From: Rhodospirillaceae bacterium
GTDB lineage: Bacteria; Pseudomonadota; Alphaproteobacteria; UBA8366; Aestuariispiraceae
Direction of reading: 5' to 3'
NCBI GenBank assembly: GCA_002709955.1
Contig: PAQY01000022.1
Coordinates: 62,001-126,000 of the forward strand
Length of the DNA: 64,000 nt
Below the pieces are notes generated by a model. It saw only the letters and a list, made by a program, of their open reading frames with translations, did no database searches and had not been told where the DNA came from. Numbering within the stretch: the stretch's first letter is position 1; the number at the start of each line of letters is the position of its first letter. Positions 1 through 64,000 of the stretch are shown here, piece after piece. The translations under genes and the position numbers were made by a program.

Positions 1-465
1 GATTTCACTTTTACTATCCAGCAGCGTCGCCGCTTCGGGCAAATTGGGCGTAATGATATCTGCCAGGGGGATTAGGTCGGATAACAGGCTTGCCACCGCT
101 TGGGGTGCCAACAGGGCATCCCCGCTTTTGGCCACCATCACCGGATCCAGAACGACCCAGCGCGGTTTATAGGCCTGCAACCCGTCCCGCACCGCACGAA
201 TCAGCCCAGCATCGCCCAGCATACCGATTTTGACAGCATCAACATCGATGTCACTGAAAACAGCGTCCATCTGGGCGCGCACGAAATCCGGTGAGATCGG
301 GAATATATCCGTGACTGCGCGGGTGTTTTGCGCGGTTAGGGCGGTGATGACAGAACACCCATAAACGCCAATCGCTGAAAATGTCTTTAAATCCGCCTGA
401 ATGCCTGCGCCACCGCCGCTGTCAGAACCGGCAATGGTCATGGTGATCGGGGTCTTGTCGGTCAT
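1..465 (-). CDS. thiD: Hydroxymethylpyrimidine/phosphomethylpyrimidine kinase ThiD (3' end cut by window edge)
   Basis: This kinase phosphorylates HMP and HMP-P to HMP-PP, the pyrimidine half of thiamine. The first 155 codons are visible, reading into base 1 without a stop. The ribokinase-fold N-terminus is clear: MTIAGSDSGGGAGIQADLK near residues 9-27 is the HMP-binding segment, and VVLDPVMVAKSG lies about 120 residues in. The start ATG at 465 overlaps the thiE stop as ATGA, so the two are translationally coupled. It is the third gene of a thiM-thiE-thiD operon under a TPP riboswitch. The C-terminal half lies outside the window. Confidence 0.93.
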   Translation of the reverse strand, partial: MTDKTPITMTIAGSDSGGGAGIQADLKTFSAIGVYGCSVITALTAQNTRAVTDIFPISPDFVRAQMDAVFSDIDVDAVKIGMLGDAGLIRAVRDGLQAYKPRWVVLDPVMVAKSGDALLAPQAVASLLSDLIPLADIITPNLPEAATLLDSKSEI

Positions 466-1133
466 ACAAAGGCCCTTTCATGAAGACGTTTTGCGCGGTC
501 CACCACCCTGCGCAACTGGGCGGCGGCAGCTTGTGGATCAGCGGCTTTGGTTATGGCACTGATCACGCAAACACCGTCCAGACCCGTTGCCATCACCGCC
601 TCTGCCCGGGTCATATCAATGCCCGCAATGGCACAGCGTGGCAGTCCAGGGGCACCCGCGGTCAGCGCCGCAACACAGTCTTGCAAGCCAGTCAGACCAA
701 TCGGCGCATCAGGATTGTGCTTACTGCCTGTTTCAAAAACGCCGCCAATGGATGCATAATCGACAATACCAGGATTAACAGCGCGCACTTCATCCAAGTT
801 TTTGACGGTAATCCCCAGAATGTGATTTGGACCCAGAAGCAGCCTGGCATCCTGGGCTGAGATATCCTCACGTCCGACATGAACACCGTCTGCACCAGCG
901 GCCAGGGCAACATCAACACGATCATTGATCAGCAAGGGCACGCCTGACCCGGCCAAGGCCTGTTTCAGGGCGCGGGCCTGTGCAATCATTTCGCGGGTGC
1001 TGGACGTCTTGTCGCGCAATTGCACCAGACTGACGCCCCCTGCCACAGCAGATTGAACCAATGAAATCCGGTCCCCCGTATCATGAGAAGGCCCAACGAT
1101 GAGATAGAGGGATAAATCGAAAAGGGCCTTCAT
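462..1133 (-). CDS. thiE: Thiamine-phosphate synthase ThiE
   Basis: ThiE couples HMP-PP to thiazole phosphate to give thiamine phosphate. The 223-residue length is normal for the TIM-barrel family. Visible signatures in order are VQLRDK (diphosphate/Mg site), LLINDRVDVALAAGADGVHVG, GITVKN, YASIGGVFETGSKHN and AIAGID. The start ATG at 1133 overlaps the thiM stop (ATGA) and the stop overlaps the thiD start (ATGA). The middle position in the operon fits its substrates being made by the genes on either side. The function is well supported by motif content and context. Confidence 0.95.
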   Translation of the reverse strand: MKALFDLSLYLIVGPSHDTGDRISLVQSAVAGGVSLVQLRDKTSSTREMIAQARALKQALAGSGVPLLINDRVDVALAAGADGVHVGREDISAQDARLLLGPNHILGITVKNLDEVRAVNPGIVDYASIGGVFETGSKHNPDAPIGLTGLQDCVAALTAGAPGLPRCAIAGIDMTRAEAVMATGLDGVCVISAITKAADPQAAAAQLRRVVDRAKRLHERAFV

Positions 1134-1972
1134 GCTGTCCGCTCCAACCGTTCGACATGCAGCGTCTCTATGCTGTGTTCGATGAATTCAGCAGTCAGAT
1201 TTGGGAAGGCATCTAACAGGGCCACAGCGAAGCTGCCCGGTCCCTGGGCGCGGTCCCCGGCATAGGCACCGGCCGCCCCAAAAGCCGCCAGGGCGGCCAG
1301 GGTCGCCAGAAACCGATCCTCCCGATGACAGGCCAGAAAGGCGGCAACCACAGCGGACAAGGCGCAGCCTGTCGCCGTCACTTTAGGCAACAGGGGATGA
1401 CCAACCGTCAGGCTGGCCTTATAGTCACGCGACCGAAGGCGATCCACTGCCCCGGTCCCGGCCAGAACGCCTGAGAACCCCTCCAGGGTTTCGGCCAGGG
1501 TGGAAGCCTCACCCGCGTTACACCGAATAACGGTTGGTTTCAGCTTAATCATTCGGATGGCTTCCGCCCGGCGTATATCCGATCGATCCACCATTACCGG
1601 ATCCAGAACCCAAGGCATTCCCATATTGCTGGCCGAACTGGCGGCCATACGACGGGCCAGGAATCGATCCGTACCGGGCGTGCCCAAATTGACCATCAGG
1701 GACTGGGCCGTGCGCAGAAAGTCGGGAATTTCATCCGGGTCCGAAGACAGGCTGGGAACAGCGCCAAGCGACAACAACACATTGGCTGTGATTGGCTCTG
1801 CAACCGTGTTGGTCAGGCAATGCACCCGAACCCTCTGCTCCCCAATTTCGTGCAGCACGCGATAGGCAAGCTTTGATAAGTCTGATACTGACATCATTGT
1901 CTGTGCAACGCTCCACAGTGGCGCAAGCCACTCATCATGGACGGATATCAGCGCATAAAGGAGGTTTGGCAC
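1130..1972 (-). CDS. thiM: Hydroxyethylthiazole kinase ThiM
   Basis: ThiM salvages the thiazole moiety by phosphorylating hydroxyethylthiazole. Family motifs are HCLTNTVAEPITAN (about residues 51-64), VNLGT, WVLDPVMVDRSD and VTATGCALSAVVAA (about 198-211), which carries the conserved Cys before the helix. The longest frame begins with GTG at 1972 and has about 25 extra N-terminal residues. Internal ATG codons at 1897 and 1894 give a length closer to known ThiM, and the true start may be there. It is the first gene after the TPP riboswitch, so all three thi genes are probably thiamine-repressed. It overlaps thiE by 4 nt. Confidence 0.92.
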   Translation of the reverse strand: MPNLLYALISVHDEWLAPLWSVAQTMMSVSDLSKLAYRVLHEIGEQRVRVHCLTNTVAEPITANVLLSLGAVPSLSSDPDEIPDFLRTAQSLMVNLGTPGTDRFLARRMAASSASNMGMPWVLDPVMVDRSDIRRAEAIRMIKLKPTVIRCNAGEASTLAETLEGFSGVLAGTGAVDRLRSRDYKASLTVGHPLLPKVTATGCALSAVVAAFLACHREDRFLATLAALAAFGAAGAYAGDRAQGPGSFAVALLDAFPNLTAEFIEHSIETLHVERLERTA

Positions 1973-2006
1973 AGGTTAAGCCGCATAGCGTAGCGGCTAG
2001 ATTTGC

Positions 2007-2112
2007 GATCCCCTTCCCTACGCCGGTCCGAACCGGGTCAGGTTCCACGGGTCGGCGGGTTTCCCGCCTCTCAGCTTAGGACCCGCTTGCGCAAACCCTG
2101 AGCACCCCGAGG
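2007..2112 (-). promoter_or_regulatory. TPP riboswitch (THI element)
   Basis: Read on the minus strand, the leader holds the conserved CTGAGA block (near 2067-2073), the ACCTGA...CCGG block (near 2029-2045) and the closing AGGGAAG stretch (2012-2018), all hallmarks of the thi-box aptamer. It begins about 35 nt before the GTG start of thiM and ends near 2112. A short distance to the start suggests control of translation initiation or early termination. The assignment rests on the primary consensus; the fold was not computed. Confidence 0.93.
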
Positions 2113-2254
2113 AGATTTCAACACCAACCCTACGCCATCGTCGCCTTTGGTCAAGCCCCCGATCACATTATCCAATCATACCGCTTGTTTTCTGACGTTG
2201 TTTAACCGAACCCTGTTTTGATAGTGTGCCACCTGATACAGGGGAGAGACCGGA

Positions 2255-3268
2255 ATGACCGTCGCGTCTGACATGCCCGCACCCGATCTTGTCGCGCTGG
2301 TCCATCAATTTTTAGCGGATCGCGATTCGACGTGGAGCATTGCATCCTTTGGTGCCATCGCTGAATTTCATAGCGACGGGACGCCCATGACAGTCGAAAC
2401 GCAGGATCGCGGCGGGGAGATAATATCCGAAAGCGGTGGTTTGCGTATCGCCTTGACCTGCGAAACACAATTCATTCCCTACGAAATCCTGTCCAAACGA
2501 CAGGCCTATTGGATGCAGGGCGGTAACTTCTGTTTACCCAAGGACCGCGCCGCCCGGCACAGAAGAACAACACTGACCGAATTGGGTCCAGACAGCCAGG
2601 CCCTGCGAAAACAGGATTCAGACGGCATCCTGTTTGATCTGGGTCTTGGTCTGGAATGCGTAACCACCATGGTGCGCATTCTTGATGCCGACCTGATCAA
2701 GCAATTGCGAGAATTTGAGGGTGAGGCCCTTCTGACTCCAAACGGTCATGGGCATGATGCCTTCGCCCTTTTGATTCAGGAAAGCCCACACCGGGTGTTC
2801 GAAAGTCAGCTGGGCCGTGTCGAAGTATATTCCCCGATTCCAACCCCGGATGGTGATACCGGTACAGGCTGTCACACCCATATCCTGCCAGACCTGCTGG
2901 CGGCTGGCCAAACCCATTCCGCCAATGTGCCCATGCCTGATGGTCTGCGCCCCTGTCTGCAGCTTTTTCCACCCAACCCGATCCTGACAAAAGGCGGCGA
3001 CGCGCGCCCTTCCTTAAATCGCGAGCGATTTGAGATGTTTCAACACCTGTTGCATCGCTATGGCCTACCCGACCTAGTTGCTGCCAAGAAACTGGCCCGG
3101 CTTGGTGTCGGGAATGGCAATACCCCGCCTGACAGCAATACCTTCAGCCGATCAGAACGAACCGCCATTCGCATTGCCCTGCGCCAGATGTCCTATGACA
3201 CCCCAGACAATCCTTATCTTGTGCAATGGAGATCTGCCTTTGAACCGCAAATCCATCAAGATCAATAG
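2255..3268 (+). CDS. Conserved-looking protein of unknown function
   Basis: This gene encodes a 337-residue soluble protein that I do not recognise. It has no signal peptide, membrane segment or known catalytic motif. The start ATG at 2255 follows GGGGAGAG with good spacing. Visible features are a Cys/His-containing segment (GTGCHTH, about residues 206-212) and a Gly/Asp-rich middle. It runs toward the radical SAM gene, with 19 nt between the two stop codons. Upstream is the divergent thi riboswitch region. Codon use looks like the neighbours, so it is probably a real chromosomal gene. No function is proposed. Confidence 0.72.
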   Translation: MTVASDMPAPDLVALVHQFLADRDSTWSIASFGAIAEFHSDGTPMTVETQDRGGEIISESGGLRIALTCETQFIPYEILSKRQAYWMQGGNFCLPKDRAARHRRTTLTELGPDSQALRKQDSDGILFDLGLGLECVTTMVRILDADLIKQLREFEGEALLTPNGHGHDAFALLIQESPHRVFESQLGRVEVYSPIPTPDGDTGTGCHTHILPDLLAAGQTHSANVPMPDGLRPCLQLFPPNPILTKGGDARPSLNRERFEMFQHLLHRYGLPDLVAAKKLARLGVGNGNTPPDSNTFSRSERTAIRIALRQMSYDTPDNPYLVQWRSAFEPQIHQDQ

Positions 3269-3287
3269 GGTTTTCCTGGAGCCCCCG

Positions 3288-4400
3288 TCAAAGCAGGGAC
3301 AATTGCGCACTGGGCTTTCGCGGTGGGGTGAAGGCCGTGCAATCCATCATCGCCAAAGTCCTGCGATCCAGGCCTAGTTTTTTACGGGCCAATTTCATGC
3401 GCGTTGCGATCATATCCGCATAGGGGCCCGTACCGCGCATCCGTTCCCCGAAGTTGGATCGATACAATTGCCCCCCGTGGCTTTGGCGGATCAGGGACAG
3501 GACCCGTTCGGCGCGGTCTGGCATATGGGTTGCCAGCCATTCCTTGAACAAATCCTCAATTTCCAGCGGCAGGCGCAACAAGACATGCCCTGCCGATGTC
3601 GCCCCAGCCGCTGCGGCGCGGCTTAAAATCTCCTCAATCTCATGATCATTCACTGCCGGAATGATCGGTGCGACCAGCACACCGGTCGGAACCCCGGCGT
3701 CACTGAGCCTGCGGATTGCTTCCAGGCGTTTCTCCGGCGTGCTGGCCCTGGGTTCCATCTTATTGGCAAGGCCCCGGTCCAGTGTCGTGACCGACAGCAT
3801 GACCCGCGCCTGATTGGCCTGCCCCGCCGGGGCGATCAGATCCAGGTCCCGGCAAATCAGGGCATTCTTGGTGACAATCGAAAAAGGATGCGAACAGTCC
3901 CGCAGGACCTGCAACAATCCCCGCATGGCAAAAGTTTCGCGCTCTACCGGCTGATAGGGATCCGTATTGGTGCCAAAGGCAATGGGACCACAGCGATATT
4001 TGGGTCGGGCCAATTCCGAAGTCAGCAATGCGGCGGCATCAGGTTTCCAGAACAGCCTGGTTTCAAAATCCAGTCCCGGTGACAGGCCCAGATAGGCATG
4101 GGTTGGTCGGGCAAAACAATAGACGCATCCATGCTCACATCCCCGATAGGGATTGATGGACCGGTCAAAGGGGACATCCGGGCTGGTATTGCGGGTAATC
4201 ACACTGCGCGCGGCATCAATTCCCAATTGCGTGCGCAGACGGGGCCGGTCGCCCAGATCCTCTTCCAACAGCCAGCCATCATCAATGCGGGCCCGCTGCT
4301 GCCCCTCAAACCGGCCAGACCGATTGGAGACGGATCCACGCCCCTTTATGGGCCGGTCCGGCAATATACTGTCATCGCTTTCTGTCCATGCTTTCGTCAT
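3288..4400 (-). CDS. PA0069-family radical SAM protein (SplB-like)
   Basis: This is a radical S-adenosylmethionine enzyme whose substrate is unknown. The 4Fe-4S binding CxxxCxxC motif is present at about residues 88-95 (CEHGCVYC), followed by FARPTHAYLGLSPG, which is typical of the PA0069/Rv2578c group related to spore photoproduct lyase. Further family features are FGTNTDPYQPVE and the SVTTLD segment. The frame is open from 4472, but the ATG at 4400 (MTKAWTESDD) gives the usual length of about 370 residues. It stands alone as a transcription unit. A DNA-repair or modification role is often guessed for the family but is not shown here. Confidence 0.88.
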   Translation of the reverse strand: MTKAWTESDDSILPDRPIKGRGSVSNRSGRFEGQQRARIDDGWLLEEDLGDRPRLRTQLGIDAARSVITRNTSPDVPFDRSINPYRGCEHGCVYCFARPTHAYLGLSPGLDFETRLFWKPDAAALLTSELARPKYRCGPIAFGTNTDPYQPVERETFAMRGLLQVLRDCSHPFSIVTKNALICRDLDLIAPAGQANQARVMLSVTTLDRGLANKMEPRASTPEKRLEAIRRLSDAGVPTGVLVAPIIPAVNDHEIEEILSRAAAAGATSAGHVLLRLPLEIEDLFKEWLATHMPDRAERVLSLIRQSHGGQLYRSNFGERMRGTGPYADMIATRMKLARKKLGLDRRTLAMMDCTAFTPPRKPSAQLSLL

Positions 4401-4591
4401 GGCGTAAGGTATAGGGTAAAAACGGGAACAAATAAACAAAATTCTCATTATGTTCTGATTTGAAATCCACACAATTTCCCTGAAATACGCGGCAACACCT
4501 GTTGCGAGTGACTGCGCATCTTCTTACAGTATCCGACAGGCCGGATCATACAGATCGCCGCAGCAGGATAGTCACGGTTAGGACGCACCGC

Positions 4592-4927
4592 ATGCCCTAT
4601 GTATCACGCGATGATGATGGTAAAATCAACGGGATCGGCGATCGCCCCGCCCCCCATGCCAAAGAATTTCTAGGCAATGATCATCCGGAAGTGATCCGCT
4701 ATCTGCGTGGCGCAAGCCCTGGCGCAATGATGGACCGCCTGAACCGGACCGATACGGAAATGGCGCGTATCACAGAAGATTTGATCGATGTTCTGGTCAG
4801 CCGGAACATTCTGAACTTCACGGATTTCCCGGTCGAAGCCCAAAAGAAACTGATGGCCCGCCAGAAACTTCGCAAAAGCCTGTCTGCGCTCAGCAATCTG
4901 GTCACCGACGAAGACGATATCATCTGA
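4592..4927 (+). CDS. Small conserved protein (homologues sometimes misnamed tryptophan synthase beta-like)
   Basis: The predicted product has 111 residues. From memory, its C-terminal pattern (DLIDVLVSRNIL..TDFP..AQ.KLM.R..LR..LS.LSNLV.DEDDII) matches a small proteobacterial family often labelled tryptophan synthase subunit beta-like, although no such enzyme domain is visible. The ATG at 4592 was chosen because the sequence after it (MPYVSRDDDGKI) resembles family N-termini and TTAGGA lies upstream. The frame is open from 4502. It is acidic and helix-rich, with no membrane segment. Function is unknown. Confidence 0.75.
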   Translation: MPYVSRDDDGKINGIGDRPAPHAKEFLGNDHPEVIRYLRGASPGAMMDRLNRTDTEMARITEDLIDVLVSRNILNFTDFPVEAQKKLMARQKLRKSLSALSNLVTDEDDII

Positions 4928-4978
4928 TAGTCATAGGGCCATCCCCCGGATGGAAGCCAGGGGACGACATTACGGGCG

Positions 4979-5566
4979 CTATCGCTGACCGTCGCCAACG
5001 CTGATCTGATCCTGGGTCAGCCCCCCCATGCGAGCATGAATGCGTCCCCCATCAGCCATGGCGATGACAAACATCAACTCCCTGGCACGTGGCGCATCTG
5101 GAACAAATACAGTGACCGTGGAAAAATGACTGCGCACATAGGCCGCGTTGATATGGTGCAGTGGGACATCTAGTTGCGTGCCTGGCACCCCCATTTTCTT
5201 GCTGGATGGAACAATGGCCTTTGCTGAGCCCAGCAAGCGGCGCATGGCATATCCCCCCGGCACATGCCACAGCGCGCCGTGTTCCAATTCACCGTCCATC
5301 CCGACCAGCGATCCTTTGCCATAGGCTTCAACCGCTTCGGGCGGGCAGCCCAAGGTCTGGCGCAAGGCGTCGGCCATTTCGTCCCCCATGGGCTTCAAGG
5401 CTTCCATCCCCGCTTCCAGATCCGCGACATAGCCACCAGCATAAGGATTGGCAACAATGGCTGCAGCCCAGGCAACGACCAGGGGGCGATCCGGGACAGG
5501 GCCAAATTCATGGCGGATTTCTTCCCGATGGGTCACCAGTTTACGGATTGGAAATGTTGGGGTCAT
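4979..5566 (-). CDS. Amino acid synthesis family protein (PF06684-like)
   Basis: This 195-residue protein resembles the family named amino acid synthesis, a label with no firm biochemical meaning. Recognisable segments are RPLVVAWAAAIVANPYAGGY near the N-terminus, the YGKGSLVGMDGELEHGA stretch in the middle and a C-terminal GGRIHARMGG. It is the last gene of a five-gene coupled operon; its ATG at 5566 overlaps the UPF0280 stop as ATGA. Co-occurrence with a nicotinate-type reductase and a molybdenum hydroxylase suggests a step in heterocycle breakdown. That role is inferred from neighbours only. Confidence 0.85.
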   Translation of the reverse strand: MTPTFPIRKLVTHREEIRHEFGPVPDRPLVVAWAAAIVANPYAGGYVADLEAGMEALKPMGDEMADALRQTLGCPPEAVEAYGKGSLVGMDGELEHGALWHVPGGYAMRRLLGSAKAIVPSSKKMGVPGTQLDVPLHHINAAYVRSHFSTVTVFVPDAPRARELMFVIAMADGGRIHARMGGLTQDQISVGDGQR

Positions 5567-6423
5567 GCGGAAACCTCCTCAAGGAATTTTGATTGCGGCA
5601 AAGGGCCAATGACGCGGCTTTGCCCCTGTAGAGATAAATAGGCTGAATCGATCAAACCTGCCTGATGATAACGCCGCGCCAGGATTGCGCCCTGGGCCAG
5701 GGCCCCGGCACAAACAGCAGGCGGCAAAGCCCCTACGGCAGTTGTGACCAGACGATCCCCCAGATCACTGTCTGGATCCAATTCGTTGGCGGGTTTCTTT
5801 TGAATGGCTGGATGATCCCAGGTCACGGCATTGGCGATCAGTGTGGCTGCTGCATCCGCTGCTGCCGCCGAATGGGCCAGAACGGTCACAGAATCCGCAA
5901 TACCCAGGGAGAAGGACCGCCCCCCCTGACCGCTGGTCGCGATCCCCCGCACGGCGCTGGTCGATTGAATGGTTGCCATCGCGACCGCTTTAGGGGCCTG
6001 AACTGTGTCAATAATCCCGATATCCATCGCCTGCCCAGGTTCCAGATAGAGCGCGATATCACCGCCATTATTGACATAAGCGCGCGTCAGAGGGGCCACC
6101 GTGACCATAGCCTGGAGCATATGATCGGCAACAGATCCAGCCACGGCTGCCATTGGTGTAATGAATTGGCTGCGGGCAAAGGGGCGACAGGCACGGGCCA
6201 TGCGCTGTGCAATCGGCCCTTTAAACGGCCCCTCCCCCGATTGGCGCAGTCTGGGTAGTTCCTGGACCAATCCCGGCAACACATCGACAAAGACATCTAC
6301 CGCCGCATGATATGCCAGCTCAACCGCTTGAACGTCGCCGAAAGCCTGGATGATCAGATCAATGGGGCCATGCTGCAAATGCAGACGATTGCCCGACAAG
6401 CGCGCACTGATGGGCCCGGACAT
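5563..6423 (-). CDS. UPF0280 family protein (ApbE-like fold family)
   Basis: This encodes about 286 residues. Alanine/glycine-rich segments such as MAAVAGSVADHMLQAM and YVNNGGDIALYLEPGQ are typical of UPF0280, a family generally grouped with the flavin transferase ApbE. The frame can begin with TTG at 6429, overlapping the upstream stop (TTGA), but ATG at 6423 has GGGGGA at better spacing and is preferred. It is coupled to the downstream amino-acid-synthesis gene (ATGA). It lies directly after an Fe-S reductase whose characterised relative is a flavoprotein, so a flavin-attachment role is possible but unproven. Confidence 0.86.
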   Translation of the reverse strand: MSGPISARLSGNRLHLQHGPIDLIIQAFGDVQAVELAYHAAVDVFVDVLPGLVQELPRLRQSGEGPFKGPIAQRMARACRPFARSQFITPMAAVAGSVADHMLQAMVTVAPLTRAYVNNGGDIALYLEPGQAMDIGIIDTVQAPKAVAMATIQSTSAVRGIATSGQGGRSFSLGIADSVTVLAHSAAAADAAATLIANAVTWDHPAIQKKPANELDPDSDLGDRLVTTAVGALPPAVCAGALAQGAILARRYHQAGLIDSAYLSLQGQSRVIGPLPQSKFLEEVSA

Positions 6424-6425
6424 CC

Positions 6426-7949
6426 TCAATCCCCCCGCTTTTGAATGGGGGAAAGAGGCCAGGGGTTTTCTGGTGACCAGGGTGACATACGTATTTCCGA
6501 CTTGGATTGAGCCAGGCTTTCCAGGGATGTGACGGACGCCATATGTCCGCCCAGCCGTTCAAAATCCACCAGGGGCAAGGTAAATTCCAGGGGCGCGACC
6601 AGGGCCGGGGTGGGCACGGACCCGAAACTGTTTTCCGGCATGCGCAAGACATCGACCATGACGGTAATGCCCCCGCCCGGCCAGACATAACAGGGTGCAC
6701 CGCCCATAGTGACCCGGGTCAGACTGTCCTGCACCGACCGCGTCAGCCGCACTGGGTTTTCCGTAACACCCGCCCGCAGGCTGCCCCCCGCACCGGCTAC
6801 AAAGACGACCGAGCATAGGGCGGGTTCGCAGTTTTCTGCGATACGATCCACCACGATCTGCAAAGGGGCGGGCATAGGCTGTATTTGCGGCACCAGGTCG
6901 TTATCCAATTCACAATACAGTGAATCTTCCCCCGTCGTACTGACCAGCAACAGACGCAATCCAGGCCAGGCTTTCTTTGGGTCGATCTTCTGGATGATCG
7001 ACAGGGGATCGGTGATATTCGTGCCCCCCCAGCCTGATCCTGGCTCTGCGACCTTAAAATACCGTCCTGGCGTTGACTTGCGGCCCTGAACACGGATGCC
7101 TGCGGGTTCCATGCCCAAATAGGCACCCGCCTGGTGTTCACTTAAAACGCCGGTGATATGGTCATCGACGACGATCACCTCATCAACATGACCATGCCAT
7201 TGCTGGGCAAAGATCCCAATTGTCGCCGACCCGCACCCAACACGCATGCGTTCTTCCCGTTTGCCGTCGATAACAGGGGCCTGACCAGCCTGAATATTGA
7301 TCTGTGCGCCACCCTGGATTTCGAAATCAACAGCATTTTTATTACATAAATTAAGCATTGATTCACAGGTTGCGATGCCTTCCTTTTTCGACCCGCCGGT
7401 CAAATGCCGAACGCCGCCAAGGGATAGCATCTGGGACCCATATTCCGCCGTCGTCACATGACCAACAGGTTCCCCGTTATACAATACGCTGGCCTGTTCC
7501 GGGCCGATATGACGGTCGGTATCAATCTTCACCTTGACCGAACAATAGCTAAAGATGCCCTCTGTCACGACGGTGACCGTATCCACGCCCTGCCACTGCC
7601 CCGATACGATAAACGGGGCGGGTTTATAGTCTGGATAGGTGGTCGTTGCCCCAATACCCGAAACAAAGACCGGGGACTGGCTGGTCAATTTCCCATCCCA
7701 GGGCGCATCCCCTGCCAGAAATGGAACAAGCGCGCCATCTTCTGCCTCCACCGTCTGGCTCATCAAAACCAGGGGATCGGTCCGCACAAGGGTTCCGCCG
7801 TGATTGGCATAGCGATCACAGGCCCCGCTGCGCCCGTCCCGAATGCGGCACAGCACCGGACAGGCATCACAGCGAATGATATCCCCGTCCTTATCGGAAG
7901 TATCTATCGCTTGGGCTTCGACAGCAGGCGCGATGCGGGTTTCAGTCAT
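6426..7949 (-). CDS. 6-hydroxynicotinate reductase-like iron-sulfur protein
   Basis: This 507-residue protein resembles proteins annotated as 6-hydroxynicotinate reductase, after the enzyme of Eubacterium barkeri nicotinate fermentation. The N-terminus has a cysteine cluster CxxCPxxCRIxxGxxGxC (Cys 27, 30, 34, 44), suited to an Fe-S cluster. A central GCGSATIGIF and a WGGTNITDPL segment are visible. The ATG at 7949 overlaps the molybdoenzyme stop by 8 nt; the frame is open to 7979. Neighbours (molybdenum hydroxylase upstream, UPF0280 and amino-acid-synthesis downstream) suggest ring reduction after hydroxylation. The actual substrate is unknown. Confidence 0.82.
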   Translation of the reverse strand: MTETRIAPAVEAQAIDTSDKDGDIIRCDACPVLCRIRDGRSGACDRYANHGGTLVRTDPLVLMSQTVEAEDGALVPFLAGDAPWDGKLTSQSPVFVSGIGATTTYPDYKPAPFIVSGQWQGVDTVTVVTEGIFSYCSVKVKIDTDRHIGPEQASVLYNGEPVGHVTTAEYGSQMLSLGGVRHLTGGSKKEGIATCESMLNLCNKNAVDFEIQGGAQINIQAGQAPVIDGKREERMRVGCGSATIGIFAQQWHGHVDEVIVVDDHITGVLSEHQAGAYLGMEPAGIRVQGRKSTPGRYFKVAEPGSGWGGTNITDPLSIIQKIDPKKAWPGLRLLLVSTTGEDSLYCELDNDLVPQIQPMPAPLQIVVDRIAENCEPALCSVVFVAGAGGSLRAGVTENPVRLTRSVQDSLTRVTMGGAPCYVWPGGGITVMVDVLRMPENSFGSVPTPALVAPLEFTLPLVDFERLGGHMASVTSLESLAQSKSEIRMSPWSPENPWPLSPIQKRGD

Positions 7950-10701
7950 TCTGCACAGCCTTAATCGCCGCCAATACACGATGGGGCAGCGCTGGCACCT
8001 GGGTTATACGCGCGCCTGTCGCATGACGTATCCCCCCCAGAATTGCAGGCGCTGTTGGAATAAGCGCAGGCTCCCCAATCCCCTTTGCGCCAAACGGCCC
8101 TTCCGGATCTTCATCTTGGATCAGGATACACTCAATTTCAGGCATATCACCAAAAGTGGGGATAAGGTAATCGTGTAGGTTTTCTGTCCGCCCCGGCAGA
8201 TATTCCTCCATCAGGGCAAGACCCAACCCCTGAGCAATGCCGCCATGGATCTGTCCCTCTACCAGCATCGGATTGATCGCGGTGCCCACATCATGGGCCG
8301 CAACCATGCGCAGGACCTTGACCGTGCCCAGTTCAATATCCACGGCCACTTCAGCAATCTGTGCCGCGTAGCCATAGGAGATATAGGGAATACCCTGGCC
8401 GTCCGAATCCAGCGCGGTTGTCGGCGGATCATAGGTCCCTTGACCTTCCAGCACCATTCCGGCCTGATCCACAGGAAGGGATGCCAGATCCAGATGGCGC
8501 ACGCTGCCATCCTTTTCTTCAATAATCAGTTGGGGTCCGTCTGGAATGATCTGCGCTTCAGGCCCTGCATTACAATGCCGCAGTATTTCTGCCCGCAAGG
8601 CTGCCCCAGCCGCCTGCGCTGCGCGCCCGGAAACCAATGTCTGGCGCGATGCAGAGGTCTTCCCCGCATCCTGAGTCAAATCCGTATCCCCGACCACCTG
8701 ATGCAACAGATCAACGGATATCCCCAGCGCATCGGCACAGATCTGGGGCATGATCGTATAGCTGCCCTGACCAATATCCACCGCCCCGTTATACAGGGTA
8801 AAGCATCCTTTCTGATCCAGCGTCACACGCATTTTGGACGGGTTGGACATGGATGTATTGCCGCAACCATACCACATGCAGCCAATGCCCACGCCATGAC
8901 GGATGGGGCCCCTTGTCGTCTGGTTAAAGCCTTCCGCCGCCGCGCGCCAGTCACGCCAAGCGGGAGCAACAGCTTCAAGACACTGCACCAATCCGGCCGA
9001 CGCCCCCAAAACCTGACCCGTGGCTGTCGTATCGCCCGGTCCGATAGCGTTCTTTAGGCGAATTTGCAGGGGGTCCAGGTGCAGCTGTGCGGCCAGATCA
9101 TCCATCAGTGTTTCGGTCGCAATGGCGGCCTGGGGCACACCAAACCCCCGAAAGGCACCAGAGGGTGGATTGTTACTGTGCAGCGCGCGACTGGTCGCCA
9201 AAACATGGGGAATGCGATAGGGGCCGGTGGCGTGAACCGGCACCCGCCCGGCAACCGTCGGGCCCCAGGACGCATAAGACCCGGTATCAAAATCAGCACG
9301 GAAGACCATGGACCGTAACGTCCCATCCGCCTCTGCCGCTAGGGAGGCCTGAACAATGGCGGGATGACGTTTTGTGCTGGCCCGCATGGAATCTGGGCGC
9401 GAATAGACCGTGCCAACGGGCCGCCCCAAAATCCAGGCCGCAACCGCAATAATGGGCTGCACCCCCACATCCAGTTTGCCGCCAAACCCGCCCCCACAGG
9501 TCACCGGCACGATGCGCACGGCATCGTCTGAAATGCCCAGAACATCGCGCACTTCTTCCTTGTCCATATAGGGGGCCTGGGTGGAGGCATAGACTTCGAT
9601 CCGATCCCCAACCCGTTTTGCATAGCCAGCCTCGGGTTCAATATAGGCATGTTCGACAAAGGCAGTTCTGAAACCGCCACGGGCAATCGCCGGGGCATCA
9701 GATAATGCAGATACGGCATCCCCACGGGCCACGCGTCCCCGGATCAGCGTGTTTTTCTCTGCCTGGCCGGGATGTAATACCGGCGCATCGGGATCACAGG
9801 CCATTTCCATACTGGTAATGGCTGGCAGGACATCCCAATGGATCGGCAGGTCGGAATCCGGCAGGGCTTCAATCGTTTCCCGGTCTCCAACCAACGCGAT
9901 CACAGCATCGCCGCGATACAGGACCCGGCCGTCTGCCAGAACCGGCTGGTCCTTGATATGGGGATAGATCCCATAGCCATTGCGCCCTGGAATATCCGAT
10001 GCTGTAAGGATGCGCTGCAATCCAGGCCATGCCTTATAGACTGGTGCAAAATCCCCCAGCGTGAAATTCGCATGGGCATGCGGTGACCGAACGACCCGCA
10101 ACCACAGGCAATCGCTGGGCCATCCATCTGCCCCATAATGCTGTGTCCCATCCAGTTTATGGGCTGTATCCAGGCGCAACAGGCGTGCCCCGACAGCATG
10201 ACCTGCAATCGGTTCAATGGGATCCGCCCCACCGGTAACATCCAGAACGGCATCGATTATTTTAACATAGCCCGTACAGCGGCACAGCACGCCCCCCAGT
10301 GCATCCATCACCGATTGTCGACTGGGGGGGCCAGGCTCATGGCGCAGCATATCCATCGCGGCCATCAACATACCGGGCGTACAAATTCCACATTGCGCCG
10401 CCCCGTGTCGGTCGAACGCGGCACGCAATCGCACCAGCATCGGGTCATTCGATTCCGCCGCTGTTTTGATTTTCTGCCCGGCTGCTTGTCCTGCGGGCAC
10501 AAGGCAAGAGCAGACCTGCTGATCGTCCAGCAGGACCGTGCAGGCCCCGCAATCCCCAGCATCACAGCCAACCTTGACCGAAGTAACGCCGCACTGATCC
10601 CGCAAAACCCGGCTTAGGCGCTGCCCTGGTGACCCTGCAATCTGATGAACAACGCCATTGATCGTCAGGTCCAGTGTCTCTGTCATCGTGATATCATTCA
10701 T
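7942..10701 (-). CDS. Fused 2Fe-2S/molybdopterin subunit of a xanthine dehydrogenase-family hydroxylase
   Basis: This 919-residue protein joins two usually separate subunits. Residues 1-155 form the 2Fe-2S part, with ligands at Cys 46, 51, 54 and about 64, and the second cluster CGIC (103-106) plus CRC (139-141). The rest is the molybdopterin domain with GGGFGGK, GAFRGFGVPQ and, near the C-terminus, KGIGEPAL carrying the catalytic Glu. Such enzymes hydroxylate N-heterocycles or aldehydes. The ATG at 10701 overlaps the FAD-subunit stop (ATGA) and is preferred over the frame's open end at 10722. It is the second gene of the operon. Confidence 0.92.
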   Translation of the reverse strand: MNDITMTETLDLTINGVVHQIAGSPGQRLSRVLRDQCGVTSVKVGCDAGDCGACTVLLDDQQVCSCLVPAGQAAGQKIKTAAESNDPMLVRLRAAFDRHGAAQCGICTPGMLMAAMDMLRHEPGPPSRQSVMDALGGVLCRCTGYVKIIDAVLDVTGGADPIEPIAGHAVGARLLRLDTAHKLDGTQHYGADGWPSDCLWLRVVRSPHAHANFTLGDFAPVYKAWPGLQRILTASDIPGRNGYGIYPHIKDQPVLADGRVLYRGDAVIALVGDRETIEALPDSDLPIHWDVLPAITSMEMACDPDAPVLHPGQAEKNTLIRGRVARGDAVSALSDAPAIARGGFRTAFVEHAYIEPEAGYAKRVGDRIEVYASTQAPYMDKEEVRDVLGISDDAVRIVPVTCGGGFGGKLDVGVQPIIAVAAWILGRPVGTVYSRPDSMRASTKRHPAIVQASLAAEADGTLRSMVFRADFDTGSYASWGPTVAGRVPVHATGPYRIPHVLATSRALHSNNPPSGAFRGFGVPQAAIATETLMDDLAAQLHLDPLQIRLKNAIGPGDTTATGQVLGASAGLVQCLEAVAPAWRDWRAAAEGFNQTTRGPIRHGVGIGCMWYGCGNTSMSNPSKMRVTLDQKGCFTLYNGAVDIGQGSYTIMPQICADALGISVDLLHQVVGDTDLTQDAGKTSASRQTLVSGRAAQAAGAALRAEILRHCNAGPEAQIIPDGPQLIIEEKDGSVRHLDLASLPVDQAGMVLEGQGTYDPPTTALDSDGQGIPYISYGYAAQIAEVAVDIELGTVKVLRMVAAHDVGTAINPMLVEGQIHGGIAQGLGLALMEEYLPGRTENLHDYLIPTFGDMPEIECILIQDEDPEGPFGAKGIGEPALIPTAPAILGGIRHATGARITQVPALPHRVLAAIKAVQND

Positions 10702-11567
10702 GCGGCAACACCCATGCGACATTTCAAGGCAAGTGCGTTCAACAATCGCACCACAAGGATCCGCGCCGCCTCTCGCCGATACGCGGCACTGGCCCGGGGA
10801 TCATCAATGGGATGCAAATCAGAAAAATAAGGATCCGTCACAAACTGTGAGAAATCCACATCCAGAGGCAACCCAACAAGTGCTGCCTCCAACTCTGACA
10901 GTCTTTTCGCAACGGCTGAACATGCACCAACCGCCAGCGACACTGACGCGATCCTGCCGTCAGATGTCGGGACTAATATTCCAGCCACCATTGCAATGGA
11001 AATCACCAAATAATGCCTGGCCCCCAATTTAAGGAACGCGCTTTGTGCCATCGGGTCTGGTTTCGGGATCATCAGTCCGGTCACAATCTCCCCGGGTTTC
11101 AGCACTGTCTGGCGGTAACCGGTGATAAAATCCTGCAGGGCGACTGACCGCTCCCCCGTTGGGCCGGCGACGACCACCCGGCTGTCCAATGCCACTAGCG
11201 GCGAAATGCCATCCGCGGCTGGGGATGCATTGCATATATTGCCAGCCACGGTGCCGCGATTCTGGATCTGTACCCCGCCCACCTGACCGGACGCGGCCTT
11301 CAGCGCCTCAAAGGCGGGTGGTAAATTCGCACGCCTTATATCCGACCATGTCGTGGTCGCACCAATCCGGATACCCTGCGCCTCTTCCGTAATACCGCGC
11401 AATGCATCAATTCCGGTTATATCCAGAACAGGAACAGCAGGCGCCGGGGCGACACGGGCGGGGAAAAAATCCGTACCACCACCCAAAATGGTCAGGGTTG
11501 GGTCTTTCCGAAGGCAATCAATCGCCTGTGGAACCGTCGTCGGCCTGTGATAATTTCCAATGCTCAT
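10698..11567 (-). CDS. FAD-binding subunit of a molybdenum hydroxylase (CoxM/XdhB-like)
   Basis: This 289-residue protein carries electrons from the 2Fe-2S centres to the acceptor through FAD. Typical signatures are LGGGTDFFPA (FAD pyrophosphate loop, about residues 30-40), IGATTTWSDI, VGGVQIQNRGTVAGNICNASPAAD (FAD-binding, about 100) and KLGARHYLVIS. The frame is open to 11663; ATG at 11567 (MSIGNYHRP) matches where this family begins and has GGATGGGG just upstream. It is the first gene of the operon, and a palindrome-like element lies about 46 nt upstream of the start. Confidence 0.9.
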   Translation of the reverse strand: MSIGNYHRPTTVPQAIDCLRKDPTLTILGGGTDFFPARVAPAPAVPVLDITGIDALRGITEEAQGIRIGATTTWSDIRRANLPPAFEALKAASGQVGGVQIQNRGTVAGNICNASPAADGISPLVALDSRVVVAGPTGERSVALQDFITGYRQTVLKPGEIVTGLMIPKPDPMAQSAFLKLGARHYLVISIAMVAGILVPTSDGRIASVSLAVGACSAVAKRLSELEAALVGLPLDVDFSQFVTDPYFSDLHPIDDPRASAAYRREAARILVVRLLNALALKCRMGVAA

Positions 11568-11992
11568 CAACCCCATCCATTCCACAAATGTCAAAATGGT
11601 TAAATTTCTATAATCATTTGTGTACGTATGAAGTGTGCGCCGGTTCCTGATTGCTCGCAACAAAGAATTTTAATGCCCCGGAAAACAAAGCCTGACGCCC
11701 ATAGTCTGGTAAAGTTTTGTTAGCAAATTTGTGCGACCATTCTATGGACGCATCAGAGTCATACATGACACTCAAAAATGGAACTAAGAAAAGAACGCCC
11801 GCATCATTTAATCGTAACAATAGGTGGCAAGAAGCAACAAGAGCAACGTGTTGATTTCAATTGTAAAAATAAATAGACAGGGGTAGCATGGCAACTAACA
11901 AGATGGAGTTTGTGGGGGGTGGAACCGCTTTCCTCTTGGATTACGGGGCGCAGAATGTTGCGCGGTAAGGCAACATTAGGGGATTGGCTTCT
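11568..11992. other. 425-bp divergent intergenic region
   Basis: This AT-richer stretch separates the minus-strand molybdoenzyme operon from the plus-strand PAS-GGDEF-EAL gene. It must hold both promoters. The only structured element I see is the candidate operator at 11614-11631. Short open frames here lack convincing start sites or coding character. Confidence 0.6.
11614..11631 (-). promoter_or_regulatory. Candidate operator upstream of the molybdoenzyme operon
   Basis: The 18-nt element TCATTTGTGTACGTATGA has the inverted-repeat frame TCATnnGTnnACnnATGA. It lies 46 nt before the FAD-subunit start. A 14/18 identical element lies at 63878-63895 upstream of hyuA. The GTnnAC core resembles sites of FCD-type GntR regulators. 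No regulator gene is adjacent, so the assignment is an inference. Confidence 0.4.
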
Positions 11993-13735
11993 GTGATAGA
12001 CAGCGCCATCAACTTTGAAAAATCTCTCGCTGCACAAGCGCTGCTGGCGTCTGGTGACTTGGCCTATTGCTGGAATCTGAAGGATGACAGCATTGCCTGG
12101 ATCGGCATGCCAAAGCCTGTTCTGGGCACGGATACATTTTCTGAAATTTTAAGCGGGGAAGCCTTCAGCGAACGCTTGAATCCGGAAGACCTGGCGCGGC
12201 GATTACAGGTGCTCAATCGTCATTTCGCGACCACAAAACCCTATGACTGCGAATATCGGATTCGTCGTAAAGATGGGGCATTCTGCTGGGTTCATGATCG
12301 GGGCGGCGCAGTCTATGACGATGATGGAACGCCGCAATTCATGTATGGAACCCTGCGTGTCGTAACAGGACGAAAACAGCAGGAAAGCCTGTTGGAACAC
12401 CGCGCCAACTATGATGATCTGACGGGGCACCTCAATAAAGTCCGCCTACGGGAAGCCCTGCAAAACGCCCTGTCTTATAACGAACGCTATAAGGTTTCCG
12501 GCGGATATCTGGCCGTTGGGATTGATAAGCTGTCCATGATCAATGACGGCTATGGGCATGAAGCGGCCGATGCGGTCATCATCGGCGTCGGACAGAGGAT
12601 TGAGCGCTGTCTGCGCGTTACTGATGTGATCGGGCGCATTGGGGGGGATCGTTTCGGCTGTGTCCTGTCCCACTGTGATGAGAACGGGTTGACGATTACA
12701 GCGGAGAAAATTCTGGACTCATTCCGATCCAGCCCCATCGAAACACCCAGCGGTCCGGTGCATGTCACAGTCTCGGTCGGGGGGTCCCAAATCCCCGGAT
12801 TCATTCGCACCGCGCTGGACGCCATGACCGGCGCGGAAAGTGCGCTTTCCGATGCTAAGGCGCAGGGCCGCAACTGCTTTGTGGCCTATCGTGTTACAGA
12901 AGAGCAACGCCTGCGTCAGCGCACGAATATATCCCTGGGTGAAAAGGTCATGAAGGCCCTGGACGAGGGGCGCATCGTGCTGGCCTATCAACCGGTTGTC
13001 GATGCTCAGACCCGGAAGACCAGCTATTATGAAACATTGATCCGTATGATTGATGACGTTGGTGACATCATCACAGCCGGACAGTTTATTCCAATTGTTG
13101 AAAAGCTGGGCATGATTCGCCCCCTGGACCTTCGGGCCCTGGAACTCGCGGTAACGGATCTGCGCGACTATCCCGATGTGCGATTGGCTGTGAATGTGTC
13201 CAGCCTGACCGTGACCGATCCGGCCTGGCTGCGCACCCTGGTCAGTCTGATCAAAGGCCGGTCAGACGTTGCCAAACGCCTGACAATTGAGATCACGGAA
13301 ACAGCAGCGCTGGAAGACTTCGACGTCACTGCCCGTTTTGTCAGCTCGGTCCGGGATTTGGGATGCAAGGTGGCACTGGATGACTTCGGGTCCGGCTATA
13401 CCTCCTTCCGGCACATGAAGTCCCTGACCGTGGATGTGGTGAAGATCGATGGGGCCTTTGTCACTGATGTGGCGACCAATCGCGAAAATCAGATGTTCAT
13501 CCGCACATTATTGGGCCTGGCGGAAGGGTTTGGTCTGCAAACGGTCGCGGAATGTATTGAAACGGAAGAAGAGGCTGCCATTCTGACGAAAGAAGGCGCA
13601 AACTTCCTTCAGGGCTGGTATTTCGGACGACCAGAGGTCAATCCGGCCTGGCGGAAGGCACCAAAAAAGAAATCCCTGAAAAGCGCCGATATCCTGACGA
13701 TGAAGAAAAAAGTCCGGAAGGTCAGCAGCGAATAA
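11993..13735 (+). CDS. PAS-GGDEF-EAL protein; likely c-di-GMP phosphodiesterase with a degenerate cyclase domain
   Basis: This is a soluble signalling protein of about 580 residues. A PAS domain (about residues 15-128) ends with the CWVHDRG...YGTLRVVTGRK pattern of PAS/PAC. The GGDEF site reads GGDRF (about 217-221), which should abolish cyclase activity. The EAL domain keeps key residues: ETL in place of EAL, NVSS, EITETA, DDFGSGYTSF, KIDGAFV and AECIET. A phosphodiesterase, perhaps tuned by GTP binding, is therefore most likely. A TTG at 11984 is also in frame, but GTG at 11993 has AGGGGA at better spacing. The tail is lysine-rich. Confidence 0.9.
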   Translation: MIDSAINFEKSLAAQALLASGDLAYCWNLKDDSIAWIGMPKPVLGTDTFSEILSGEAFSERLNPEDLARRLQVLNRHFATTKPYDCEYRIRRKDGAFCWVHDRGGAVYDDDGTPQFMYGTLRVVTGRKQQESLLEHRANYDDLTGHLNKVRLREALQNALSYNERYKVSGGYLAVGIDKLSMINDGYGHEAADAVIIGVGQRIERCLRVTDVIGRIGGDRFGCVLSHCDENGLTITAEKILDSFRSSPIETPSGPVHVTVSVGGSQIPGFIRTALDAMTGAESALSDAKAQGRNCFVAYRVTEEQRLRQRTNISLGEKVMKALDEGRIVLAYQPVVDAQTRKTSYYETLIRMIDDVGDIITAGQFIPIVEKLGMIRPLDLRALELAVTDLRDYPDVRLAVNVSSLTVTDPAWLRTLVSLIKGRSDVAKRLTIEITETAALEDFDVTARFVSSVRDLGCKVALDDFGSGYTSFRHMKSLTVDVVKIDGAFVTDVATNRENQMFIRTLLGLAEGFGLQTVAECIETEEEAAILTKEGANFLQGWYFGRPEVNPAWRKAPKKKSLKSADILTMKKKVRKVSSE

Positions 13736-13759
13736 TCTGCCCGCCGGGTCGGCGCGCCA

Positions 13760-14374
13760 TCAGCCCTTGCGCAGTGCCTGCAATTTCTTCTGCATCTCTG
13801 CCAGCTGTTCTTCTAATTCTGAGACCTTTTCGGCCCCTTTGTCAGATGTATTTTTGCTGTCGGATGGCGACTCCCCCGTTGGGAAAGGGGAAAACATCTG
13901 CATCGTGCGCTCAAACATTTCCATGTTCTTCTTGCCCATCTCTTCCAGCGGGCCAAACGGGAAGACGGTACCAAAGGTTCCCTGCATGTAATCGCGCATC
14001 TTTTCCTGATTTTCTGAGAAAGAACGGATCGACAGGTCAAGATATTGCGGCAGCATCATGCGGTGCATATTGTCCCCATAATAGCCAATCAAACTGCGCA
14101 AAAAGCTGATCGGAAGCAGGTTCTGGCCGGTCTTGCCCTCTTCTTCCACGATAATCTGTGTCAGGACAGAGCGCGTGATATCTTCGCCGGATTTCGCATC
14201 AAACACGGCGAAATCCACCCCCTCCCGCACCATCTGAGAAAGATGATCCAGGGTGACGTAGCTGCTGGTCGCAGTGTTATACAGGCGTCGATTGGCGTAT
14301 TTCTTGATCGTGATCGGATCCCCTTCCGACCCCCGAGACGACTTACCGCTATCCTGCTTTTCCTGGCTCATCAT
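13760..14374 (-). CDS. phaR: Polyhydroxyalkanoate synthesis regulator PhaR
   Basis: PhaR represses phasin and PHA genes and is released when it binds nascent PHA. The 204-residue product has the N-terminal DNA-binding segment ITIKKYANRRLYNTATSSYVT and the PHB accumulation domain with LLPISFLRSLIGYYGDNM. It ends in a coiled coil (VSELEEQLAEMQKKLQAL). The frame runs up to 14572, but the ATG pair at 14374/14371 after GTAAGG is the natural start. It is divergent from the phasin-like gene and phaC, as often seen for PHA loci. A GC palindrome lies in the shared upstream region. Confidence 0.93.
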   Translation of the reverse strand: MMSQEKQDSGKSSRGSEGDPITIKKYANRRLYNTATSSYVTLDHLSQMVREGVDFAVFDAKSGEDITRSVLTQIIVEEEGKTGQNLLPISFLRSLIGYYGDNMHRMMLPQYLDLSIRSFSENQEKMRDYMQGTFGTVFPFGPLEEMGKKNMEMFERTMQMFSPFPTGESPSDSKNTSDKGAEKVSELEEQLAEMQKKLQALRKG

Positions 14375-14451
14375 CACCAACCTTACCAATAATGCGCATA
14401 TGGCCAACCCAACGCGCTTCAATAATATGCCTAGAAAGTGTGCACCTGTCA

Positions 14452-14463
14452 GCGCTGCAGCGC
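14452..14463. promoter_or_regulatory. Candidate PhaR operator (perfect 12-bp palindrome)
   Basis: GCGCTGCAGCGC lies between the divergent phaR and phasin-like gene. PhaR proteins of alphaproteobacteria are reported to bind inverted TGC/GCA repeats, and this palindrome contains CTGCAG. Its position about 55 nt before the phasin-like start suits an operator. A chance GC palindrome is the alternative. Confidence 0.35.
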
Positions 14464-14517
14464 AATAGGCGCAACAGTGTTTTCGTTCCGCGATGCAATC
14501 CCTATAGTGTTGGCACG

Positions 14518-15159
14518 ATGACAACACGCAAGAACACCAAAGAAGATCAGGATCCGGAACGGACCGCTGCACCCGCTGCGGATGCCCCGCCAGAAATCGC
14601 GGATCTGGCCCGGGACTTTGCCGATCTGTGGCAAGAACAGCTTACCGCCATGGCGGCCGATCCTTCCCTGGCCGCCGGGATGACGGAAACAATGAAGCTG
14701 TGGCAGCAAGGCCTGGCGACGATGGGCGGCACCCCGCCAGTGGCGTCCGATCAAGCCGGACTGACCCAGGCATGGGATGCGATGAACACCGCCATGCAGG
14801 GTGCGATGACCACCGCGTTGAGCGCCTGGACGCCACCGCAATCCAAGGCAGCCACGGCTGCATCCGCTATGCAGGCCAATAGGGGACCGGAAAGAAATGG
14901 CGACAAAGACGAAACCGCACCAACGGCTGGGGCCGCGCCCGCTGCCCATCCATCTGATGGCAGCCAGCGGCTATTACATGAGCTTGATCGCCGCTTCACT
15001 GACCTTGAAAAACGGATCGATCATCTGGAGTCCCGATCTGAAACCGCGCGCGCAGGATCTGATGGAACGGTTGGAAGCCCTGGCCCGGCATCCGCACAGA
15101 AAACCAAGTCCAAAAAATCAGCCCCAAAAAAACCGCACACCAAAAAGCCTGCACGCTGA
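14518..15159 (+). CDS. Phasin/PhaE-like PHA-associated protein
   Basis: This encodes about 213 residues with low-complexity, Ala/Thr/Lys-rich character and no catalytic motif. The N-terminal third holds DLWQEQLTAMAADPSLA and KLWQQGLATM, amphipathic helices suited to granule or synthase contact. The C-terminal part has a short coiled coil (LLHELDRRFTDLEKRIDHLE) and a lysine-rich tail, as in phasins and PhaE-type subunits. The ATG at 14518 was chosen because the frame's earlier part overlaps the phaR promoter. Its last 263 nt overlap phaC in another frame. The name is inferred from composition and context. Confidence 0.68.
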   Translation: MTTRKNTKEDQDPERTAAPAADAPPEIADLARDFADLWQEQLTAMAADPSLAAGMTETMKLWQQGLATMGGTPPVASDQAGLTQAWDAMNTAMQGAMTTALSAWTPPQSKAATAASAMQANRGPERNGDKDETAPTAGAAPAAHPSDGSQRLLHELDRRFTDLEKRIDHLESRSETARAGSDGTVGSPGPASAQKTKSKKSAPKKPHTKKPAR

Positions 15160-16252
15160 CACTGCAGCTCCGCTGCAAGAGCGGAGCATTGATGTTCTGT
15201 TCACCCAAGCGGTAGAGGCTGAAGCGCGGAAACGTCTGGGGGCGATGCTTAAGGGGATTAACATCTACCGCCATCACCCCTATCATCGATCGGTTTCAGA
15301 ACCCGATATCCTGTGGCAGGAAGGTACCAGCCAACTGCTGGATTACAGGCCTTTTCGCACAGGGTCGGAAAGCCACCGCCCCGTTATCCTGATCCCATCC
15401 CTGGTCAATCGCGCCTATATTATGGACCTGCAACAGGATCACAGTTTTGCACGTCATCTGGCGCAGGCTGGCCATTCTGTATTCCTGTTGGATTGGGGCG
15501 CGCCGGGGTCAATAGAACAGACATTTGATCTGGGGGATTACATCGCCAGAACGCGCCGGGCCATCGATGCCTGCGCCGCGGAATGCGATACCCCAATCGC
15601 CGCCATTGGATATTGCATGGGGGGCGTTCTGGCGCTTGCCGCATCCCTTGGCATTCAGGACCGTGTCGATGCCTTGATCCTGATGGCGACACCCTGGGAT
15701 TTTCACGCAGAACGCCCGGACCAGGCAAAAGCACTGGCCGCCTTGCTGCCAGGCTTGGAACCCGGCATGACGCAATCGGGTGAACTGGCCGTCGACGTGT
15801 TGCAAGGCTTGTTTGCCGGTTTGGACCCAATGCTGGCCGTCCGAAAATTCATCACCTTTGCCCAACGCGATCCGGACGGCGCAGCGGCGCACGCCTTTGT
15901 CGCCCTGGAAGACTGGCTGAACGATGGCGTGGCCCTGGCGGCCCCCGTTGCGCGCAACTGTATCACCGGATGGTATGGGAAAAATTCCACCGAACAGGGC
16001 ACCTGGCGCGTCGATGGATTGCCTGTCGACCCGTCACAATGGTCCAAACCCACCCTGGTCCTGATCCCCGCCGCCGACCGGATCGTCCCCCCCGCATCGG
16101 CCCATGCTTTGGCCGCAAAGATACCGCAATGCCTTGAACTGACGCTACCAGTCGGTCACATTGGAATGATGACAGCGCGTAACGCACAAACAGAAGTATG
16201 GGGCCCCGTGTTAAAGTTTTTGTCGGACCCGAAAGGATCGGTGCCACAGTGA
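14897..16252 (+). CDS. phaC: Poly(3-hydroxyalkanoate) synthase, short class III-like PhaC
   Basis: This enzyme polymerises hydroxyacyl-CoA into PHA. The 451-residue alpha/beta hydrolase has the synthase lipase-like box GYCMGG with nucleophile Cys240, and likely partners Asp394 (PAADRIVPP) and His421 (PVGHIGMM). LIPSLVNRAYIMDL and LLDWGAPG are typical of PHA synthases. The ATG at 14897 follows AGGGGA, and the first 60 residues (RPLPIHLMAASGYYMS..NGSIIWSPDL) resemble N-termini of related short synthases as I remember them. This supports the long overlap with the upstream gene. The linker at about 68-90 is Lys/Pro/Gln-rich. Confidence 0.88.
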   Translation: MATKTKPHQRLGPRPLPIHLMAASGYYMSLIAASLTLKNGSIIWSPDLKPRAQDLMERLEALARHPHRKPSPKNQPQKNRTPKSLHADTAAPLQERSIDVLFTQAVEAEARKRLGAMLKGINIYRHHPYHRSVSEPDILWQEGTSQLLDYRPFRTGSESHRPVILIPSLVNRAYIMDLQQDHSFARHLAQAGHSVFLLDWGAPGSIEQTFDLGDYIARTRRAIDACAAECDTPIAAIGYCMGGVLALAASLGIQDRVDALILMATPWDFHAERPDQAKALAALLPGLEPGMTQSGELAVDVLQGLFAGLDPMLAVRKFITFAQRDPDGAAAHAFVALEDWLNDGVALAAPVARNCITGWYGKNSTEQGTWRVDGLPVDPSQWSKPTLVLIPAADRIVPPASAHALAAKIPQCLELTLPVGHIGMMTARNAQTEVWGPVLKFLSDPKGSVPQ

Positions 16253-16291
16253 TACAACGCATCCCTTGATCCCGTATAGTAGACAGGAGTA

Positions 16292-16306
16292 TTGTGCGCC
16301 GCACAA
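16292..16306. promoter_or_regulatory. Candidate PhaR-type operator before the thiolase gene
   Basis: TTGTGCGCCGCACAA is a perfect inverted repeat (7-nt arms, 1-nt centre) located about 80 nt before the thiolase start. It contains TGC-N3-GCA, similar to reported PhaR sites. Its place in the short gap between phaC and the thiolase gene suits PHA-linked control. The assignment is by sequence only. Confidence 0.4.
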
Positions 16307-16352
16307 AACAATAGCGATGTAGCGGGCAAAGACCCATCCCATCGTATCATGA

Positions 16353-17561
<1,209 letters not shown>

Positions 17562-17582
17562 GTCGATAAACAGACCAACAGC

Positions 17583-17620
17583 AAAGGCCCCGTCGGATAT
17601 CCAACGGGGCCTTTTCTTTT
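17583..17620 (+). terminator. Rho-independent terminator after the thiolase gene
   Basis: An 11-bp stem AAAGGCCCCGT / ACGGGGCCTTT with a 10-nt loop is followed by TCTTTT. It ends the plus-strand phaA transcript about 20 nt after the stop codon. Confidence 0.92.
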
Positions 17621-17628
17621 AACATCTT

Positions 17629-17662
17629 AAAAAAGGGGGGAGACAGCAGCGCTATCTCCCCC
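17629..17662 (-). terminator. Rho-independent terminator of the puf operon
   Basis: On the minus strand GGGGGAGA, an 11-nt loop and TCTCCCCC form an 8-bp stem followed by a run of T (complement of 17629-17634). It lies about 40 nt past the pufC stop and closes the convergent puf transcript. Confidence 0.9.
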
Positions 17663-17701
17663 AATTTCACTCAGCGATGGTGCCTAGCCTCCTTCAGGCT
17701 C

Positions 17702-18724
17702 TCAGTCGGAGGCCACGCCAAGTGTGGGATGATCTGTCAGCATCGGCGCACCATAGAGGGGCTTGCTTACACCCTGGTGGCAGGTATTGCAGGAAACCTT
17801 GCCAATGTCGCCTTGTGGGCCCAGATGGGCTTCAGGCAACAAGGGCTGTAATGGCAGGACAAAGGTATTGTTGATGTCACGCGCCATTTGGATCCCATGC
17901 CACGCCTTGGTCCGGACCGGGTTGCTTTGCTCCCAGTTCCCAAGCGCGCGGGTATTGTGACAGAAAGTACAGTTCTGACCCAAAGAGTCAGACATATGCA
18001 TCATCAGCGAATAGGTGCTTTCAGTGGCTTGCAGACCAACCCCGGGCTGTCCGGCAATCGGCAGAGCACTGGCACTTTGCACCCGGATGTTACCATCCTC
18101 GACCAAAAGCTGCTCAAGCGCAGTGTATGGAAGGGATGTATATCCAGCCCGTTCCGTGGCCACATTCTGACCCTGACGGCTGGCATTAAAGCCACCTGCT
18201 GACTCGGCAGGTCCGCTTTCCAGGAACCAGGCCTGCTGAGGGATCGGATTGCCCCGGTGACAGGTGTAACAGTTCACCCCTGTATCCGCGACGTGATCCT
18301 TCCACTGGCTGTTGATCGTCTTGGTCATCTGCAGCATGCGCCGTGCCACCTGTTTCGCATAGACTTCTTCCGAAGCCATATTCTCAACATTGTGACAATA
18401 GGCGCAGCTTTGATCTGGCGAGACCCAGGCCGTGATGGAAATCATCAAAGCCGTGAATTCATCTTCCGTCAGATCGCCCAGAACCTCAACATTCTCATAG
18501 ATTTCTGAGGCTTTGGGCCCGCCTGGCTCCGTTGGGCCATAAGAGTCCGGTGCTTGATTGGCTTCTACCAGTTTTGCCTCGGTACGCGGATTGATATTTT
18601 CTTCCATACCGGTTCCGCGAAAGCCTTGCTGAACGGTATCGACGGGGGGACGTTCGAAGCTGACGATAAGCTGAACGCCCAGCAAGACTGCAACGATCAG
18701 TACGATTGGAATGAGCGCTTTCAT
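17702..18724 (-). CDS. pufC: Photosynthetic reaction centre tetraheme cytochrome c subunit PufC
   Basis: PufC re-reduces the photo-oxidised special pair from the periplasmic side. The 340-residue protein has four CxxCH heme sites at residues 107-111, 152-156, 252-256 and 312-316, and the family segment FRGTGMEENINPR near residue 35. The N-terminus (about residues 4-22) is a hydrophobic anchor without a lipobox cysteine, so the cytochrome is probably held by an uncleaved helix rather than by lipid. The start overlaps the pufM stop (TGATG). It is the last gene of the puf operon. Confidence 0.96.
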   Translation of the reverse strand: MKALIPIVLIVAVLLGVQLIVSFERPPVDTVQQGFRGTGMEENINPRTEAKLVEANQAPDSYGPTEPGGPKASEIYENVEVLGDLTEDEFTALMISITAWVSPDQSCAYCHNVENMASEEVYAKQVARRMLQMTKTINSQWKDHVADTGVNCYTCHRGNPIPQQAWFLESGPAESAGGFNASRQGQNVATERAGYTSLPYTALEQLLVEDGNIRVQSASALPIAGQPGVGLQATESTYSLMMHMSDSLGQNCTFCHNTRALGNWEQSNPVRTKAWHGIQMARDINNTFVLPLQPLLPEAHLGPQGDIGKVSCNTCHQGVSKPLYGAPMLTDHPTLGVASD

Positions 18725-19695
18725 CAGTTGCCTCCCATCTGTGGGTCAACGGCAGCCGGATCCCAGACCGGTGGATAGGCTGGCGCAACCCCGTGTTTAA
18801 CAGCCCACAGGTACCAGTTATCAACCACGGTCCCGGTCAACAGAATGCCGATACCACCCACCAATGTGGTCAGAACGGCAAACCACCATGCCCAGCGGTG
18901 AATACTTTCCATCGAGGCGTTGAAGCCCATCGTCCAGCGCCAGAACAAGGCCGCGCGTTCAGAGGCCGTACCCCGATCCACGATCTGTTCAATTTCCCGG
19001 TCCCCGCCATAACGGGTCACGGCCAGGATGGTCGCCCCGTGCATGGCAAACAACAGTGCCGACCCATACAGGAAGGCAATGGAGAGCATATGGAACGGAT
19101 TATAGAACAAGTTGCCGTATCGCAGTGAGAAGGCCGCCGTCCAGTCCAGATGCGGGAAGATGCCAAAGGGCACCGCCTCACTCCAACTGCCCATCAGCAG
19201 GGGTCGGATGAACCCAAGGACCAGGAACAGCCAGATCGCAGACGCAAAGGCCCAGGCGACATGCGTTCCCATGCCATGAGCCCTGGCCCTTGTATAGACC
19301 CGCACCCACCACAACATTACAGACAGGGTCAGGAAGAACCCGGCCATCAGCCACCAGCCGCCCTCTGCAAGAGGCGGAATCGACAGACCGTATTCCGGTG
19401 CAGGCGGCTCCAACCCCAGCCAGAAAAGCTGGCGGATAAATTCTATGGGATCCCAGTTGACCGACGCCAACATGTTAAACCCGATTATCATGAAAGACGT
19501 CAGACCCGCCGCCAAGGCAGCCACCCCGGTAAAGCCGAGATAGAAAGGACCGATCTGTGCGTCCCCGATGCGGCCCATCAACGTGCTCTTGCCCGTTGTC
19601 TTGCCACGCCACACGGGGCTGTCGCCCGCCTCTACGCCCAGATCCGGTGCTCCATGGACCTGAATGCGCGTGAAGATGTTTTGATACTCAACCAT
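18724..19695 (-). CDS. pufM: Photosynthetic reaction centre M subunit PufM
   Basis: This core membrane subunit binds bacteriochlorophyll, bacteriopheophytin and QA. The 323-residue length and five membrane helices are typical. Family landmarks are [12 protein letters not shown] at the N-terminus, [44 protein letters not shown] (special-pair His), MHGATILAV and [11 protein letters not shown] (Fe and quinone His). It lies 13 nt after pufL and its stop overlaps pufC. It pairs with PufL to form the quinone-type reaction centre. Confidence 0.98.
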
Positions 19696-19708
19696 GGTTC
19701 GTCCCTCC

Positions 19709-20533
19709 TCAAGACCAGAACGGTAGGCTCAGCCACCAGTTCCACCATTCAGGCCAGCCCCGTGTCCAAAGCGGGCCGCTGATAACGATACAGACCGCGC
19801 TGAAGAAGACCGCCGCCAGAGCCAGAAACAGGCCTAGGCGGTGAATGCCCAAGGTTCCAATCGAATAGCCGATGCTGTCGCGGAAGAAGGAGTTTTCATG
19901 CTCCGCCGTGCGTACTGTTTCGCCTTCTTTCGGATTAACCGATGACAGGATCAGCGCGCCGTGCAGGGCGAGCGCCAAGGCCGTTGTAAAGAAGAACGAA
20001 ACCGCGATCATATGGGCTGGATTGTAGTGGAAGTGCAGGTACTGATACCCAACGTTAGATACCCAGTCGAGGTGGCTTAGGATACCATAGGGGAAACCGT
20101 GTCCCCAGGCGCCAAGCAACAGCGGCCGGACCACAACAAGTGTGATATAGGCTCCGATTGCGAAAGCAAAAGCGATGGGAACATGCAATCCCATGCCTAA
20201 CTTTCGACAGATCTCAACCTCTCGCAACGCCCACGATATGAAAGAGCCAATGGCACAGATCGTCACGATCTGCCACAGCCCGCCCTCCATCAAAGGCGCG
20301 AACCCCAGACCATAGGACAGGTCTGGCGGTGCAATGTTAATTTGCCAGGGGTTCCAGGTTCCGCCCTGAGAAGCCCCGTACAGAATGAGAACGGTGCCCA
20401 GCCCGGCGAAAAACGCCGTCGTCACGCCGAAGAAGCCGACGTAAAAGGGTCCGACCCAGAAATCGAACAAATCTCCGCCGATCAGGGTTCCACCGCGGAC
20501 GCGATATTTTTTTTCAAAGTTGAGCATAGACAT
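19709..20533 (-). CDS. pufL: Photosynthetic reaction centre L subunit PufL
   Basis: This membrane subunit forms the heterodimeric core with PufM and binds QB. The 274-residue length is standard. Landmarks include [23 protein letters not shown] (given only as its start, [10 protein letters not shown], and end, FDFWVG), [27 protein letters not shown] (special-pair His) and [13 protein letters not shown] (Fe His). ATG at 20533 follows GGAGGA. A long hairpin-rich leader of about 180 nt separates it from pufA, as expected for puf mRNA segments of different stability. Confidence 0.98.
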
Positions 20534-20637
20534 CGCTCAATCCTCCGGGCCGTTGCCACGATTAGTGTTGGTCGGTTCAGCGGGCGGGCCAATGGCCCTT
20601 TGGGTAAGACCTGCGGGGGTTGCCCCGCCCGTTGATC

Positions 20638-20713
20638 CAATTCGGTGCCCCGCCGCCCGAACGGGGTCGATAGCTCGACCGCGTCCGGGGCAGGCGGTGC
20701 CCCAGCTGAATTG
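20638..20713 (-). other. Intercistronic hairpin cluster between pufA and pufL
   Basis: Outer arms CAATTC (20638-20643) and GAATTG (20708-20713) enclose two further hairpins: GGTCGA/TCGACC (20665-20680) and GGGGCA/TGCCCC (20687-20703). They start a few bases after the pufA stop. In purple bacteria such hairpins protect the pufBA mRNA from 3' decay, which gives excess antenna over reaction-centre transcripts. The same role is inferred here. Confidence 0.72.
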
Positions 20714-20716
20714 CCC

Positions 20717-20851
20717 TTACGGGTTCATCAACCAGTTGAAGCGTTCGGTGCTCAGCAGGACGAAATGAATCATCGCAGCCAAGGCGAACAGGAAAACCCC
20801 TTGCGCAACCATTACGCGGCGGGGATCGAAAAGCAGCCAAATGCGCCACAT
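20717..20851 (-). CDS. pufA: Light-harvesting LH1 alpha polypeptide PufA
   Basis: This 44-residue antenna peptide is too short for many gene callers. It reads [20 protein letters not shown] and then [20 protein letters not shown] with a short tail. The WxxWLxFDPRRV-like N-terminus and the single membrane helix with the bacteriochlorophyll-binding His29 ([11 protein letters not shown]) are diagnostic. ATG at 20851 follows GGAGGAGAG. It lies 12 nt after pufB; alpha and beta chains assemble as a ring around the reaction centre. The TAA stop lies immediately before the intercistronic hairpins. Confidence 0.95.
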
Positions 20852-20863
20852 TGGTCTCTCCTC

Positions 20864-21073
20864 CTATCCGATAACGGAAGTTAGGGTTAATGCCGCGGTA
20901 TGCAGCCCGTCAGAAACGGACGCCATGCCGTCACCTTGTAACCAGGGGCGCCATGCCCAGACCAGGATGTGAGCAACCACAGCCACTGCCACGAAGAGGA
21001 AGAACCCCTGCATGTAGTATTTGTGGAACTCTTGAGCTTCCTGCTCTGACAGGCCAGACATGGAATTTGCCAT
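20864..21073 (-). CDS. pufB: Light-harvesting LH1 beta polypeptide PufB
   Basis: This is the 69-residue partner of Puf[21 protein letters not shown] and [13 protein letters not shown] are typical, with the bacteriochlorophyll-binding His in VVAHILVW and a second conserved His in EFHKYY. After RPWL there is an extension of about 24 residues ([19 protein letters not shown] and more), comparable in length to the R. rubrum precursor, which is trimmed. GGGAGG precedes the ATG at 21073. It is the first antenna gene of the operon, 12 nt ahead of pufA. Confidence 0.96.
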
Positions 21074-21109
21074 ATCAAAACCTCCCTCACTTAGGCCCGA
21101 AGGCCGTTA

Positions 21110-21126
21110 CCACGTTGCCTACGTGG
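21110..21126 (-). promoter_or_regulatory. Inverted repeat in the pufB leader
   Basis: CCACGT-TGCCT-ACGTGG is a perfect 6-bp inverted repeat about 37 nt before the pufB start, between the PufQ-like gene and pufB. It could be a protein site or an mRNA stem at a 5' end. Nothing in the sequence separates these. Confidence 0.4.
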
Positions 21127-21244
21127 CGAGGTACTTTCGATGCCGAATTTTACTCCGACACCGAACTCCACCCCCCGATCTGATCCAGAAGCCCGGATCA
21201 GGTGCCGATGGGTGAACCCGGTCGCTGCGCTTAAAAGCCGAGGC

Positions 21245-21481
21245 CTAGCGCATGAAAGCGAAGGGAACCGTCCCATTCGCGCGAATTCGTGCTTCTTCAA
21301 AAACCGATCGGACCTGGCCTTGGCCACCGAACATCTGCCAGCGCCAGGGCAACAGGCGGGCGATGATCCCTGCCCCCAGAAATGCCGTGAACCCGATGGA
21401 ATAGAGAAGCTTGTATTCCAGTCTTTCCCGCTGCGCATCGCGCGCTGGGACGAAACTTGCGTCTTCAAGACCGATTGCCAT
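21245..21481 (-). CDS. PufQ-like small membrane protein
   Basis: This is a 78-residue protein between bchZ and pufB, the usual place of pufQ. It has one predicted membrane helix (LLYSIGFTAFLGAGIIARLL) and a C-terminal SVFEEARIRANGTVPFAFM segment that recalls the AR..A...PxxF ending of PufQ. PufQ is needed for normal bacteriochlorophyll synthesis or traffic. The start ATG at 21481 follows GGAAGGGA; the longer open frame to 21580 is not needed. Similarity is by pattern and position and is not strong, so the symbol is left blank. Confidence 0.7.
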   Translation of the reverse strand: MAIGLEDASFVPARDAQRERLEYKLLYSIGFTAFLGAGIIARLLPWRWQMFGGQGQVRSVFEEARIRANGTVPFAFMR

Positions 21482-21563
21482 TATTAGTCCCTTCCGTATT
21501 CGGCCCCGTGGGACCGTTTTGTCGCAGCCCATTCGCCGCGGCGGTAAACTTCCAAACGCTGTC

Positions 21564-23024
21564 TTATGCGGCCCGCCCACTCATCAACTGGGTGCGGGCG
21601 CGCACCAAATCGTCTATCGAAACCGTATTGCGATCCGCTTGCTGCGCCGTCGCCTCTGCACGATCGCGCAGAGACTTTGCGGCAGAAATTCGGCTGATCA
21701 CGGGATACATCTCAACCGCCTTATCCAGGGCCAAACGGGCCTCTTCATCCCAGGGCATGTCACGGCGCAGGCGGGTCGGCGTCGATTCCGCCATATCCAA
21801 TTGCGATCCAAGGGGGATGATGTGGAACAAGGTGTCGAACAGGGCGTTGCAGATTTCCTGCACCAAATAGGTCGCGCCGGAATAGCCCATATAGGGGGAT
21901 CCCGTGTGACGCCGGATAAAGGTTCCGGGAAAGCTGGCCGGGACAAAGGTCGCGCGGCTGTTTACTTCAGCCAGATACATGCGCTCGTTAAAGCTGCCGA
22001 AAACCACCATGGGGGTCTTTTCCTGAACCAGCTTGCGCACTTCATTATTGTCGGTTTTCTTGCCCGCCAATCGCGATACCGCGAAATGACAGGGCAGCCC
22101 CAGATCGTTTTCCAGGAAATTGCGAATGCCGCGGGAATAGGTCTCGGGCGCGACGATGCCAAAGCTTGCGGTGCCAAAGAAATCCTGCGTAACCGACCGC
22201 CACAGATCCCAAAGGGGTTTGATGGTCGTGTGCTTTTCCCGTTCGATAAAGGGTTCAGGATCCAGCGACAGTAATTCCCCCAGCTTGCGCAGGAATTTGG
22301 TTGTGCTGTCCAGACCAATCGGCGCTTGCAGATAGGGCTTTTCCAACCCTTCACACAACAGCCGCCCGAATTCACGGTACAGGCAGATATTCACATCCGC
22401 ATCGACCAAGCGGCCAACATCCGATAAATGGCTGCCCAGCGGGAAAACCATATTGATTTCAGCGCCAATGCCTTCGACCAGTCGGCGAATTTCCGCCAGG
22501 TCAGAGGGCATATTGAACATGCCATAGGCAGGTCCGATAATGTTCACGCGGGGTTTTGCATCCGCAGCGCGTTTCTTCGCCTTGGGCAGTTTGCCACCCT
22601 TTTTGGCACCATATTCGGTCCACAGCCAATACAGCGCGCGATCCGCACTTTGCCATTGGTCTTCGTCGATGGTGCGCGGCAGGAAACGGCGAATGCCAGT
22701 GCCTTCCGGTGTGACACCGCCACCGATCATTTCGGCGATCGACCCTGTGACAACCACCGCAGGCAGATCAGGGTCCAGGGCGGCATGGGCGCGTTTCATC
22801 GCCTCTTCCGTGCCGGTCTGTCCCAGTTCTTCTTCGCCCAGCCCTGTCACGACGATGGGCAATTCATGGGGCGGCAGGCCGTCGGTGTAATGCAGGACGG
22901 ACGTTACCGGCAGATTCTCACAGCCCACAGGTCCGTCAATGATGACCTGCAATCCCTTGATTGCGGTAAAGACATAAACTGATCCCCAATACCCACCGGC
23001 GCGATCATGATCCTGCACTAACAT
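21564..23024 (-). CDS. bchZ: Chlorophyllide a reductase subunit Z
   Basis: BchZ with BchY forms the catalytic NifDK-like part of chlorophyllide a reductase, which reduces ring B in bacteriochlorophyll synthesis. The 486-residue length fits. [40 protein letters not shown] and [16 protein letters not shown] are family segments; the N-terminal Cys helps hold the Fe-S cluster. The start overlaps the bchY end by 7 nt. The pufQ-like gene follows after about 80 nt, giving the common bchCXYZ-puf superoperon layout. Confidence 0.97.
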
Positions 23025-24607
23025 CCGACCGCTCCTTCCACTTTATCAGCGGTGCGGGCGGCTGTGGCGCGTTCCCGTGCCTTGGCATTGCGCAGGCGGA
23101 AATCAGGCTTGTCCTCAGGAACATCTTCCCAGATCCCGGCATGATCGCCCGTGCCAACGCCTTCAAAGAATTCTTTCATCTTGTCGAAGCGGCCTTTATT
23201 GGCGATTGCGGCATTGACGATCTGGCCCAATTGCCCAGCCCCAGCGGGCCCCATCAATGGGCGCGCGGAAATCAGATTGGTGAAATAGAGACCGGGAATG
23301 CCCATCTCTTTTGCCTTCTGAACCACCGGTGTTGTCCCGATGGCAAGGTCCGGCTTGAATTCGCGCACCGCCGCCAGGTCTTCTTCCAAAGAGGCGCGGT
23401 AATTGACCTGAACACCATGGGCTTCCAGCCAATCACGATCAGGGTCGGACCATTTTGTCTTGGGGCAGGCTGTGCCGACATAGGGCACTTCCGCGCCGCT
23501 TTCGATCAGCAGGCGCGCGACGATTAATTCGGAGCCCTCATAGCCAGACAGCGTTACACGCCCCTTGATTTGCGCACCCGCCAGGGCTTCGGCAATTGCA
23601 GGCAGGAAGGCATTTTTAGAGGCTGCAACCTTGTCTTTTGCGATGCCGCAGGCTTCCCCGATGCTGTCCAGCCACATCGCCGTGCCGTCATGACCAATGG
23701 GCGCAGACCCGACAATGGAGCGACCGGCTGCCGTGAATTCGCGGCAGGATGCGGTATAGAAAGGATGGATTGCGGCAACCGCTGCACAGTCCAGGGCGGA
23801 ATAAAGCTCACGCCATTCGCGGGTCGGCACCACCGGCCCTGCCGCCAGGCCCATCGGGGCCAGCATCATGCCAATACCCACTGGGTCTGCCGGGAACATT
23901 TCGCCAAGCAACGTGATTGTTGGTTTGTCGCTGATACCGCCAACAGGGGCCTGAACCGGGCCTGCTTCAACTTCCGTGCGCGCATATTTCAACATTGCGC
24001 CTGCCAAGACATCTTTCGCCTCTGCATGGGTCGGAACACCAAAGCCCGGCACATCAATACCGACGATGCGAACGCCATTGATTTCCTTGGGCAGCATCTG
24101 CAACGGAATACCGGATGCCGTCGGAACACACAGATTGGTGACGATCACCGCGTCATAGCGTTCCGGATCAGCGATTTCATGCACCGCATCGCGGATGTCT
24201 TCGTACAGTTTGCCAGTGACCAGTGTTTCTGAATTGAACGGCACATACCCAACCGAGCGGCGCGCGCCATAGAAGTGACTGGTAAAGGTCAAGCCATAAA
24301 CGCAACAGGCCGATCCAGACAGGATCGTCGCCGTCCGGCGCATCCGCAGACCAACCCGCAACGACCCAAAGGCCGGGCACATGCCCTGTGGCTTATCATG
24401 GGGACCAACTGGATAATCAGCGGCATATTGATCCAGGATTTCAGACTTGCCCGCTGCCTCTGCTGCTGCACGCATCTGCGCCGCACCACTGTGACAGCCC
24501 TGCCCATCGGCACCGGTCGGATTGACCGGTGTCTTCGACAAATCAACACTGGAGGCGGCGCTTTCGATGTCGCTGGTCAGTGTTTTGTCTGGGGCATCAT
24601 AGGGCAT
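23018..24607 (-). CDS. bchY: Chlorophyllide a reductase subunit Y
   Basis: BchY is the NifD-like partner of BchZ. The roughly 529-residue protein has [20 protein letters not shown] and [20 protein letters not shown], carrying the cysteines that ligate the shared 4Fe-4S cluster, and later [21 protein letters not shown] at 24622 is in frame, but the ATG at 24607 (MPYDAPDK) is preferred; neither has a strong ribosome site. It lies between bchX and bchZ and is probably co-transcribed with both. Confidence 0.96.
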
Positions 24608-24664
24608 ACAAACTGCATCCAATCCTTGTGTTATCGCAATTCAATCCGTGCGGGCCAAAAACCC

Positions 24665-25645
24665 TCAAACCGTGTCGTAAACCACTTCCAGACTGTCTTT
24701 CGCCAGTTTGGACGTGCTGCACATATCTTCCATCTTTGCCGGGATCAGCGTGTAATCACCGCCGGTTTCCTTGCTGGTGAACAGGCCCAGCAGCCCATCC
24801 TGATCCAGGGCTTTGGGGTGCATCGGCTGGGCTTCTGCGACATTGATCGCAAGCTCCGCAAACAGCGGCGCCCATTCCCCACCGGGAATGCCAACGATTT
24901 CGTAATTCGCACTTTTGCGGCGGATGTCTTCATTGGCGGGGATCGCCGCCAGAACCGGAATGCCGACCACATCAGCAAAGGCCTGAGCCTCCCCGGTGCC
25001 GTCATCCTTGTTGATGACCATCCCGGCCACCCCGACATTGCCACCCAGCTTGCGGAAATATTCCACCGCGGAGCAGACATTGTTGGCGACATACAGGCTT
25101 TGCAGATCGTTCGATCCAACGACGATGACCTTCTGGCACATGTCACGGGCAATCGGCAGGCCGAACCCGCCACAGACAACGTCCCCTAAGAAATCCAGAA
25201 GGACATAGTCGAATTCCCAATCGTGGAAGCCCAGCTTCTCCAGCAATTCAAAGCCGTGAATAATGCCGCGACCACCGCAACCACGCCCGACTTCTGGACC
25301 GCCCAGCTCCATGGCGTAAACCCCGTCGCGCACGAAGCAGACATCGCCGATTTCTACTTCTTCACCGGCTTCCTTTTTGCGGGAAGAGGTTTCCAGGATC
25401 GTCGGGCAGCTTTTGCCACCAAACAATAGCGAGGTCGTGTCAGATTTCGGGTCACAGCCGATGAGCAAAACCTTTTTGCCCTGCTGCGCCATCATGTAGC
25501 TGAGGTTGGACAGGGTGAAGGATTTACCGATCCCCCCCTTGCCATAGATCGCAATGATCTGTGTTTCTTTGGTCACAGGTCCGGTTTGAACCGGATCCGG
25601 ACCTTGTGCCGCTTCTTTGCGCAGTTCTTCGGTCATCGTGCTCAT
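24665..25645 (-). CDS. bchX: Chlorophyllide a reductase iron protein subunit X
   Basis: BchX is the NifH-like ATP-dependent electron donor to BchYZ. The roughly 326-residue product has the P-loop YGKGGIGKS (about residues 34-42), LIGCDPKSDTT and two cluster cysteines in GRGCGGRG and DVVCGGFG. ATG at 25645 overlaps the bchC stop (ATGA), so the open extension to 25660 was not used. It is the second gene of the bchC-bchX-bchY-bchZ run. Confidence 0.97.
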   Translation of the reverse strand: MSTMTEELRKEAAQGPDPVQTGPVTKETQIIAIYGKGGIGKSFTLSNLSYMMAQQGKKVLLIGCDPKSDTTSLLFGGKSCPTILETSSRKKEAGEEVEIGDVCFVRDGVYAMELGGPEVGRGCGGRGIIHGFELLEKLGFHDWEFDYVLLDFLGDVVCGGFGLPIARDMCQKVIVVGSNDLQSLYVANNVCSAVEYFRKLGGNVGVAGMVINKDDGTGEAQAFADVVGIPVLAAIPANEDIRRKSANYEIVGIPGGEWAPLFAELAINVAEAQPMHPKALDQDGLLGLFTSKETGGDYTLIPAKMEDMCSTSKLAKDSLEVVYDTV

Positions 25646-26577
25646 TGAGGCGTGCTCCAATCCAGGATCATTTTAAGGCAGGTCGGATCTGTGAAGGCGG
25701 TGTGATACGCTTCCGCCGCCACATCCGGCGTTTTGTGATGGGTAATTAATCCGTCCAGGGACAGGTCACCGGACTCGATCAACCCTTTAACAGCGCGCAG
25801 GTCAGGGTCTTTCCATTCCGCCGCAACCCGCATCCGGGCCTCGCGCAGGAAAGCCGGGACAAATTTGAAACTAAGGGAGACATCATAGAAACCAGCCAGC
25901 ACGACTTCCCCACCTGGGCTCAGGCGTGAAATCAAACTGTCCAGAAGATCATGGGACCCACTGACATCATAGATCGCGCGATAGCTGCGATTGGTGTCTT
26001 CATCTGAATTTGTGACGCTATAGCCCATGGCCCCGGCGACACGATCTGCGTTCGATTCCCAAACAACAGGGGCATCACCGCCCAGCGCAATCGTGATCCG
26101 CGCCAGCAATCGGCCCAAAACCCCGTGCCCAACAATCAAATCCGGCAGCGTGTATCCTGCTACAGCATGATAGGCCGTGGCCGCCAAGGCCAACAGAACG
26201 CCCCGTTCCTGAAGGCTGTCGTCAATCGCTACCGCGCGGCGTGCCGGGACAACCAACCGTCGCGCCGAACCGCCAAAAAGACCGCGAACCTCTCCAAAAC
26301 AAGAGGCACCCGGAACAAAAACAAAATCACCTTCGCGCAGGCTGCAATCCCGCGCAGACCGTGAAATTCGCCCTACCGCTTCATAGCCAGGGACCAGAGG
26401 ATATCCCATTCCAGGAAATTGGGGCATACGGCCTGTCCATAACAGACGCTCGGTTCCGGTGCTAACGCCACTCCAGGCGACATCAACGATCAGATCGTCT
26501 TCCGCTGGCGCTTTCAATTCGACAGCGCGGACCGCAAGGGCCTCCGGCTTTTCGAATATGATCGCTTGCGTTTCCAT
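25642..26577 (-). CDS. bchC: Bacteriochlorophyllide hydroxyethyl dehydrogenase BchC
   Basis: BchC oxidises the C3-hydroxyethyl group of bacteriochlorophyllide to acetyl. The roughly 311-residue protein is a medium-chain dehydrogenase relative: SGVSTGTERLLWTG and GYPLVPGYEAVGRI are diagnostic, and LIVGHGVLGRLLARI is the nucleotide-binding turn. GGGGAAG precedes a pair of in-frame ATGs; the one at 26577 has better spacing than that at 26583. A pair of PpsR/CrtJ-type sites lies upstream at 26711-26753, matching the known control of bchC promoters. Confidence 0.96.
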   Translation of the reverse strand: METQAIIFEKPEALAVRAVELKAPAEDDLIVDVAWSGVSTGTERLLWTGRMPQFPGMGYPLVPGYEAVGRISRSARDCSLREGDFVFVPGASCFGEVRGLFGGSARRLVVPARRAVAIDDSLQERGVLLALAATAYHAVAGYTLPDLIVGHGVLGRLLARITIALGGDAPVVWESNADRVAGAMGYSVTNSDEDTNRSYRAIYDVSGSHDLLDSLISRLSPGGEVVLAGFYDVSLSFKFVPAFLREARMRVAAEWKDPDLRAVKGLIESGDLSLDGLITHHKTPDVAAEAYHTAFTDPTCLKMILDWSTPQ

Positions 26578-26690
26578 TCCCATTCTTCCCCTACCGCCTT
26601 CGCGGCCCCCGCTGTAGCAGGCGTTTTCTGGTTTCCTGAGGCGCTGCCGCCTTCTGTTATTTTTGCCGGACCTTCTCCAGCGCCCTTCAC

Positions 26691-26702
26691 TGTAAATTTA
26701 CA
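26691..26702. promoter_or_regulatory. Perfect palindrome TGTAAATTTACA in the bchC promoter
   Basis: This 12-bp perfect inverted repeat lies just downstream (relative to bchC) of the two PpsR-type sites. Its TGT/ACA ends resemble half sites but the spacing is 6, not 12. It may be an additional binding site or part of an AT-rich promoter. Confidence 0.4.
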
Positions 26703-26710
26703 CCAAAAAA

Positions 26711-26753
26711 TGTCAACTATAATTTACACTTTTATTGTCAAAACTTACTGACA
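26711..26753. promoter_or_regulatory. Tandem PpsR/CrtJ sites upstream of bchC
   Basis: Two TGT-N12-ACA elements are present: TGTCAACTATAATTTACA (26711-26728) and TGTCAAAACTTACTGACA (26736-26753), separated by 7 bp. PpsR/CrtJ, the aerobic repressor of photosynthesis genes, binds such paired sites cooperatively. The position about 135 nt before bchC fits. The regulator gene itself is not in the window. Confidence 0.85.
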
Positions 26754-26768
26754 CACAGAGTCATGCCC

Positions 26769-27863
26769 TCAAGGGCGCGCCTCAATCAGGCGCACCAAAT
26801 GCGGCATCCGGCTGGAAAGCGCCCGGACTTTCGAAAACCCCGCAGCGTGCAGCAGGTTTGTATGATGTGCTTTTGTCCGCACCTGCCCCTCACCCATGGC
26901 CAGCAGATAAAAGCCGAAATAGGAATCTGCGATTCGCTCACCACCGGGTGTTTCTGACACAGGCTCTGCAATCAGCAGCGCTCCATCCGGGGCAATGGCC
27001 GACCGGATCGCCTTCAGCAGGGGGGCGACGACACGATCTGGATGGTCAAACAGCACCCGGATCAGGGTGACTAAATCCGCATCCCCCGGCAGTGGTGTTT
27101 TCAGGAAATCGCCCCCCACCGCCTCAATCCGGTCCGCCAATCCCTTTTCGGTCAGGCGGTTCCGCGCGGCCTGGGCAACCTGGGGCAGATCAAACAGGGT
27201 CAATTTGGTATCCGGTGCGGCGCGACGGGCAACAGCGGACAGAAATGTTCCATCACCACCGCCAATATCAAGAATGTGACGCCGCCCCTTAATGGAATAA
27301 TCGTCCAGAACTTCTTCTGCGACCCCTTCCTGGGACTGAGCCATCAATGTGCTGTAATCAGACGCAACAGCCTCCGTCACACCCTCCCGGTCACCGGCAT
27401 AGGGCCAATAGGCCGCCAAAGCGGTTTCAGGAACCTCCCGTTTCAACAGGGCAACGGGATCGCGCAGATCGGCATAGAAAGCGACATGATGTTCAATCAT
27501 CGCAAGCGCGGCGGCATTGTTTGCAACATCTTGCCCGACCGGCCCCAAGCCATAGACATCCCCGCGTCGTTTTTGCACAAGCCCCAGGGGAGCCGCCGCT
27601 TTCAACAATCGGGTCATGGCCTCTTCTGTCAGGCCAGTATCGCGCGCCAGTTCAGAAAGACTGCGCGGGCGCTCCAACAAAAGATTTGGTAAATCAAGCC
27701 GAACACAGGCCAGTAATATCTGGCTGTGAACGAACCCTGCCATAAGGTCGAACAACACCTTGGAACGGTGACGCGCTATCGGTCGAAAAGGCAAAAACCC
27801 CGCTGAGAAACGGCGAAACTTCGGGCTTGCGACCAGGCGGTCAATGATTTCTGGAAGTGCCAT
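26769..27863 (-). CDS. crtF: Demethylspheroidene O-methyltransferase CrtF
   Basis: CrtF methylates the 1-hydroxyl of acyclic carotenoids to the methoxy group. The 364-residue protein has an N-terminal helical dimerisation region with FDLMAGFVHSQILLACVRL, a winged-helix part (LSELARDTGLTEEAMTRLLK) and a SAM-binding ILDIGGGDGTFLSAV motif. LLIAEPVSETPGGERI and SYFGFYLLAMGEG are typical. It starts 43 nt after the crtE stop, with only a weak ribosome site. With crtC and crtD it points to spirilloxanthin-type carotenoids. Confidence 0.95.
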   Translation of the reverse strand: MALPEIIDRLVASPKFRRFSAGFLPFRPIARHRSKVLFDLMAGFVHSQILLACVRLDLPNLLLERPRSLSELARDTGLTEEAMTRLLKAAAPLGLVQKRRGDVYGLGPVGQDVANNAAALAMIEHHVAFYADLRDPVALLKREVPETALAAYWPYAGDREGVTEAVASDYSTLMAQSQEGVAEEVLDDYSIKGRRHILDIGGGDGTFLSAVARRAAPDTKLTLFDLPQVAQAARNRLTEKGLADRIEAVGGDFLKTPLPGDADLVTLIRVLFDHPDRVVAPLLKAIRSAIAPDGALLIAEPVSETPGGERIADSYFGFYLLAMGEGQVRTKAHHTNLLHAAGFSKVRALSSRMPHLVRLIEARP

Positions 27864-27906
27864 GAATGTTCAAATCTACCCTCTTTTAGAACAGGGCGAT
27901 CTTGAT

Positions 27907-28788
27907 CTAAAGCGCGCTGACTGGGATTTCGATGGCCATTCCCTTGGGCATAAAACGCCGCGACTCTTGCAATATCTGTTGCCTCAGCACCGCCTGCCCG
28001 GGCGACGGGGGAATCGACTCAATCGCTTCGACGATCAGGGTTGTCAGGCGTTTCGCAGCGCCGTCCATCCCATGGGCGGCAACCGCATTGGGCCGCCCGA
28101 ATGTTGCATCCTGACCCGTTGGTTTACCCAACAGATCCGGGTCGCCAATCACATCGGCAATATCATCCGCAACCTGATAGGCTTCGCCCAGACGCTCGCC
28201 CAATGTCTGCCACAGTGATGCATCGGCACCAGCCGCCGCGCCGCCAGCTGCGGTTGCTGCAGCAAAGAGAGAGCCTGTTTTCGCCCGTTGATAATCCGCC
28301 AGGATCGCACCGTCTTCCGACTCCCAGGCCTGACCTGCGGTTATGCCAAAGGGCATGCCAACCGCGCCTGTAATGATACGCAACAGGGTCGCAGCCCGTT
28401 CCGGGTTATCGGGAATGCGGCGCGCCAGAATTTCAAAAGCCAGAATAATTAAAGCATCACCCGCCAGAACGGCCACAGGCTCCCCATGGGCGCGATGAAC
28501 GGATGGTTTCCCACGGCGCATTTCAGCATCATCAAAACAGGGCAGATCATCATGCACCAGCGATGCACAATGCAGCAGTTCAATTGCGGTTGCCGCCGCA
28601 TCTGCCATTGCCGGATTATCGTCCCCACAGGTCAGCGCCACGGACAGACAGAGTTTCGGTCGGATGCGTGCACCGCCAGGAAACACCGCATAGTGCATTG
28701 CCTGACCCAATTTCGGGGGAGAGCCCGGCGCGCGTGCCCGAGAAATCGTCTGTTCAATGCTGCGTTCAATTCGCTGTGCGATATCCAT
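27907..28788 (-). CDS. crtE: Geranylgeranyl diphosphate synthase CrtE
   Basis: CrtE makes GGPP for carotenoids and the bacteriochlorophyll tail. The 293-residue protein has both aspartate-rich motifs: DDLPCFDDAE (about residues 80-89) and DDIADVIGD (about 220), and GGARIRPKL at the N-terminus. GGGAG precedes the ATG at 28788. It is divergent from crtD, and the shared region has two PpsR-type sites. crtB and crtI, needed for the next steps, are not in the window. Confidence 0.95.
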   Translation of the reverse strand: MDIAQRIERSIEQTISRARAPGSPPKLGQAMHYAVFPGGARIRPKLCLSVALTCGDDNPAMADAAATAIELLHCASLVHDDLPCFDDAEMRRGKPSVHRAHGEPVAVLAGDALIILAFEILARRIPDNPERAATLLRIITGAVGMPFGITAGQAWESEDGAILADYQRAKTGSLFAAATAAGGAAAGADASLWQTLGERLGEAYQVADDIADVIGDPDLLGKPTGQDATFGRPNAVAAHGMDGAAKRLTTLIVEAIESIPPSPGQAVLRQQILQESRRFMPKGMAIEIPVSAL

Positions 28789-28896
28789 GCCTACGCTCCC
28801 ACCAACTATCTCCCGGTTCCTGGCTTAAACAGGACGGGTATTTGTGTTGCTTTCGGGACTTCCTGATCACTGTGACAGCGAAGCCTTCCCGATAAG

Positions 28897-28939
28897 TGTC
28901 AACTATGATAGACATCATTTGTGTAAATAATCAATGACA
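28897..28939. promoter_or_regulatory. Tandem PpsR/CrtJ sites between crtE and crtD
   Basis: TGTCAACTATGATAGACA (28897-28914) and TGTAAATAATCAATGACA (28922-28939) are both TGT-N12-ACA, again with a 7-bp gap. The first shares its leading TGTCAACTAT with the first bchC site. They end 12 nt before the preferred crtD start, so they can repress both divergent genes. Confidence 0.85.
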
Positions 28940-28951
28940 AAGGAAATTCAT

Positions 28952-30445
28952 ATGACCGCCAACCCGGTCATCATTGTTGGTACAGGAATTGCGGGACTTA
29001 GCGCGGCCGTCACATTGCTGGCGCGGGGCGTCGACGTGGTCGTCCTGGAAAAAGAACCGAAACCCGGCGGGAAAATGCGCGAAATTGAAGTGGAAGGCCA
29101 AAGAATTGATGCGGGCCCCACGGTTTTCACCATGCGTTGGGTGTTCGACCAATTACTGACCGACACGGGCAAATCCCTGGATGACTTAATCACATTGCAG
29201 AAGGCAACAATTCTGGCGCGCCATGGCTGGAGCGATGGCAGTCGATTTGACCTGCATGCGGACCGCGACCAGGCGATTGACGCGATTGGGGATTTTTCCG
29301 GTGCCGCAGAAGCAAGGCGGTTTCGCGCTTTTCTGGCCGATGTCGCAGATATCTATCGCCATGTCGGTCTGCCTTTCATGCGCGCGAAAGATACCGGCCT
29401 GGCCACCATGGCGAAAACAACTGGCCCTGCGGGTGCAATGGCATTGTTTCGAAGCCAACCCCATAAATCGATGTGGGAGGCATTGGGAAAATATTTCAAG
29501 GATCCAAGGCTGCACCAACTATTCGGTCGCTATGCCACATATTACGGATCATCCCCATTTCATTGCCCACCCAATCTCAGCCTGGTCGCCCATGTGGAAC
29601 AGGAAGGCGTCTGGTATATCAAGGGCGGGATGCACAAATTGGCCACTGCCCTTACTGGGTTAATCCAGGATTTGGGCGGATCGATTTCGTTTGGGGCGCA
29701 TGTTGAGTCGATATCGATACAGAGGAACCATTCTTTCAACGTCACCCTGTCGACAGGCAAGGTTATGGCAGCCTGCGCGGTAGTCCTGAATTCAGATGCC
29801 GCCGCCCCGGCAGCAGGCCTGTTTGGCGGGGCCCTGAAATCCACCGGTGCGCAGCCTGCAACACGGTCGCTGTCGGCCATGACCTTTTCGACCCTTGCGA
29901 AGACTGATGGATTTCCCCTGCATCGACACTCCGTATTCTTTTCGGATGACTACCGCGCAGAGTTTGAGGCTATCTTCAAGAACGGCACAATGCCCGCAAG
30001 CCCAACCACTTATATTTGCGCCCAGGATCGTGACGACATCAATCCTGACCCGACTGGTCGTGAACGCCTGTTCTTTCTGATCAATGCGCCGGCCAACGGC
30101 GATACCCATAACTATTCACCAGCGGAGATCGAGCAATGCGCCGAGACGATGCAGACCCTTTTGGCGCGTTGTGGCCTGACCCTGTCGGCGCAGTCGGACA
30201 CGCAACAGGTCACCACGCCAACGCATTTCAACCATCTGTTCCCGGCGACCGGGGGCGCGCTGTATGGTCAGGCATCCCATGGCTGGGGCAGCTTCTTTGC
30301 CAGACCCGGGCCCAGGACGAAGATACCGGGCCTGTATCTGGCGGGGGGCAGCGTGCATCCGGGATCGGGGATTCCGACAGCCAGCCTGTCGGGACAAACG
30401 GCAGCAGATTGCCTGATGGCGGACCAAGGCTGGACATCAAGATAG
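28952..30445 (+). CDS. crtD: Hydroxyneurosporene/methoxyneurosporene desaturase CrtD
   Basis: CrtD introduces the 3,4 double bond in hydroxylated or methoxylated acyclic carotenoids. The roughly 497-residue flavoprotein starts with the dinucleotide fold VIIVGTGIAGLSAAVTLL and LEKEPKPGGKMR, and ends with the CrtI-type signature LYLAGGSVHPGSGIPTASLS. ATG at 28952 follows AAAGGAA. An upstream ATG at 28934 lies inside a PpsR-type site and has no ribosome site, so it is rejected. It is divergent from crtE and overlaps the likely crtC start. Confidence 0.95.
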   Translation: MTANPVIIVGTGIAGLSAAVTLLARGVDVVVLEKEPKPGGKMREIEVEGQRIDAGPTVFTMRWVFDQLLTDTGKSLDDLITLQKATILARHGWSDGSRFDLHADRDQAIDAIGDFSGAAEARRFRAFLADVADIYRHVGLPFMRAKDTGLATMAKTTGPAGAMALFRSQPHKSMWEALGKYFKDPRLHQLFGRYATYYGSSPFHCPPNLSLVAHVEQEGVWYIKGGMHKLATALTGLIQDLGGSISFGAHVESISIQRNHSFNVTLSTGKVMAACAVVLNSDAAAPAAGLFGGALKSTGAQPATRSLSAMTFSTLAKTDGFPLHRHSVFFSDDYRAEFEAIFKNGTMPASPTTYICAQDRDDINPDPTGRERLFFLINAPANGDTHNYSPAEIEQCAETMQTLLARCGLTLSAQSDTQQVTTPTHFNHLFPATGGALYGQASHGWGSFFARPGPRTKIPGLYLAGGSVHPGSGIPTASLSGQTAADCLMADQGWTSR

Positions 30446-31353
30446 GGCCCAATGGCTATGCCTGGTGGTATCTGGATGGACTCAGCGACGATGGCCGCCA
30501 CGGCATTACCATCATCGCCCTGATTGGCAGTGTGTTTTCGCCCTACTATGCCTGGGCCAGAAGAAAGGGGCCCGTACCGGCGGAAAATCATTGTGCCATG
30601 AATGTCGCCTTATACGGACGCCCCGGTTCACGCTGGGCGATGACAGAGCGGGGGATGGCTGCCCTGGATCGGGGTCCCAAACATCTGAAAATTGGCCCCA
30701 GTTCTCTGCGATGGGAGGGGGGTACAGCCATTGTCGATGTGAATGAAATCGCAGTCCCCGTCCCCAAACGCATTCGGGGCATAATCAGAATCACACCCAT
30801 AGTGCTGAACGATCAGGATTTTTCCCTGCACAGCAACGGCCAACACCATTGGGGACCGATTGCCCCTTGTGCCCGCATAGAAGTGGAAATGACACATCCC
30901 AATCTGCATTGGGAAGGGTCCGGCTATATGGACAGCAACCGGGGCAGTGCCCCGTTGGAGGATGATTTTCAGGGTTGGGACTGGTCCCGGGCGGAACTGC
31001 CCAATGGGGATTCTGTCGTATATTATGACCTGACCCAACGGGATCAAACCCGACGCGCCATCGCCCACCGATTTTTTGCCAAAGGGGGCGGTGCTGCAGT
31101 GGATGCCCCGCCAAAGACACGGCTGCCCAACATAAACTGGCAGGTCGCCCGGAGCACCCGCAGCGATTCGTCCAGCCGTGTTAAGCTTTTAAAAACCTTG
31201 GAAGACACACCATTCTATGCGCGGTCTGCCATTCAGATGGGAATCGAAGGCGAAGTCGCAACCGGCGTTCATGAAAGCCTGAACCTGGATCGTTTCAACA
31301 AGCGTTGGGTACAGGTCCTATTGCCCTTCCGAATGCCACGGCGCGCTGGATAG
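30409..31353 (+). CDS. crtC: Carotenoid 1,2-hydratase CrtC
   Basis: CrtC adds water to the end of acyclic carotenoids, supplying the hydroxyl for CrtF. Family hallmarks are NGYAWWYLDGLSDDGRHGIT, IGSVFSPYYAWARR, HCAMNVALYG and YDLTQRD. There is no ATG before NGYAWWY in this frame. The TTG at 30409 is the most plausible start and gives about 314 residues, overlapping crtD by 37 nt; CTG at 30430 is another option. It converges on potA with only 8 nt between stop codons. Start confidence is low; function is firm. Confidence 0.9.
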   Translation: MPDGGPRLDIKIGPNGYAWWYLDGLSDDGRHGITIIALIGSVFSPYYAWARRKGPVPAENHCAMNVALYGRPGSRWAMTERGMAALDRGPKHLKIGPSSLRWEGGTAIVDVNEIAVPVPKRIRGIIRITPIVLNDQDFSLHSNGQHHWGPIAPCARIEVEMTHPNLHWEGSGYMDSNRGSAPLEDDFQGWDWSRAELPNGDSVVYYDLTQRDQTRRAIAHRFFAKGGGAAVDAPPKTRLPNINWQVARSTRSDSSSRVKLLKTLEDTPFYARSAIQMGIEGEVATGVHESLNLDRFNKRWVQVLLPFRMPRRAG

Positions 31354-31361
31354 GCCCCAAA

Positions 31362-32447
31362 TCAGGCCAAAGGCACCAGGGATTCCGGCGCCCATCCGAT
31401 ACGAACCGGATCGCCTTCGGACAGGATCGGGCGACCGATGGCATTGCGCATCGATACCGTCACGGGCGCATCCCGGCCCGGCAATGCGACATCGTAATAG
31501 GTCATATCACCAAAATAGGCGGCCTGTCTGATTTCACCCTGTAATTCGCGTTCTTCCGTATCGCCCGCATCAAACAGCAGGGTCAGGCGTTCAGGGCGCA
31601 CCCCGACCGCGAAGTCGGAATCAAAGCGCAGATGATAGGGGTTTTTGATCGTGACCTTGCCAAAAATGGCGGCATCGACCGTCACAGCCTCTTCCGTCTG
31701 ATCGACGACAGAGGCGTCGATAATATTCATCCCACCAATGAATTTCGCGACCGAAGAACTGATCGGATTCTGATAGATGTTTTCGGGCGTGTCGCATTGG
31801 CTGATCTTGCCGCCAAACATCACCGCAATCCGGTCCGACATGGTCAGGGCCTCTTCCTGATCATGGGTCACCAGAATAAAGGTGATTCCGACCTGACGCT
31901 GTAGCTGGCGCAACTCGACCTGCATATGCTCCCGCAGCTTTTTATCCAGCGCAGAGAGTGGCTCGTCCAACAGCAGAACCTTGGGGCGCATGATCAGGGC
32001 ACGGGCCAGGGCGACCCGCTGGCGCTGACCACCGGACAATTCCGTGGACCGGCGATGGCCCAGCCCACCCAGCCCAACCTGTTTCAGGGACTCTTCAACC
32101 TGGCGATCACGATCACTGGAACTTATGCGCTGTTTCCGCAGGCCATAGGCGACATTCTGCGCCACGGTCAAATGTGGGAACACGGCATAATTCTGGAACA
32201 CCATATTTGTCGGGCGGCGGTTGGCGGGCACCCCCATCATGGGCTGGCCGTCGATTAAGATCTTCCCTTCGGTCGGATCATCAAACCCGGCGATCAGGCG
32301 CAGCAATGTTGTCTTGCCACAGCCCGATGGTCCCAAAAGAGAGAAGAATTCCCCACTTTTGATATCAACGCTGACGCCATCCAATGCCGCCACGTCGCCA
32401 AAACGACGCCAGACCTGATCGATCTGAATAATCGGTCGACCACTCAT
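31362..32447 (-). CDS. PotA-type ABC transporter ATPase (polyamine/quaternary amine family)
   Basis: This ATPase of 361 residues has Walker A GPSGCGKTT, the Q-loop VFQNYAVFPHL, signature LSGGQRQRVALARAL and Walker B LLLDEPLSALD, followed by a TOBE-type C-terminal domain. The PotA/opine class of importers takes up spermidine, putrescine or related amines. It is the last gene of the minus-strand operon and overlaps the PotC-like stop (ATGA). It is the only ATPase for the two permease pairs in this locus. The substrate is not known. Confidence 0.9.
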   Translation of the reverse strand: MSGRPIIQIDQVWRRFGDVAALDGVSVDIKSGEFFSLLGPSGCGKTTLLRLIAGFDDPTEGKILIDGQPMMGVPANRRPTNMVFQNYAVFPHLTVAQNVAYGLRKQRISSSDRDRQVEESLKQVGLGGLGHRRSTELSGGQRQRVALARALIMRPKVLLLDEPLSALDKKLREHMQVELRQLQRQVGITFILVTHDQEEALTMSDRIAVMFGGKISQCDTPENIYQNPISSSVAKFIGGMNIIDASVVDQTEEAVTVDAAIFGKVTIKNPYHLRFDSDFAVGVRPERLTLLFDAGDTEERELQGEIRQAAYFGDMTYYDVALPGRDAPVTVSMRNAIGRPILSEGDPVRIGWAPESLVPLA

Positions 32448-33244
32448 AAAATGCTTCCTTCTATACCAGTGCGCCGTTGCGCACGCCGCCGCACCAATTC
32501 AGCGATGCACAGCAGCACGAAAGACGAGAACAATAGGATGCTGCCCAGAGCAACAACATTGGGGAGTTTGGCGATAAATCTGAGCTGCCCCCAGATATAA
32601 ATCGGCAAGGTCGGTTCGGTTCCTGTCAAAAAGAACGCGACAATAAATTCATCCAGAGAAATCGTGAAGGTGATCAACAGGCTGGAAATAATGCCGGGCG
32701 CGACCATCGGCAGCGTGACCCGCATGAAGGTCATGAAAGGCCCCTCCCCCAGATCCATCGAGGCTTCCTCCAGGCTTTGATCAAAACCTTCAAAACTGGA
32801 GATCAGAACCGCAGTGGAAAACGGTACGGTCATCAGGATATGACCCAGGGTGACACTGATCAGCGACAGGTTAAAGCCCAACCACAGGATCACGACCAAC
32901 AAGGAAATCGCCACAATGATTTCCGGCAGAACCAGCGGCAGCATGACAAAAGCAGTGATCGATTTCTTGGCAAAGAAATTATAGCGCGTCACGGCGCGTG
33001 CCGCACATATGCCCAGCAATGTAGAGATAACCGCCGTCGACCATCCGACCTGCATGCTGTTGAAGAATGCCTGATGCATGGTCGTTTCAGACAGCAGGTT
33101 TTCGTACCATTCCAGCGTAAAGCCTTTCAACGGGAAGGCGACAATCGTGCTGTCATTAAAAGAAAACAGCGGCAGGAACAGGACCGGCAGATACAGAAAG
33201 ATCATAAAGGCGACCGCATAAAGCGTCAGAAACTTAAACCGCAT
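32444..33244 (-). CDS. PotC-type ABC permease (first pair)
   Basis: This inner-membrane permease of about 266 residues has six predicted helices and the EAA loop EEASMDLGEGPFMTFMRVTLP, which touches the ATPase. ATG at 33244 (MRFKFLTLY) follows GGGAGAG, so the open extension to 33277 was not used. It lies between the PotB-like and PotA-like genes, and its stop overlaps potA. It is a paralogue of the permease at 36689-37525. Confidence 0.9.
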   Translation of the reverse strand: MRFKFLTLYAVAFMIFLYLPVLFLPLFSFNDSTIVAFPLKGFTLEWYENLLSETTMHQAFFNSMQVGWSTAVISTLLGICAARAVTRYNFFAKKSITAFVMLPLVLPEIIVAISLLVVILWLGFNLSLISVTLGHILMTVPFSTAVLISSFEGFDQSLEEASMDLGEGPFMTFMRVTLPMVAPGIISSLLITFTISLDEFIVAFFLTGTEPTLPIYIWGQLRFIAKLPNVVALGSILLFSSFVLLCIAELVRRRAQRRTGIEGSIL

Positions 33245-33283
33245 GACACTCTCCCGGCCCGATAATTTTGATTGCAATGCGTG

Positions 33284-34174
33284 TCATCGCGCCCTCCCGC
33301 CAAGCCATTTCGCGAAAAAGACGAAGCCTGTCGCAACCAGTGTCACAGTCACCATCGTCGTCACCGCCAGGGCTGCCCCCAGGGGCCAGTTATTGGCCTT
33401 GCCAAACTGAACCTGTATCATATTGGCAATCATCAGACCGTCTGTGCCGCCGACCAGTTTTGGTGTCACGTAATCCCCAATGGTCGGGATGAATACAACA
33501 ACCATGGCGGCCAGCACACCTGGCAGCGACAAGGGCAATGTCACCCGCAGAAACCGGCGGATTGGTCCATCGCCCAGATCGGTCGCGGCCTCAAGATAAC
33601 TGCGGTCGATCTTTTGAAGCGAGACATAGATCGGCAGAATGGCGAAGGGCATCCAGGCATGGGACAGCGTCAGGATGACGGCATTCATATTATAAAGAAT
33701 GAAGTCCAGCGGCTCCTCGATTAAGCCGATCTCCATCAGACTGGTATTAACCACGCCATTATAGCCCAGGATCAGTTTCCAGGCGAAAATGCGCAGAAGA
33801 TAGCTGGTCCAGAAGGGAATTGTGATCAGGAATATCCACAATGCCTTGCGCTGATGCACATGGAAGGCCACGTAATAGGCCAGTGGATAGGCCAGAATGA
33901 CCGTCAGGAATGTCACCGACCCGGCCACGATCAGGGATCGTTGCAACAAAACCCCGTAAATCGGTTTTTCAAAGACTTCGCGATAATTCTGTAACGTGAG
34001 GGTGGTATCGATATCCAGGTAATTCTGTGTCCAGAAACTGAATGTGATGATCACCCCGATCGGCACCGCCAGCAGCAGCAGGGCGAAGAGGAAGGACGGG
34101 CTCATCAAGGCAAAGCCGCGAACCCCTTCACGTCGAAAGAACATCGGCCAACCGCTGGCGTTAGACACGCTCAC
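33284..34174 (-). CDS. PotB-type ABC permease (first pair)
   Basis: This permease of about 296 residues has six predicted helices and an EAA loop with LEAATDLGDGPIRRFLRVTLP. IPFWTSYLLRIFAWKLIL and DYVTPKLVGG are typical PotB segments, shared with the paralogue at 35751. The frame allows TTG at 34180, but GTG at 34174 has AGGTGA at better spacing. It follows the Rieske oxygenase gene by about 90 nt and is probably in the same transcript. Confidence 0.88.
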   Translation of the reverse strand: MSVSNASGWPMFFRREGVRGFALMSPSFLFALLLLAVPIGVIITFSFWTQNYLDIDTTLTLQNYREVFEKPIYGVLLQRSLIVAGSVTFLTVILAYPLAYYVAFHVHQRKALWIFLITIPFWTSYLLRIFAWKLILGYNGVVNTSLMEIGLIEEPLDFILYNMNAVILTLSHAWMPFAILPIYVSLQKIDRSYLEAATDLGDGPIRRFLRVTLPLSLPGVLAAMVVVFIPTIGDYVTPKLVGGTDGLMIANMIQVQFGKANNWPLGAALAVTTMVTVTLVATGFVFFAKWLGGRAR

Positions 34175-34262
34175 CGGCAATCACCTGATGTGACGATAGG
34201 ATCGTCCCAATACTTACAAAATCTTTGTCGCTCCACCCGCATCCCCCTGATATGGACGAACC

Positions 34263-35474
34263 CTATTTCGACCCCATAGACGCATTTATTTTTGCCATCG
34301 TGTTTGGCTCCGGCTCTTGTGGCAAGCACATAACCGGAACTGCGGCGCGAAATGCGTCATGATAACAGCGTACATTGTATTCCCGGTCTGACAAAATGAT
34401 TCCATCATAAGCGCTGGATTCAGTTGCCTCGCAGGACCATTCGATCAATTGCGTATCCTCATCCTGGGTATCCCGATCAATGCGTTCTGCCAGATACCGC
34501 GATAGTCGCATTTCCCGCGTTTCCTCGGCATAGCGATAAGTTGCGCCACGCTGTACCGTGCGCCGCGCAGAAATCGGATATTCCTGATAAAAGATCACGC
34601 TGGTCGGATAAAACCCGATCACGACATTTGGGAAAATCCCCAGATACAGCCAGGCTTTCTGACTGTCCGGAGTCAGATTTTCCATGACGGGCAGGATTTT
34701 TTTGTAATTGCGCACGCTCCAGCTTCGGCCTGGATGATCGCTGAATTGTCCAAAGGACCGGCTGGTACCCTTGCTTAACGGTTCATCGAAATAGTTGCTG
34801 CCGTATAATTCCTGCAAGCCTGGATGCGCCTTGGCGACATGGTATCCTTCATTATCGACATCCCGCACTGATTTCCAGTTCACCGCCATTTCATGCTGCC
34901 AGAATGTATTATCAGCCGGCACCATGGTCGCCATTTTATACTGTGCGACTTCTTCTTCATGCCGTTCAAAAATTTTCGCAACAGAAGGCTGGTCACCCGG
35001 CAGGAAGCGCAGGAACACAAAGCCATGCCAGATTTCCATCTCAATGGACTTCAGGCCATGTTCTACGGGATCCAGCTTAGGCAGGCTGGACGGAACCGCA
35101 GGACTGCGCAACGTGCCATCCAGATTATAGCTCCAGCCATGAAATGGGCAGGTGATGACATGTGGGCATTCGCCCCGTTCCCCCGCCAGAACGCGCGCAC
35201 CGCGATGGCGACACAGGTTATGAAAGGCGCGAACCTCCCCTTCCTTGTCACGCATCACCAGGGCGCGCTCTCCACACATATCGAAAGAGATATAATCCCC
35301 CGGATTGGGCACATCCGATACATGACAGGCAATCTGCCAATGGCGCCGGAACAACGCGTCCTTTTCCACCTCTGTCAGTTCGTCGCTGCCATAGGTCCAG
35401 GCAGGCAGGCCGCTGCGGTCCCACTCTTTCGGGGCCCCCATAGCATCTGCGGACGGTTTAACGATGGTATTCAT
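34263..35474 (-). CDS. Rieske non-heme iron oxygenase, alpha subunit
   Basis: The 403-residue protein has a Rieske 2Fe-2S site, Cys88-x-His90 and Cys109-x2-His112, and a catalytic region NWKSVRDVDNEGYHVAKAHPGL (quoted only to show His212 and His217 as iron ligands with nearby acids). It belongs to the ring-hydroxylating oxygenase superfamily, which also includes demethylases of glycine betaine, carnitine and stachydrine. Placement with amine-type transporters and a BetI-like regulator favours a quaternary-amine substrate. ATG at 35474 was chosen after AAGG. No reductase partner is adjacent. Confidence 0.88.
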   Translation of the reverse strand: MNTIVKPSADAMGAPKEWDRSGLPAWTYGSDELTEVEKDALFRRHWQIACHVSDVPNPGDYISFDMCGERALVMRDKEGEVRAFHNLCRHRGARVLAGERGECPHVITCPFHGWSYNLDGTLRSPAVPSSLPKLDPVEHGLKSIEMEIWHGFVFLRFLPGDQPSVAKIFERHEEEVAQYKMATMVPADNTFWQHEMAVNWKSVRDVDNEGYHVAKAHPGLQELYGSNYFDEPLSKGTSRSFGQFSDHPGRSWSVRNYKKILPVMENLTPDSQKAWLYLGIFPNVVIGFYPTSVIFYQEYPISARRTVQRGATYRYAEETREMRLSRYLAERIDRDTQDEDTQLIEWSCEATESSAYDGIILSDREYNVRCYHDAFRAAVPVMCLPQEPEPNTMAKINASMGSK

Positions 35475-35623
35475 GACGGATCGCCTTACTTTCATCTATA
35501 TTTTTCTGAGCACTCATTTAAATTAACTCACGCCGCAGAATTTGTCACCTAGAATCTCAGCGTATGGTTCATTTGAGTAGTTATTCAAAAAAACGTTTGA
35601 TGAATCTGAATGGGATGCGTTAT

Positions 35624-35638
35624 GTTAGTAGAACTAAC
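35624..35638. promoter_or_regulatory. Candidate operator in the divergent transporter promoter
   Basis: GTTAGT-AGA-ACTAAC is a perfect 15-nt inverted repeat in the 276-bp region between the Rieske gene and the plus-strand permease operon. It could bind a regulator such as the TetR protein encoded at 38796-39482. The rest of this AT-rich gap shows no gene. Confidence 0.42.
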
Positions 35639-35750
35639 GGATGGGGTCACCGCACCGATAAATTAGTTGGCTGCCTGGGCAATTTGCGTGATGGTACCAC
35701 AAGATAAAAACTGGTGACCGCATTGGTTCGCACAACGAACTGGAGCCTCC

Positions 35751-36692
35751 GTGACGAATATCGATTCGACTGCTGCCCCTGTGGCAGGCCTTGACAGCCG
35801 AAAGCGAAACCTGAGACGACAAAGAGTGCTGTTGATTGGCCCGGCTGCCGGGGCGATTACCATTTTTATGGTCGCGCCCTTATTGCTGATGGCCTGGATT
35901 TCCATCCAGACTCGCGATTATTCCGGCAGTGTGGTTTGGAACAGCTATTCAATGGAAGCCTATATGCGCTTCATTTTTGAGCGGAACCTGGACGATACTC
36001 TGTCGCTGAATTTCGATTACCTGTTGATCATCTGGCGGTCCATGTGGCTGGCGGCCATCACGACAATACTGTCCCTGCTGGTCGGATTCCCGACCGCAAT
36101 GTTCATGGCAACACGACCGAGAAGCTGGCGTCCAGCCCTGGTCTTTCTGGTGACGGTGCCGTTCTGGACAAATCTGCTGGTGCGCAATTATGCCTGGATC
36201 CTGCTGCTGCGCGATCATGGTACAATCAATTCCGCCTTGATGGGTATCGGGATTATCAATGAGCCCCTGCCCCTGTTGCATAACAGTTTCGCCGTTTCGG
36301 TCGGACTGACCTATTCCTTCCTGCCCTTTATGGTGCTGCCGATTTATTCCAGTCTGGAGAAATTGGATATGCGCCAGGTCGAAGCTTCTTTCGATCTTTA
36401 TGCAACAAGACTTCAAACCCTGCGCAGGATCATTCTGCCATCCGCGATGCCCGGCATTATTGCTGGGTCGATCCTGGTCTTCGTGCCCTGTCTGGGGTCC
36501 TATGTGACCCCGGAATTGCTGGGGGGCGGCAAGACGATGATGGTCGGCAATCTGATTGGCCTGCAATTTGGGGCGGCCAGAAACTGGCCGTTCGGGGCAG
36601 CACTGGGCTTTGGCCTTTTGGCAATGGTGCTGTTGGCGATGACCTTCTATGCGCTGAAATCCGGAAAGTCCAAACAGGGGATCAGTTTATGA
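35751..36692 (+). CDS. PotB-type ABC permease (second pair)
   Basis: This is a 313-residue permease with six predicted helices. VPFWTNLLVRNYAWILLL, VEASFDLYATRLQTLRRIILP (EAA loop) and SYVTPELLGGGKTMMVGNLI match the PotB family and parallel the protein at 33284-34174. The start is GTG at 35751 after TGGAG. Its stop overlaps the next permease start (ATGA). No ATPase gene follows in this operon, so it may use the divergent PotA-like ATPase. Confidence 0.9.
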   Translation: MTNIDSTAAPVAGLDSRKRNLRRQRVLLIGPAAGAITIFMVAPLLLMAWISIQTRDYSGSVVWNSYSMEAYMRFIFERNLDDTLSLNFDYLLIIWRSMWLAAITTILSLLVGFPTAMFMATRPRSWRPALVFLVTVPFWTNLLVRNYAWILLLRDHGTINSALMGIGIINEPLPLLHNSFAVSVGLTYSFLPFMVLPIYSSLEKLDMRQVEASFDLYATRLQTLRRIILPSAMPGIIAGSILVFVPCLGSYVTPELLGGGKTMMVGNLIGLQFGAARNWPFGAALGFGLLAMVLLAMTFYALKSGKSKQGISL

Positions 36693-37525
36693 GCGTCGTC
36701 ACCAGCACATTGGGTGCCTTGATACCGGGCCGTCGTAAGGCCGGGGACGCCAATCACTGGCCGGGGCTGGCCTTTATGGCCTGTGTCTTTTTCGCCTATG
36801 TCTATCTGCCCATCGCGGTCCTGATCGCCCTGTCGTTCAATGAAAATGAACTGGTGACCATCTGGACCGGATTTTCGCTGGATTGGTACAGGGTCGCCCT
36901 GCAGAACGAAGATATGCTGCGGGCGGCGGGCAATTCCCTGCTGATCGCGTGTGTCGCCTCTTTGGGGGCGACGACACTGTCCACCCTGGCCGCCGTGCAA
37001 ATGGCGCGGGACCGTTTCAAGGGGCAAGGGGCAATGAATGCCCTGGTCGCCCTGCCGCTGACCGTGCCAGAAATTGTCACCGCCGTGGCGTCCCTGCTGT
37101 TTTTTGCCACGCTGGGTATCACGCAGGGACTGATGACGGTCATGATCGCCCATACGGTGTTTTGCATTCCTTTTGCCTATCTGCCCATCCGGGCCAGGCT
37201 GGAAGGGCTGGATCCGCGCCTGTTCGAGGCTGCAAGCGATCTGTATGCGACGCCGGTTCAGACATTCCGGCGCGTAACCCTGCCCCTGATGATGCCTGGC
37301 ATTCTGTCGGGGGCGGTTCTGGCATTTATCATTTCATTGGATGATTTCGTCACCACATTCTTTGTGGGCGGTGCCGGATCAACAACATTGCCGATCTATA
37401 TTTTCGGCCTGATCCGGGTTGGCGTTTCACCAGAGGTCAATGCGATCTCTTCGCTGATGCTGGTCGTCTCGGTCGTGATGGTATCGATTTCTCTCCTGCT
37501 CGGCAGAGGACACGGGCGGGGGTAA
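36689..37525 (+). CDS. PotC-type ABC permease (second pair)
   Basis: This 278-residue permease has six predicted helices. FEAASDLYATPVQTFRRVTLP is the EAA loop, and AFIISLDDFVTTFFVGG is a typical PotC segment. The ATG at 36689 overlaps the upstream stop. The binding-protein gene follows after about 50 nt, giving the order B-C-D. It is a paralogue of the protein at 32444-33244. Confidence 0.91.
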   Translation: MSVVTSTLGALIPGRRKAGDANHWPGLAFMACVFFAYVYLPIAVLIALSFNENELVTIWTGFSLDWYRVALQNEDMLRAAGNSLLIACVASLGATTLSTLAAVQMARDRFKGQGAMNALVALPLTVPEIVTAVASLLFFATLGITQGLMTVMIAHTVFCIPFAYLPIRARLEGLDPRLFEAASDLYATPVQTFRRVTLPLMMPGILSGAVLAFIISLDDFVTTFFVGGAGSTTLPIYIFGLIRVGVSPEVNAISSLMLVVSVVMVSISLLLGRGHGRG

Positions 37526-37575
37526 TATCCTTTCGAAGTCAGTCCTCATACCAATCACAACAGGGAGTATTGAAC

Positions 37576-38631
37576 ATGATGCGCGTATCAAAATGGGTTT
37601 TAGGCATGACCGCAGCGGTCGGCCTGACCGTTGGAGCGATGGGCAGTGCATCTGCCGATGGCGAATTGCATCTGTATAACTGGTCCAACTATTTCTCACC
37701 GGAGCTTCTGGAAAAGTTTGAGAAAGAAACCGGTATTAAGACGACAATGGACAATTATGCGTCCGAAGAAGACCTGCTGGCCAAACTGCAAGCCGGCGGT
37801 GGCGGATATGACGTGATTTTCCCCGGCCCGACGACCCTGGGCACGATGATCGACAAGGGGCTGGTCGCGGATATCAAAGTCAACCAGATGGAAAACTTCA
37901 AACACGTCCTGGGCCCGTTCCAGACCTTGTCCGTTGATGCAGACCGCAGCTATTCCGCACCCTATATGTGGGGCACGACCGGGTTTACCTATGATCCGGC
38001 CATGGTTCCCGGCGGAACACTGGAAGAAAGCTGGTCTGCCTTGTTCGAGCCCAAGGAAGAGCTGAAAGGCAACATCGCCATGTTGAATGAAATGAGCGAT
38101 GTTTGGAATGCGGCAGCCTATTATACCGGTGTCAGCAAATGCACCGAAGATCCTGCCGAAGCCCAGAAAATCCTGGATGTCCTGATGGCGCAGAAGCCCT
38201 TTGTGAAGGTCTATTCCAACGACGGCACCATTGACCGTATGTCGGCTGGTGAAGTGGCTGTGCATATGCAGTGGAATGGCGCCGCGCACCGCGTGAAGGC
38301 CAACAAGCCAGGCGTTGTCTATGTATATCCGAAAGAAGGCGTGACCTTCTGGACCGATACCATGGCCGTGCCCGCAAACGCCCCGAACATGGATAATGCC
38401 AAAACCTTCATCAATTGGATGCTGTTGCCGGAAAATGCCGCGGCTGCGTCTAATTACACCGGTTATTCCAATGCGATCAAAGGATCCGGTGAATTCTTGA
38501 GCGACGTCCTGTCATCCGACCCGGCCGTGAACATGCCGGAAGAATATGCCGATCGCTTGTCCGGGTTTGAGGTGTGCAGCGATGCCTCCAAGAGCCTGCG
38601 CGAACGGGTTTGGACCAAGCTGAAGTCCTAA
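37576..38631 (+). CDS. PotD/PotF-type periplasmic substrate-binding protein
   Basis: This 351-residue exported protein has a clear signal peptide (positively charged start, hydrophobic core, cleavage near ASADG). The mature part begins ELHLYNWSNYFSPELLEKFE, the standard start of PotD-like binding proteins, and includes YDVIFPG and GTTGFTYDPA. ATG at 37576 has GGGAG at good spacing; a TTG at 37570 is also in frame. It is the only binding protein in the locus and is closed by a terminator. The ligand may be a polyamine or a quaternary amine. Confidence 0.92.
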   Translation: MMRVSKWVLGMTAAVGLTVGAMGSASADGELHLYNWSNYFSPELLEKFEKETGIKTTMDNYASEEDLLAKLQAGGGGYDVIFPGPTTLGTMIDKGLVADIKVNQMENFKHVLGPFQTLSVDADRSYSAPYMWGTTGFTYDPAMVPGGTLEESWSALFEPKEELKGNIAMLNEMSDVWNAAAYYTGVSKCTEDPAEAQKILDVLMAQKPFVKVYSNDGTIDRMSAGEVAVHMQWNGAAHRVKANKPGVVYVYPKEGVTFWTDTMAVPANAPNMDNAKTFINWMLLPENAAAASNYTGYSNAIKGSGEFLSDVLSSDPAVNMPEEYADRLSGFEVCSDASKSLRERVWTKLKS

Positions 38632-38651
38632 CCGGTACTATTTGCAATCAG

Positions 38652-38686
38652 AACCGCCCGGCAGAAATGTCGGGCGGTTTTCTTTT
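38652..38686 (+). terminator. Rho-independent terminator after the binding-protein gene
   Basis: AACCGCCCG / CGGGCGGTT form a 9-bp stem with a 10-nt loop, followed by TTCTTTT. It lies about 20 nt after the stop. Confidence 0.92.
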
Positions 38687-38775
38687 AGAGCATCATGCGC
38701 TCGCATGAGCTCACAAATGATACTCTAACCACTTATTTTTTCAGCAAATACGTCATCGCAAACGATTCCGTTTGC
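38687..38775. repeat. Composite palindromic intergenic element
   Basis: AGAGCATCAT (38687-38696) and ATGATACTCT (38717-38726) are near-perfect inverted arms around an inner GCATGAGC-type repeat. A second hairpin, GCAAACG/CGTTTGC, spans 38758-38775. Short elements with AGAGCAT ends are common dispersed repeats in alphaproteobacterial intergenic DNA. It could also act as a terminator for the convergent tetR gene. Copy number elsewhere cannot be seen here. Confidence 0.45.
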
Positions 38776-38795
38776 TCAGTATTTTCTCTAGGGGG

Positions 38796-39482
38796 CTATT
38801 GTTTCGTATCCAGGCTTTCGGCATGGGCCAAAATGCGGTCAGCACGAGAGGGATAGACCGTTGCCAGAAACCGCGCCAGCAGCATGCGCCCGGTTTCCAG
38901 GGCCATGAATCCAGGCGTCACATGCATTCGGGTCCACATTCCGTCGGTCATTGTATCCAAAACATCAGCAACCGTGACCGGTGTCCAATAGGGTCCGACC
39001 ATCATGGGGGCCGCTGCCTCGCAAAAGCCAATCAGCGTTTCATAGCGCACGCGATCATAGGCTTCGCATATCTCAGCGAATTTGGGACGGGCAACCGCCT
39101 CTCCCCAATACGAATTCCACAGTGTCAAATTGCGTGTATTGCAAATTTTCGGATCAACATCCGCAAAAACCAATGCCATCAGTTTTTCCAGGGGATCATC
39201 CGGCGCGTCTGCCAGGGCCTTGTGCCAATGGTCATCATATTCGTGATAGTGATGCCGCAAGGTTTCAATCAGCAGGTTTTCCTTGCTCTTGAAATAAAAC
39301 ACCGCAACGCCCTGAGAGAGACCCGCAGAGGCGGAAACCGTCGCCAAAGTCGTCGCCGACATGCCCAGATGAACGATGGAGTGGATTGCCGCTTCAACCA
39401 ATTGACGACGCCTGCGGTCTGCGTTTTCCGTCTGTTCACCCCGCGGTCGACCGGGCGGCTTTTTGGGCTGCATCTCTGCCAT
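38796..39482 (-). CDS. TetR-family regulator, BetI-like
   Basis: This encodes about 228 residues. The N-terminal helix-turn-helix (LVEAAIHSIVHLGMSATTLATVSASAGLSQGVAVFYFKSKENLL, only partly typical) and the following DPLEKLMALVFADVDPKICN and LWNSYWGEAVARP patterns are those of BetI, the choline-responsive repressor of betaine synthesis. Several in-frame ATGs exist; 39482 (MAEMQPKK) was chosen after GGGGAG. It is convergent with the potD-like gene. With the Rieske oxygenase and transporters nearby it probably senses choline, betaine or an analogue. Confidence 0.85.
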   Translation of the reverse strand: MAEMQPKKPPGRPRGEQTENADRRRRQLVEAAIHSIVHLGMSATTLATVSASAGLSQGVAVFYFKSKENLLIETLRHHYHEYDDHWHKALADAPDDPLEKLMALVFADVDPKICNTRNLTLWNSYWGEAVARPKFAEICEAYDRVRYETLIGFCEAAAPMMVGPYWTPVTVADVLDTMTDGMWTRMHVTPGFMALETGRMLLARFLATVYPSRADRILAHAESLDTKQ

Positions 39483-39613
39483 CTGAATGCGACGCTCCCC
39501 TTTCATATGAATATGGATCAATAGCCTGTCACTGAAAGAATAGCACTTATTTGTGCGAATGCGACAGGGCGTCTTTGCCCCAGAACGGCAAAATGATCAG
39601 AAAGAAAAGGATG

Positions 39614-39697
39614 GTACGGGCGGTCGGACTCGAACCGACACTCCAGAGGAACTGGATTTTGAATCCAGCGCGTCTACCAATTCCGCCACGCCCGCAG
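39614..39697 (-). tRNA. tRNA-Leu (anticodon CAA)
   Basis: On the minus strand the gene begins GCGGGCGTGGCGGAATTGG and has the type II long variable arm. The anticodon loop reads TTCAAAA between stems CTGGA and TCCAG, giving CAA, which decodes UUG. GGTTCGAGTCC is the T-arm, and CCA is encoded at 39614-39616. The G1-U72 closing pair is usual for Leu tRNAs. Confidence 0.96.
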
Positions 39698-39894
39698 GGA
39701 ATGGTGGCTATCTACAACGCCGATACGCCTAAGACAACCGAAAAACATTTACCACTATTCTGACGTCAAACTTGCAAAGACCCAATCAATTCCTTGATCT
39801 AAACCTCAGGAACGGTAGGGTCTTGAAATCTGTCGCCAATTACCAGCCGCTATATTAAATTCTAATGAGTAAGAAAGCGGAACCAAAGGGAACC

Positions 39895-41151
39895 ATGACA
39901 CAGTCCAATCAGGAAATTCATCATCGGGAGGCCACGCGCCGCGATGAAGACCATATTTCCGCTACCCTGCGGGACGCCGCCTCAGAAATTGATCAGGGGC
40001 TATTGGTTATTGATGCCAATATGAATGTGGTATTTGCCAATCCGCCATATCTAAGGATGAACGGATTGCCGTTGGATTGCCCTTTTACACAAGAAGGACA
40101 ACCCTTTGAACACTTGCTCAGGTTCATGGCAGAAGAAGGAAAGTTCGGACCCGGCGATGTGACGGAGCTGGTCGCGGAACGTCTGAAACCAGCGCTGGAG
40201 CGCCGAAACTATGATCTGGATCGTGCGTCTTCACAGAACGGGGTCATGCATGTTGCCGGTGTCGCCCTGAAGAACGGCGGATATGCCTATACGTTTAATG
40301 ATGTAACGCACCGGGTCGCAGAACAGCAGCGCCTGGACCGACTGGTTCAGGAACAGACACTGGAACTGCAAGAAGCCAATAAGAAGCTGACCGATGGCAT
40401 TGAATATGCGCGGTTGATCCAAACGGGAATCCTGCCCAATCGCAGCTTTTTTGAAACCCATTTGGGGGATCACTTTCTGTTGTTCCGCCCGGTGGATATC
40501 GTCGGCGGTGATTTTTACATCGGCGTGCGCACGGATTTTGGGATTTATGTCGGGCTTGGCGATTGCACCGGACATGGGATCCCAGGGGCCATGATGACGA
40601 TGATGGCAGCCTCTGTCTGTCGGCGTGCAATCAACGATACCGGTGTAGGCGGACCGGTGGCGGTGATGATGGCCATCGACCGTATTGTGCGCACCAACCT
40701 GCACCAAGCCAACGCACAGGTCGGACCGGATAATGGTCTGGAATTGACGCTGTGCCTGATCGAGCCAGAGTTTAAACGTATCCGCATTGCCAGTGCTGGC
40801 CTGGAAAGTTTTATCCAGAGCAAGGGCACTATTGAGCGCATTCAGGGCAGCAAGCTTGGTTTGGGCTATGGGCGTCAGGCGACATCCGCTGCGACCCTTC
40901 AGGAAACAGTTCTTTCCGCCAAGGAGGCAGAGCGTATATTCATGTCTTCTGATGGAATCCTGGACCAGTCCGGCGGAGAAAAAGGGTTTGGTTTTGGGCG
41001 ACGTCGCCTGGTGGAGGCATTGCAAAATAACACAGACAAGCCAATCGAAGATCAGGGGCAGGCCTTGTTACAATCATTGGAAGCCTATCGCGGCAATCAT
41101 CCGCAACGGGATGATTTAACCGTTCTTGGCTTCTGTCCGATGCACCCGTAA
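39895..41151 (+). CDS. PAS domain-containing SpoIIE-type phosphatase, SiaA-like
   Basis: This is a soluble PP2C-type Ser/Thr phosphatase of about 418 residues. An N-terminal PAS-like domain (QGLLVIDANMNVVFANPPYL) is followed by a coiled coil (LVQEQTLELQEANKKL). The phosphatase domain has metal-binding VGGDFY, GDCTGHGIPGAMMTMM, SSDGILDQ and RDDLTVLGF. In Pseudomonas, SiaA dephosphorylates SiaC to switch on the cyclase SiaD. Here a PAS domain replaces the membrane/HAMP sensor. ATG at 39895 follows AAAGGG; an earlier ATG at 39865 is also in frame. It is the first gene of a siaABCD-like operon. Confidence 0.87.
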   Translation: MTQSNQEIHHREATRRDEDHISATLRDAASEIDQGLLVIDANMNVVFANPPYLRMNGLPLDCPFTQEGQPFEHLLRFMAEEGKFGPGDVTELVAERLKPALERRNYDLDRASSQNGVMHVAGVALKNGGYAYTFNDVTHRVAEQQRLDRLVQEQTLELQEANKKLTDGIEYARLIQTGILPNRSFFETHLGDHFLLFRPVDIVGGDFYIGVRTDFGIYVGLGDCTGHGIPGAMMTMMAASVCRRAINDTGVGGPVAVMMAIDRIVRTNLHQANAQVGPDNGLELTLCLIEPEFKRIRIASAGLESFIQSKGTIERIQGSKLGLGYGRQATSAATLQETVLSAKEAERIFMSSDGILDQSGGEKGFGFGRRRLVEALQNNTDKPIEDQGQALLQSLEAYRGNHPQRDDLTVLGFCPMHP

Positions 41152-41197
41152 CTTTGGTACCTGTGGATGTTGATCTGGGGGAGATAAGGGGCACGCA

Positions 41198-41746
41198 ATG
41201 AATCATGATGATATGAAAGCCTTGCGGGCTATTTTTGAACGCTGTCATATTGTGATCAGTTTCAACGGTCCCTTTTCACAAAGCGTCATTGAAGAATTAG
41301 GGGAAGCCATACAGCGGCACCTAGAATCCCAGACACAGCCGCGCAAGCGCATTGCCGACGTTTTCGCGGTATATATCGAAACAACACAGAATATAAGACA
41401 TTATGCAGAAGCGGTGGGACACAATAAGGCCGATGTTGCCCGATTGAACGCTGGCACAGTCCTGATTGCGCGGGAAGAAGATCACTATACCGTGGTTTCT
41501 GGAAACCTGGTCCGCCGAGAGGATGTCCCGGCCCTGACGGCCAGACTGGATAAGGTAATTGCGTTGAATGACGCGGACCTTAAAGCCGCATACAAAAGTC
41601 GATTACGCGCGCCATTGGAAGAGGGGGCTATTGGGGCGGGGCTGGGTTTCTTGCAAATGGCGCGAAAAGCCTCCAAACCCTTAAGCTATAGCGTATCAGA
41701 TGGAGATGAGGTTTATTCCTTCTTCAATCTGACAGTCACAATTTAG
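41198..41746 (+). CDS. SiaB-family protein kinase
   Basis: This 182-residue protein matches the SiaB family, an atypical HATPase-fold kinase that phosphorylates SiaC. The segment YIETTQNIRHYAE carries the N-box-like E..QN..hY pattern, GTVLIAREEDHYTVVSGNLV follows, and a GAGLGFLQMARKASKPLSY stretch supplies the glycine-rich part. AAGGGG precedes the ATG at 41198. It lies between the SiaA-like phosphatase and the SiaC-like target, so kinase and phosphatase act as opposing switches. Confidence 0.86.
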   Translation: MNHDDMKALRAIFERCHIVISFNGPFSQSVIEELGEAIQRHLESQTQPRKRIADVFAVYIETTQNIRHYAEAVGHNKADVARLNAGTVLIAREEDHYTVVSGNLVRREDVPALTARLDKVIALNDADLKAAYKSRLRAPLEEGAIGAGLGFLQMARKASKPLSYSVSDGDEVYSFFNLTVTI

Positions 41747-41770
41747 CGTTTTGAGAGAGCAGGAACCAGG

Positions 41771-42154
41771 ATGGTTGAGCATATAAAAATCATGGGGACC
41801 AGATCCTCTCCCACCGTCGAGTGCAACCCGGAAACGCTGGTATTGCACCTGGCTGGAGAGTCTTATCCAGAAAATACCTTTGATTTCTATAAGCCCATCG
41901 CTGCATGGCTTGAGGCCGTGCTGGAGCAGGATGGCGACGACCGCCCCGTTACCTTGAATGTTGAACTGGCCTATCTGAATACGGGCAGCATAAAATCCAT
42001 GATGGACATGCTAGACAGGCTGGACGAAGCGCATGAAGATGGGCGCGTGGTTAAGGTCATCTGGTTGTGTGATCCAGACAACGAACGCATCATCGAACTT
42101 GCAGAAGAATTACTGGAAGATGTCTCGCTGCCCTATCAAATCATCACCGACTGA
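41771..42154 (+). CDS. SiaC-family regulatory phosphoprotein (DUF1987)
   Basis: This is a 127-residue partner-switch protein. PTVECNPETLVLHLAGESYPENTFDFY is reduced here to its diagnostic end, GESYPEN, and the motif YLNTGSIKSMMDMLD includes the Thr expected to be phosphorylated by SiaB. When unphosphorylated, SiaC activates the cyclase SiaD in Pseudomonas. AGGA precedes the ATG at 41771. The downstream gene is a diguanylate cyclase, as in the known operon. Confidence 0.9.
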   Translation: MVEHIKIMGTRSSPTVECNPETLVLHLAGESYPENTFDFYKPIAAWLEAVLEQDGDDRPVTLNVELAYLNTGSIKSMMDMLDRLDEAHEDGRVVKVIWLCDPDNERIIELAEELLEDVSLPYQIITD

Positions 42155-42188
42155 CGGGTCGGACCGCATTGCCTGATCGGAGGCTTTT

Positions 42189-42911
42189 TTGGCAGACCAG
42201 AACAGGACCGATTCCCGCATTAACGCCTTGATCGCGCGGTTGGACGGCCTTGATGGGGCCGATGCGGATGACCTGCGCGCGGAAATCGATTGGCTGATTG
42301 GTCGCTATCGCCGCCTTGATCGGAATCTGAACAAGATATCGCGTATGAGCGACCGGCTGCAGGCCGAAATCATGCAGTTGAACGATAAGCTTCGCGCGGC
42401 GTCCATTACAGATCCATTGACCGGGTTGATGAACCGTCGTGGAGCGCATGATGCCCTGCAGATGGAAACCAAGGCCGCACAGGCTGGCGATTCAAAGGGA
42501 TTCTGTCTGGCACTGATCGATATCGATTTCTTTAAGGCCGTGAATGATACGCATGGTCACGATGTCGGGGATGAGGTCCTGGTCAACTTCTCCGCGCGAT
42601 TGTTGGGTTCGATGCGGGAAACCGATTTGATCGCCAGATGGGGCGGTGAAGAATTCCTGATCCTGATGCGCGAAGCCAGTCTGGCGGACGCCATGGCCTT
42701 GCTGGAAGGATTTCATGAAGCCCTGCGCAGTCGCCCCGTCAAAACCGCGATCGGCCCCCTGACCGTCACAGCCAGTTCTGGATTGTGTCAATATCATTCC
42801 AATGACCATGGTTATGACAGCACCGTTTATCGGGCGGATCACGCTTTATATGCGGCCAAAGAAGCCGGGCGGGATCAGTGGCTGTTGGCGGACGACCCCA
42901 AATGTGACTGA
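42189..42911 (+). CDS. Diguanylate cyclase, SiaD-like
   Basis: This is a 240-residue cytosolic GGDEF protein. An N-terminal coiled coil (about residues 30-75, RLDRNLNKISRMSDRLQAEI and more) precedes the cyclase domain with DPLTGLMNRRG, ALIDIDFFKAVNDTHGHDVGD and an intact GGEEF active site. The start is TTG at 42189, after CGGAGG with good spacing. As the last gene of the siaABC-like operon it is the likely output enzyme making c-di-GMP when bound by the SiaC-like protein. Confidence 0.9.
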   Translation: MADQNRTDSRINALIARLDGLDGADADDLRAEIDWLIGRYRRLDRNLNKISRMSDRLQAEIMQLNDKLRAASITDPLTGLMNRRGAHDALQMETKAAQAGDSKGFCLALIDIDFFKAVNDTHGHDVGDEVLVNFSARLLGSMRETDLIARWGGEEFLILMREASLADAMALLEGFHEALRSRPVKTAIGPLTVTASSGLCQYHSNDHGYDSTVYRADHALYAAKEAGRDQWLLADDPKCD

Positions 42912-42950
42912 TGTCAAATCAGCACCCCTATAAAAACAGAGGAAACCCAA

Positions 42951-43880
42951 ATGGCAAAAAGTGTAATTATTACCTGCGCCGTCCCCGGTGGCATTCATAC
43001 GCCCAGCATGTCGGAATACCTGCCGATCACGCCCCAGGAAATTGCCGATGATGCGGTTGCTGCGGCAGAAGCAGGGGCGTCTATCCTGCACCTGCATGCG
43101 CGCAATCCAGACGACGGCCGCCCAACGCCAGACCCGAAAGTCTTCATGGAATTCCTGCCCCGCATCAAACAACAGACCGATGCTGTGGTGAATATCACAA
43201 CAGGCGGTGGGCTGGGCATGACCCTGGACGAGCGTTTGGCCGCCGCCCGTCAGGCCAGTCCGGAAATGACGTCTTTGAATATGGGGTCGATGAATTTCGC
43301 ATTGTTCCCGATCCTGGATAAGATCAAGGATTTCAAGCATGCCTGGGAACCGGAAATGCTGGAAATGACCCGCGATTTCATCTTTCGCAACACCTTCAAG
43401 GATATCGAATATATCCTGAAAGACCTGGGCGAAGGCCATGGCGTTAAGTTCGAATTCGAATGTTACGATGTCGGCCATTTGTATAACCTGGCGCATTTCG
43501 TCGACCGGGGCCTGGTGAAGCCGCCCTTCTTTGTCCAGACAATTTTCGGGATTCTGGGCGGCATTGGGGCCGATCCAGAGAACCTGATGCATATGCGCCG
43601 GATCGCGGACAAACTGTTTGGCGAAGATTATGAATGGTCCATCCTGGCCGCCGGTCGCCATCAGATGCCCTTTGTCACCCAGGGGGCCATTCTGGGCGGC
43701 AATGTGCGCGTTGGTCTGGAAGACAGCCTGTATCTGGGCAAGGGTGAACTGGCGAAAAGCAATGCCGATCAGGTCAAGAAGATACGACGCATCGTTGAAG
43801 ACCTGTCCCTGACTGTCGCAACGCCGCAAGAAGCCCGCAAACGATTGGGCCTGAAGGGTGGCGACCGGGTGAATTTCTGA
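42951..43880 (+). CDS. BKACE-family beta-keto acid cleavage enzyme (probable dehydrocarnitine cleavage)
   Basis: This 309-residue TIM-barrel enzyme of the KCE/BKACE family (formerly DUF849) cleaves beta-keto acids with acetyl-CoA. Signatures are ITCAVPGGIHTPSMSEYLPI, SILHLHARNPDDGRP, INITTGGG-like VNITTGGGLG, and metal-binding HLHAR. The adjacent L-carnitine dehydrogenase makes 3-dehydrocarnitine, so the likely reaction gives betainyl-CoA and acetoacetate. GAGGAAA precedes the ATG. It starts 39 nt after the cyclase gene but is probably a separate functional unit. Confidence 0.88.
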   Translation: MAKSVIITCAVPGGIHTPSMSEYLPITPQEIADDAVAAAEAGASILHLHARNPDDGRPTPDPKVFMEFLPRIKQQTDAVVNITTGGGLGMTLDERLAAARQASPEMTSLNMGSMNFALFPILDKIKDFKHAWEPEMLEMTRDFIFRNTFKDIEYILKDLGEGHGVKFEFECYDVGHLYNLAHFVDRGLVKPPFFVQTIFGILGGIGADPENLMHMRRIADKLFGEDYEWSILAAGRHQMPFVTQGAILGGNVRVGLEDSLYLGKGELAKSNADQVKKIRRIVEDLSLTVATPQEARKRLGLKGGDRVNF

Positions 43881-43900
43881 GCTAACGACAGGAGGGCACT

Positions 43901-44854
43901 ATGGCCTATCCAACGCCAGAGTCTCTGGACCGCGTTGCTGTCATCGGGACGGGAACGATTGGGGCCAGTTGGGCAGCCCTGTTTTTGGCCCGGGGCATGG
44001 CGGTCAACGCCTATGACCCGGAACCAGGGGCCAGCAAAGCTCTGCAAGCCTATGTGGACCGCGCATGGCCCGTTTTGAATGAATTGGGCGTGATCGTTGC
44101 GGGGGCGGACCAGACCGCAATTGATTTCTATGATGACCCGGCGGACGCCGTCCGCGACATCGCCTTCATCCAAGAAAGCGTTCCCGAACGATTGGATGTC
44201 AAACACACCCTGTTTCAGGCCATGGAGGCTGGAATGGCGGCGCATGCCATCCTGGCAACCAGCTCGTCCGGCCTGTTGCTGAAGGATATGCAAAAGGGAT
44301 TAAGGCATCCGGAACGTCTAGTCCTGGCCCATCCGTTCAACCCGCCGCATCTGATTCCCCTGGTGGAGCTGTTGGGCAATGAACTGACAGACCCCGCCGC
44401 TGTTGACTGGTGCCAAAACTTCTTTGAAGACCGCTGTGGCAAAAAGACAATCCGGGTGCTGAAAGAGGTTCCGGCCCATGTTGCCAATCGATTGCAGGCC
44501 GCCCTGTGGCGCGAGGCGATCCATCTGGTCCTGGAAGGGGTTGCGTCTGTTGAAGATATCGACAAGGCCGTGGTTCATGGACCTGGGCTGCGGTGGTCTG
44601 TTATGGGGCCGCATATGCTGTTTAATCTGGCCAGTGGCGGCAAGGGAATGGACGTCTTCATTGAACGCCTTGGTCCCAGCTTTGCCGTTTGGTGGGACAG
44701 TCTGGGGCAACCAGACCTGACACCCCAGACCGCAGCGATACTGGCTGAAGGATGCCGCGCAGAAGAAAATGGGCGATCCTTTGAGACATTAAGCGCTGAA
44801 CGGGACCAGAAACTTGTCGCCGTGCTGAAGCAATTTAAAACATCTGAAAAATAG
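43901..44854 (+). CDS. L-carnitine dehydrogenase
   Basis: The enzyme oxidises L-carnitine to 3-dehydrocarnitine with NAD. The 317-residue 3-hydroxyacyl-CoA dehydrogenase-like protein has VAVIGTGTIGASWAALFLARG (dinucleotide site, Gly16, 18, 21), IQESVPERLDVK, SSSGLL and HPFNPPHLIPLVEL, the pattern typical of carnitine dehydrogenases. AGGAGGG precedes the ATG. It lies 20 nt after the BKACE gene and 10 nt before the ABM-domain gene. Together they feed carnitine toward glycine betaine. Confidence 0.9.
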   Translation: MAYPTPESLDRVAVIGTGTIGASWAALFLARGMAVNAYDPEPGASKALQAYVDRAWPVLNELGVIVAGADQTAIDFYDDPADAVRDIAFIQESVPERLDVKHTLFQAMEAGMAAHAILATSSSGLLLKDMQKGLRHPERLVLAHPFNPPHLIPLVELLGNELTDPAAVDWCQNFFEDRCGKKTIRVLKEVPAHVANRLQAALWREAIHLVLEGVASVEDIDKAVVHGPGLRWSVMGPHMLFNLASGGKGMDVFIERLGPSFAVWWDSLGQPDLTPQTAAILAEGCRAEENGRSFETLSAERDQKLVAVLKQFKTSEK

Positions 44855-44864
44855 GACACGCATC

Positions 44865-45212
44865 ATGATGGCAGTTATATTTGAAGTGGAACCCCAGGAC
44901 GGTCGCATGCCAGACTATCTGGAAATTGCCGCCGATCTCAGACCTTTGCTCAATCAAATCGATGGGTTTATTTCGATAGAAAGATTCGAAAGTCTTGTGA
45001 CGCCCGGGAAGATTTTATCCCTGTCCTTTTGGCGCGATGAGGCCGCTATTCAGGAGTGGCGGCGCCTGGAAAAACATCGCAAAGCCCAGGCAATGGGCCG
45101 CGGAGAGATGTTCCGGGACTATCGCTTGCGCGTCGCCGAGGTTCATCGGGACTATGGCATGACGGACCGTGCACAGGTACCGGAGGATTCTAAAATCAGG
45201 CATGGACAGTAG
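44865..45212 (+). CDS. Antibiotic biosynthesis monooxygenase (ABM) domain protein of the carnitine operon
   Basis: This small 115-residue ferredoxin-fold protein has the ABM pattern VIFEVEPQDGRMPDYLEIA, FISIERFES, LSLSFWRDEAAIQEWR and HRKAQAMGR. Such proteins often accompany carnitine dehydrogenase and BKACE genes; a catalytic role is not established. The first of two adjacent ATGs (44865) was used, with AGGACAC upstream. No betainyl-CoA thioesterase gene follows in this window. Confidence 0.82.
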   Translation: MMAVIFEVEPQDGRMPDYLEIAADLRPLLNQIDGFISIERFESLVTPGKILSLSFWRDEAAIQEWRRLEKHRKAQAMGRGEMFRDYRLRVAEVHRDYGMTDRAQVPEDSKIRHGQ

Positions 45213-45314
45213 ATCTTAGAACATACGCCCCTTGATCGGTCGAAAAAAAACAGCTTAATGTGGGAAATACACTTAGCACCTAAATTTTTTCGACTGTAGA
45301 TTGAATTGGACGTT

Positions 45315-45851
45315 ATGATAGGGGACCAAGCCAAGGGCGGCATTTACAATATTGATGATAGCTATCCATGCGAAAGAGAACCCCTTTTAATTGAGTCAGC
45401 TTATGATAGTTCGCGATTCAAAGATATTTTATCGCTTTGGATGTCCTTGCGCACAGAACAATCACTGCCAACAAAATCAGACTTTTCACCCCATGCCTTT
45501 AATCGAAACGCTCTCCCCTATCTAATTCTGATTGATGTGGAGCGTGACCCCATACGTTTTCGCTATCGGCTTACGGGGACCATGGCAGAAAGCATTCAGA
45601 ACATAAATCTGACAGGGTATTACGTTCATGACCAGAATCCCAAAAAGCTGCGCGAATTGCTGCAGTCTGATTTGGAAGAGCTGGTGCGATCCAAGACACC
45701 GCAACATGTTCGTTTGTCCTTTACGAACATCGCGGGATATCCCCGCCGCCTTCAAATTCTGCGCCTGCCCTTAAGCAAGAACAGCCAGGACCAGCCCAAT
45801 CAGGTCGACCATATTCTGGTTGTGGTCGAATTCGAAAGTTCAGCTGCGTAG
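45315..45851 (+). CDS. PAS domain protein (PAS_5-like)
   Basis: This 178-residue soluble protein has a single PAS-like core: LWMSLRTEQSLPTKSDFSPHA, then LPYLILIDVERDPIRFRYRLTG and a closing RLQILRLPLS. Such short PAS_5-type proteins are abundant in Rhodospirillales and have no known output domain. The ATG at 45315 was preferred to a TTG at 45306. It converges on pyc with 8 nt between stop codons. An AT-rich gap of about 100 nt before it probably holds its promoter. Confidence 0.78.
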   Translation: MIGDQAKGGIYNIDDSYPCEREPLLIESAYDSSRFKDILSLWMSLRTEQSLPTKSDFSPHAFNRNALPYLILIDVERDPIRFRYRLTGTMAESIQNINLTGYYVHDQNPKKLRELLQSDLEELVRSKTPQHVRLSFTNIAGYPRRLQILRLPLSKNSQDQPNQVDHILVVVEFESSAA

Positions 45852-45859
45852 CTTTACAC

Positions 45860-48800
45860 TCAATCTATCACAACCAACAAATCCTTGGCGTCCACCTGTG
45901 TGCCTGCCTTGGTCGCGATGCGAGAGATGGTGCCTGCCTTCGGCGCGGTTATGGATGTTTCCATCTTCATCGCCTCCAGCGTCAATAACACATCACCCGC
46001 CCGAACCTTCTGACCTTCATTGACCGCCACCATCGCAACCAGTCCCGGCATTGGGGCGGGAACATGATTTGCGTTGGACATATCGGCCTTATCATTCACC
46101 GGCGCTGTTGAGGCGACCGCCTTGTCGGCAACCCGGACCACGCGCGGCTGACCGTTCAGTTCAAAGAATATCTCGCGCTCCCCCTTCTGATCCGCCTCCC
46201 CGACGGCCATAAGGCGAATGACCAGCGCCTTGCCTGGGTCCAACTCTACGGTGACTTCATCCCCCGGTTTCATGCCATAAAAGAAAATCGGGGTCGGCAA
46301 TACATCCAACCGCCCGAATTCCCGGCGATATTTTGCGAAATCGGCGAAAACCTTGGGATACATGATATGGGATGCAAGATCGAAATCACTGATCTGGCGC
46401 TGGGCGGCCTTCTGCGCCTCATTGCGTTCCTTTTCAAAATCGATTGCTGCCAGATGCTTGCCTGGACGATCCGTCTTTGGCGTTTCGCCTTTCAGCGCCT
46501 TTTTCTGTATGGCTTGCGGCCATCCGCCGGGCGGCTGTCCCAGATCGCCCCGCAACATCGCCACCACCGAGTCCGGAAAAGTTATATCAACCTCTGGATT
46601 GATAACATCCTCTGGCGATATCCCGCTGGACACCATGTATAGGGCCATATCCCCCACAACCTTGGAAGACGGCGTCACTTTCACGATATCGCCAAACAGT
46701 TGATTGACTTCCGCATACATGCGGGCGACCTCATGCCAGCGTTCGGCAAGCCCCAGAGACCGGGCCTGTTCTTTCAAATTGGTGAATTGGCCACCTGGCA
46801 TTTCGTGCAGATAAACTTCTGACGCACCGGCCCGAAGATCCGGTTCAAAAGCCGTGTACTGCACCCGCACGGCTTCCCAATAATCAGAGAAGGCCCGGAT
46901 AGTCGCTGGATCCAGCCCGGTTGCCCGATCTGTATCCTGCAACGCCATCGCGATAGAGCCCAGATTCGGCTGGGACGTTAAGCCCGAAAAACTGTCCATT
47001 GCCGCATCGACAGCATCCGCGCCAGCCTCGCACGCTGCCAATACGGTCGCCGCCGCGATGCCAGACGTATCATGGGTGTGAAAATGGATCGGCAACCCTG
47101 TTTCCGCCTTCAACGTCGTCACCAAGGTTCGGATCTGCGCTGGGCGGCACAGGCCCGCCATATCCTTTATGCCTAGAATATGCGCGCCATGGGACTTCAG
47201 TTCCTGTGCCAATGTGACATAGTAATCTAGATCATATTTCGGGCGGCTTTTGTCAAACAGATCCCCTGTATAACAAATCGCAGCCTCGCACAGGCGGTCG
47301 GTTTTCAACACCGCATCCATCGCGACCTTCATATTGTCGGCCCAGTTCAGGCTGTCGAAGACGCGAAAAACATCCATACCCGCATCGGCCGCTTTTTCGA
47401 CAAAATACTGAACCGCATTATCCGGGTAATTGGTATATCCCACGGCATTGGACGCGCGCAGCAGCATCTGTAACAACACATTGGGAACCGCCGCGCGGAT
47501 ATCGGCCAAACGATCCCAGGGGTCTTCCTTCAGGAACCGCATGGCGACATCAAATGTTGCCCCACCCCAGCATTCCAGGGAAAAAAGCTCCGGCAGCCGC
47601 CTGGCATAGGCATCAGACGCCTTGACCATGTCATAGGACCGCATGCGTGTCGCCAACAGGGACTGGTGCGCATCGCGCATCGTCGTATCGGTGATCAGCA
47701 CCCGCTGTTGGTCCAGCATCCAATCGCGAAAGCCTTCCGGGCCCCGTTCATCCAAAATCTGCTTGGTGCCCTTGGGCGGATCGCCAAAGACTGTGATAGG
47801 TACAATCGGCTGCAAGGCGTGTGCTGGCGGTTTTGGGCGACCCGCGACCTCCGGATTTCCATTCACGGTCACATCGGCGATAAAACGCAACAGCTTTGTC
47901 GCCCGGTCGCGCCGCTTGGGGAAATGGAATAGGGACGGTGTTGTATCGATAAAGCGCGTGGTGATATTGCCGCTGGCGAAGTCTGGATGGTTGATGACAT
48001 TTTCCAGAAACGCCAGATTGGTCGCGACACCCCGAATGCGAAATTCCTTCAACGCCCGATCCATACGGCGTACAGCCGCCTCTTTCGTAGCAGCCCGCGC
48101 CGTGACCTTTTCCAGCAGGCTGTCATAATAGCGTGTGATCACTGCACCGGAATAGGCCGTACCGCCATCCAACCGGATGCCGAACCCCGTTGCCCCCCGA
48201 TAGGCAGTGATACGACCATAATCAGGGGTAAAATTCGATTCAGGGTCTTCCGTTGTAACCCGGCATTGCAGGGCGTGACCATTCAGGAAGATCGCATCCT
48301 GGGGCGGGACACCGGTTTCTTCCTCATTCCCGATGTGACCACCCAGCGCGATCAGAATCTGCGCCTTGACGATATCAATACCGGTCACTTCCTCTGTCAC
48401 CGTATGTTCGACCTGAACACGGGGATTGACCTCGATAAAATAGAATTCACCGGTATCGGAATCCATCAGGAATTCGACCGTGCCAGCGCCGATATAACCA
48501 GCCTCCCGGCACAGATTCAGGGCCGACTGACATATCCGTTCCCGCGTGGCGGAATCCAAATAGGGGGCGGGGGCGCGTTCCACCACCTTCTGATTGCGCC
48601 GCTGGACGGAGCAATCCCGCTCAAACAAATGCACCAGATTGCCATGACTGTCGCCCAGGATCTGCACTTCGACATGACGGGCGCGCTGTACCAGTTTTTC
48701 CAGATAGACTTCGCCATTGCCAAAGGCGGCTTCCGCCTCTCGCCGTCCGGCATTCACCTGTTCTTTCAGCTTGCTGGCATCCTCGATCACCCGCATGCCG

Positions 48801-49321
48801 CGACCACCGCCGCCCCAACTGGCTTTCAGCATGACGGGATATCCGACTTCTTCGGCCATTCTGGCGCATTCATCCATATCTTCTGGCAGCGGATCTGTCG
48901 CTGGCATGACCGGCACGCCCGCCTTAACCGCCATATGGCGCGCAGAGACCTTATTGCCCAGCGACCGCATCACATCCGGCGGTGGCCCGACAAAGATCAG
49001 GCCATTTGCGGCGCAGGCTTCGGCAAAATCAGGGTTTTCAGACATAAACCCATAGCCAGGATGAATAAGCGTCGCCCCCGATTTCTTCGCGACCCGAATG
49101 ACTTCTTCGATGGTCAGATAGGCCTTGACCGGTCCCAGCCCGTGACCGATGTGATAGCTTTCATCTGCCTTGAACCGATGCAGGGACAGCTTGTCTTCTT
49201 CCGCATATAACGCGACGGTGCCAAAGCCCAGTTCTGTGGCGGCCCGCATCACACGGATGGCAATTTCGCTGCGATTGGCGACCAAAACCTTTTGGGTCGC
49301 ATTGGCTTTTTGCGTCGGCAT
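45860..49321 (-). CDS. pyc: Pyruvate carboxylase
   Basis: This biotin enzyme carboxylates pyruvate to oxaloacetate to refill the citrate cycle. The roughly 1153-residue single chain has the full domain order: biotin carboxylase (KVLVANRSEIAIRVMRA start, GGGGRGMRV ATP loop, FIEVNPRVQVEHTVTEE), carboxyltransferase (TDTTMRDAHQSLLATRMR, ECWGGATFDVAMRFL, HFHTHDTSG), and C-terminal biotin carrier with EAMKMET. ATG at 49321 follows GGGGGA; the open extension to 49363 lacks support. It is monocistronic as far as seen. Confidence 0.96.
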   Translation of the reverse strand: MPTQKANATQKVLVANRSEIAIRVMRAATELGFGTVALYAEEDKLSLHRFKADESYHIGHGLGPVKAYLTIEEVIRVAKKSGATLIHPGYGFMSENPDFAEACAANGLIFVGPPPDVMRSLGNKVSARHMAVKAGVPVMPATDPLPEDMDECARMAEEVGYPVMLKASWGGGGRGMRVIEDASKLKEQVNAGRREAEAAFGNGEVYLEKLVQRARHVEVQILGDSHGNLVHLFERDCSVQRRNQKVVERAPAPYLDSATRERICQSALNLCREAGYIGAGTVEFLMDSDTGEFYFIEVNPRVQVEHTVTEEVTGIDIVKAQILIALGGHIGNEEETGVPPQDAIFLNGHALQCRVTTEDPESNFTPDYGRITAYRGATGFGIRLDGGTAYSGAVITRYYDSLLEKVTARAATKEAAVRRMDRALKEFRIRGVATNLAFLENVINHPDFASGNITTRFIDTTPSLFHFPKRRDRATKLLRFIADVTVNGNPEVAGRPKPPAHALQPIVPITVFGDPPKGTKQILDERGPEGFRDWMLDQQRVLITDTTMRDAHQSLLATRMRSYDMVKASDAYARRLPELFSLECWGGATFDVAMRFLKEDPWDRLADIRAAVPNVLLQMLLRASNAVGYTNYPDNAVQYFVEKAADAGMDVFRVFDSLNWADNMKVAMDAVLKTDRLCEAAICYTGDLFDKSRPKYDLDYYVTLAQELKSHGAHILGIKDMAGLCRPAQIRTLVTTLKAETGLPIHFHTHDTSGIAAATVLAACEAGADAVDAAMDSFSGLTSQPNLGSIAMALQDTDRATGLDPATIRAFSDYWEAVRVQYTAFEPDLRAGASEVYLHEMPGGQFTNLKEQARSLGLAERWHEVARMYAEVNQLFGDIVKVTPSSKVVGDMALYMVSSGISPEDVINPEVDITFPDSVVAMLRGDLGQPPGGWPQAIQKKALKGETPKTDRPGKHLAAIDFEKERNEAQKAAQRQISDFDLASHIMYPKVFADFAKYRREFGRLDVLPTPIFFYGMKPGDEVTVELDPGKALVIRLMAVGEADQKGEREIFFELNGQPRVVRVADKAVASTAPVNDKADMSNANHVPAPMPGLVAMVAVNEGQKVRAGDVLLTLEAMKMETSITAPKAGTISRIATKAGTQVDAKDLLVVID

Positions 49322-49425
49322 GGTGTCCCCCTGAACAATGCGTACAGTTGCAAACTGTTGCATCTTAATGGCGTAGTGTGCAACTGCGAAAGGAAACAGG
49401 ATAGTGTCCAGGCAAGTCAGCGTTC

Positions 49426-49635
49426 TTATGCCACGCGCCCTTCCATATCATAGGCCTGTGCCTGCATCGCATCGCTTGCGATCTGGGGATGATGGTCCAG
49501 CCATAACTGGGTCCAGGTGGTGCCGGACTTGACCGCCCCACAGACAAACAATATCTGTTTGTCGGATAAACGTGCGATAGACGCTTCGACATCCTGCCAT
49601 TCTTGTGGGTAAATCAAATCCTTCATGATATTCAA
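49426..49635 (-). pseudogene. Sulfotransferase N-terminal remnant
   Basis: A 69-residue open frame carries the sulfotransferase PAPS-binding start, ILFVCGAVKSGTTWTQLWLD with HHPQI after it. It stops after about 24 further residues, whereas intact family members are several times longer. No continuation was seen in other frames before pyc, 100 nt downstream. It is either a decayed or deletion-truncated gene, or a small orphan reading frame. The start ATG at 49635 lacks a strong ribosome site. Confidence 0.6.
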
Positions 49636-49718
49636 TCCCCCTAGAATGTCATGATAAGGTCCAAATCATGCGGTGACCACCCCTCGTCAAACAGCCCAAA
49701 GCGCGCTAGGTTAAGGGT

Positions 49719-52568
49719 ATGATAGATACATCCGTAAAGGTGAAGCGGCAGCGCCAGATCATTGATCGGCTGGCCCTTCAGGAAGAAATGTCCAACGCCG
49801 TGGCCAATGTCCAGGGCGAGGCTCAGGCACGCGCGGCGTGGCTTGGCATTCTGAAGAACGCCCTTGCCAACGGCCGCGAAGAAATCCGATCCCGATTTTA
49901 TGAGGATCAGGACGGGGCGGCCTGTGTTGCAGGCAACTGCTTCCTGATCGATCAAATTCTGCGCGTTCTGTATGACAGCATTGCCAAACATATCTACCCC
50001 GCCCCCAACCCGACCGATGCAGAAATCATCAGTGTAATCGCCGTTGGTGGCTACGGGCGGGGGGAATTGGCCCCCCAATCCGATGTGGACCTGTTATTCC
50101 TGCACAACCGGAAACCGGCAGCCCGCGTCGATCAGGTGGTTGAAACCATCCTCTACACGCTATGGGATATCGGCCTTAAGGTCGGGCATTCCACCCGGTC
50201 TGTCGATGAGTGCCTGCGCCAGGCAAAGGCGGATTGGACAATCTGCACCGCCTTGTTGGAAACACGCTATATCTGGGGCGATAAGGCCCTGTTTTCCGAG
50301 CTGCGGACACGCTTTCGCAAATCCATTGTCACAGGCCGGGAGATGGATTTCCTGGAAGCCAAACTGGCAGAGCGGGATGAGCGGCACGAACGCATGGGCG
50401 ACAGTCGCTATGTGCTGGAACCCAATATAAAGGATGGCAAGGGCGGATTGCGAGACCTGCATGCCCTGTATTGGAGTGCGAAATTTCTGTATGGCGTCGA
50501 AGATATTGCCGAGATGATCGAAGAAGGCGCCCTGACCAAAACTGAGGTCGCACGCTTTGCTAAGGCGCAATTCTTCCTGTGGTCCGTGCGATGCCATTTG
50601 CATTACCTGACGAACCGGCCTGAGGAACGCATGACCTTTGACGTTCAGCCGGAACTGGCCAATCGGATGCTGTATAACGACCGCGCCGGGGGCAGTGGCG
50701 TTGAACGCTTCATGAAGCATTACTTTCTGGTCGCCAAGGATGTGGGGGATCTGACCCGCATCTTCCTGGCTGCGTTTGAGGCCGCACAGAAGCGACGGTC
50801 CATTTTCCGCCTGCCCGCGAAATTCTTTCAGCGCGATGCGGAAGGCTTCCCGCTGGAAGGCCAGCGCATCACCATTGCCGATAAAAAAGTTTTCCGGGAA
50901 TCGCCCCTGGAAATGTTGCGTATTTTCAAGGTCGCCAATGAAACCGGCCTGGCCCTGCACCCGGATGCGCTGACGGCCGTCACCCGCTCTTTAAGCAAGG
51001 TCAATGCCGCCTTCCGCAATGATCCAGACGCCAATCAGATGTTCATGGAAATTCTGTGTGCGAAAGAATCACCGGACCTGACACTGCGCGACATGAATGA
51101 ATGCGGCCTGTTAGGTAAATTTGTGCCTGATTTCGGGCGCGTGGTCGCCCAGATGCAATATGACATGTATCATGTCTACACAACCGACGAGCATACGATC
51201 CGCGCAATTGGAATTCTGAACAAGATTGAACGGGGCCTGTTGACCGAAGAACATCCGGTCGCCTGTAAAGTTATTCGCCAGATCCAATCCCGCAATGTGC
51301 TGTATGTCGCAACCCTGCTGCATGACATCGCCAAAGGACGCGGCGGTGACCATTCGGAATTGGGCGCAAAGGTTGCACGCAAGCTGTGTCCCCGTCTGGG
51401 CATGAACGAGGCTGAAACCGACACGGTGGCGTGGTTGGTCCTGCACCATCTGGCCATGTCCATGACCGCCACCAAGCGGGACCTGGAAGACCCTAAGACC
51501 ATCACCGATTTTGTCGCCTTGGTACAATCACCTGAACGGCTGCGGCTTTTACTGTGTCTGACAGTTGTCGATATCAAGGCCGTGGGCCCGAATGTCTGGA
51601 ACAATTGGAAGGCGACGCTGCTGCGCGATCTGTTCTATCGTGCCGAAGAAGTCATGGCGGGGGCGTCCGCTTCCGAAGGGCGCATTCTGCGCGCCGCTGC
51701 GGCCAAGACCCGTCTGGCGGATCGATTGTTGGAAGATGGCTGGGAACAGGCCGATATCGACGCGCATCTGAAACGCGGTGGGAAAGGATATTTCCTAGCG
51801 CTGGATCTGGACACGCTGGCCCATCATGCGCGTCTGGTGCGCGGCGCAGAAAAACATCGCGACGAACTGACCCTGGAAACTCGCGTTGATGAAGAAAAGT
51901 CTGTCACGGAACTGACCGTCTATTGCCTGGACCATCCCGGTCTGTTCGCCCGTTTGTCAGGTGCTATTGCATTGGCGGGTGCTACTGTGGTGGATGCAAA
52001 AATCAGCACATTGAAAGACGGCATGGCGTTGGACACGTTCCTGATTCAGGATGCCGAAGGGGGCGCATTCTCTCGCCCGGACCGGCTGGCGCGCCTGTCT
52101 GCCATGGTGAAACAATCCCTGGCGGGCGAAATCCGTCCCCTGGATGAATTGATGAAGCGGGCAAAGGTCTCGCTGCCATCGCGCACACGGGTCTTCACCG
52201 TCCCGCCCCGCGTCTTGATCGACAATCGCGCATCAGCGACCCATACGGTGATCGAAGTCAACGGGCGCGACCGGCCGGGCCTTCTATATCGGATCACGTC
52301 CGCCCTGGTGGAACAGCGCCTGCAAATCGCGATTGCGAAAATTTCCACCTATGGCGAACAGGTCGTCGACGTCTTTTATGTAAAAGATACGTTTGGTCTG
52401 AAAGTAGAGCATGCCGGGCGACTGGACCAAATCCGCCAGGCCCTGCGCTATGCCCTGCTGGAGGCAGAAGCCCAAACCGCACCGCCCCCCACCAAACACG
52501 CCCGCAAGGCACTGGCCAAAAAAACCGCCAAACGCGCCGCCAACCCAAAGGCTCAAGCGGCGGAGTGA
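49719..52568 (+). CDS. glnD: [Protein-PII] uridylyltransferase/uridylyl-removing enzyme GlnD
   Basis: GlnD senses glutamine and modifies PII proteins to control nitrogen metabolism. The 949-residue protein has the nucleotidyltransferase site GGYGRGELAPQSDVD (about residues 110-124), an HD domain with LLHDIAKGRGGDHSELG (about 535-550) and two C-terminal ACT domains (TVYCLDHPGLFARLSGAIAL and EVNGRDRPGLLYRITSALVE). The last 25 residues are lysine/alanine-rich. It is followed by murJ and trpS, the usual alphaproteobacterial order. Confidence 0.96.
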   Translation: MIDTSVKVKRQRQIIDRLALQEEMSNAVANVQGEAQARAAWLGILKNALANGREEIRSRFYEDQDGAACVAGNCFLIDQILRVLYDSIAKHIYPAPNPTDAEIISVIAVGGYGRGELAPQSDVDLLFLHNRKPAARVDQVVETILYTLWDIGLKVGHSTRSVDECLRQAKADWTICTALLETRYIWGDKALFSELRTRFRKSIVTGREMDFLEAKLAERDERHERMGDSRYVLEPNIKDGKGGLRDLHALYWSAKFLYGVEDIAEMIEEGALTKTEVARFAKAQFFLWSVRCHLHYLTNRPEERMTFDVQPELANRMLYNDRAGGSGVERFMKHYFLVAKDVGDLTRIFLAAFEAAQKRRSIFRLPAKFFQRDAEGFPLEGQRITIADKKVFRESPLEMLRIFKVANETGLALHPDALTAVTRSLSKVNAAFRNDPDANQMFMEILCAKESPDLTLRDMNECGLLGKFVPDFGRVVAQMQYDMYHVYTTDEHTIRAIGILNKIERGLLTEEHPVACKVIRQIQSRNVLYVATLLHDIAKGRGGDHSELGAKVARKLCPRLGMNEAETDTVAWLVLHHLAMSMTATKRDLEDPKTITDFVALVQSPERLRLLLCLTVVDIKAVGPNVWNNWKATLLRDLFYRAEEVMAGASASEGRILRAAAAKTRLADRLLEDGWEQADIDAHLKRGGKGYFLALDLDTLAHHARLVRGAEKHRDELTLETRVDEEKSVTELTVYCLDHPGLFARLSGAIALAGATVVDAKISTLKDGMALDTFLIQDAEGGAFSRPDRLARLSAMVKQSLAGEIRPLDELMKRAKVSLPSRTRVFTVPPRVLIDNRASATHTVIEVNGRDRPGLLYRITSALVEQRLQIAIAKISTYGEQVVDVFYVKDTFGLKVEHAGRLDQIRQALRYALLEAEAQTAPPPTKHARKALAKKTAKRAANPKAQAAE

Positions 52569-52657
52569 TGTTTTGCCCTTAAAACGCCTCTTTCCCGCAC
52601 TCGCCAGGACACACGAATCCGGCTAATGCTGCTGCTTCTTGTGGTTGGAGGAAGTGT

Positions 52658-54223
52658 ATGGCGTTGATGCGGTCCATTGCGACGGTAGGCGGCTGGACAA
52701 TGGTCAGTCGGGTGCTGGGCTTTGCCCGGGATGCGATGATGGCCGGCGTGTTGGGGGCTGGTCCGGCGGCAGAAGCCTTTGTCGTCGCCTTTCGTCTGCC
52801 CAATCTGTTCCGTCGCTTATTTGCCGAAGGTGCGCTGAATGCCGCCCTGGTCCCGATCTATGCCAAACGGTTGGAACGTGACGGCAAGGAAAGCGCCATC
52901 CGCTTTGGGGGAGAGGCTGCGGTCCTGCTGGTCCTGACCATGTTGGTGCTGACCGTGCTGGCCATGGCCTTCATGCCTTTTGTCATCCTGGTGCTGGCCC
53001 CTGGATTTGGTGCGGATGCCGATACTTTCGCCCTGGCCGTTGCGTTGAGCACCATCACCTTTCCCTATCTGACCTTCATGGCCCTTTCTGCCTTGCTGTC
53101 TGGCATGTTGAACACAGTGGATCGGTTTGGGGCGGCGGCGGCGGCCCCCTTGTTGTTGAATATCGTGCTTATCATCGCGATGGGGCTCAGCCTTTCTGAC
53201 CTGCTGCCAACCCTCCCGGCCTTTGCCCTGGCCTGGGGGGTATTTATCGGCGGCGTGTTGCAGTTCGGACTGATCGCCTGGGACTGTCATCGTGCCGGAA
53301 TCCTGGTGCATCTGCCGCGCCCACGCCTGTCACCCGACATCATTTCCCTGTTGCGGCGCATGGGGCCTGGGGTTTTGAGCGCCGGTGTCAGTCAGATCAA
53401 CACGGTTGTTTCCACCATGCTGGCCTCTTTGCTGCCCGCAGGCGCTATTGCGCATCTGTATTACGCAGACCGGGTGGCGCAATTGCCGCTGGGTGTGATC
53501 GGCGTTGCTATATCCGTGGCCCTGCTGCCCCTGTTATCGCGCCAGTTAAGCGCCAAGGATATGACCGGGGCCTCTGAAAGTTTGAACCGTGCCTTGGAAA
53601 TCGGGCTTTTGTTCACATTGCCCGCCACCGCCGCCCTGATCGCGATGCCCATGCCGGTTGTCGATATTCTGTTCCAGCGCGGTGCCTTTTCGCCGGAGGA
53701 TGCACAGATCACCGCAGCCATTACCGCCGCCATGGCGATCGGCCTGCCCTCTGTCGTATTGGCAAAAATACTGTCCCCGGCCTTTTTTGCCCGTGGGGAT
53801 ACCAGAACACCCTTGATCCTAGCGGCGATCTCCATGGCCGCAAATGTCCTTCTGGCCGTTCTGTTGATGCAGGCGATGGGGTCTGTTGGCATAGCGCTTG
53901 CCGCCTCTTTGGCGGCCTGGATCAATGCCGGAATGATGGCGGCCATCCTGTCCCAGCGCGGGCATCTGCCGCTGGATGCAAGATTTCGCCGCCGCCTGCC
54001 GCGCCTATTGCTGGCAGCGATCACGATGGGCCTGGCACTGTACGCGGGGGTCCAGTTCATACCGCAACTGGTGGAAGGGACTCTGGTGCTACGGATCGCT
54101 GCTTTGGCAGGATTGGTCCTGATCGGCGCAATCCTTTACTTCACCCTGGCGCAGGTTTTGGGCGGCACCGACCTTAGAGACGTAAAGCGCGCCCTGACGC
54201 GCCGTCGCAGGCTTACAGAATAA
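52658..54223 (+). CDS. murJ: Lipid II flippase MurJ (MviN)
   Basis: MurJ moves lipid II across the inner membrane for peptidoglycan synthesis. The 521-residue protein has the expected number of about 13-14 hydrophobic helices. The N-terminus SIATVGGWTMVSRVLGFARD and the following FVVAFRLPNLFRRLFAEGA are diagnostic of MurJ. TGGAGGAA precedes the ATG. It lies 89 nt after glnD and about 90 nt before trpS and may be co-transcribed with both. Confidence 0.95.
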   Translation: MALMRSIATVGGWTMVSRVLGFARDAMMAGVLGAGPAAEAFVVAFRLPNLFRRLFAEGALNAALVPIYAKRLERDGKESAIRFGGEAAVLLVLTMLVLTVLAMAFMPFVILVLAPGFGADADTFALAVALSTITFPYLTFMALSALLSGMLNTVDRFGAAAAAPLLLNIVLIIAMGLSLSDLLPTLPAFALAWGVFIGGVLQFGLIAWDCHRAGILVHLPRPRLSPDIISLLRRMGPGVLSAGVSQINTVVSTMLASLLPAGAIAHLYYADRVAQLPLGVIGVAISVALLPLLSRQLSAKDMTGASESLNRALEIGLLFTLPATAALIAMPMPVVDILFQRGAFSPEDAQITAAITAAMAIGLPSVVLAKILSPAFFARGDTRTPLILAAISMAANVLLAVLLMQAMGSVGIALAASLAAWINAGMMAAILSQRGHLPLDARFRRRLPRLLLAAITMGLALYAGVQFIPQLVEGTLVLRIAALAGLVLIGAILYFTLAQVLGGTDLRDVKRALTRRRRLTE

Positions 54224-54310
54224 TCCCGCGTTCCAGACTTGACCCCCCACCCGGAACCCGCGATAAGCGGGTCGCATTTTCATCAACATCGTTCGGGGAG
54301 TCCACATCCC

Positions 54311-55348
54311 ATGACCGCGCCGACCAAGACCACACCGTCACCGCATAAACCCCGCGTTTTCTCTGGCATTCAGCCAACTGGCAATCTGACGCTGGGGAAC
54401 TATCTGGGGGCAATCCGCAACTGGGCACCGCTGCAAAAAGACTATGAATGCATTTATTGCGTCGTGGATCAGCATGCGCTGACCGTATTTCAGGACCCGG
54501 CAGGCCTGCGCGAGGCCACCCGACAGGTGGCAGCCGCGCTGATCGCCTGTGGCATTGATACGGACAAGCACATCCTGTTCAATCAGTCGCAGAACCCGGA
54601 TCATGCGGAACTGGCCTGGTATTTCAATTGCGTGGCGCGCATGGGCTGGCTGAACCGCATGACGCAGTTCAAGGAAAAGGCTGGATCGAACAAAGAGAAC
54701 GCCTCAACGGGTCTGTTCGTTTATCCCAATCTGATGGCTGCCGATATCCTGGCCTATCGCGCAACCCATGTGCCGGTGGGCGAAGATCAGAAGCAGCATC
54801 TGGAACTGGCCCGCGATATTGCGATCAAGTTCAATAATGATTGGAGCGTGCCGGATTTCTTCCCCGTCATCGAACCCTTGATCCTGGGCGAGGCGACCCG
54901 CGTCATGTCCTTGCGCGATGGCACCAAGAAAATGTCAAAATCCGATCCATCGGACATGTCGCGCATCAACCTGACCAACACCGCCGACGAGATCGCCAAG
55001 AAGATCAAGAAGGCGAAAACCGATCCAGACAGCCTGCCCACCGACAAGAAGGGCTTTGCCGGTCGACCGGAAGCAGAAAATCTGGTGACGATCTATGCCG
55101 CCCTGACCCATCAGACGGTTGAGACAGCCTTGACTGAAATCGGCGGCAGCCAGTTTGGTGCGTTCAAGCAAATTCTGGCCGACGCAGCGGTCGCGCATCT
55201 GGAACCCATCACGACGGAAATGAACCGACTGCTGGAAGATCGGGCAGAAATCGACCGGATTCTGGCCAAGGGTGGCGAACGGGCAAAAGCCCTCTCCGCG
55301 CCCATTCTGAAAGAAGTCCGCAATACGCTGGGTCTGGTCAGCGCTTAG
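54311..55348 (+). CDS. trpS: Tryptophan-tRNA ligase TrpS
   Basis: This class I synthetase charges tRNA-Trp. The roughly 345-residue product has [20 protein letters not shown] (HIGH-type site), [13 protein letters not shown] and [15 protein letters not shown], and the KMSKS loop in [11 protein letters not shown]. The frame is open from 54239, but ATG at 54311 (MTAPTKTT) gives the normal length and has GGGGAG upstream. It ends the glnD-murJ-trpS run. Confidence 0.96.
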
Positions 55349-55469
55349 AGCGGCCAGAGCAGTATCATGTCAATCTTATCCACTACAGCGCCCAGGTTGC
55401 GCTGTACGCTTAACTTTGCGCAAATGGCATTTGGTGATACGATTACATGTGATTACAATGGAGCACACT

Positions 55470-55721
55470 ATGTCAGAGCGCGCCACATCTGAGCCGATTA
55501 CGATCCGCACGGCCAAAGTGTCCGAAATTGACGCATTGGCAAATGCGATGGACCGGTCTCGCAATTACATCGTCAATCAAGCTATTGAACAATACCTGGA
55601 AGCCAATGCTTGGCAGTTGGAACGGATCACAACCGGGATTGCTGCTGCACGGTCCGGTAACGTCATTCCTGCAGATGAGGTATTTTCCAGCATTGCCACG
55701 AAACACGGCTGGGAACGTTGA
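55470..55721 (+). CDS. Ribbon-helix-helix antitoxin
   Basis: This 83-residue CopG/RHH protein has PITIRTAKVSEIDALANAMD followed by RSRNYIVNQAIEQYLE, the beta-strand plus two-helix DNA-binding fold, and a C-terminal toxin-neutralising part ending near HGWER. ATG at 55470 has GGAG at good spacing; ATGs at 55458 and upstream are less likely. The stop overlaps the toxin start (TTGA). RHH antitoxins repress their own operon, and the repeated GATTAC sequence at 55440-55455 may be its operator. Confidence 0.87.
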   Translation: MSERATSEPITIRTAKVSEIDALANAMDRSRNYIVNQAIEQYLEANAWQLERITTGIAAARSGNVIPADEVFSSIATKHGWER

Positions 55722-56026
55722 GGCAATTAATCATTGCCGAACCAGCGGCCCGTGATCTTGAGGAGATTGTGGAATATATCGCTCTAGATAACCCCGTTGC
55801 CGCAGAGAACGTGTTTAGAGGGATCGTGCAAACAGCGGAAAAATTGCTGGAATTTCCATCTCTGGGCCGTCCAGGTCGCCTGCCTGAGACGCGAGAACTC
55901 AGTGTCTCTGGGCTTCCCTACCTGATCGTCTATGAAGTCGGCACCGAGACGGTGACTATATTAGCAATTTTCCAGACATCCCGCGATTTTGTTAAGGCGC
56001 TTCGAGACAGGAAGAAGAGCGATTAA
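55718..56026 (+). CDS. RelE/ParE-family toxin
   Basis: This 102-residue toxin of a type II pair has LIIAEPAARDLEEIVEYIA near the N-terminus and ELSVSGLPYLIVYEV with TVTILAIFQTSRDF at the end, the pattern of ParE-like proteins. Some members inhibit gyrase and others cleave mRNA; the sequence alone does not decide. The start is TTG at 55718, overlapping the antitoxin stop, so its synthesis is probably coupled and kept low. The module sits between trpS and glpD. Confidence 0.87.
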   Translation: MRQLIIAEPAARDLEEIVEYIALDNPVAAENVFRGIVQTAEKLLEFPSLGRPGRLPETRELSVSGLPYLIVYEVGTETVTILAIFQTSRDFVKALRDRKKSD

Positions 56027-56176
56027 TACGACAAGTCGAACAGCATTTGGCAATCAATCAGTTCCTGCAACAATTGTCATAATCCATTCCCTTTCCTCCT
56101 GACACAAAAGACCTTATGCGTGTATCGGGCGGGCACCGATGTTATCGTGATGTGGCGATTGACGAAGGAGTTTTGA

Positions 56177-57679
56177 ATGGCGGAACCAGGACCCTATGAC
56201 GTCTTCGTCATCGGTGGGGGAATTAATGGCTGTGGTATCGCACGCGATGCCGTAGGCCGTGGCTATTCCGTTGGCTTGTGTGAGAAGAAGGACCTGGCCA
56301 GTGGCACATCCTCTGGCTCGACAAAACTGATCCATGGCGGCTTGCGATATCTGGAACATTACGAATTTCGCCTGGTCCGTGAATCCCTGATGGAGCGGGA
56401 AACCCTGTTGCGCAATGCGCCCCATATCATTTGGCCGCTGCGTTTCGTTCTGCCCCATCACAGTGGATTGCGCCCTGCCTGGCTGTTGCGGTTGGGATTG
56501 TTTCTGTATGACCATCTGGGGGGGCGAAAGCTGCTGCCACCTGCTAAATCCCTGGACCTGCGCCGGGACCCCGCCGGTCTGCCGCTAAAAGACGACTATG
56601 TCACCGGCTTTGAGTATTCAGATTGTTGGGTGCAAGACTCGCGATTGACCATTCTGAATGCCAGAGATGCCGCCGATCGCGGGGCGGATATCATGACCCG
56701 TACTGAATGTCAGGCGCTGAAACGGGATGGCAAGATCTGGCACATCACCCTACGTGACATCAATACGGGCGCCCTGCGGCAGGTGACCGCCCGGTCCGTG
56801 GTCAATGCAGCAGGACCCTGGGTCGACCATCTGTTGCGCACAGCCATGGGCGATAACAAGGCCCACCATGTCCGCCTGGTTCAGGGCAGTCATATCGTGG
56901 TGCGCAAACTGTACGATCATGACCGCTGTTATATTTTCCAGAACACCGACAAGCGGATTTTCTTCGCCATCCCCTATGAGCAGGATTTCACGCTGATCGG
57001 CACCACCGACCGGGACTTTACCGGCGATCTGGACCATTTTGGCATTTCCGACGAAGAAACCGACTATCTGCTGGCCGGTGCCGGGGCCTATTTCAAACGC
57101 CCGATCACGCGGGGCGATATCGTTTGGACCTATTCCGGGGTACGCCCGCTTTTTGATGACGGGGCCAGCGCCGCACAGGAAGCAACCCGCGACTATGTTC
57201 TACGGGACGAGGGGGGGCCAGACGACGCGCCGCTGATGAATATATTCGGCGGTAAGATTACCACCTATCGTCGGCTTGCCGAAAGCATGCTGCAGAAGAT
57301 TGAAGCCCGACTGGGGGCAAAGGGTCCAGCCTGGACCCAGAATGCGACACTGCCGGGCGGTGACTTCCCGGCACAGGGCGCACCTGCCCTGGCAGAATCA
57401 ATTCAATCAGCATATCCCACTCTGCCAATTGGCCTGATTCAGCGCTTGATCCGTCATTATGGCACTCAGACAAATGACATTCTGGGGAATGCCAAGTCCC
57501 TGGACGATCTGGGGCGCTGTTTTGGCGCGGACCTGTACGAAGCTGAATTGCGCCACCTAATGACCCGCGAATGGGCCTATTGCGCTGACGATGTTTTATG
57601 GCGGCGCACCAAGCTGGGACTGCATTTCACCCCCGACCAGATCCAAGCCCTGGACGCGTGGATGAAGGAAAACCGCTGA
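56177..57679 (+). CDS. glpD: Aerobic glycerol-3-phosphate dehydrogenase GlpD
   Basis: GlpD oxidises glycerol 3-phosphate to dihydroxyacetone phosphate and passes electrons to quinone. The 500-residue flavoprotein has [20 protein letters not shown] (FAD), [31 protein letters not shown] and [22 protein letters not shown] precedes the ATG. The stop overlaps the glpK start (TGATG). The pair forms a glycerol utilisation operon; no glpF or glpR is adjacent. Confidence 0.96.
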
Positions 57680-59172
57680 TGTCCAAAATCATGGCACTGG
57701 ATCAAGGAACGACATCGACCCGCGCGCTGATTTTCGATGGAGATTATCACATCCTAGGCAGCGGCCAACAGGAATTCGCCCAACACTTCCCAGCTTCCGG
57801 TCATGTGGAACATACGCCGGAAGATCTGATCACCACAGCCGTTGAAACGATGAAAACGGCCCTTGCGCAAGCTGGTTTAGAGGCCCGGGACCTGGCTGGT
57901 CTGGGCATCACAAACCAGCGTGAGACAACGATCCTGTGGGACCGCACAACTGGCAAGCCGATCCATCCCGCCATTGTCTGGCAGGACCGGCGCACGGCGG
58001 ATCTGTGTGCGGCGCTGCGACAATCGGGGGCTGAAGCCGAGGTGACGGCCAAAACAGGCCTGCTGCTGGACCCCTATTTTTCCGCAACGAAGATTGCCTG
58101 GATCCTGAACACTGTACCAGGTGCGCGCGCCCAGGCGGAATCAGGAAAGCTGGCCTTTGGCACGGTTGATAGCTGGCTGATCTGGACCTTGACCTGTGGG
58201 CGGGTCCATGCCACCGATGCGACCAATGCGGCGCGCACACTGCTGTTTAACATCCATAGACAGGACTGGGACGACGATCTGTTGCGGCTGTTCGACATTC
58301 CGCGGGCGATCCTGCCCCAGATATTGGATTGTGCTGCGGAATACGGGGCGATGGATGCAGCCATTCTGGGTGCCAATATCCCAATCCGAGGAGTCGCAGG
58401 CGACCAGCATGCGGCTGCAATTGGCCAGGCCTGTTTCCAGCCCGGCAGTTTGAAATCCACCTATGGTACCGGCTGTTTTGCCTTACTGAACACAGGTGAT
58501 ACGGCCAGCCGGTCCCATAATCGCCTGCTGACCACGCTGGCCTATCGCCTGGACGGGAAGCCGACCTATGCCCTGGAAGGGTCAATCTTCGTGGCGGGCG
58601 CTGCGGTCCAATGGCTGCGCGATGGATTGGGGCTGATTAAAGACTCAAAGGATGTGAACACCCTGGCGCAGCGGGCGGATCCAGCGCAATCAGTCTATCT
58701 TGTGCCCGCATTCACTGGCCTTGGTGCACCCCATTGGGATGCAGATGCCCGCGGTGCCCTGTTTGGATTAACGCGGGCAACCAGTGCGGCGGATTTGGCC
58801 TGGGCAGCACTGGAATCTGTGGCCCACCAAACCGCCGATCTGTTGGAGGCAATGCATAAGGACTGGCCCCAATCCACCACTGTGGAAACCGTCCTGCGGG
58901 TCGATGGTGGCATGACAGCCAGTGACCTTGCGATGCAGCAACTTTCAGACCTGCTGAACGCGCCGGTCGACCGACCACAGGTCCTGGAGACCACGGCCCT
59001 GGGGGCGGCCTGGCTGGCAGGGCGTCAAGCAGGCGTCTGGCCAGATCAAGAGGGCTTCGCCGCCGATTGGCGTCTGGACCGACGGTTCCAGCCCGAAATG
59101 GATGACTTGATGCGCGGCACAAAAAGAGCGGGCTGGAAGGATGCGGTCAGACGTACGCTTTCATCCACTTAG
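57679..59172 (+). CDS. glpK: Glycerol kinase GlpK
   Basis: GlpK phosphorylates glycerol. The 497-residue FGGY kinase has [19 protein letters not shown] (ATP/phosphate loop), [30 protein letters not shown]-like [12 protein letters not shown] and [22 protein letters not shown] at 57679 overlaps the glpD stop by one base, so the open extension to 57598 inside glpD is not used. Operon context with glpD agrees with the function. Confidence 0.96.
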
Positions 59173-59237
59173 AATCATCCAACCTGATATCAGATACGTA
59201 CAGATAACAGGAACTGTTTATTTAAGGATCATTGTGC

Positions 59238-60107
59238 GTGTCATTTTCCATCGAAAAAAAAGTGATCGGAGCCTTTGTTGCGTTGATATCACTGACCGGT
59301 TGTTCCCCTTTGGGGTTTTTCAATGCCGTTGTTCCCTATGATCAGGGCAGTGAACAGGTCGCCCAGGACATCGCCTATGGGGATGATCCCAGACACAGGC
59401 TAGATATCTATGCCCCAAGCGACCGGGCACAGGGAAAAAAGCTACCAACAATTGTCTTTTTCTATGGCGGCTCCTGGAAGACCGGTCAAAAAAATCACTA
59501 TGAATTTGCCGGGCGTGCATTGGCCGCCTTGGGGGCGGTTGTGGTGGTAGCAGATTACCGTCTGGTACCAGATGTCCGGTTTCCGGATTTCATCAAAGAC
59601 AATGCCGCCGCCGTCGCCTGGACACAGCAACAGATCGATCAATATGGGGGGGATCCGAAACGGGTCTATCTGGCCGGACATTCGGCCGGGGCTTATAATG
59701 CGCTCTTATTGGGATTGGACACACGGTATCTGAAAGACGCTGGCGCTGTTCCGGGGGATATCGTCGGATTGATCGGTATTTCCGGCCCCTATGATTTTGA
59801 CCCAAAGGAATACAAGGTCACGCGAGACGCCTTTGCAGGCTCTCTGGATGACCCGGATGTGTCACCGGTCAAATTTGTCAGTGGCGATACGCCCCCCACA
59901 TTGTTGTTCCATGGGGAGGATGATAGGACGGTCCTGCCAAAAAACACGCGCGTTCTGGCCGCGGCCCTGACTGAGGCGCAACGCCCGGCGGAAACGCATT
60001 TCTATCCCGATCTCAGCCATGCCGACACGGTCCTGGCACTCAGCACCCTTTTGCGTGGCAAGGCCCCCATCCTGGACGAAATCAAGCGCTTCATTCAGTC
60101 ACCGTGA
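59238..60107 (+). CDS. Alpha/beta hydrolase lipoprotein (carboxylesterase-like)
   Basis: This encodes about 289 residues. A signal sequence ends in lipobox LTGC (Cys22), so it is probably a membrane-anchored lipoprotein. The hydrolase core has FFYGGSWKTG (oxyanion region), GHSAGAYNALLL with nucleophile Ser, FHGEDDRTVLP (acid) and DLSHADTVLA (His). GTG at 59238 was chosen because AAGGA lies at suitable distance; TTG at 59232 is also in frame. Its 3' end overlaps the convergent hyuB by 17 bp. The substrate is unknown. Confidence 0.85.
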   Translation: MSFSIEKKVIGAFVALISLTGCSPLGFFNAVVPYDQGSEQVAQDIAYGDDPRHRLDIYAPSDRAQGKKLPTIVFFYGGSWKTGQKNHYEFAGRALAALGAVVVVADYRLVPDVRFPDFIKDNAAAVAWTQQQIDQYGGDPKRVYLAGHSAGAYNALLLGLDTRYLKDAGAVPGDIVGLIGISGPYDFDPKEYKVTRDAFAGSLDDPDVSPVKFVSGDTPPTLLFHGEDDRTVLPKNTRVLAAALTEAQRPAETHFYPDLSHADTVLALSTLLRGKAPILDEIKRFIQSP

Positions 60108-61776
60108 CCGGAAACAGGCGCGCGACCTCTTCCGGGCTGTAATATCCTTTTCGGATATCATCTTGAACCATCTTTGGGTCCCGACGGGCTGGATTACCGT
60201 AACCACCGCCACCTGGTGTGCAGACATCAATCACATCGCCGGGCCGCACGGTGATGTCCTGTTCTTTGGACAGGTGCAGGGGTGTATGGGTGCTGCCATC
60301 CTTAAAGTCGAAGCGGACGGTATTCGCGCCGCCTTCTGATCCATTCAGCGCCCCTTGCGGCCCCGTGCGCCCATGGTCCATAACCATGGAAGCCCGTGCC
60401 TCCCCCCGGCGTACGCGTACGCGATAGTTGATGCCAAACCCGCCGCGATGCTGGCCAGCGCCGCCCGATCCTTCGGCCAGAGCATAACGTTCAAACAAAA
60501 CCGGGTAATACTGTTCTAGAACCTCAATTGGTTGGGATTTTGAAATCCCGATGGTGGAGCAACCATTGGTCAATCCATCGCCGCCTGCATGGCCCCCATA
60601 TCCCCCGCCGGAGATAACATACATGACATAAGAGCGCTGCTTGTCCGGGTCATAGCCGCCCAAAGCAAAATTGCCGCTGGACCCGGCGGGTGCGGCGAAT
60701 AATTGATCCGGGATCGCCTTGGTCAGTGCGGCAAACACCGCCTCTGCAATACGCTGGGAAACCTCCGCCGCACAGCCTGAGACGGGGCGGGGATATTCCG
60801 CATAAAGAAAGGTGCCCTTGGGATCGATGATCTTTAATGGCGCATAGGTGCCTGCATTCAGGGGCACATCCGGAAAAATATGCTTGATTGCCAGGTAGAT
60901 GGACGATCGCGTGGTCGCGATTACACTGTTCATCGGGCCACGACAGGGGGGCGAAGATCCGGCCATATCAAAGGTCATTTCATCGCCTTTGACCGTGATC
61001 TGCATGGCGATTTTCAGGGGTTCATCAACGACACCGTCGGAATCTACAAAGGCTTCCCCTGTATAAACGCCATCTGGCACATCCGCGATGGTGGCCCGCA
61101 TCAGGCGTTCGGCCCTGGCCCGCAATTCCGCAATCGCTTGTGCGACGGTATCGCGTCCATATCGATCCAACAGGGCGGTCAGGCGTTTGTCCCCGATCTT
61201 TAAGGCCGCCGCCTGCGCCTGGATATCGCCGATGCGTTGATCGGCGATGCGGATATTGGATTGAATGATCGCCAGGATTTCCGGATCCAATACCCCTTGC
61301 TTGAACAGCTTCACCGGGGGGATGCGCAACCCTTCCTGCTCCACCTCTGTCGCGCGAGCGGAAAAGCCACCGGGCACCATACCGCCGGTATCGGGCCAGT
61401 GGCCAGTATTGGCCAACCAGCAGAACAATTCGCCCTGATAAAAGAACGGTCGATAGAAGCGCACATCCATCAAATGTGTGCCACCCAGATAGGGATCATT
61501 GCAAATAATCACATCATCCGGCTGTGGATCAGAAACCCGCTGAATAACCGCCTGGGTGCCATATTGCATTGTCCCGACAAAAACGGGCAGCCCAAGATCC
61601 CCCTGGGCGATTAAGGCACCATCCTCTGCGGCATAAATCCCATCAGACCGATCCATCGCCTCCGCGATCACAGGTGAAAAGGCCGCACGGCAAAAGGCCA
61701 GATCCATCTCGTTACAGACCTGTTGCAAGCCGTTCTGGATTACGCCCAGCGTGATGGGGTCAATTTCTGTCGTCAT
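60091..61776 (-). CDS. hyuB: Hydantoinase/oxoprolinase B subunit
   Basis: This encodes a 561-residue subunit of an ATP-dependent N-methylhydantoinase or 5-oxoprolinase-type amidohydrolase. ITLGVIQNGLQQVCNEMDLA, IICNDPYLGGTHLMDVRF and GGGGYGNPARRDP are family signatures. ATG at 61776 overlaps the hyuA stop (ATGA). The two subunits are separate, unlike eukaryotic oxoprolinase. Substrate specificity within this family (hydantoins, oxoproline, acetophenone carboxylases) cannot be read from sequence alone. Confidence 0.93.
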   Translation of the reverse strand: MTTEIDPITLGVIQNGLQQVCNEMDLAFCRAAFSPVIAEAMDRSDGIYAAEDGALIAQGDLGLPVFVGTMQYGTQAVIQRVSDPQPDDVIICNDPYLGGTHLMDVRFYRPFFYQGELFCWLANTGHWPDTGGMVPGGFSARATEVEQEGLRIPPVKLFKQGVLDPEILAIIQSNIRIADQRIGDIQAQAAALKIGDKRLTALLDRYGRDTVAQAIAELRARAERLMRATIADVPDGVYTGEAFVDSDGVVDEPLKIAMQITVKGDEMTFDMAGSSPPCRGPMNSVIATTRSSIYLAIKHIFPDVPLNAGTYAPLKIIDPKGTFLYAEYPRPVSGCAAEVSQRIAEAVFAALTKAIPDQLFAAPAGSSGNFALGGYDPDKQRSYVMYVISGGGYGGHAGGDGLTNGCSTIGISKSQPIEVLEQYYPVLFERYALAEGSGGAGQHRGGFGINYRVRVRRGEARASMVMDHGRTGPQGALNGSEGGANTVRFDFKDGSTHTPLHLSKEQDITVRPGDVIDVCTPGGGGYGNPARRDPKMVQDDIRKGYYSPEEVARLFPVTVTE

Positions 61777-63815
61777 GCTGCCAACCCTCCAGGTCCGACA
61801 TGGACTATCATATTGCCGATCTCGTCCACCTCAACCCGCATGCCCGGTGCCAGAACGGTTGTTGTATCCATCTGTTCGACAATGGCGGGGCCAGTCAGTT
61901 GCGTTCCAGGGGTAAGGGTCGACCGTTGCAGGATCGGGGTCTTGGTCCACCCCCCCTCTTCAAACCAAACCGGTCGGCTTTCCGGGTGCATTTCTGGGGA
62001 CACAGGATCCAGTAACAGGCGCAAATCCACCTGCTGGCGAATACCAATGACTGCGGTATTCAGATTGACCAGATTGGCTTTGATCTCCGGCAAGGACACC
62101 TCGAATCGTGCCCAATAAACCGCTTCAAACGCTGCCTGCAAATCTTCTCTGGAAATGGCAGGGTCGGCAATGGGCACAGACAATAGGTGACTTTGCCCGA
62201 TGAATTGCATGTCGGCCCTGTGGATCACCCGGACCTCTCCGGTACCACCGCCATCCCGGTCCAGACGCGCGCGCCCTTCAGTGATTTGCGCTTCAAATAT
62301 ATCCCGCACCGAGCCCATATCGACACTGGCCATCGGTTTATTAATCGTGTTGACGAAGTCGTGGCGCAAATCCGCAACCGCACAGCCCAGGGCATTCGTG
62401 ATGCCGGGCCGCGCCGGGATCAGCAGCGTTGGAACGCCCAATTCCCGGGCGATAGCACCGGCATGCAATGGACCCGCCCCACCAAAGGCGAAAAGTGAAA
62501 AGTCCCTTGGATCATGGCCACGGCTGAGCGATACCATACGCACCGCACCCGCCATGCGATCATTGGCGATACGCAGAATAGCGGCCGCCGCATCCTCCCA
62601 GGACAGGCCCAAAGGATCCCCGATAACCTCCCCAATCCGGGCCTGTATTGCCGTGATGTCACGTGCCCCCTCCACCGCCAGCAGACGCGCTGGATTCAGG
62701 CGACCCAACACCAGATTGGCATCTGTGATCGTTGGCTGGGTACCGCCGCGCCCATAACAGATGGGGCCTGGCTGTGCCCCGGCACTTTCTGGACCGACCT
62801 GCAGCAAGCCGCCTGCATCAATGCGCGCAATGGATCCACCGCCAGCCCCAATGGTGTGAACATCAACCATGGGCACATGGACCGGCATGGCATATTCGAT
62901 TTCCAGCTCGCTGGAGACCTGTGGCGTGCCATCCTTGATCAAGCCAACATCACAGGATGTTCCGCCCATATCAAAGGTAATCAGATTTTCCCGACCCGAC
63001 ACGCTGCCGGTACGGGCCGCGGCCATAACGCCAGAGGCCGGGCCGGACATGACCGTATTGACCGCCAGTTTGGAAATCGCTTCTGCCGAAACCGTGCCGC
63101 CATTGCCCTGCATCACCAACAGGTCCTTTGTATAGCCACGCTGTGACAATCCCTTGGTCAGGCGCGCCAGATAGCGTTCCAGAATGGGCTGGACGGCGGC
63201 ATTCACTGCTGCTGTCACACCCCGTTCATATTCACGAAATTCCGACAAAATCTCATGCCCCGCCGTGACATAGGCGTTGGGCCAGACCGACAGGGCAATT
63301 TCCTTTGCCCGCTTTTCATGGGTTGGATCGGTATAGGAATGCAGGAAATGGATCAGCAGAGACTCGCACCCCTCCGCGACCAAGGTTTCTGCGGCCCGCT
63401 TCACGGCCGCTTCGTCCAGCGCGATGACGACATTGCCATCCACATCCATACGTTCTGGCACTTCCAGGCGCAGATTACGGGGGATCAGCGGTGTGAAACT
63501 GCCAGTCAGACCATAGGCGCTGGGCCGTGTGCGCCGCCCCAGTTCCAGAATATCCCGGAACCCCGCTGTTGTGATCAGCCCGGTCTTGGCCAGTTTCCGC
63601 TCCAACAGGGCATTGGTTGTTGCCGTCGTGCCATGCACCAGGCTGTCCAGGGCGGCAATATCCACCTGGGCCTTATCCAGGGCAGCCAGGACGCCTTCCG
63701 ATTGATTGGCGACTGTTGTTGGAACTTTCGCAATACGCGCACTGCCCGTCGCTTCATCCAGGTAAATCAGGTCTGTGAAGGTTCCCCCAACATCGCAGCC
63801 AACAATCTTCGCCAT
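61773..63815 (-). CDS. hyuA: Hydantoinase/oxoprolinase A subunit
   Basis: This is the 680-residue ATP-binding subunit, paired with hyuB. The N-terminus GCDVGGTFTDLIYLDEATGS is the actin-like phosphate loop. VHGTTATTNALLERK, TFDMGGTSCDVGLI and AFGGAGPLHAGAIARELG are strongly conserved in the family. ATG at 63815 has GAGGAA upstream; the open extension to 63836 is unlikely. A palindrome-like element at 63878-63895 lies 63 nt upstream and resembles the one before the molybdoenzyme operon. Confidence 0.93.
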   Translation of the reverse strand: MAKIVGCDVGGTFTDLIYLDEATGSARIAKVPTTVANQSEGVLAALDKAQVDIAALDSLVHGTTATTNALLERKLAKTGLITTAGFRDILELGRRTRPSAYGLTGSFTPLIPRNLRLEVPERMDVDGNVVIALDEAAVKRAAETLVAEGCESLLIHFLHSYTDPTHEKRAKEIALSVWPNAYVTAGHEILSEFREYERGVTAAVNAAVQPILERYLARLTKGLSQRGYTKDLLVMQGNGGTVSAEAISKLAVNTVMSGPASGVMAAARTGSVSGRENLITFDMGGTSCDVGLIKDGTPQVSSELEIEYAMPVHVPMVDVHTIGAGGGSIARIDAGGLLQVGPESAGAQPGPICYGRGGTQPTITDANLVLGRLNPARLLAVEGARDITAIQARIGEVIGDPLGLSWEDAAAAILRIANDRMAGAVRMVSLSRGHDPRDFSLFAFGGAGPLHAGAIARELGVPTLLIPARPGITNALGCAVADLRHDFVNTINKPMASVDMGSVRDIFEAQITEGRARLDRDGGGTGEVRVIHRADMQFIGQSHLLSVPIADPAISREDLQAAFEAVYWARFEVSLPEIKANLVNLNTAVIGIRQQVDLRLLLDPVSPEMHPESRPVWFEEGGWTKTPILQRSTLTPGTQLTGPAIVEQMDTTTVLAPGMRVEVDEIGNMIVHVGPGGLAA

Positions 63816-63877
63816 GTGTTCCTCGACGTTTTCCAATATGAAAATTCAGCCTGACAGCAGACCAGCACGCGGTCAAT

Positions 63878-63895
63878 TCGTTCGTGTACAAATGA
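63878..63895 (-). promoter_or_regulatory. Candidate operator upstream of hyuAB
   Basis: TCGTTCGTGTACAAATGA matches 14 of 18 positions of the element at 11614-11631. The flanks extend the dyad symmetry (ATTCrTT...AAyGAAT frame over 63876-63897). The core TCGTGTACAA fits the TnGTnnACnA form of FCD-type GntR sites. The regulator is not identified. Confidence 0.42.
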
Positions 63896-64000
63896 ATCTA
63901 TCTGGTGAAACAATGATACCAAATGGGGGGAAGGAGCCCATCAACAAAACTTATTATACACGAAAAAGAAACAATTCTTTTCGATATGGCCTCTTTGTTT

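Follow-up and report, generated by a model that had tools for sequence, protein, structure and literature searches.

The five overlapping genes at positions 4979 to 11567 of the window, i.e. the whole 64,000-nucleotide stretch analysed here, quite probably encode the enzymes that attack the ring in reductive nicotinate catabolism, with a HyuAB-type enzyme opening the lactam and the UPF0280 protein maturing the HnR-like protein. For the operon itself, what is established is which genes it holds, their order, their homologies and their linkage, and we infer the enzyme steps from these. A preliminary description of this DNA had proposed hydroxylation by a Mo enzyme followed by Fe-S ring reduction, which is well supported by the locus context, and had considered the operon a strong candidate for an undescribed pathway, which it is not. 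The reductive route is already known in Eubacterium barkeri and Azorhizobium, as described in PMC3511419 and PMC9304392. The pathway guess was hence largely right yet not new, and the variant part is the ring-opening step.

The operon and its conservation

The five-gene set runs on the minus strand from 11567 to 4979, and the coordinates bear out the earlier claim of five genes coupled by an overlap at every junction. Neighbours overlap at all four junctions, in operon order by 4 nt (ATGA), 8 nt, 4 nt (TTGA) and 4 nt (ATGA), where the TTGA overlap between the HnR-like gene and UPF0280 holds only with the TTG start of the latter. These genes and the hydantoinase-type pair discussed below are as follows.

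10698..11567, minus strand: FAD-binding subunit of a molybdenum hydroxylase (Pfam FAD_binding_5, CO_deh_flav_C)
7942..10701, minus strand: fused [2Fe-2S] and molybdopterin subunit, proposed nicotinate 6-hydroxylase (dehydrogenase) (Pfam Fer2, Fer2_2, Ald_Xan_dh_C, MoCoBD_1/2)
6426..7949, minus strand: HnR-like Fe-S (flavo)protein, putatively a 6-hydroxynicotinate reductase (identity to annotated plasmid genes)
5563..6429 (TTG start) or 5563..6422 (ATG start), minus strand: UPF0280/COG2122 protein related to ApbE, suggested to mature HnR (NF003322; 2O34)
4979..5566, minus strand: PF06684 protein (DUF1185, 'AA_synth') (Pfam; solved relatives 3BYQ, 2QTP)
61773..63836, minus strand: HyuA, hydantoinase/oxoprolinase subunit A (Pfam Hydant_A_N, Hydantoinase_A, Hydant_A_C)
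60091..61776, minus strand: HyuB, subunit B of the same enzyme (Pfam Hydantoinase_B)

We collected 42 loci selected for HnR, 32 from one locus search and 10 of the 26 plasmid records, and scored gene presence by identity thresholds and 35% coverage, chosen after the neighbourhoods had been inspected; a locus supplying a query is counted through itself. UPF0280 is found in 40 of these loci, the PF06684 gene in 35 and the FAD and Mo/Fe-S genes in 29, a recurrence indicating that the arrangement is not due to chance. Beside the operon homologues there are also enamidase genes, MarR regulators (26/42), LIV-type ABC transporters (23/42) and ferredoxin-NADP reductases (7/42), and in three loci NicAB-type genes replace the Mo enzyme, their large subunits being 50-53% identical to one another. 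No LIV transporter set and no MarR-type regulator adjoins the operon in the window flanks.

Our second sample comprises 98 genomes and overlaps with the first one, since loci L035 and L036 come from the genomes included here as G004 and G002. HnR and UPF0280 occur together in 25 of the 98 genomes and are adjacent in all 25, while one genome has HnR alone and one has UPF0280 alone, one of these two cases falling at a contig end and the other next to an N gap; UPF0280 is thus present in 25 of the 26 HnR genomes. These counts follow the removal of three weak HnR hits (G036, G038 and G095; from 29 to 26 genomes) and of the UPF0280 hit in G051 (E 1.4e-4, a 272-aa frame without the GGD segment; from 27 to 26). 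As for the co-occurrence of all five families, on which the preliminary description had staked its proposal, it is borne out for HnR and UPF0280, and likewise for the ring-opener, but PF06684 has wider contexts than the HnR loci and occurs without HnR in 11 of 71 genomes.

Proposed hydroxylation and reduction of the ring

The first two genes encode a Mo hydroxylase of the XDH family that carries FAD, [2Fe-2S] and Mo domains and, judging from its context, would convert nicotinate to 6-hydroxynicotinate. The FAD subunit is 44-91% identical to its HnR-neighbouring counterparts in related loci. Among solved structures the Mo subunit scores 387 and 361 bits against aldehyde oxidoreductases, 267 against 4-hydroxybenzoyl-CoA reductase, and 253 and 250 against the two chains of the nicotinate dehydrogenase 3HRD. 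Because the first three scores are higher than the last two, the sequence alone does not name nicotinate as the substrate.

The HnR-like protein would then reduce 6-hydroxynicotinate to 1,4,5,6-tetrahydro-6-oxonicotinate. It shares 62-66% identity with genes from 26 plasmid records, of which 17 carry the annotation 6-hydroxynicotinate reductase, and neither Pfam nor NCBIfam gives it a match at E <= 0.001, so that the identity we propose for it is by homology to annotated genes only. A Cys motif, C27-x2-C30-x3-C34-x9-C44, is invariant across 29 HnR rows, and an R-x-GCGSA segment, which might conceivably be a flavin or cluster site, is conserved in all 62 compared HnR rows, hits with stops or short cover having been skipped. 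The low-potential electrons probably come from NADPH via a ferredoxin-NADP reductase, as encoded beside hnr in other loci. We claim no fold for HnR, since its AlphaFold model is poor (mean pLDDT 69.0, pTM 0.58, from 29 rows) and its best VIA-align match, a GcvT-type one, has a Z of only 3.7 over 67 residues. The best hit of the HnR profile among solved structures (E 0.048) was taken as chance, and a weak match to Pfam GCV_T_C (E 0.0042, under the cut-off) was not used.

Compared with the Eubacterium barkeri fermentation (3HRD, HnR, 2VUN), the window encodes homologous families and the first two reactions would be the same. The differences are that the Mo subunit of the window is fused to the [2Fe-2S] part instead of being split into NdhL and NdhM, the subunits given in PMC10331938, and that the proposed ring-opener belongs to another family. 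With respect to the nicotinate clusters of strain SG-6C, Azorhizobium caulinodans and Bradyrhizobium (PMC3511419), the window differs in that we found no enamidase and no linked ABC transporter and that HyuAB is present in their stead, at a distance of nearly 50 kb from the operon.

Could these genes serve another purpose? If this were simply a xanthine/aldehyde oxidoreductase operon in which unrelated genes hitch-hike, the matches of the Mo subunit to XDH-family equivalog models and to solved aldehyde oxidoreductases would be accounted for, but every listed equivalog model falls below its cut-off and the FAD and Mo/Fe-S genes accompany HnR in the 29 loci counted above, and we consider this explanation very improbable. 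It is also unlikely, though less so, that the same three-step chemistry has another N-heterocycle, or a derivative of nicotinate, as its substrate, e.g. a substituted pyridine or an intracellular breakdown product of nicotinamide. This idea draws on the LIV transporter and MarR-type regulator that many relatives have beside the operon and the window does not, and on the Mo subunit sharing 51-61% identity with most of the hnr-linked Mo subunits that do not belong to its own family. Against it, HnR is 62-72% identical to copies from enamidase or NicAB loci, the gene order is the same and HyuA falls in the same clade.

A candidate ring-opening enzyme

The preliminary description saw neither transporter nor enamidase here and took the route to differ at ring opening. 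The first statement holds for the operon and its flanks and the second is essentially correct, but the same window holds a candidate that had been overlooked: HyuAB at 60091-63836. Our data suggest that this ATP-dependent enzyme, encoded about 50 kb away, appears to replace the usual ring-opener and would open the lactam in place of enamidase, based on mutual exclusion and phylogeny.

We found no close enamidase in the window genome using the L070 protein as query at E <= 1e-60, a search that matched three of the 98 genomes, and a distant enamidase is possible; the L069 query at E <= 1e-20 gave no match in the window genome and matched no genome at all. Enamidase 2VUN is the overwhelming best solved match of the three query amidohydrolases L069, L070 and L074 (E 1.2e-106, 2.4e-111 and 1.8e-105), which are mutually 65-89% identical, and the other 25 enamidase-type proteins are 52-76% identical to the L070 protein. 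An enamidase-type gene occurs in 28 of the 42 HnR loci, a HyuA of the special clade in seven, both in none and neither in seven, e.g. L038 and L053, where HnR has no ring-opener of either type in view. HnR and/or UPF0280 are present in 27 of the 98 genomes, 21 of which have the HyuA clade (at least 59% identity), three enamidase, three neither at the thresholds used (G029, G032 and G039) and none both. The other 71 genomes hold that HyuA once, plus one at 53% (that of G053, whose removal lowered the count from 23 to 22), and enamidase not at all, giving a Fisher value of 1.5e-18 for the co-occurrence of a ring-opener with HnR/UPF0280 with kinship ignored. G019 carries a special-clade HyuA without HnR, and the HyuA matches in G023, G031 and G070 have one in-frame stop each. 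The mutual exclusion could partly be a lineage effect, as a few related genera supply most of the enamidase loci.

HyuA and HyuB of the window are 61-62% and 65% identical to their counterparts in the Neorhizobium hnr cluster. In the tree, 27 HyuA rows including that of the window form one clade at 100/100, operon-adjacent copies among them, and the window HyuA groups with that of G007, in which HyuAB adjoins the operon. The window row is shown there as its duplicate L089, several outside rows are long-branched, and L098 and L101 are labelled 'far' though operon-near, the identical rows L120 and L118 having been removed as duplicates; five of the six other HyuA matches of the window genome are included and a partial one on C1 is left out. 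The N-methylhydantoinase/5-oxoprolinase family (7HK5, 6YRA) provides the best solved HyuA matches and shares both the HyuA and the HyuB domains, whereas the window HyuA belongs to a separate clade tied to HnR loci and its substrate would be a six-membered unsaturated lactam. Among the papers that our literature search covered, we saw none linking a hydantoinase or oxoprolinase to the ring-opening step of the nicotinate route.

HyuAB might instead serve another amide (hydantoin, 5-oxoproline or a carboxylation), with an unrecognised hydrolase, perhaps PF06684, opening the ring. Of the 21 HnR/UPF0280 genomes with HyuAB, 12 have it apart from the operon, the closest solved relative of HyuA is an N-methylhydantoinase, and the PF06684 model bears a weak resemblance to barbiturase (5HY1, Z 5.3) and to Rid proteins (Z 6.1). 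Yet we regard this possibility as rather unlikely: HyuA excludes enamidase and co-occurs with HnR, Z values under 8 are within the range of common arrangements, and PF06684 is also found in 26 of the 28 enamidase loci, which argues that it is no substitute for enamidase.

UPF0280, PF06684 and wider meaning

We propose that UPF0280, with its near-perfect linkage to HnR and its homology to ApbE, serves HnR specifically as a maturation factor and has its origin in the ApbE flavin-transferase fold, perhaps attaching the flavin. The protein was assigned by NCBIfam NF003322 and has 2O34 as solved relative. Its C-terminal half is homologous to the FAD:protein FMN transferase ApbE (PF02424; hhalign 95.3%, E 2.4e-8, against 0.2% for a control pair), with the N-terminal half unaligned; 15 of 26 UPF0280 members have a PF02424 match at E <= 10, the best one at 1.3e-6, and the window protein itself has no such match at this threshold. 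UPF0280 retains the ApbE-like GGD, TSG and ADAxAT segments but is gapped at the H..D...G loop (H228, D231 and G235, invariant in 11 ApbE rows), whose His is catalytic in ApbE. ApbE modifies the acceptor motif [ST]GA[ST], and we found this motif in only one of 62 HnR sequences, within its last few residues, i.e. the partner of UPF0280 is without the usual acceptor motif.

The absent loop and the rare acceptor motif would also suit a sulfur-trafficking or persulfide protein, as proposed for COG2122 in methanogens, serving the Fe-S or sulfur chemistry of HnR and not flavin attachment; we hold this to be a real possibility, if somewhat short of probable. Desulfovibrio needs COG2122 together with DUF39 to make homocysteine (PMC5764234), and a sulfur-trafficking role has been described for MA1715 (PMC12068725). 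MA1715 and DvMF_0044 are of the same family and likewise tied to one redox/sulfur enzyme (PMC5764234), whereas the UPF0280 partner in the window is HnR. DUF39 has no match in the window genome or in any of 249 sampled Pseudomonadota. The retained ApbE-like segments argue against a sulfur role. So does the covalently bound flavin that HnR of E. barkeri, in work of Alhapel from 2006, is said to hold. The earlier idea that the small proteins work on the cofactor or on the product of ring opening was a fair guess, and our data favour the cofactor or maturation side for UPF0280.

The PF06684 protein scores 219 bits against a Pfam cut-off of 27, and its model, poor at the C-terminus, matches 3BYQ and 2QTP with Z of 25.5 and 21.1. 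A relationship to a single domain of barbiturase/cyanuric acid hydrolase was rejected, the Z of 5.3 standing among many unrelated rows. The amino-acid role was suggested in 2010 from fold similarity and neighbours in branched-chain amino-acid metabolism and transport, as stated in PMC2954203; LIV-type transporters flank nicotinate clusters too, as in the 23 loci above. 'Amino acid synthesis' is probably a misnomer, given the wider contexts of the family and the second copy of the window genome in an apparent trigonelline cluster. A weakly supported suggestion is that PF06684 most likely acts on the 2-formyl diacid or semialdehyde product or aids in oxidising it.

Taken jointly, our results raise a speculative picture, which we would call doubtful as a whole: UPF0280/COG2122 would found a group of ApbE-fold cofactor-installing maturases, every one of them serving a single Fe-S redox enzyme, such as HnR when nicotinate is broken down and the DUF39 protein when homocysteine is made, would make the covalent flavin bond of HnR by a non-ApbE chemistry, and the distinct HyuAB clade would be a 'tetrahydro-oxonicotinase' driven by ATP, which took over from enamidase in many Alphaproteobacteria. 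Should our main reading hold, the ring-opening step would be filled for bacteria having a nicotinate cluster without enamidase, and a hydantoinase clade would gain a substrate. COG2122 is linked to homocysteine synthesis in methanogens as well as Desulfovibrio, and the HnR/UPF0280 pair in ordinary alphaproteobacteria, several without ApbE, offers a simple setting for its function. The name of PF06684 may stem from LIV-type transporters serving N-heterocycle catabolism. If our reading is right, the operon ties two long-unexplained families, UPF0280 and PF06684, to nicotinate breakdown.

Operon layout and conservation

The preliminary description had claimed an overlap at every junction of the five-gene operon. 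We see one at all four junctions (4, 8, 4 and 4 nucleotides in turn), the UPF0280 junction requiring a TTG start with an ATG 7 nt downstream of it. The features of the window are as follows.

11567 to 4979, minus strand: genes for a FAD subunit, a fused [2Fe-2S]/molybdopterin (Mo) subunit, an HnR-like Fe-S protein (HnR, a proposed 6-hydroxynicotinate reductase), UPF0280 (COG2122) and a PF06684 (DUF1185) protein, in this order
63836-60091: HyuA/HyuB pair (hydantoinase/oxoprolinase subunits)
2255-3268: DUF6925 protein (E 1.9e-90), close to a thiamine phosphate synthase gene
3288-4472: radical SAM protein of the PA0069 family (NF033668, score over the cut-off)

The operon is catabolic, widely conserved and belongs to a known route, of which it is a variant with a probable other ring-opener. 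The pathway logic proposed earlier is largely supported, but the route itself is already described; its distinctive features are a ring-opening step probably served by a HyuAB clade instead of enamidase, and two families without an assigned reaction.

We collected 42 HnR loci, i.e. 32 found through HnR with record titles and 10 opened out of 26 matching plasmid records. UPF0280 is encoded in 40 of them, a PF06684 gene in 35 and the FAD plus Mo/Fe-S genes in 29, along with a LIV-type ABC transporter (23), a MarR regulator (26) and a ferredoxin-NADP reductase (7); the identity thresholds for counts in this set were fixed after a first inspection of the neighbourhoods, and several loci are truncated by contig ends. 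The two loci lacking UPF0280 (L038 and L053) come from genomes that carry it elsewhere, and all six genomes searched for this have a match, split in two pieces in the genome of L053. Among 98 relatives, real HnR and UPF0280 matches occur in 26 genomes each, both in 25 and neither in 71 (Fisher 5e-21, kinship ignored), and the two genes are adjacent in all 25. The lone HnR, in genome G040, lies at the tip of a 3-kb contig, and the lone UPF0280, in G016, borders a 100-N gap. Of the 27 genomes with HnR and/or UPF0280, 23 also carry PF06684, as do 11 of the remaining 71, so this family has further roles.

Some loci depart from this layout. Three Belnapia loci (L049, L056 and L066) have HnR, UPF0280, enamidase and the transporter with no FAD/Mo hydroxylase within 10 kb on either side, in contrast to Belnapia loci L042 and L052, which have it. 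In a MAG of the window's genus, the FAD subunit gene was matched as two pieces (L036:6422-7271), a possible frame break through sequencing error or a pseudogene. One stop codon interrupts the HnR translation at L055:10001-11443; enamidase and two PF06684 genes are present in that MAG as well.

Proposed substrate and ring-opening enzyme

Nicotinate is named as the substrate by gene context and not by the Mo subunit sequence, whose best solved matches are aldehyde oxidoreductases (387 and 361 bits), ahead of 4-hydroxybenzoyl-CoA reductase (267) and nicotinate dehydrogenase chains (253 and 250). An enamidase-type amidohydrolase is linked to HnR in 28 of the 42 loci. The three of these proteins that were searched all matched enamidase 2VUN, at 1.2e-106 to 2.4e-111, with no next-best structure better than 5e-7 where shown (one was listed only to E <= 1e-10). 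The remaining 25 share 52-76% identity with the Comamonadaceae protein of L070, with the two lowest values in L039 and L041. NicAB-type genes replace the FAD/Mo genes at Neorhizobium L067, Comamonadaceae L070 and Paracoccaceae L076; they are annotated as nicotinate dehydrogenase in two of these loci, and their large subunits are mutually 50-53% identical. A cluster that combines the first three steps with an ABC transporter and two conserved uncharacterized proteins was reported in SG-6C, A. caulinodans and other proteobacteria (PMC3511419). A conserved protein of ~457-487 aa with no Pfam match recurs in nicotinate clusters by the LivK/H/M-type transporter (L067:4734-6197 and L071:14900-16273, 36% identical; also L038, L074 and L079). 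A Rieske oxygenase recurs in clusters L058, L068, L069 (VanA_C type) and L073.

The window genome (4.23 Mb, 24 contigs) gave no enamidase match at E <= 1e-60 to a query with hits in 3 of the 98 genomes; a second query at E <= 1e-20 matched none of 13 genomes, this one included, and so carries low weight. Its HyuA and HyuB share 61-62% and 65% identity, respectively, with their counterparts following hnr in Neorhizobium. Near hnr, the 28 enamidase loci stand against seven with HyuA of this clade, none with both and seven with neither (Fisher 1.3e-4); L073 pairs enamidase with a HyuA of a different clade (44% identity). Besides L038 and L053, the loci with neither are three short contigs (L040, L051 and L065) and two of the window's genus (L035 and L036) with HyuA elsewhere in the genome. 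The 27 genomes with HnR and/or UPF0280 divide into 21 with HyuA, three with enamidase and three with neither (G029, G032 and G039; 88, 65 and 64% complete). The other 71 encode no enamidase and one clade HyuA, in G019, plus a copy at 53% identity in G053. The G019 gene (L097), in a genome with no HnR or UPF0280 matches, may be a relic or reflect another use of the enzyme.

HyuA lies within ~10 kb of the operon in nine of the 21 genomes and elsewhere in 12, and three matches (G023, G031 and G070) contain one in-frame stop each. A tree of 41 HyuA rows unites the operon-near and detached copies in a single clade of 27 (100/100). The 14 rows left outside, some of them long-branched, include five further copies from the window genome. 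The window HyuA (row L089) clusters with G007, where HyuAB adjoins the operon, and G012 (100/99). The nearest solved structures are N-methylhydantoinase and 5-oxoprolinase, which are ATP-dependent cyclic amide hydrolases; opening of a six-membered lactam is thus chemically reasonable. HyuAB would perform this step in place of enamidase. Hydrolytic opening of the tetrahydro-oxonicotinate ring is described in PMC9304392.

UPF0280 and PF06684

UPF0280 matches the solved structure 2O34 (profile search, 8e-14). The Pfam ApbE model hits 15 of 26 family members at E <= 10 (best 1.3e-6), with no match at this threshold for the window protein, and recovered the G016 gene with a score over the cut-off. 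Profile comparison with 11 ApbE sequences gave 95.3%, against 0.2% for a control pair. This distant kinship is already in print, stated to stop short of the flavin-binding region, in PMC5764234, which also has COG2122 and DUF39 both genetically required for homocysteine synthesis in Desulfovibrio.

ApbE was searched in 39 genomes, 18 of which have HnR and/or UPF0280; it is missing in 12 of the 18, the window genome included, and present in six. HnR from E. barkeri reportedly contains a covalent flavin. Taken together, the HnR linkage, the ApbE kinship, the ApbE-less genomes, the COG2122 precedent and this flavin make a dedicated HnR maturase our best reading of UPF0280, one we favour slightly. 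That UPF0280 itself attaches the flavin is rather doubtful. GGD, TSG and ADAxAT are retained, the H..D...G loop of ApbE is absent and the ApbE acceptor motif occurs in one of 62 HnR sequences; the missing loop and motif count against ordinary ApbE chemistry.

The predicted model of the window PF06684 protein reproduced the known family fold and added nothing decisive. A second PF06684 gene lies elsewhere in the genome, in a set (L003:8190-14085; G000:C12) with genes for an alpha/beta hydrolase, a flavin reductase, a luciferase-like monooxygenase, an aldehyde dehydrogenase and a divergent LysR protein. By its make-up, this set looks like a trigonelline (N-methylnicotinate) degradation cluster. 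TgnF of trigonelline degradation, a homologue of the DUF1185 protein HcdD, boosts succinic semialdehyde oxidation by TgnE, and a similar stimulation was sought for HcdD and not seen, according to PMC7913881. Both routes pass through an enamide and would yield a 2-formyl diacid or semialdehyde, at which point we tentatively suggest that PF06684 might act.

By gene content, the window genome probably encodes the known nicotinate route with a different ring-opener, and the two unassigned families of its operon are now testable in a defined setting.
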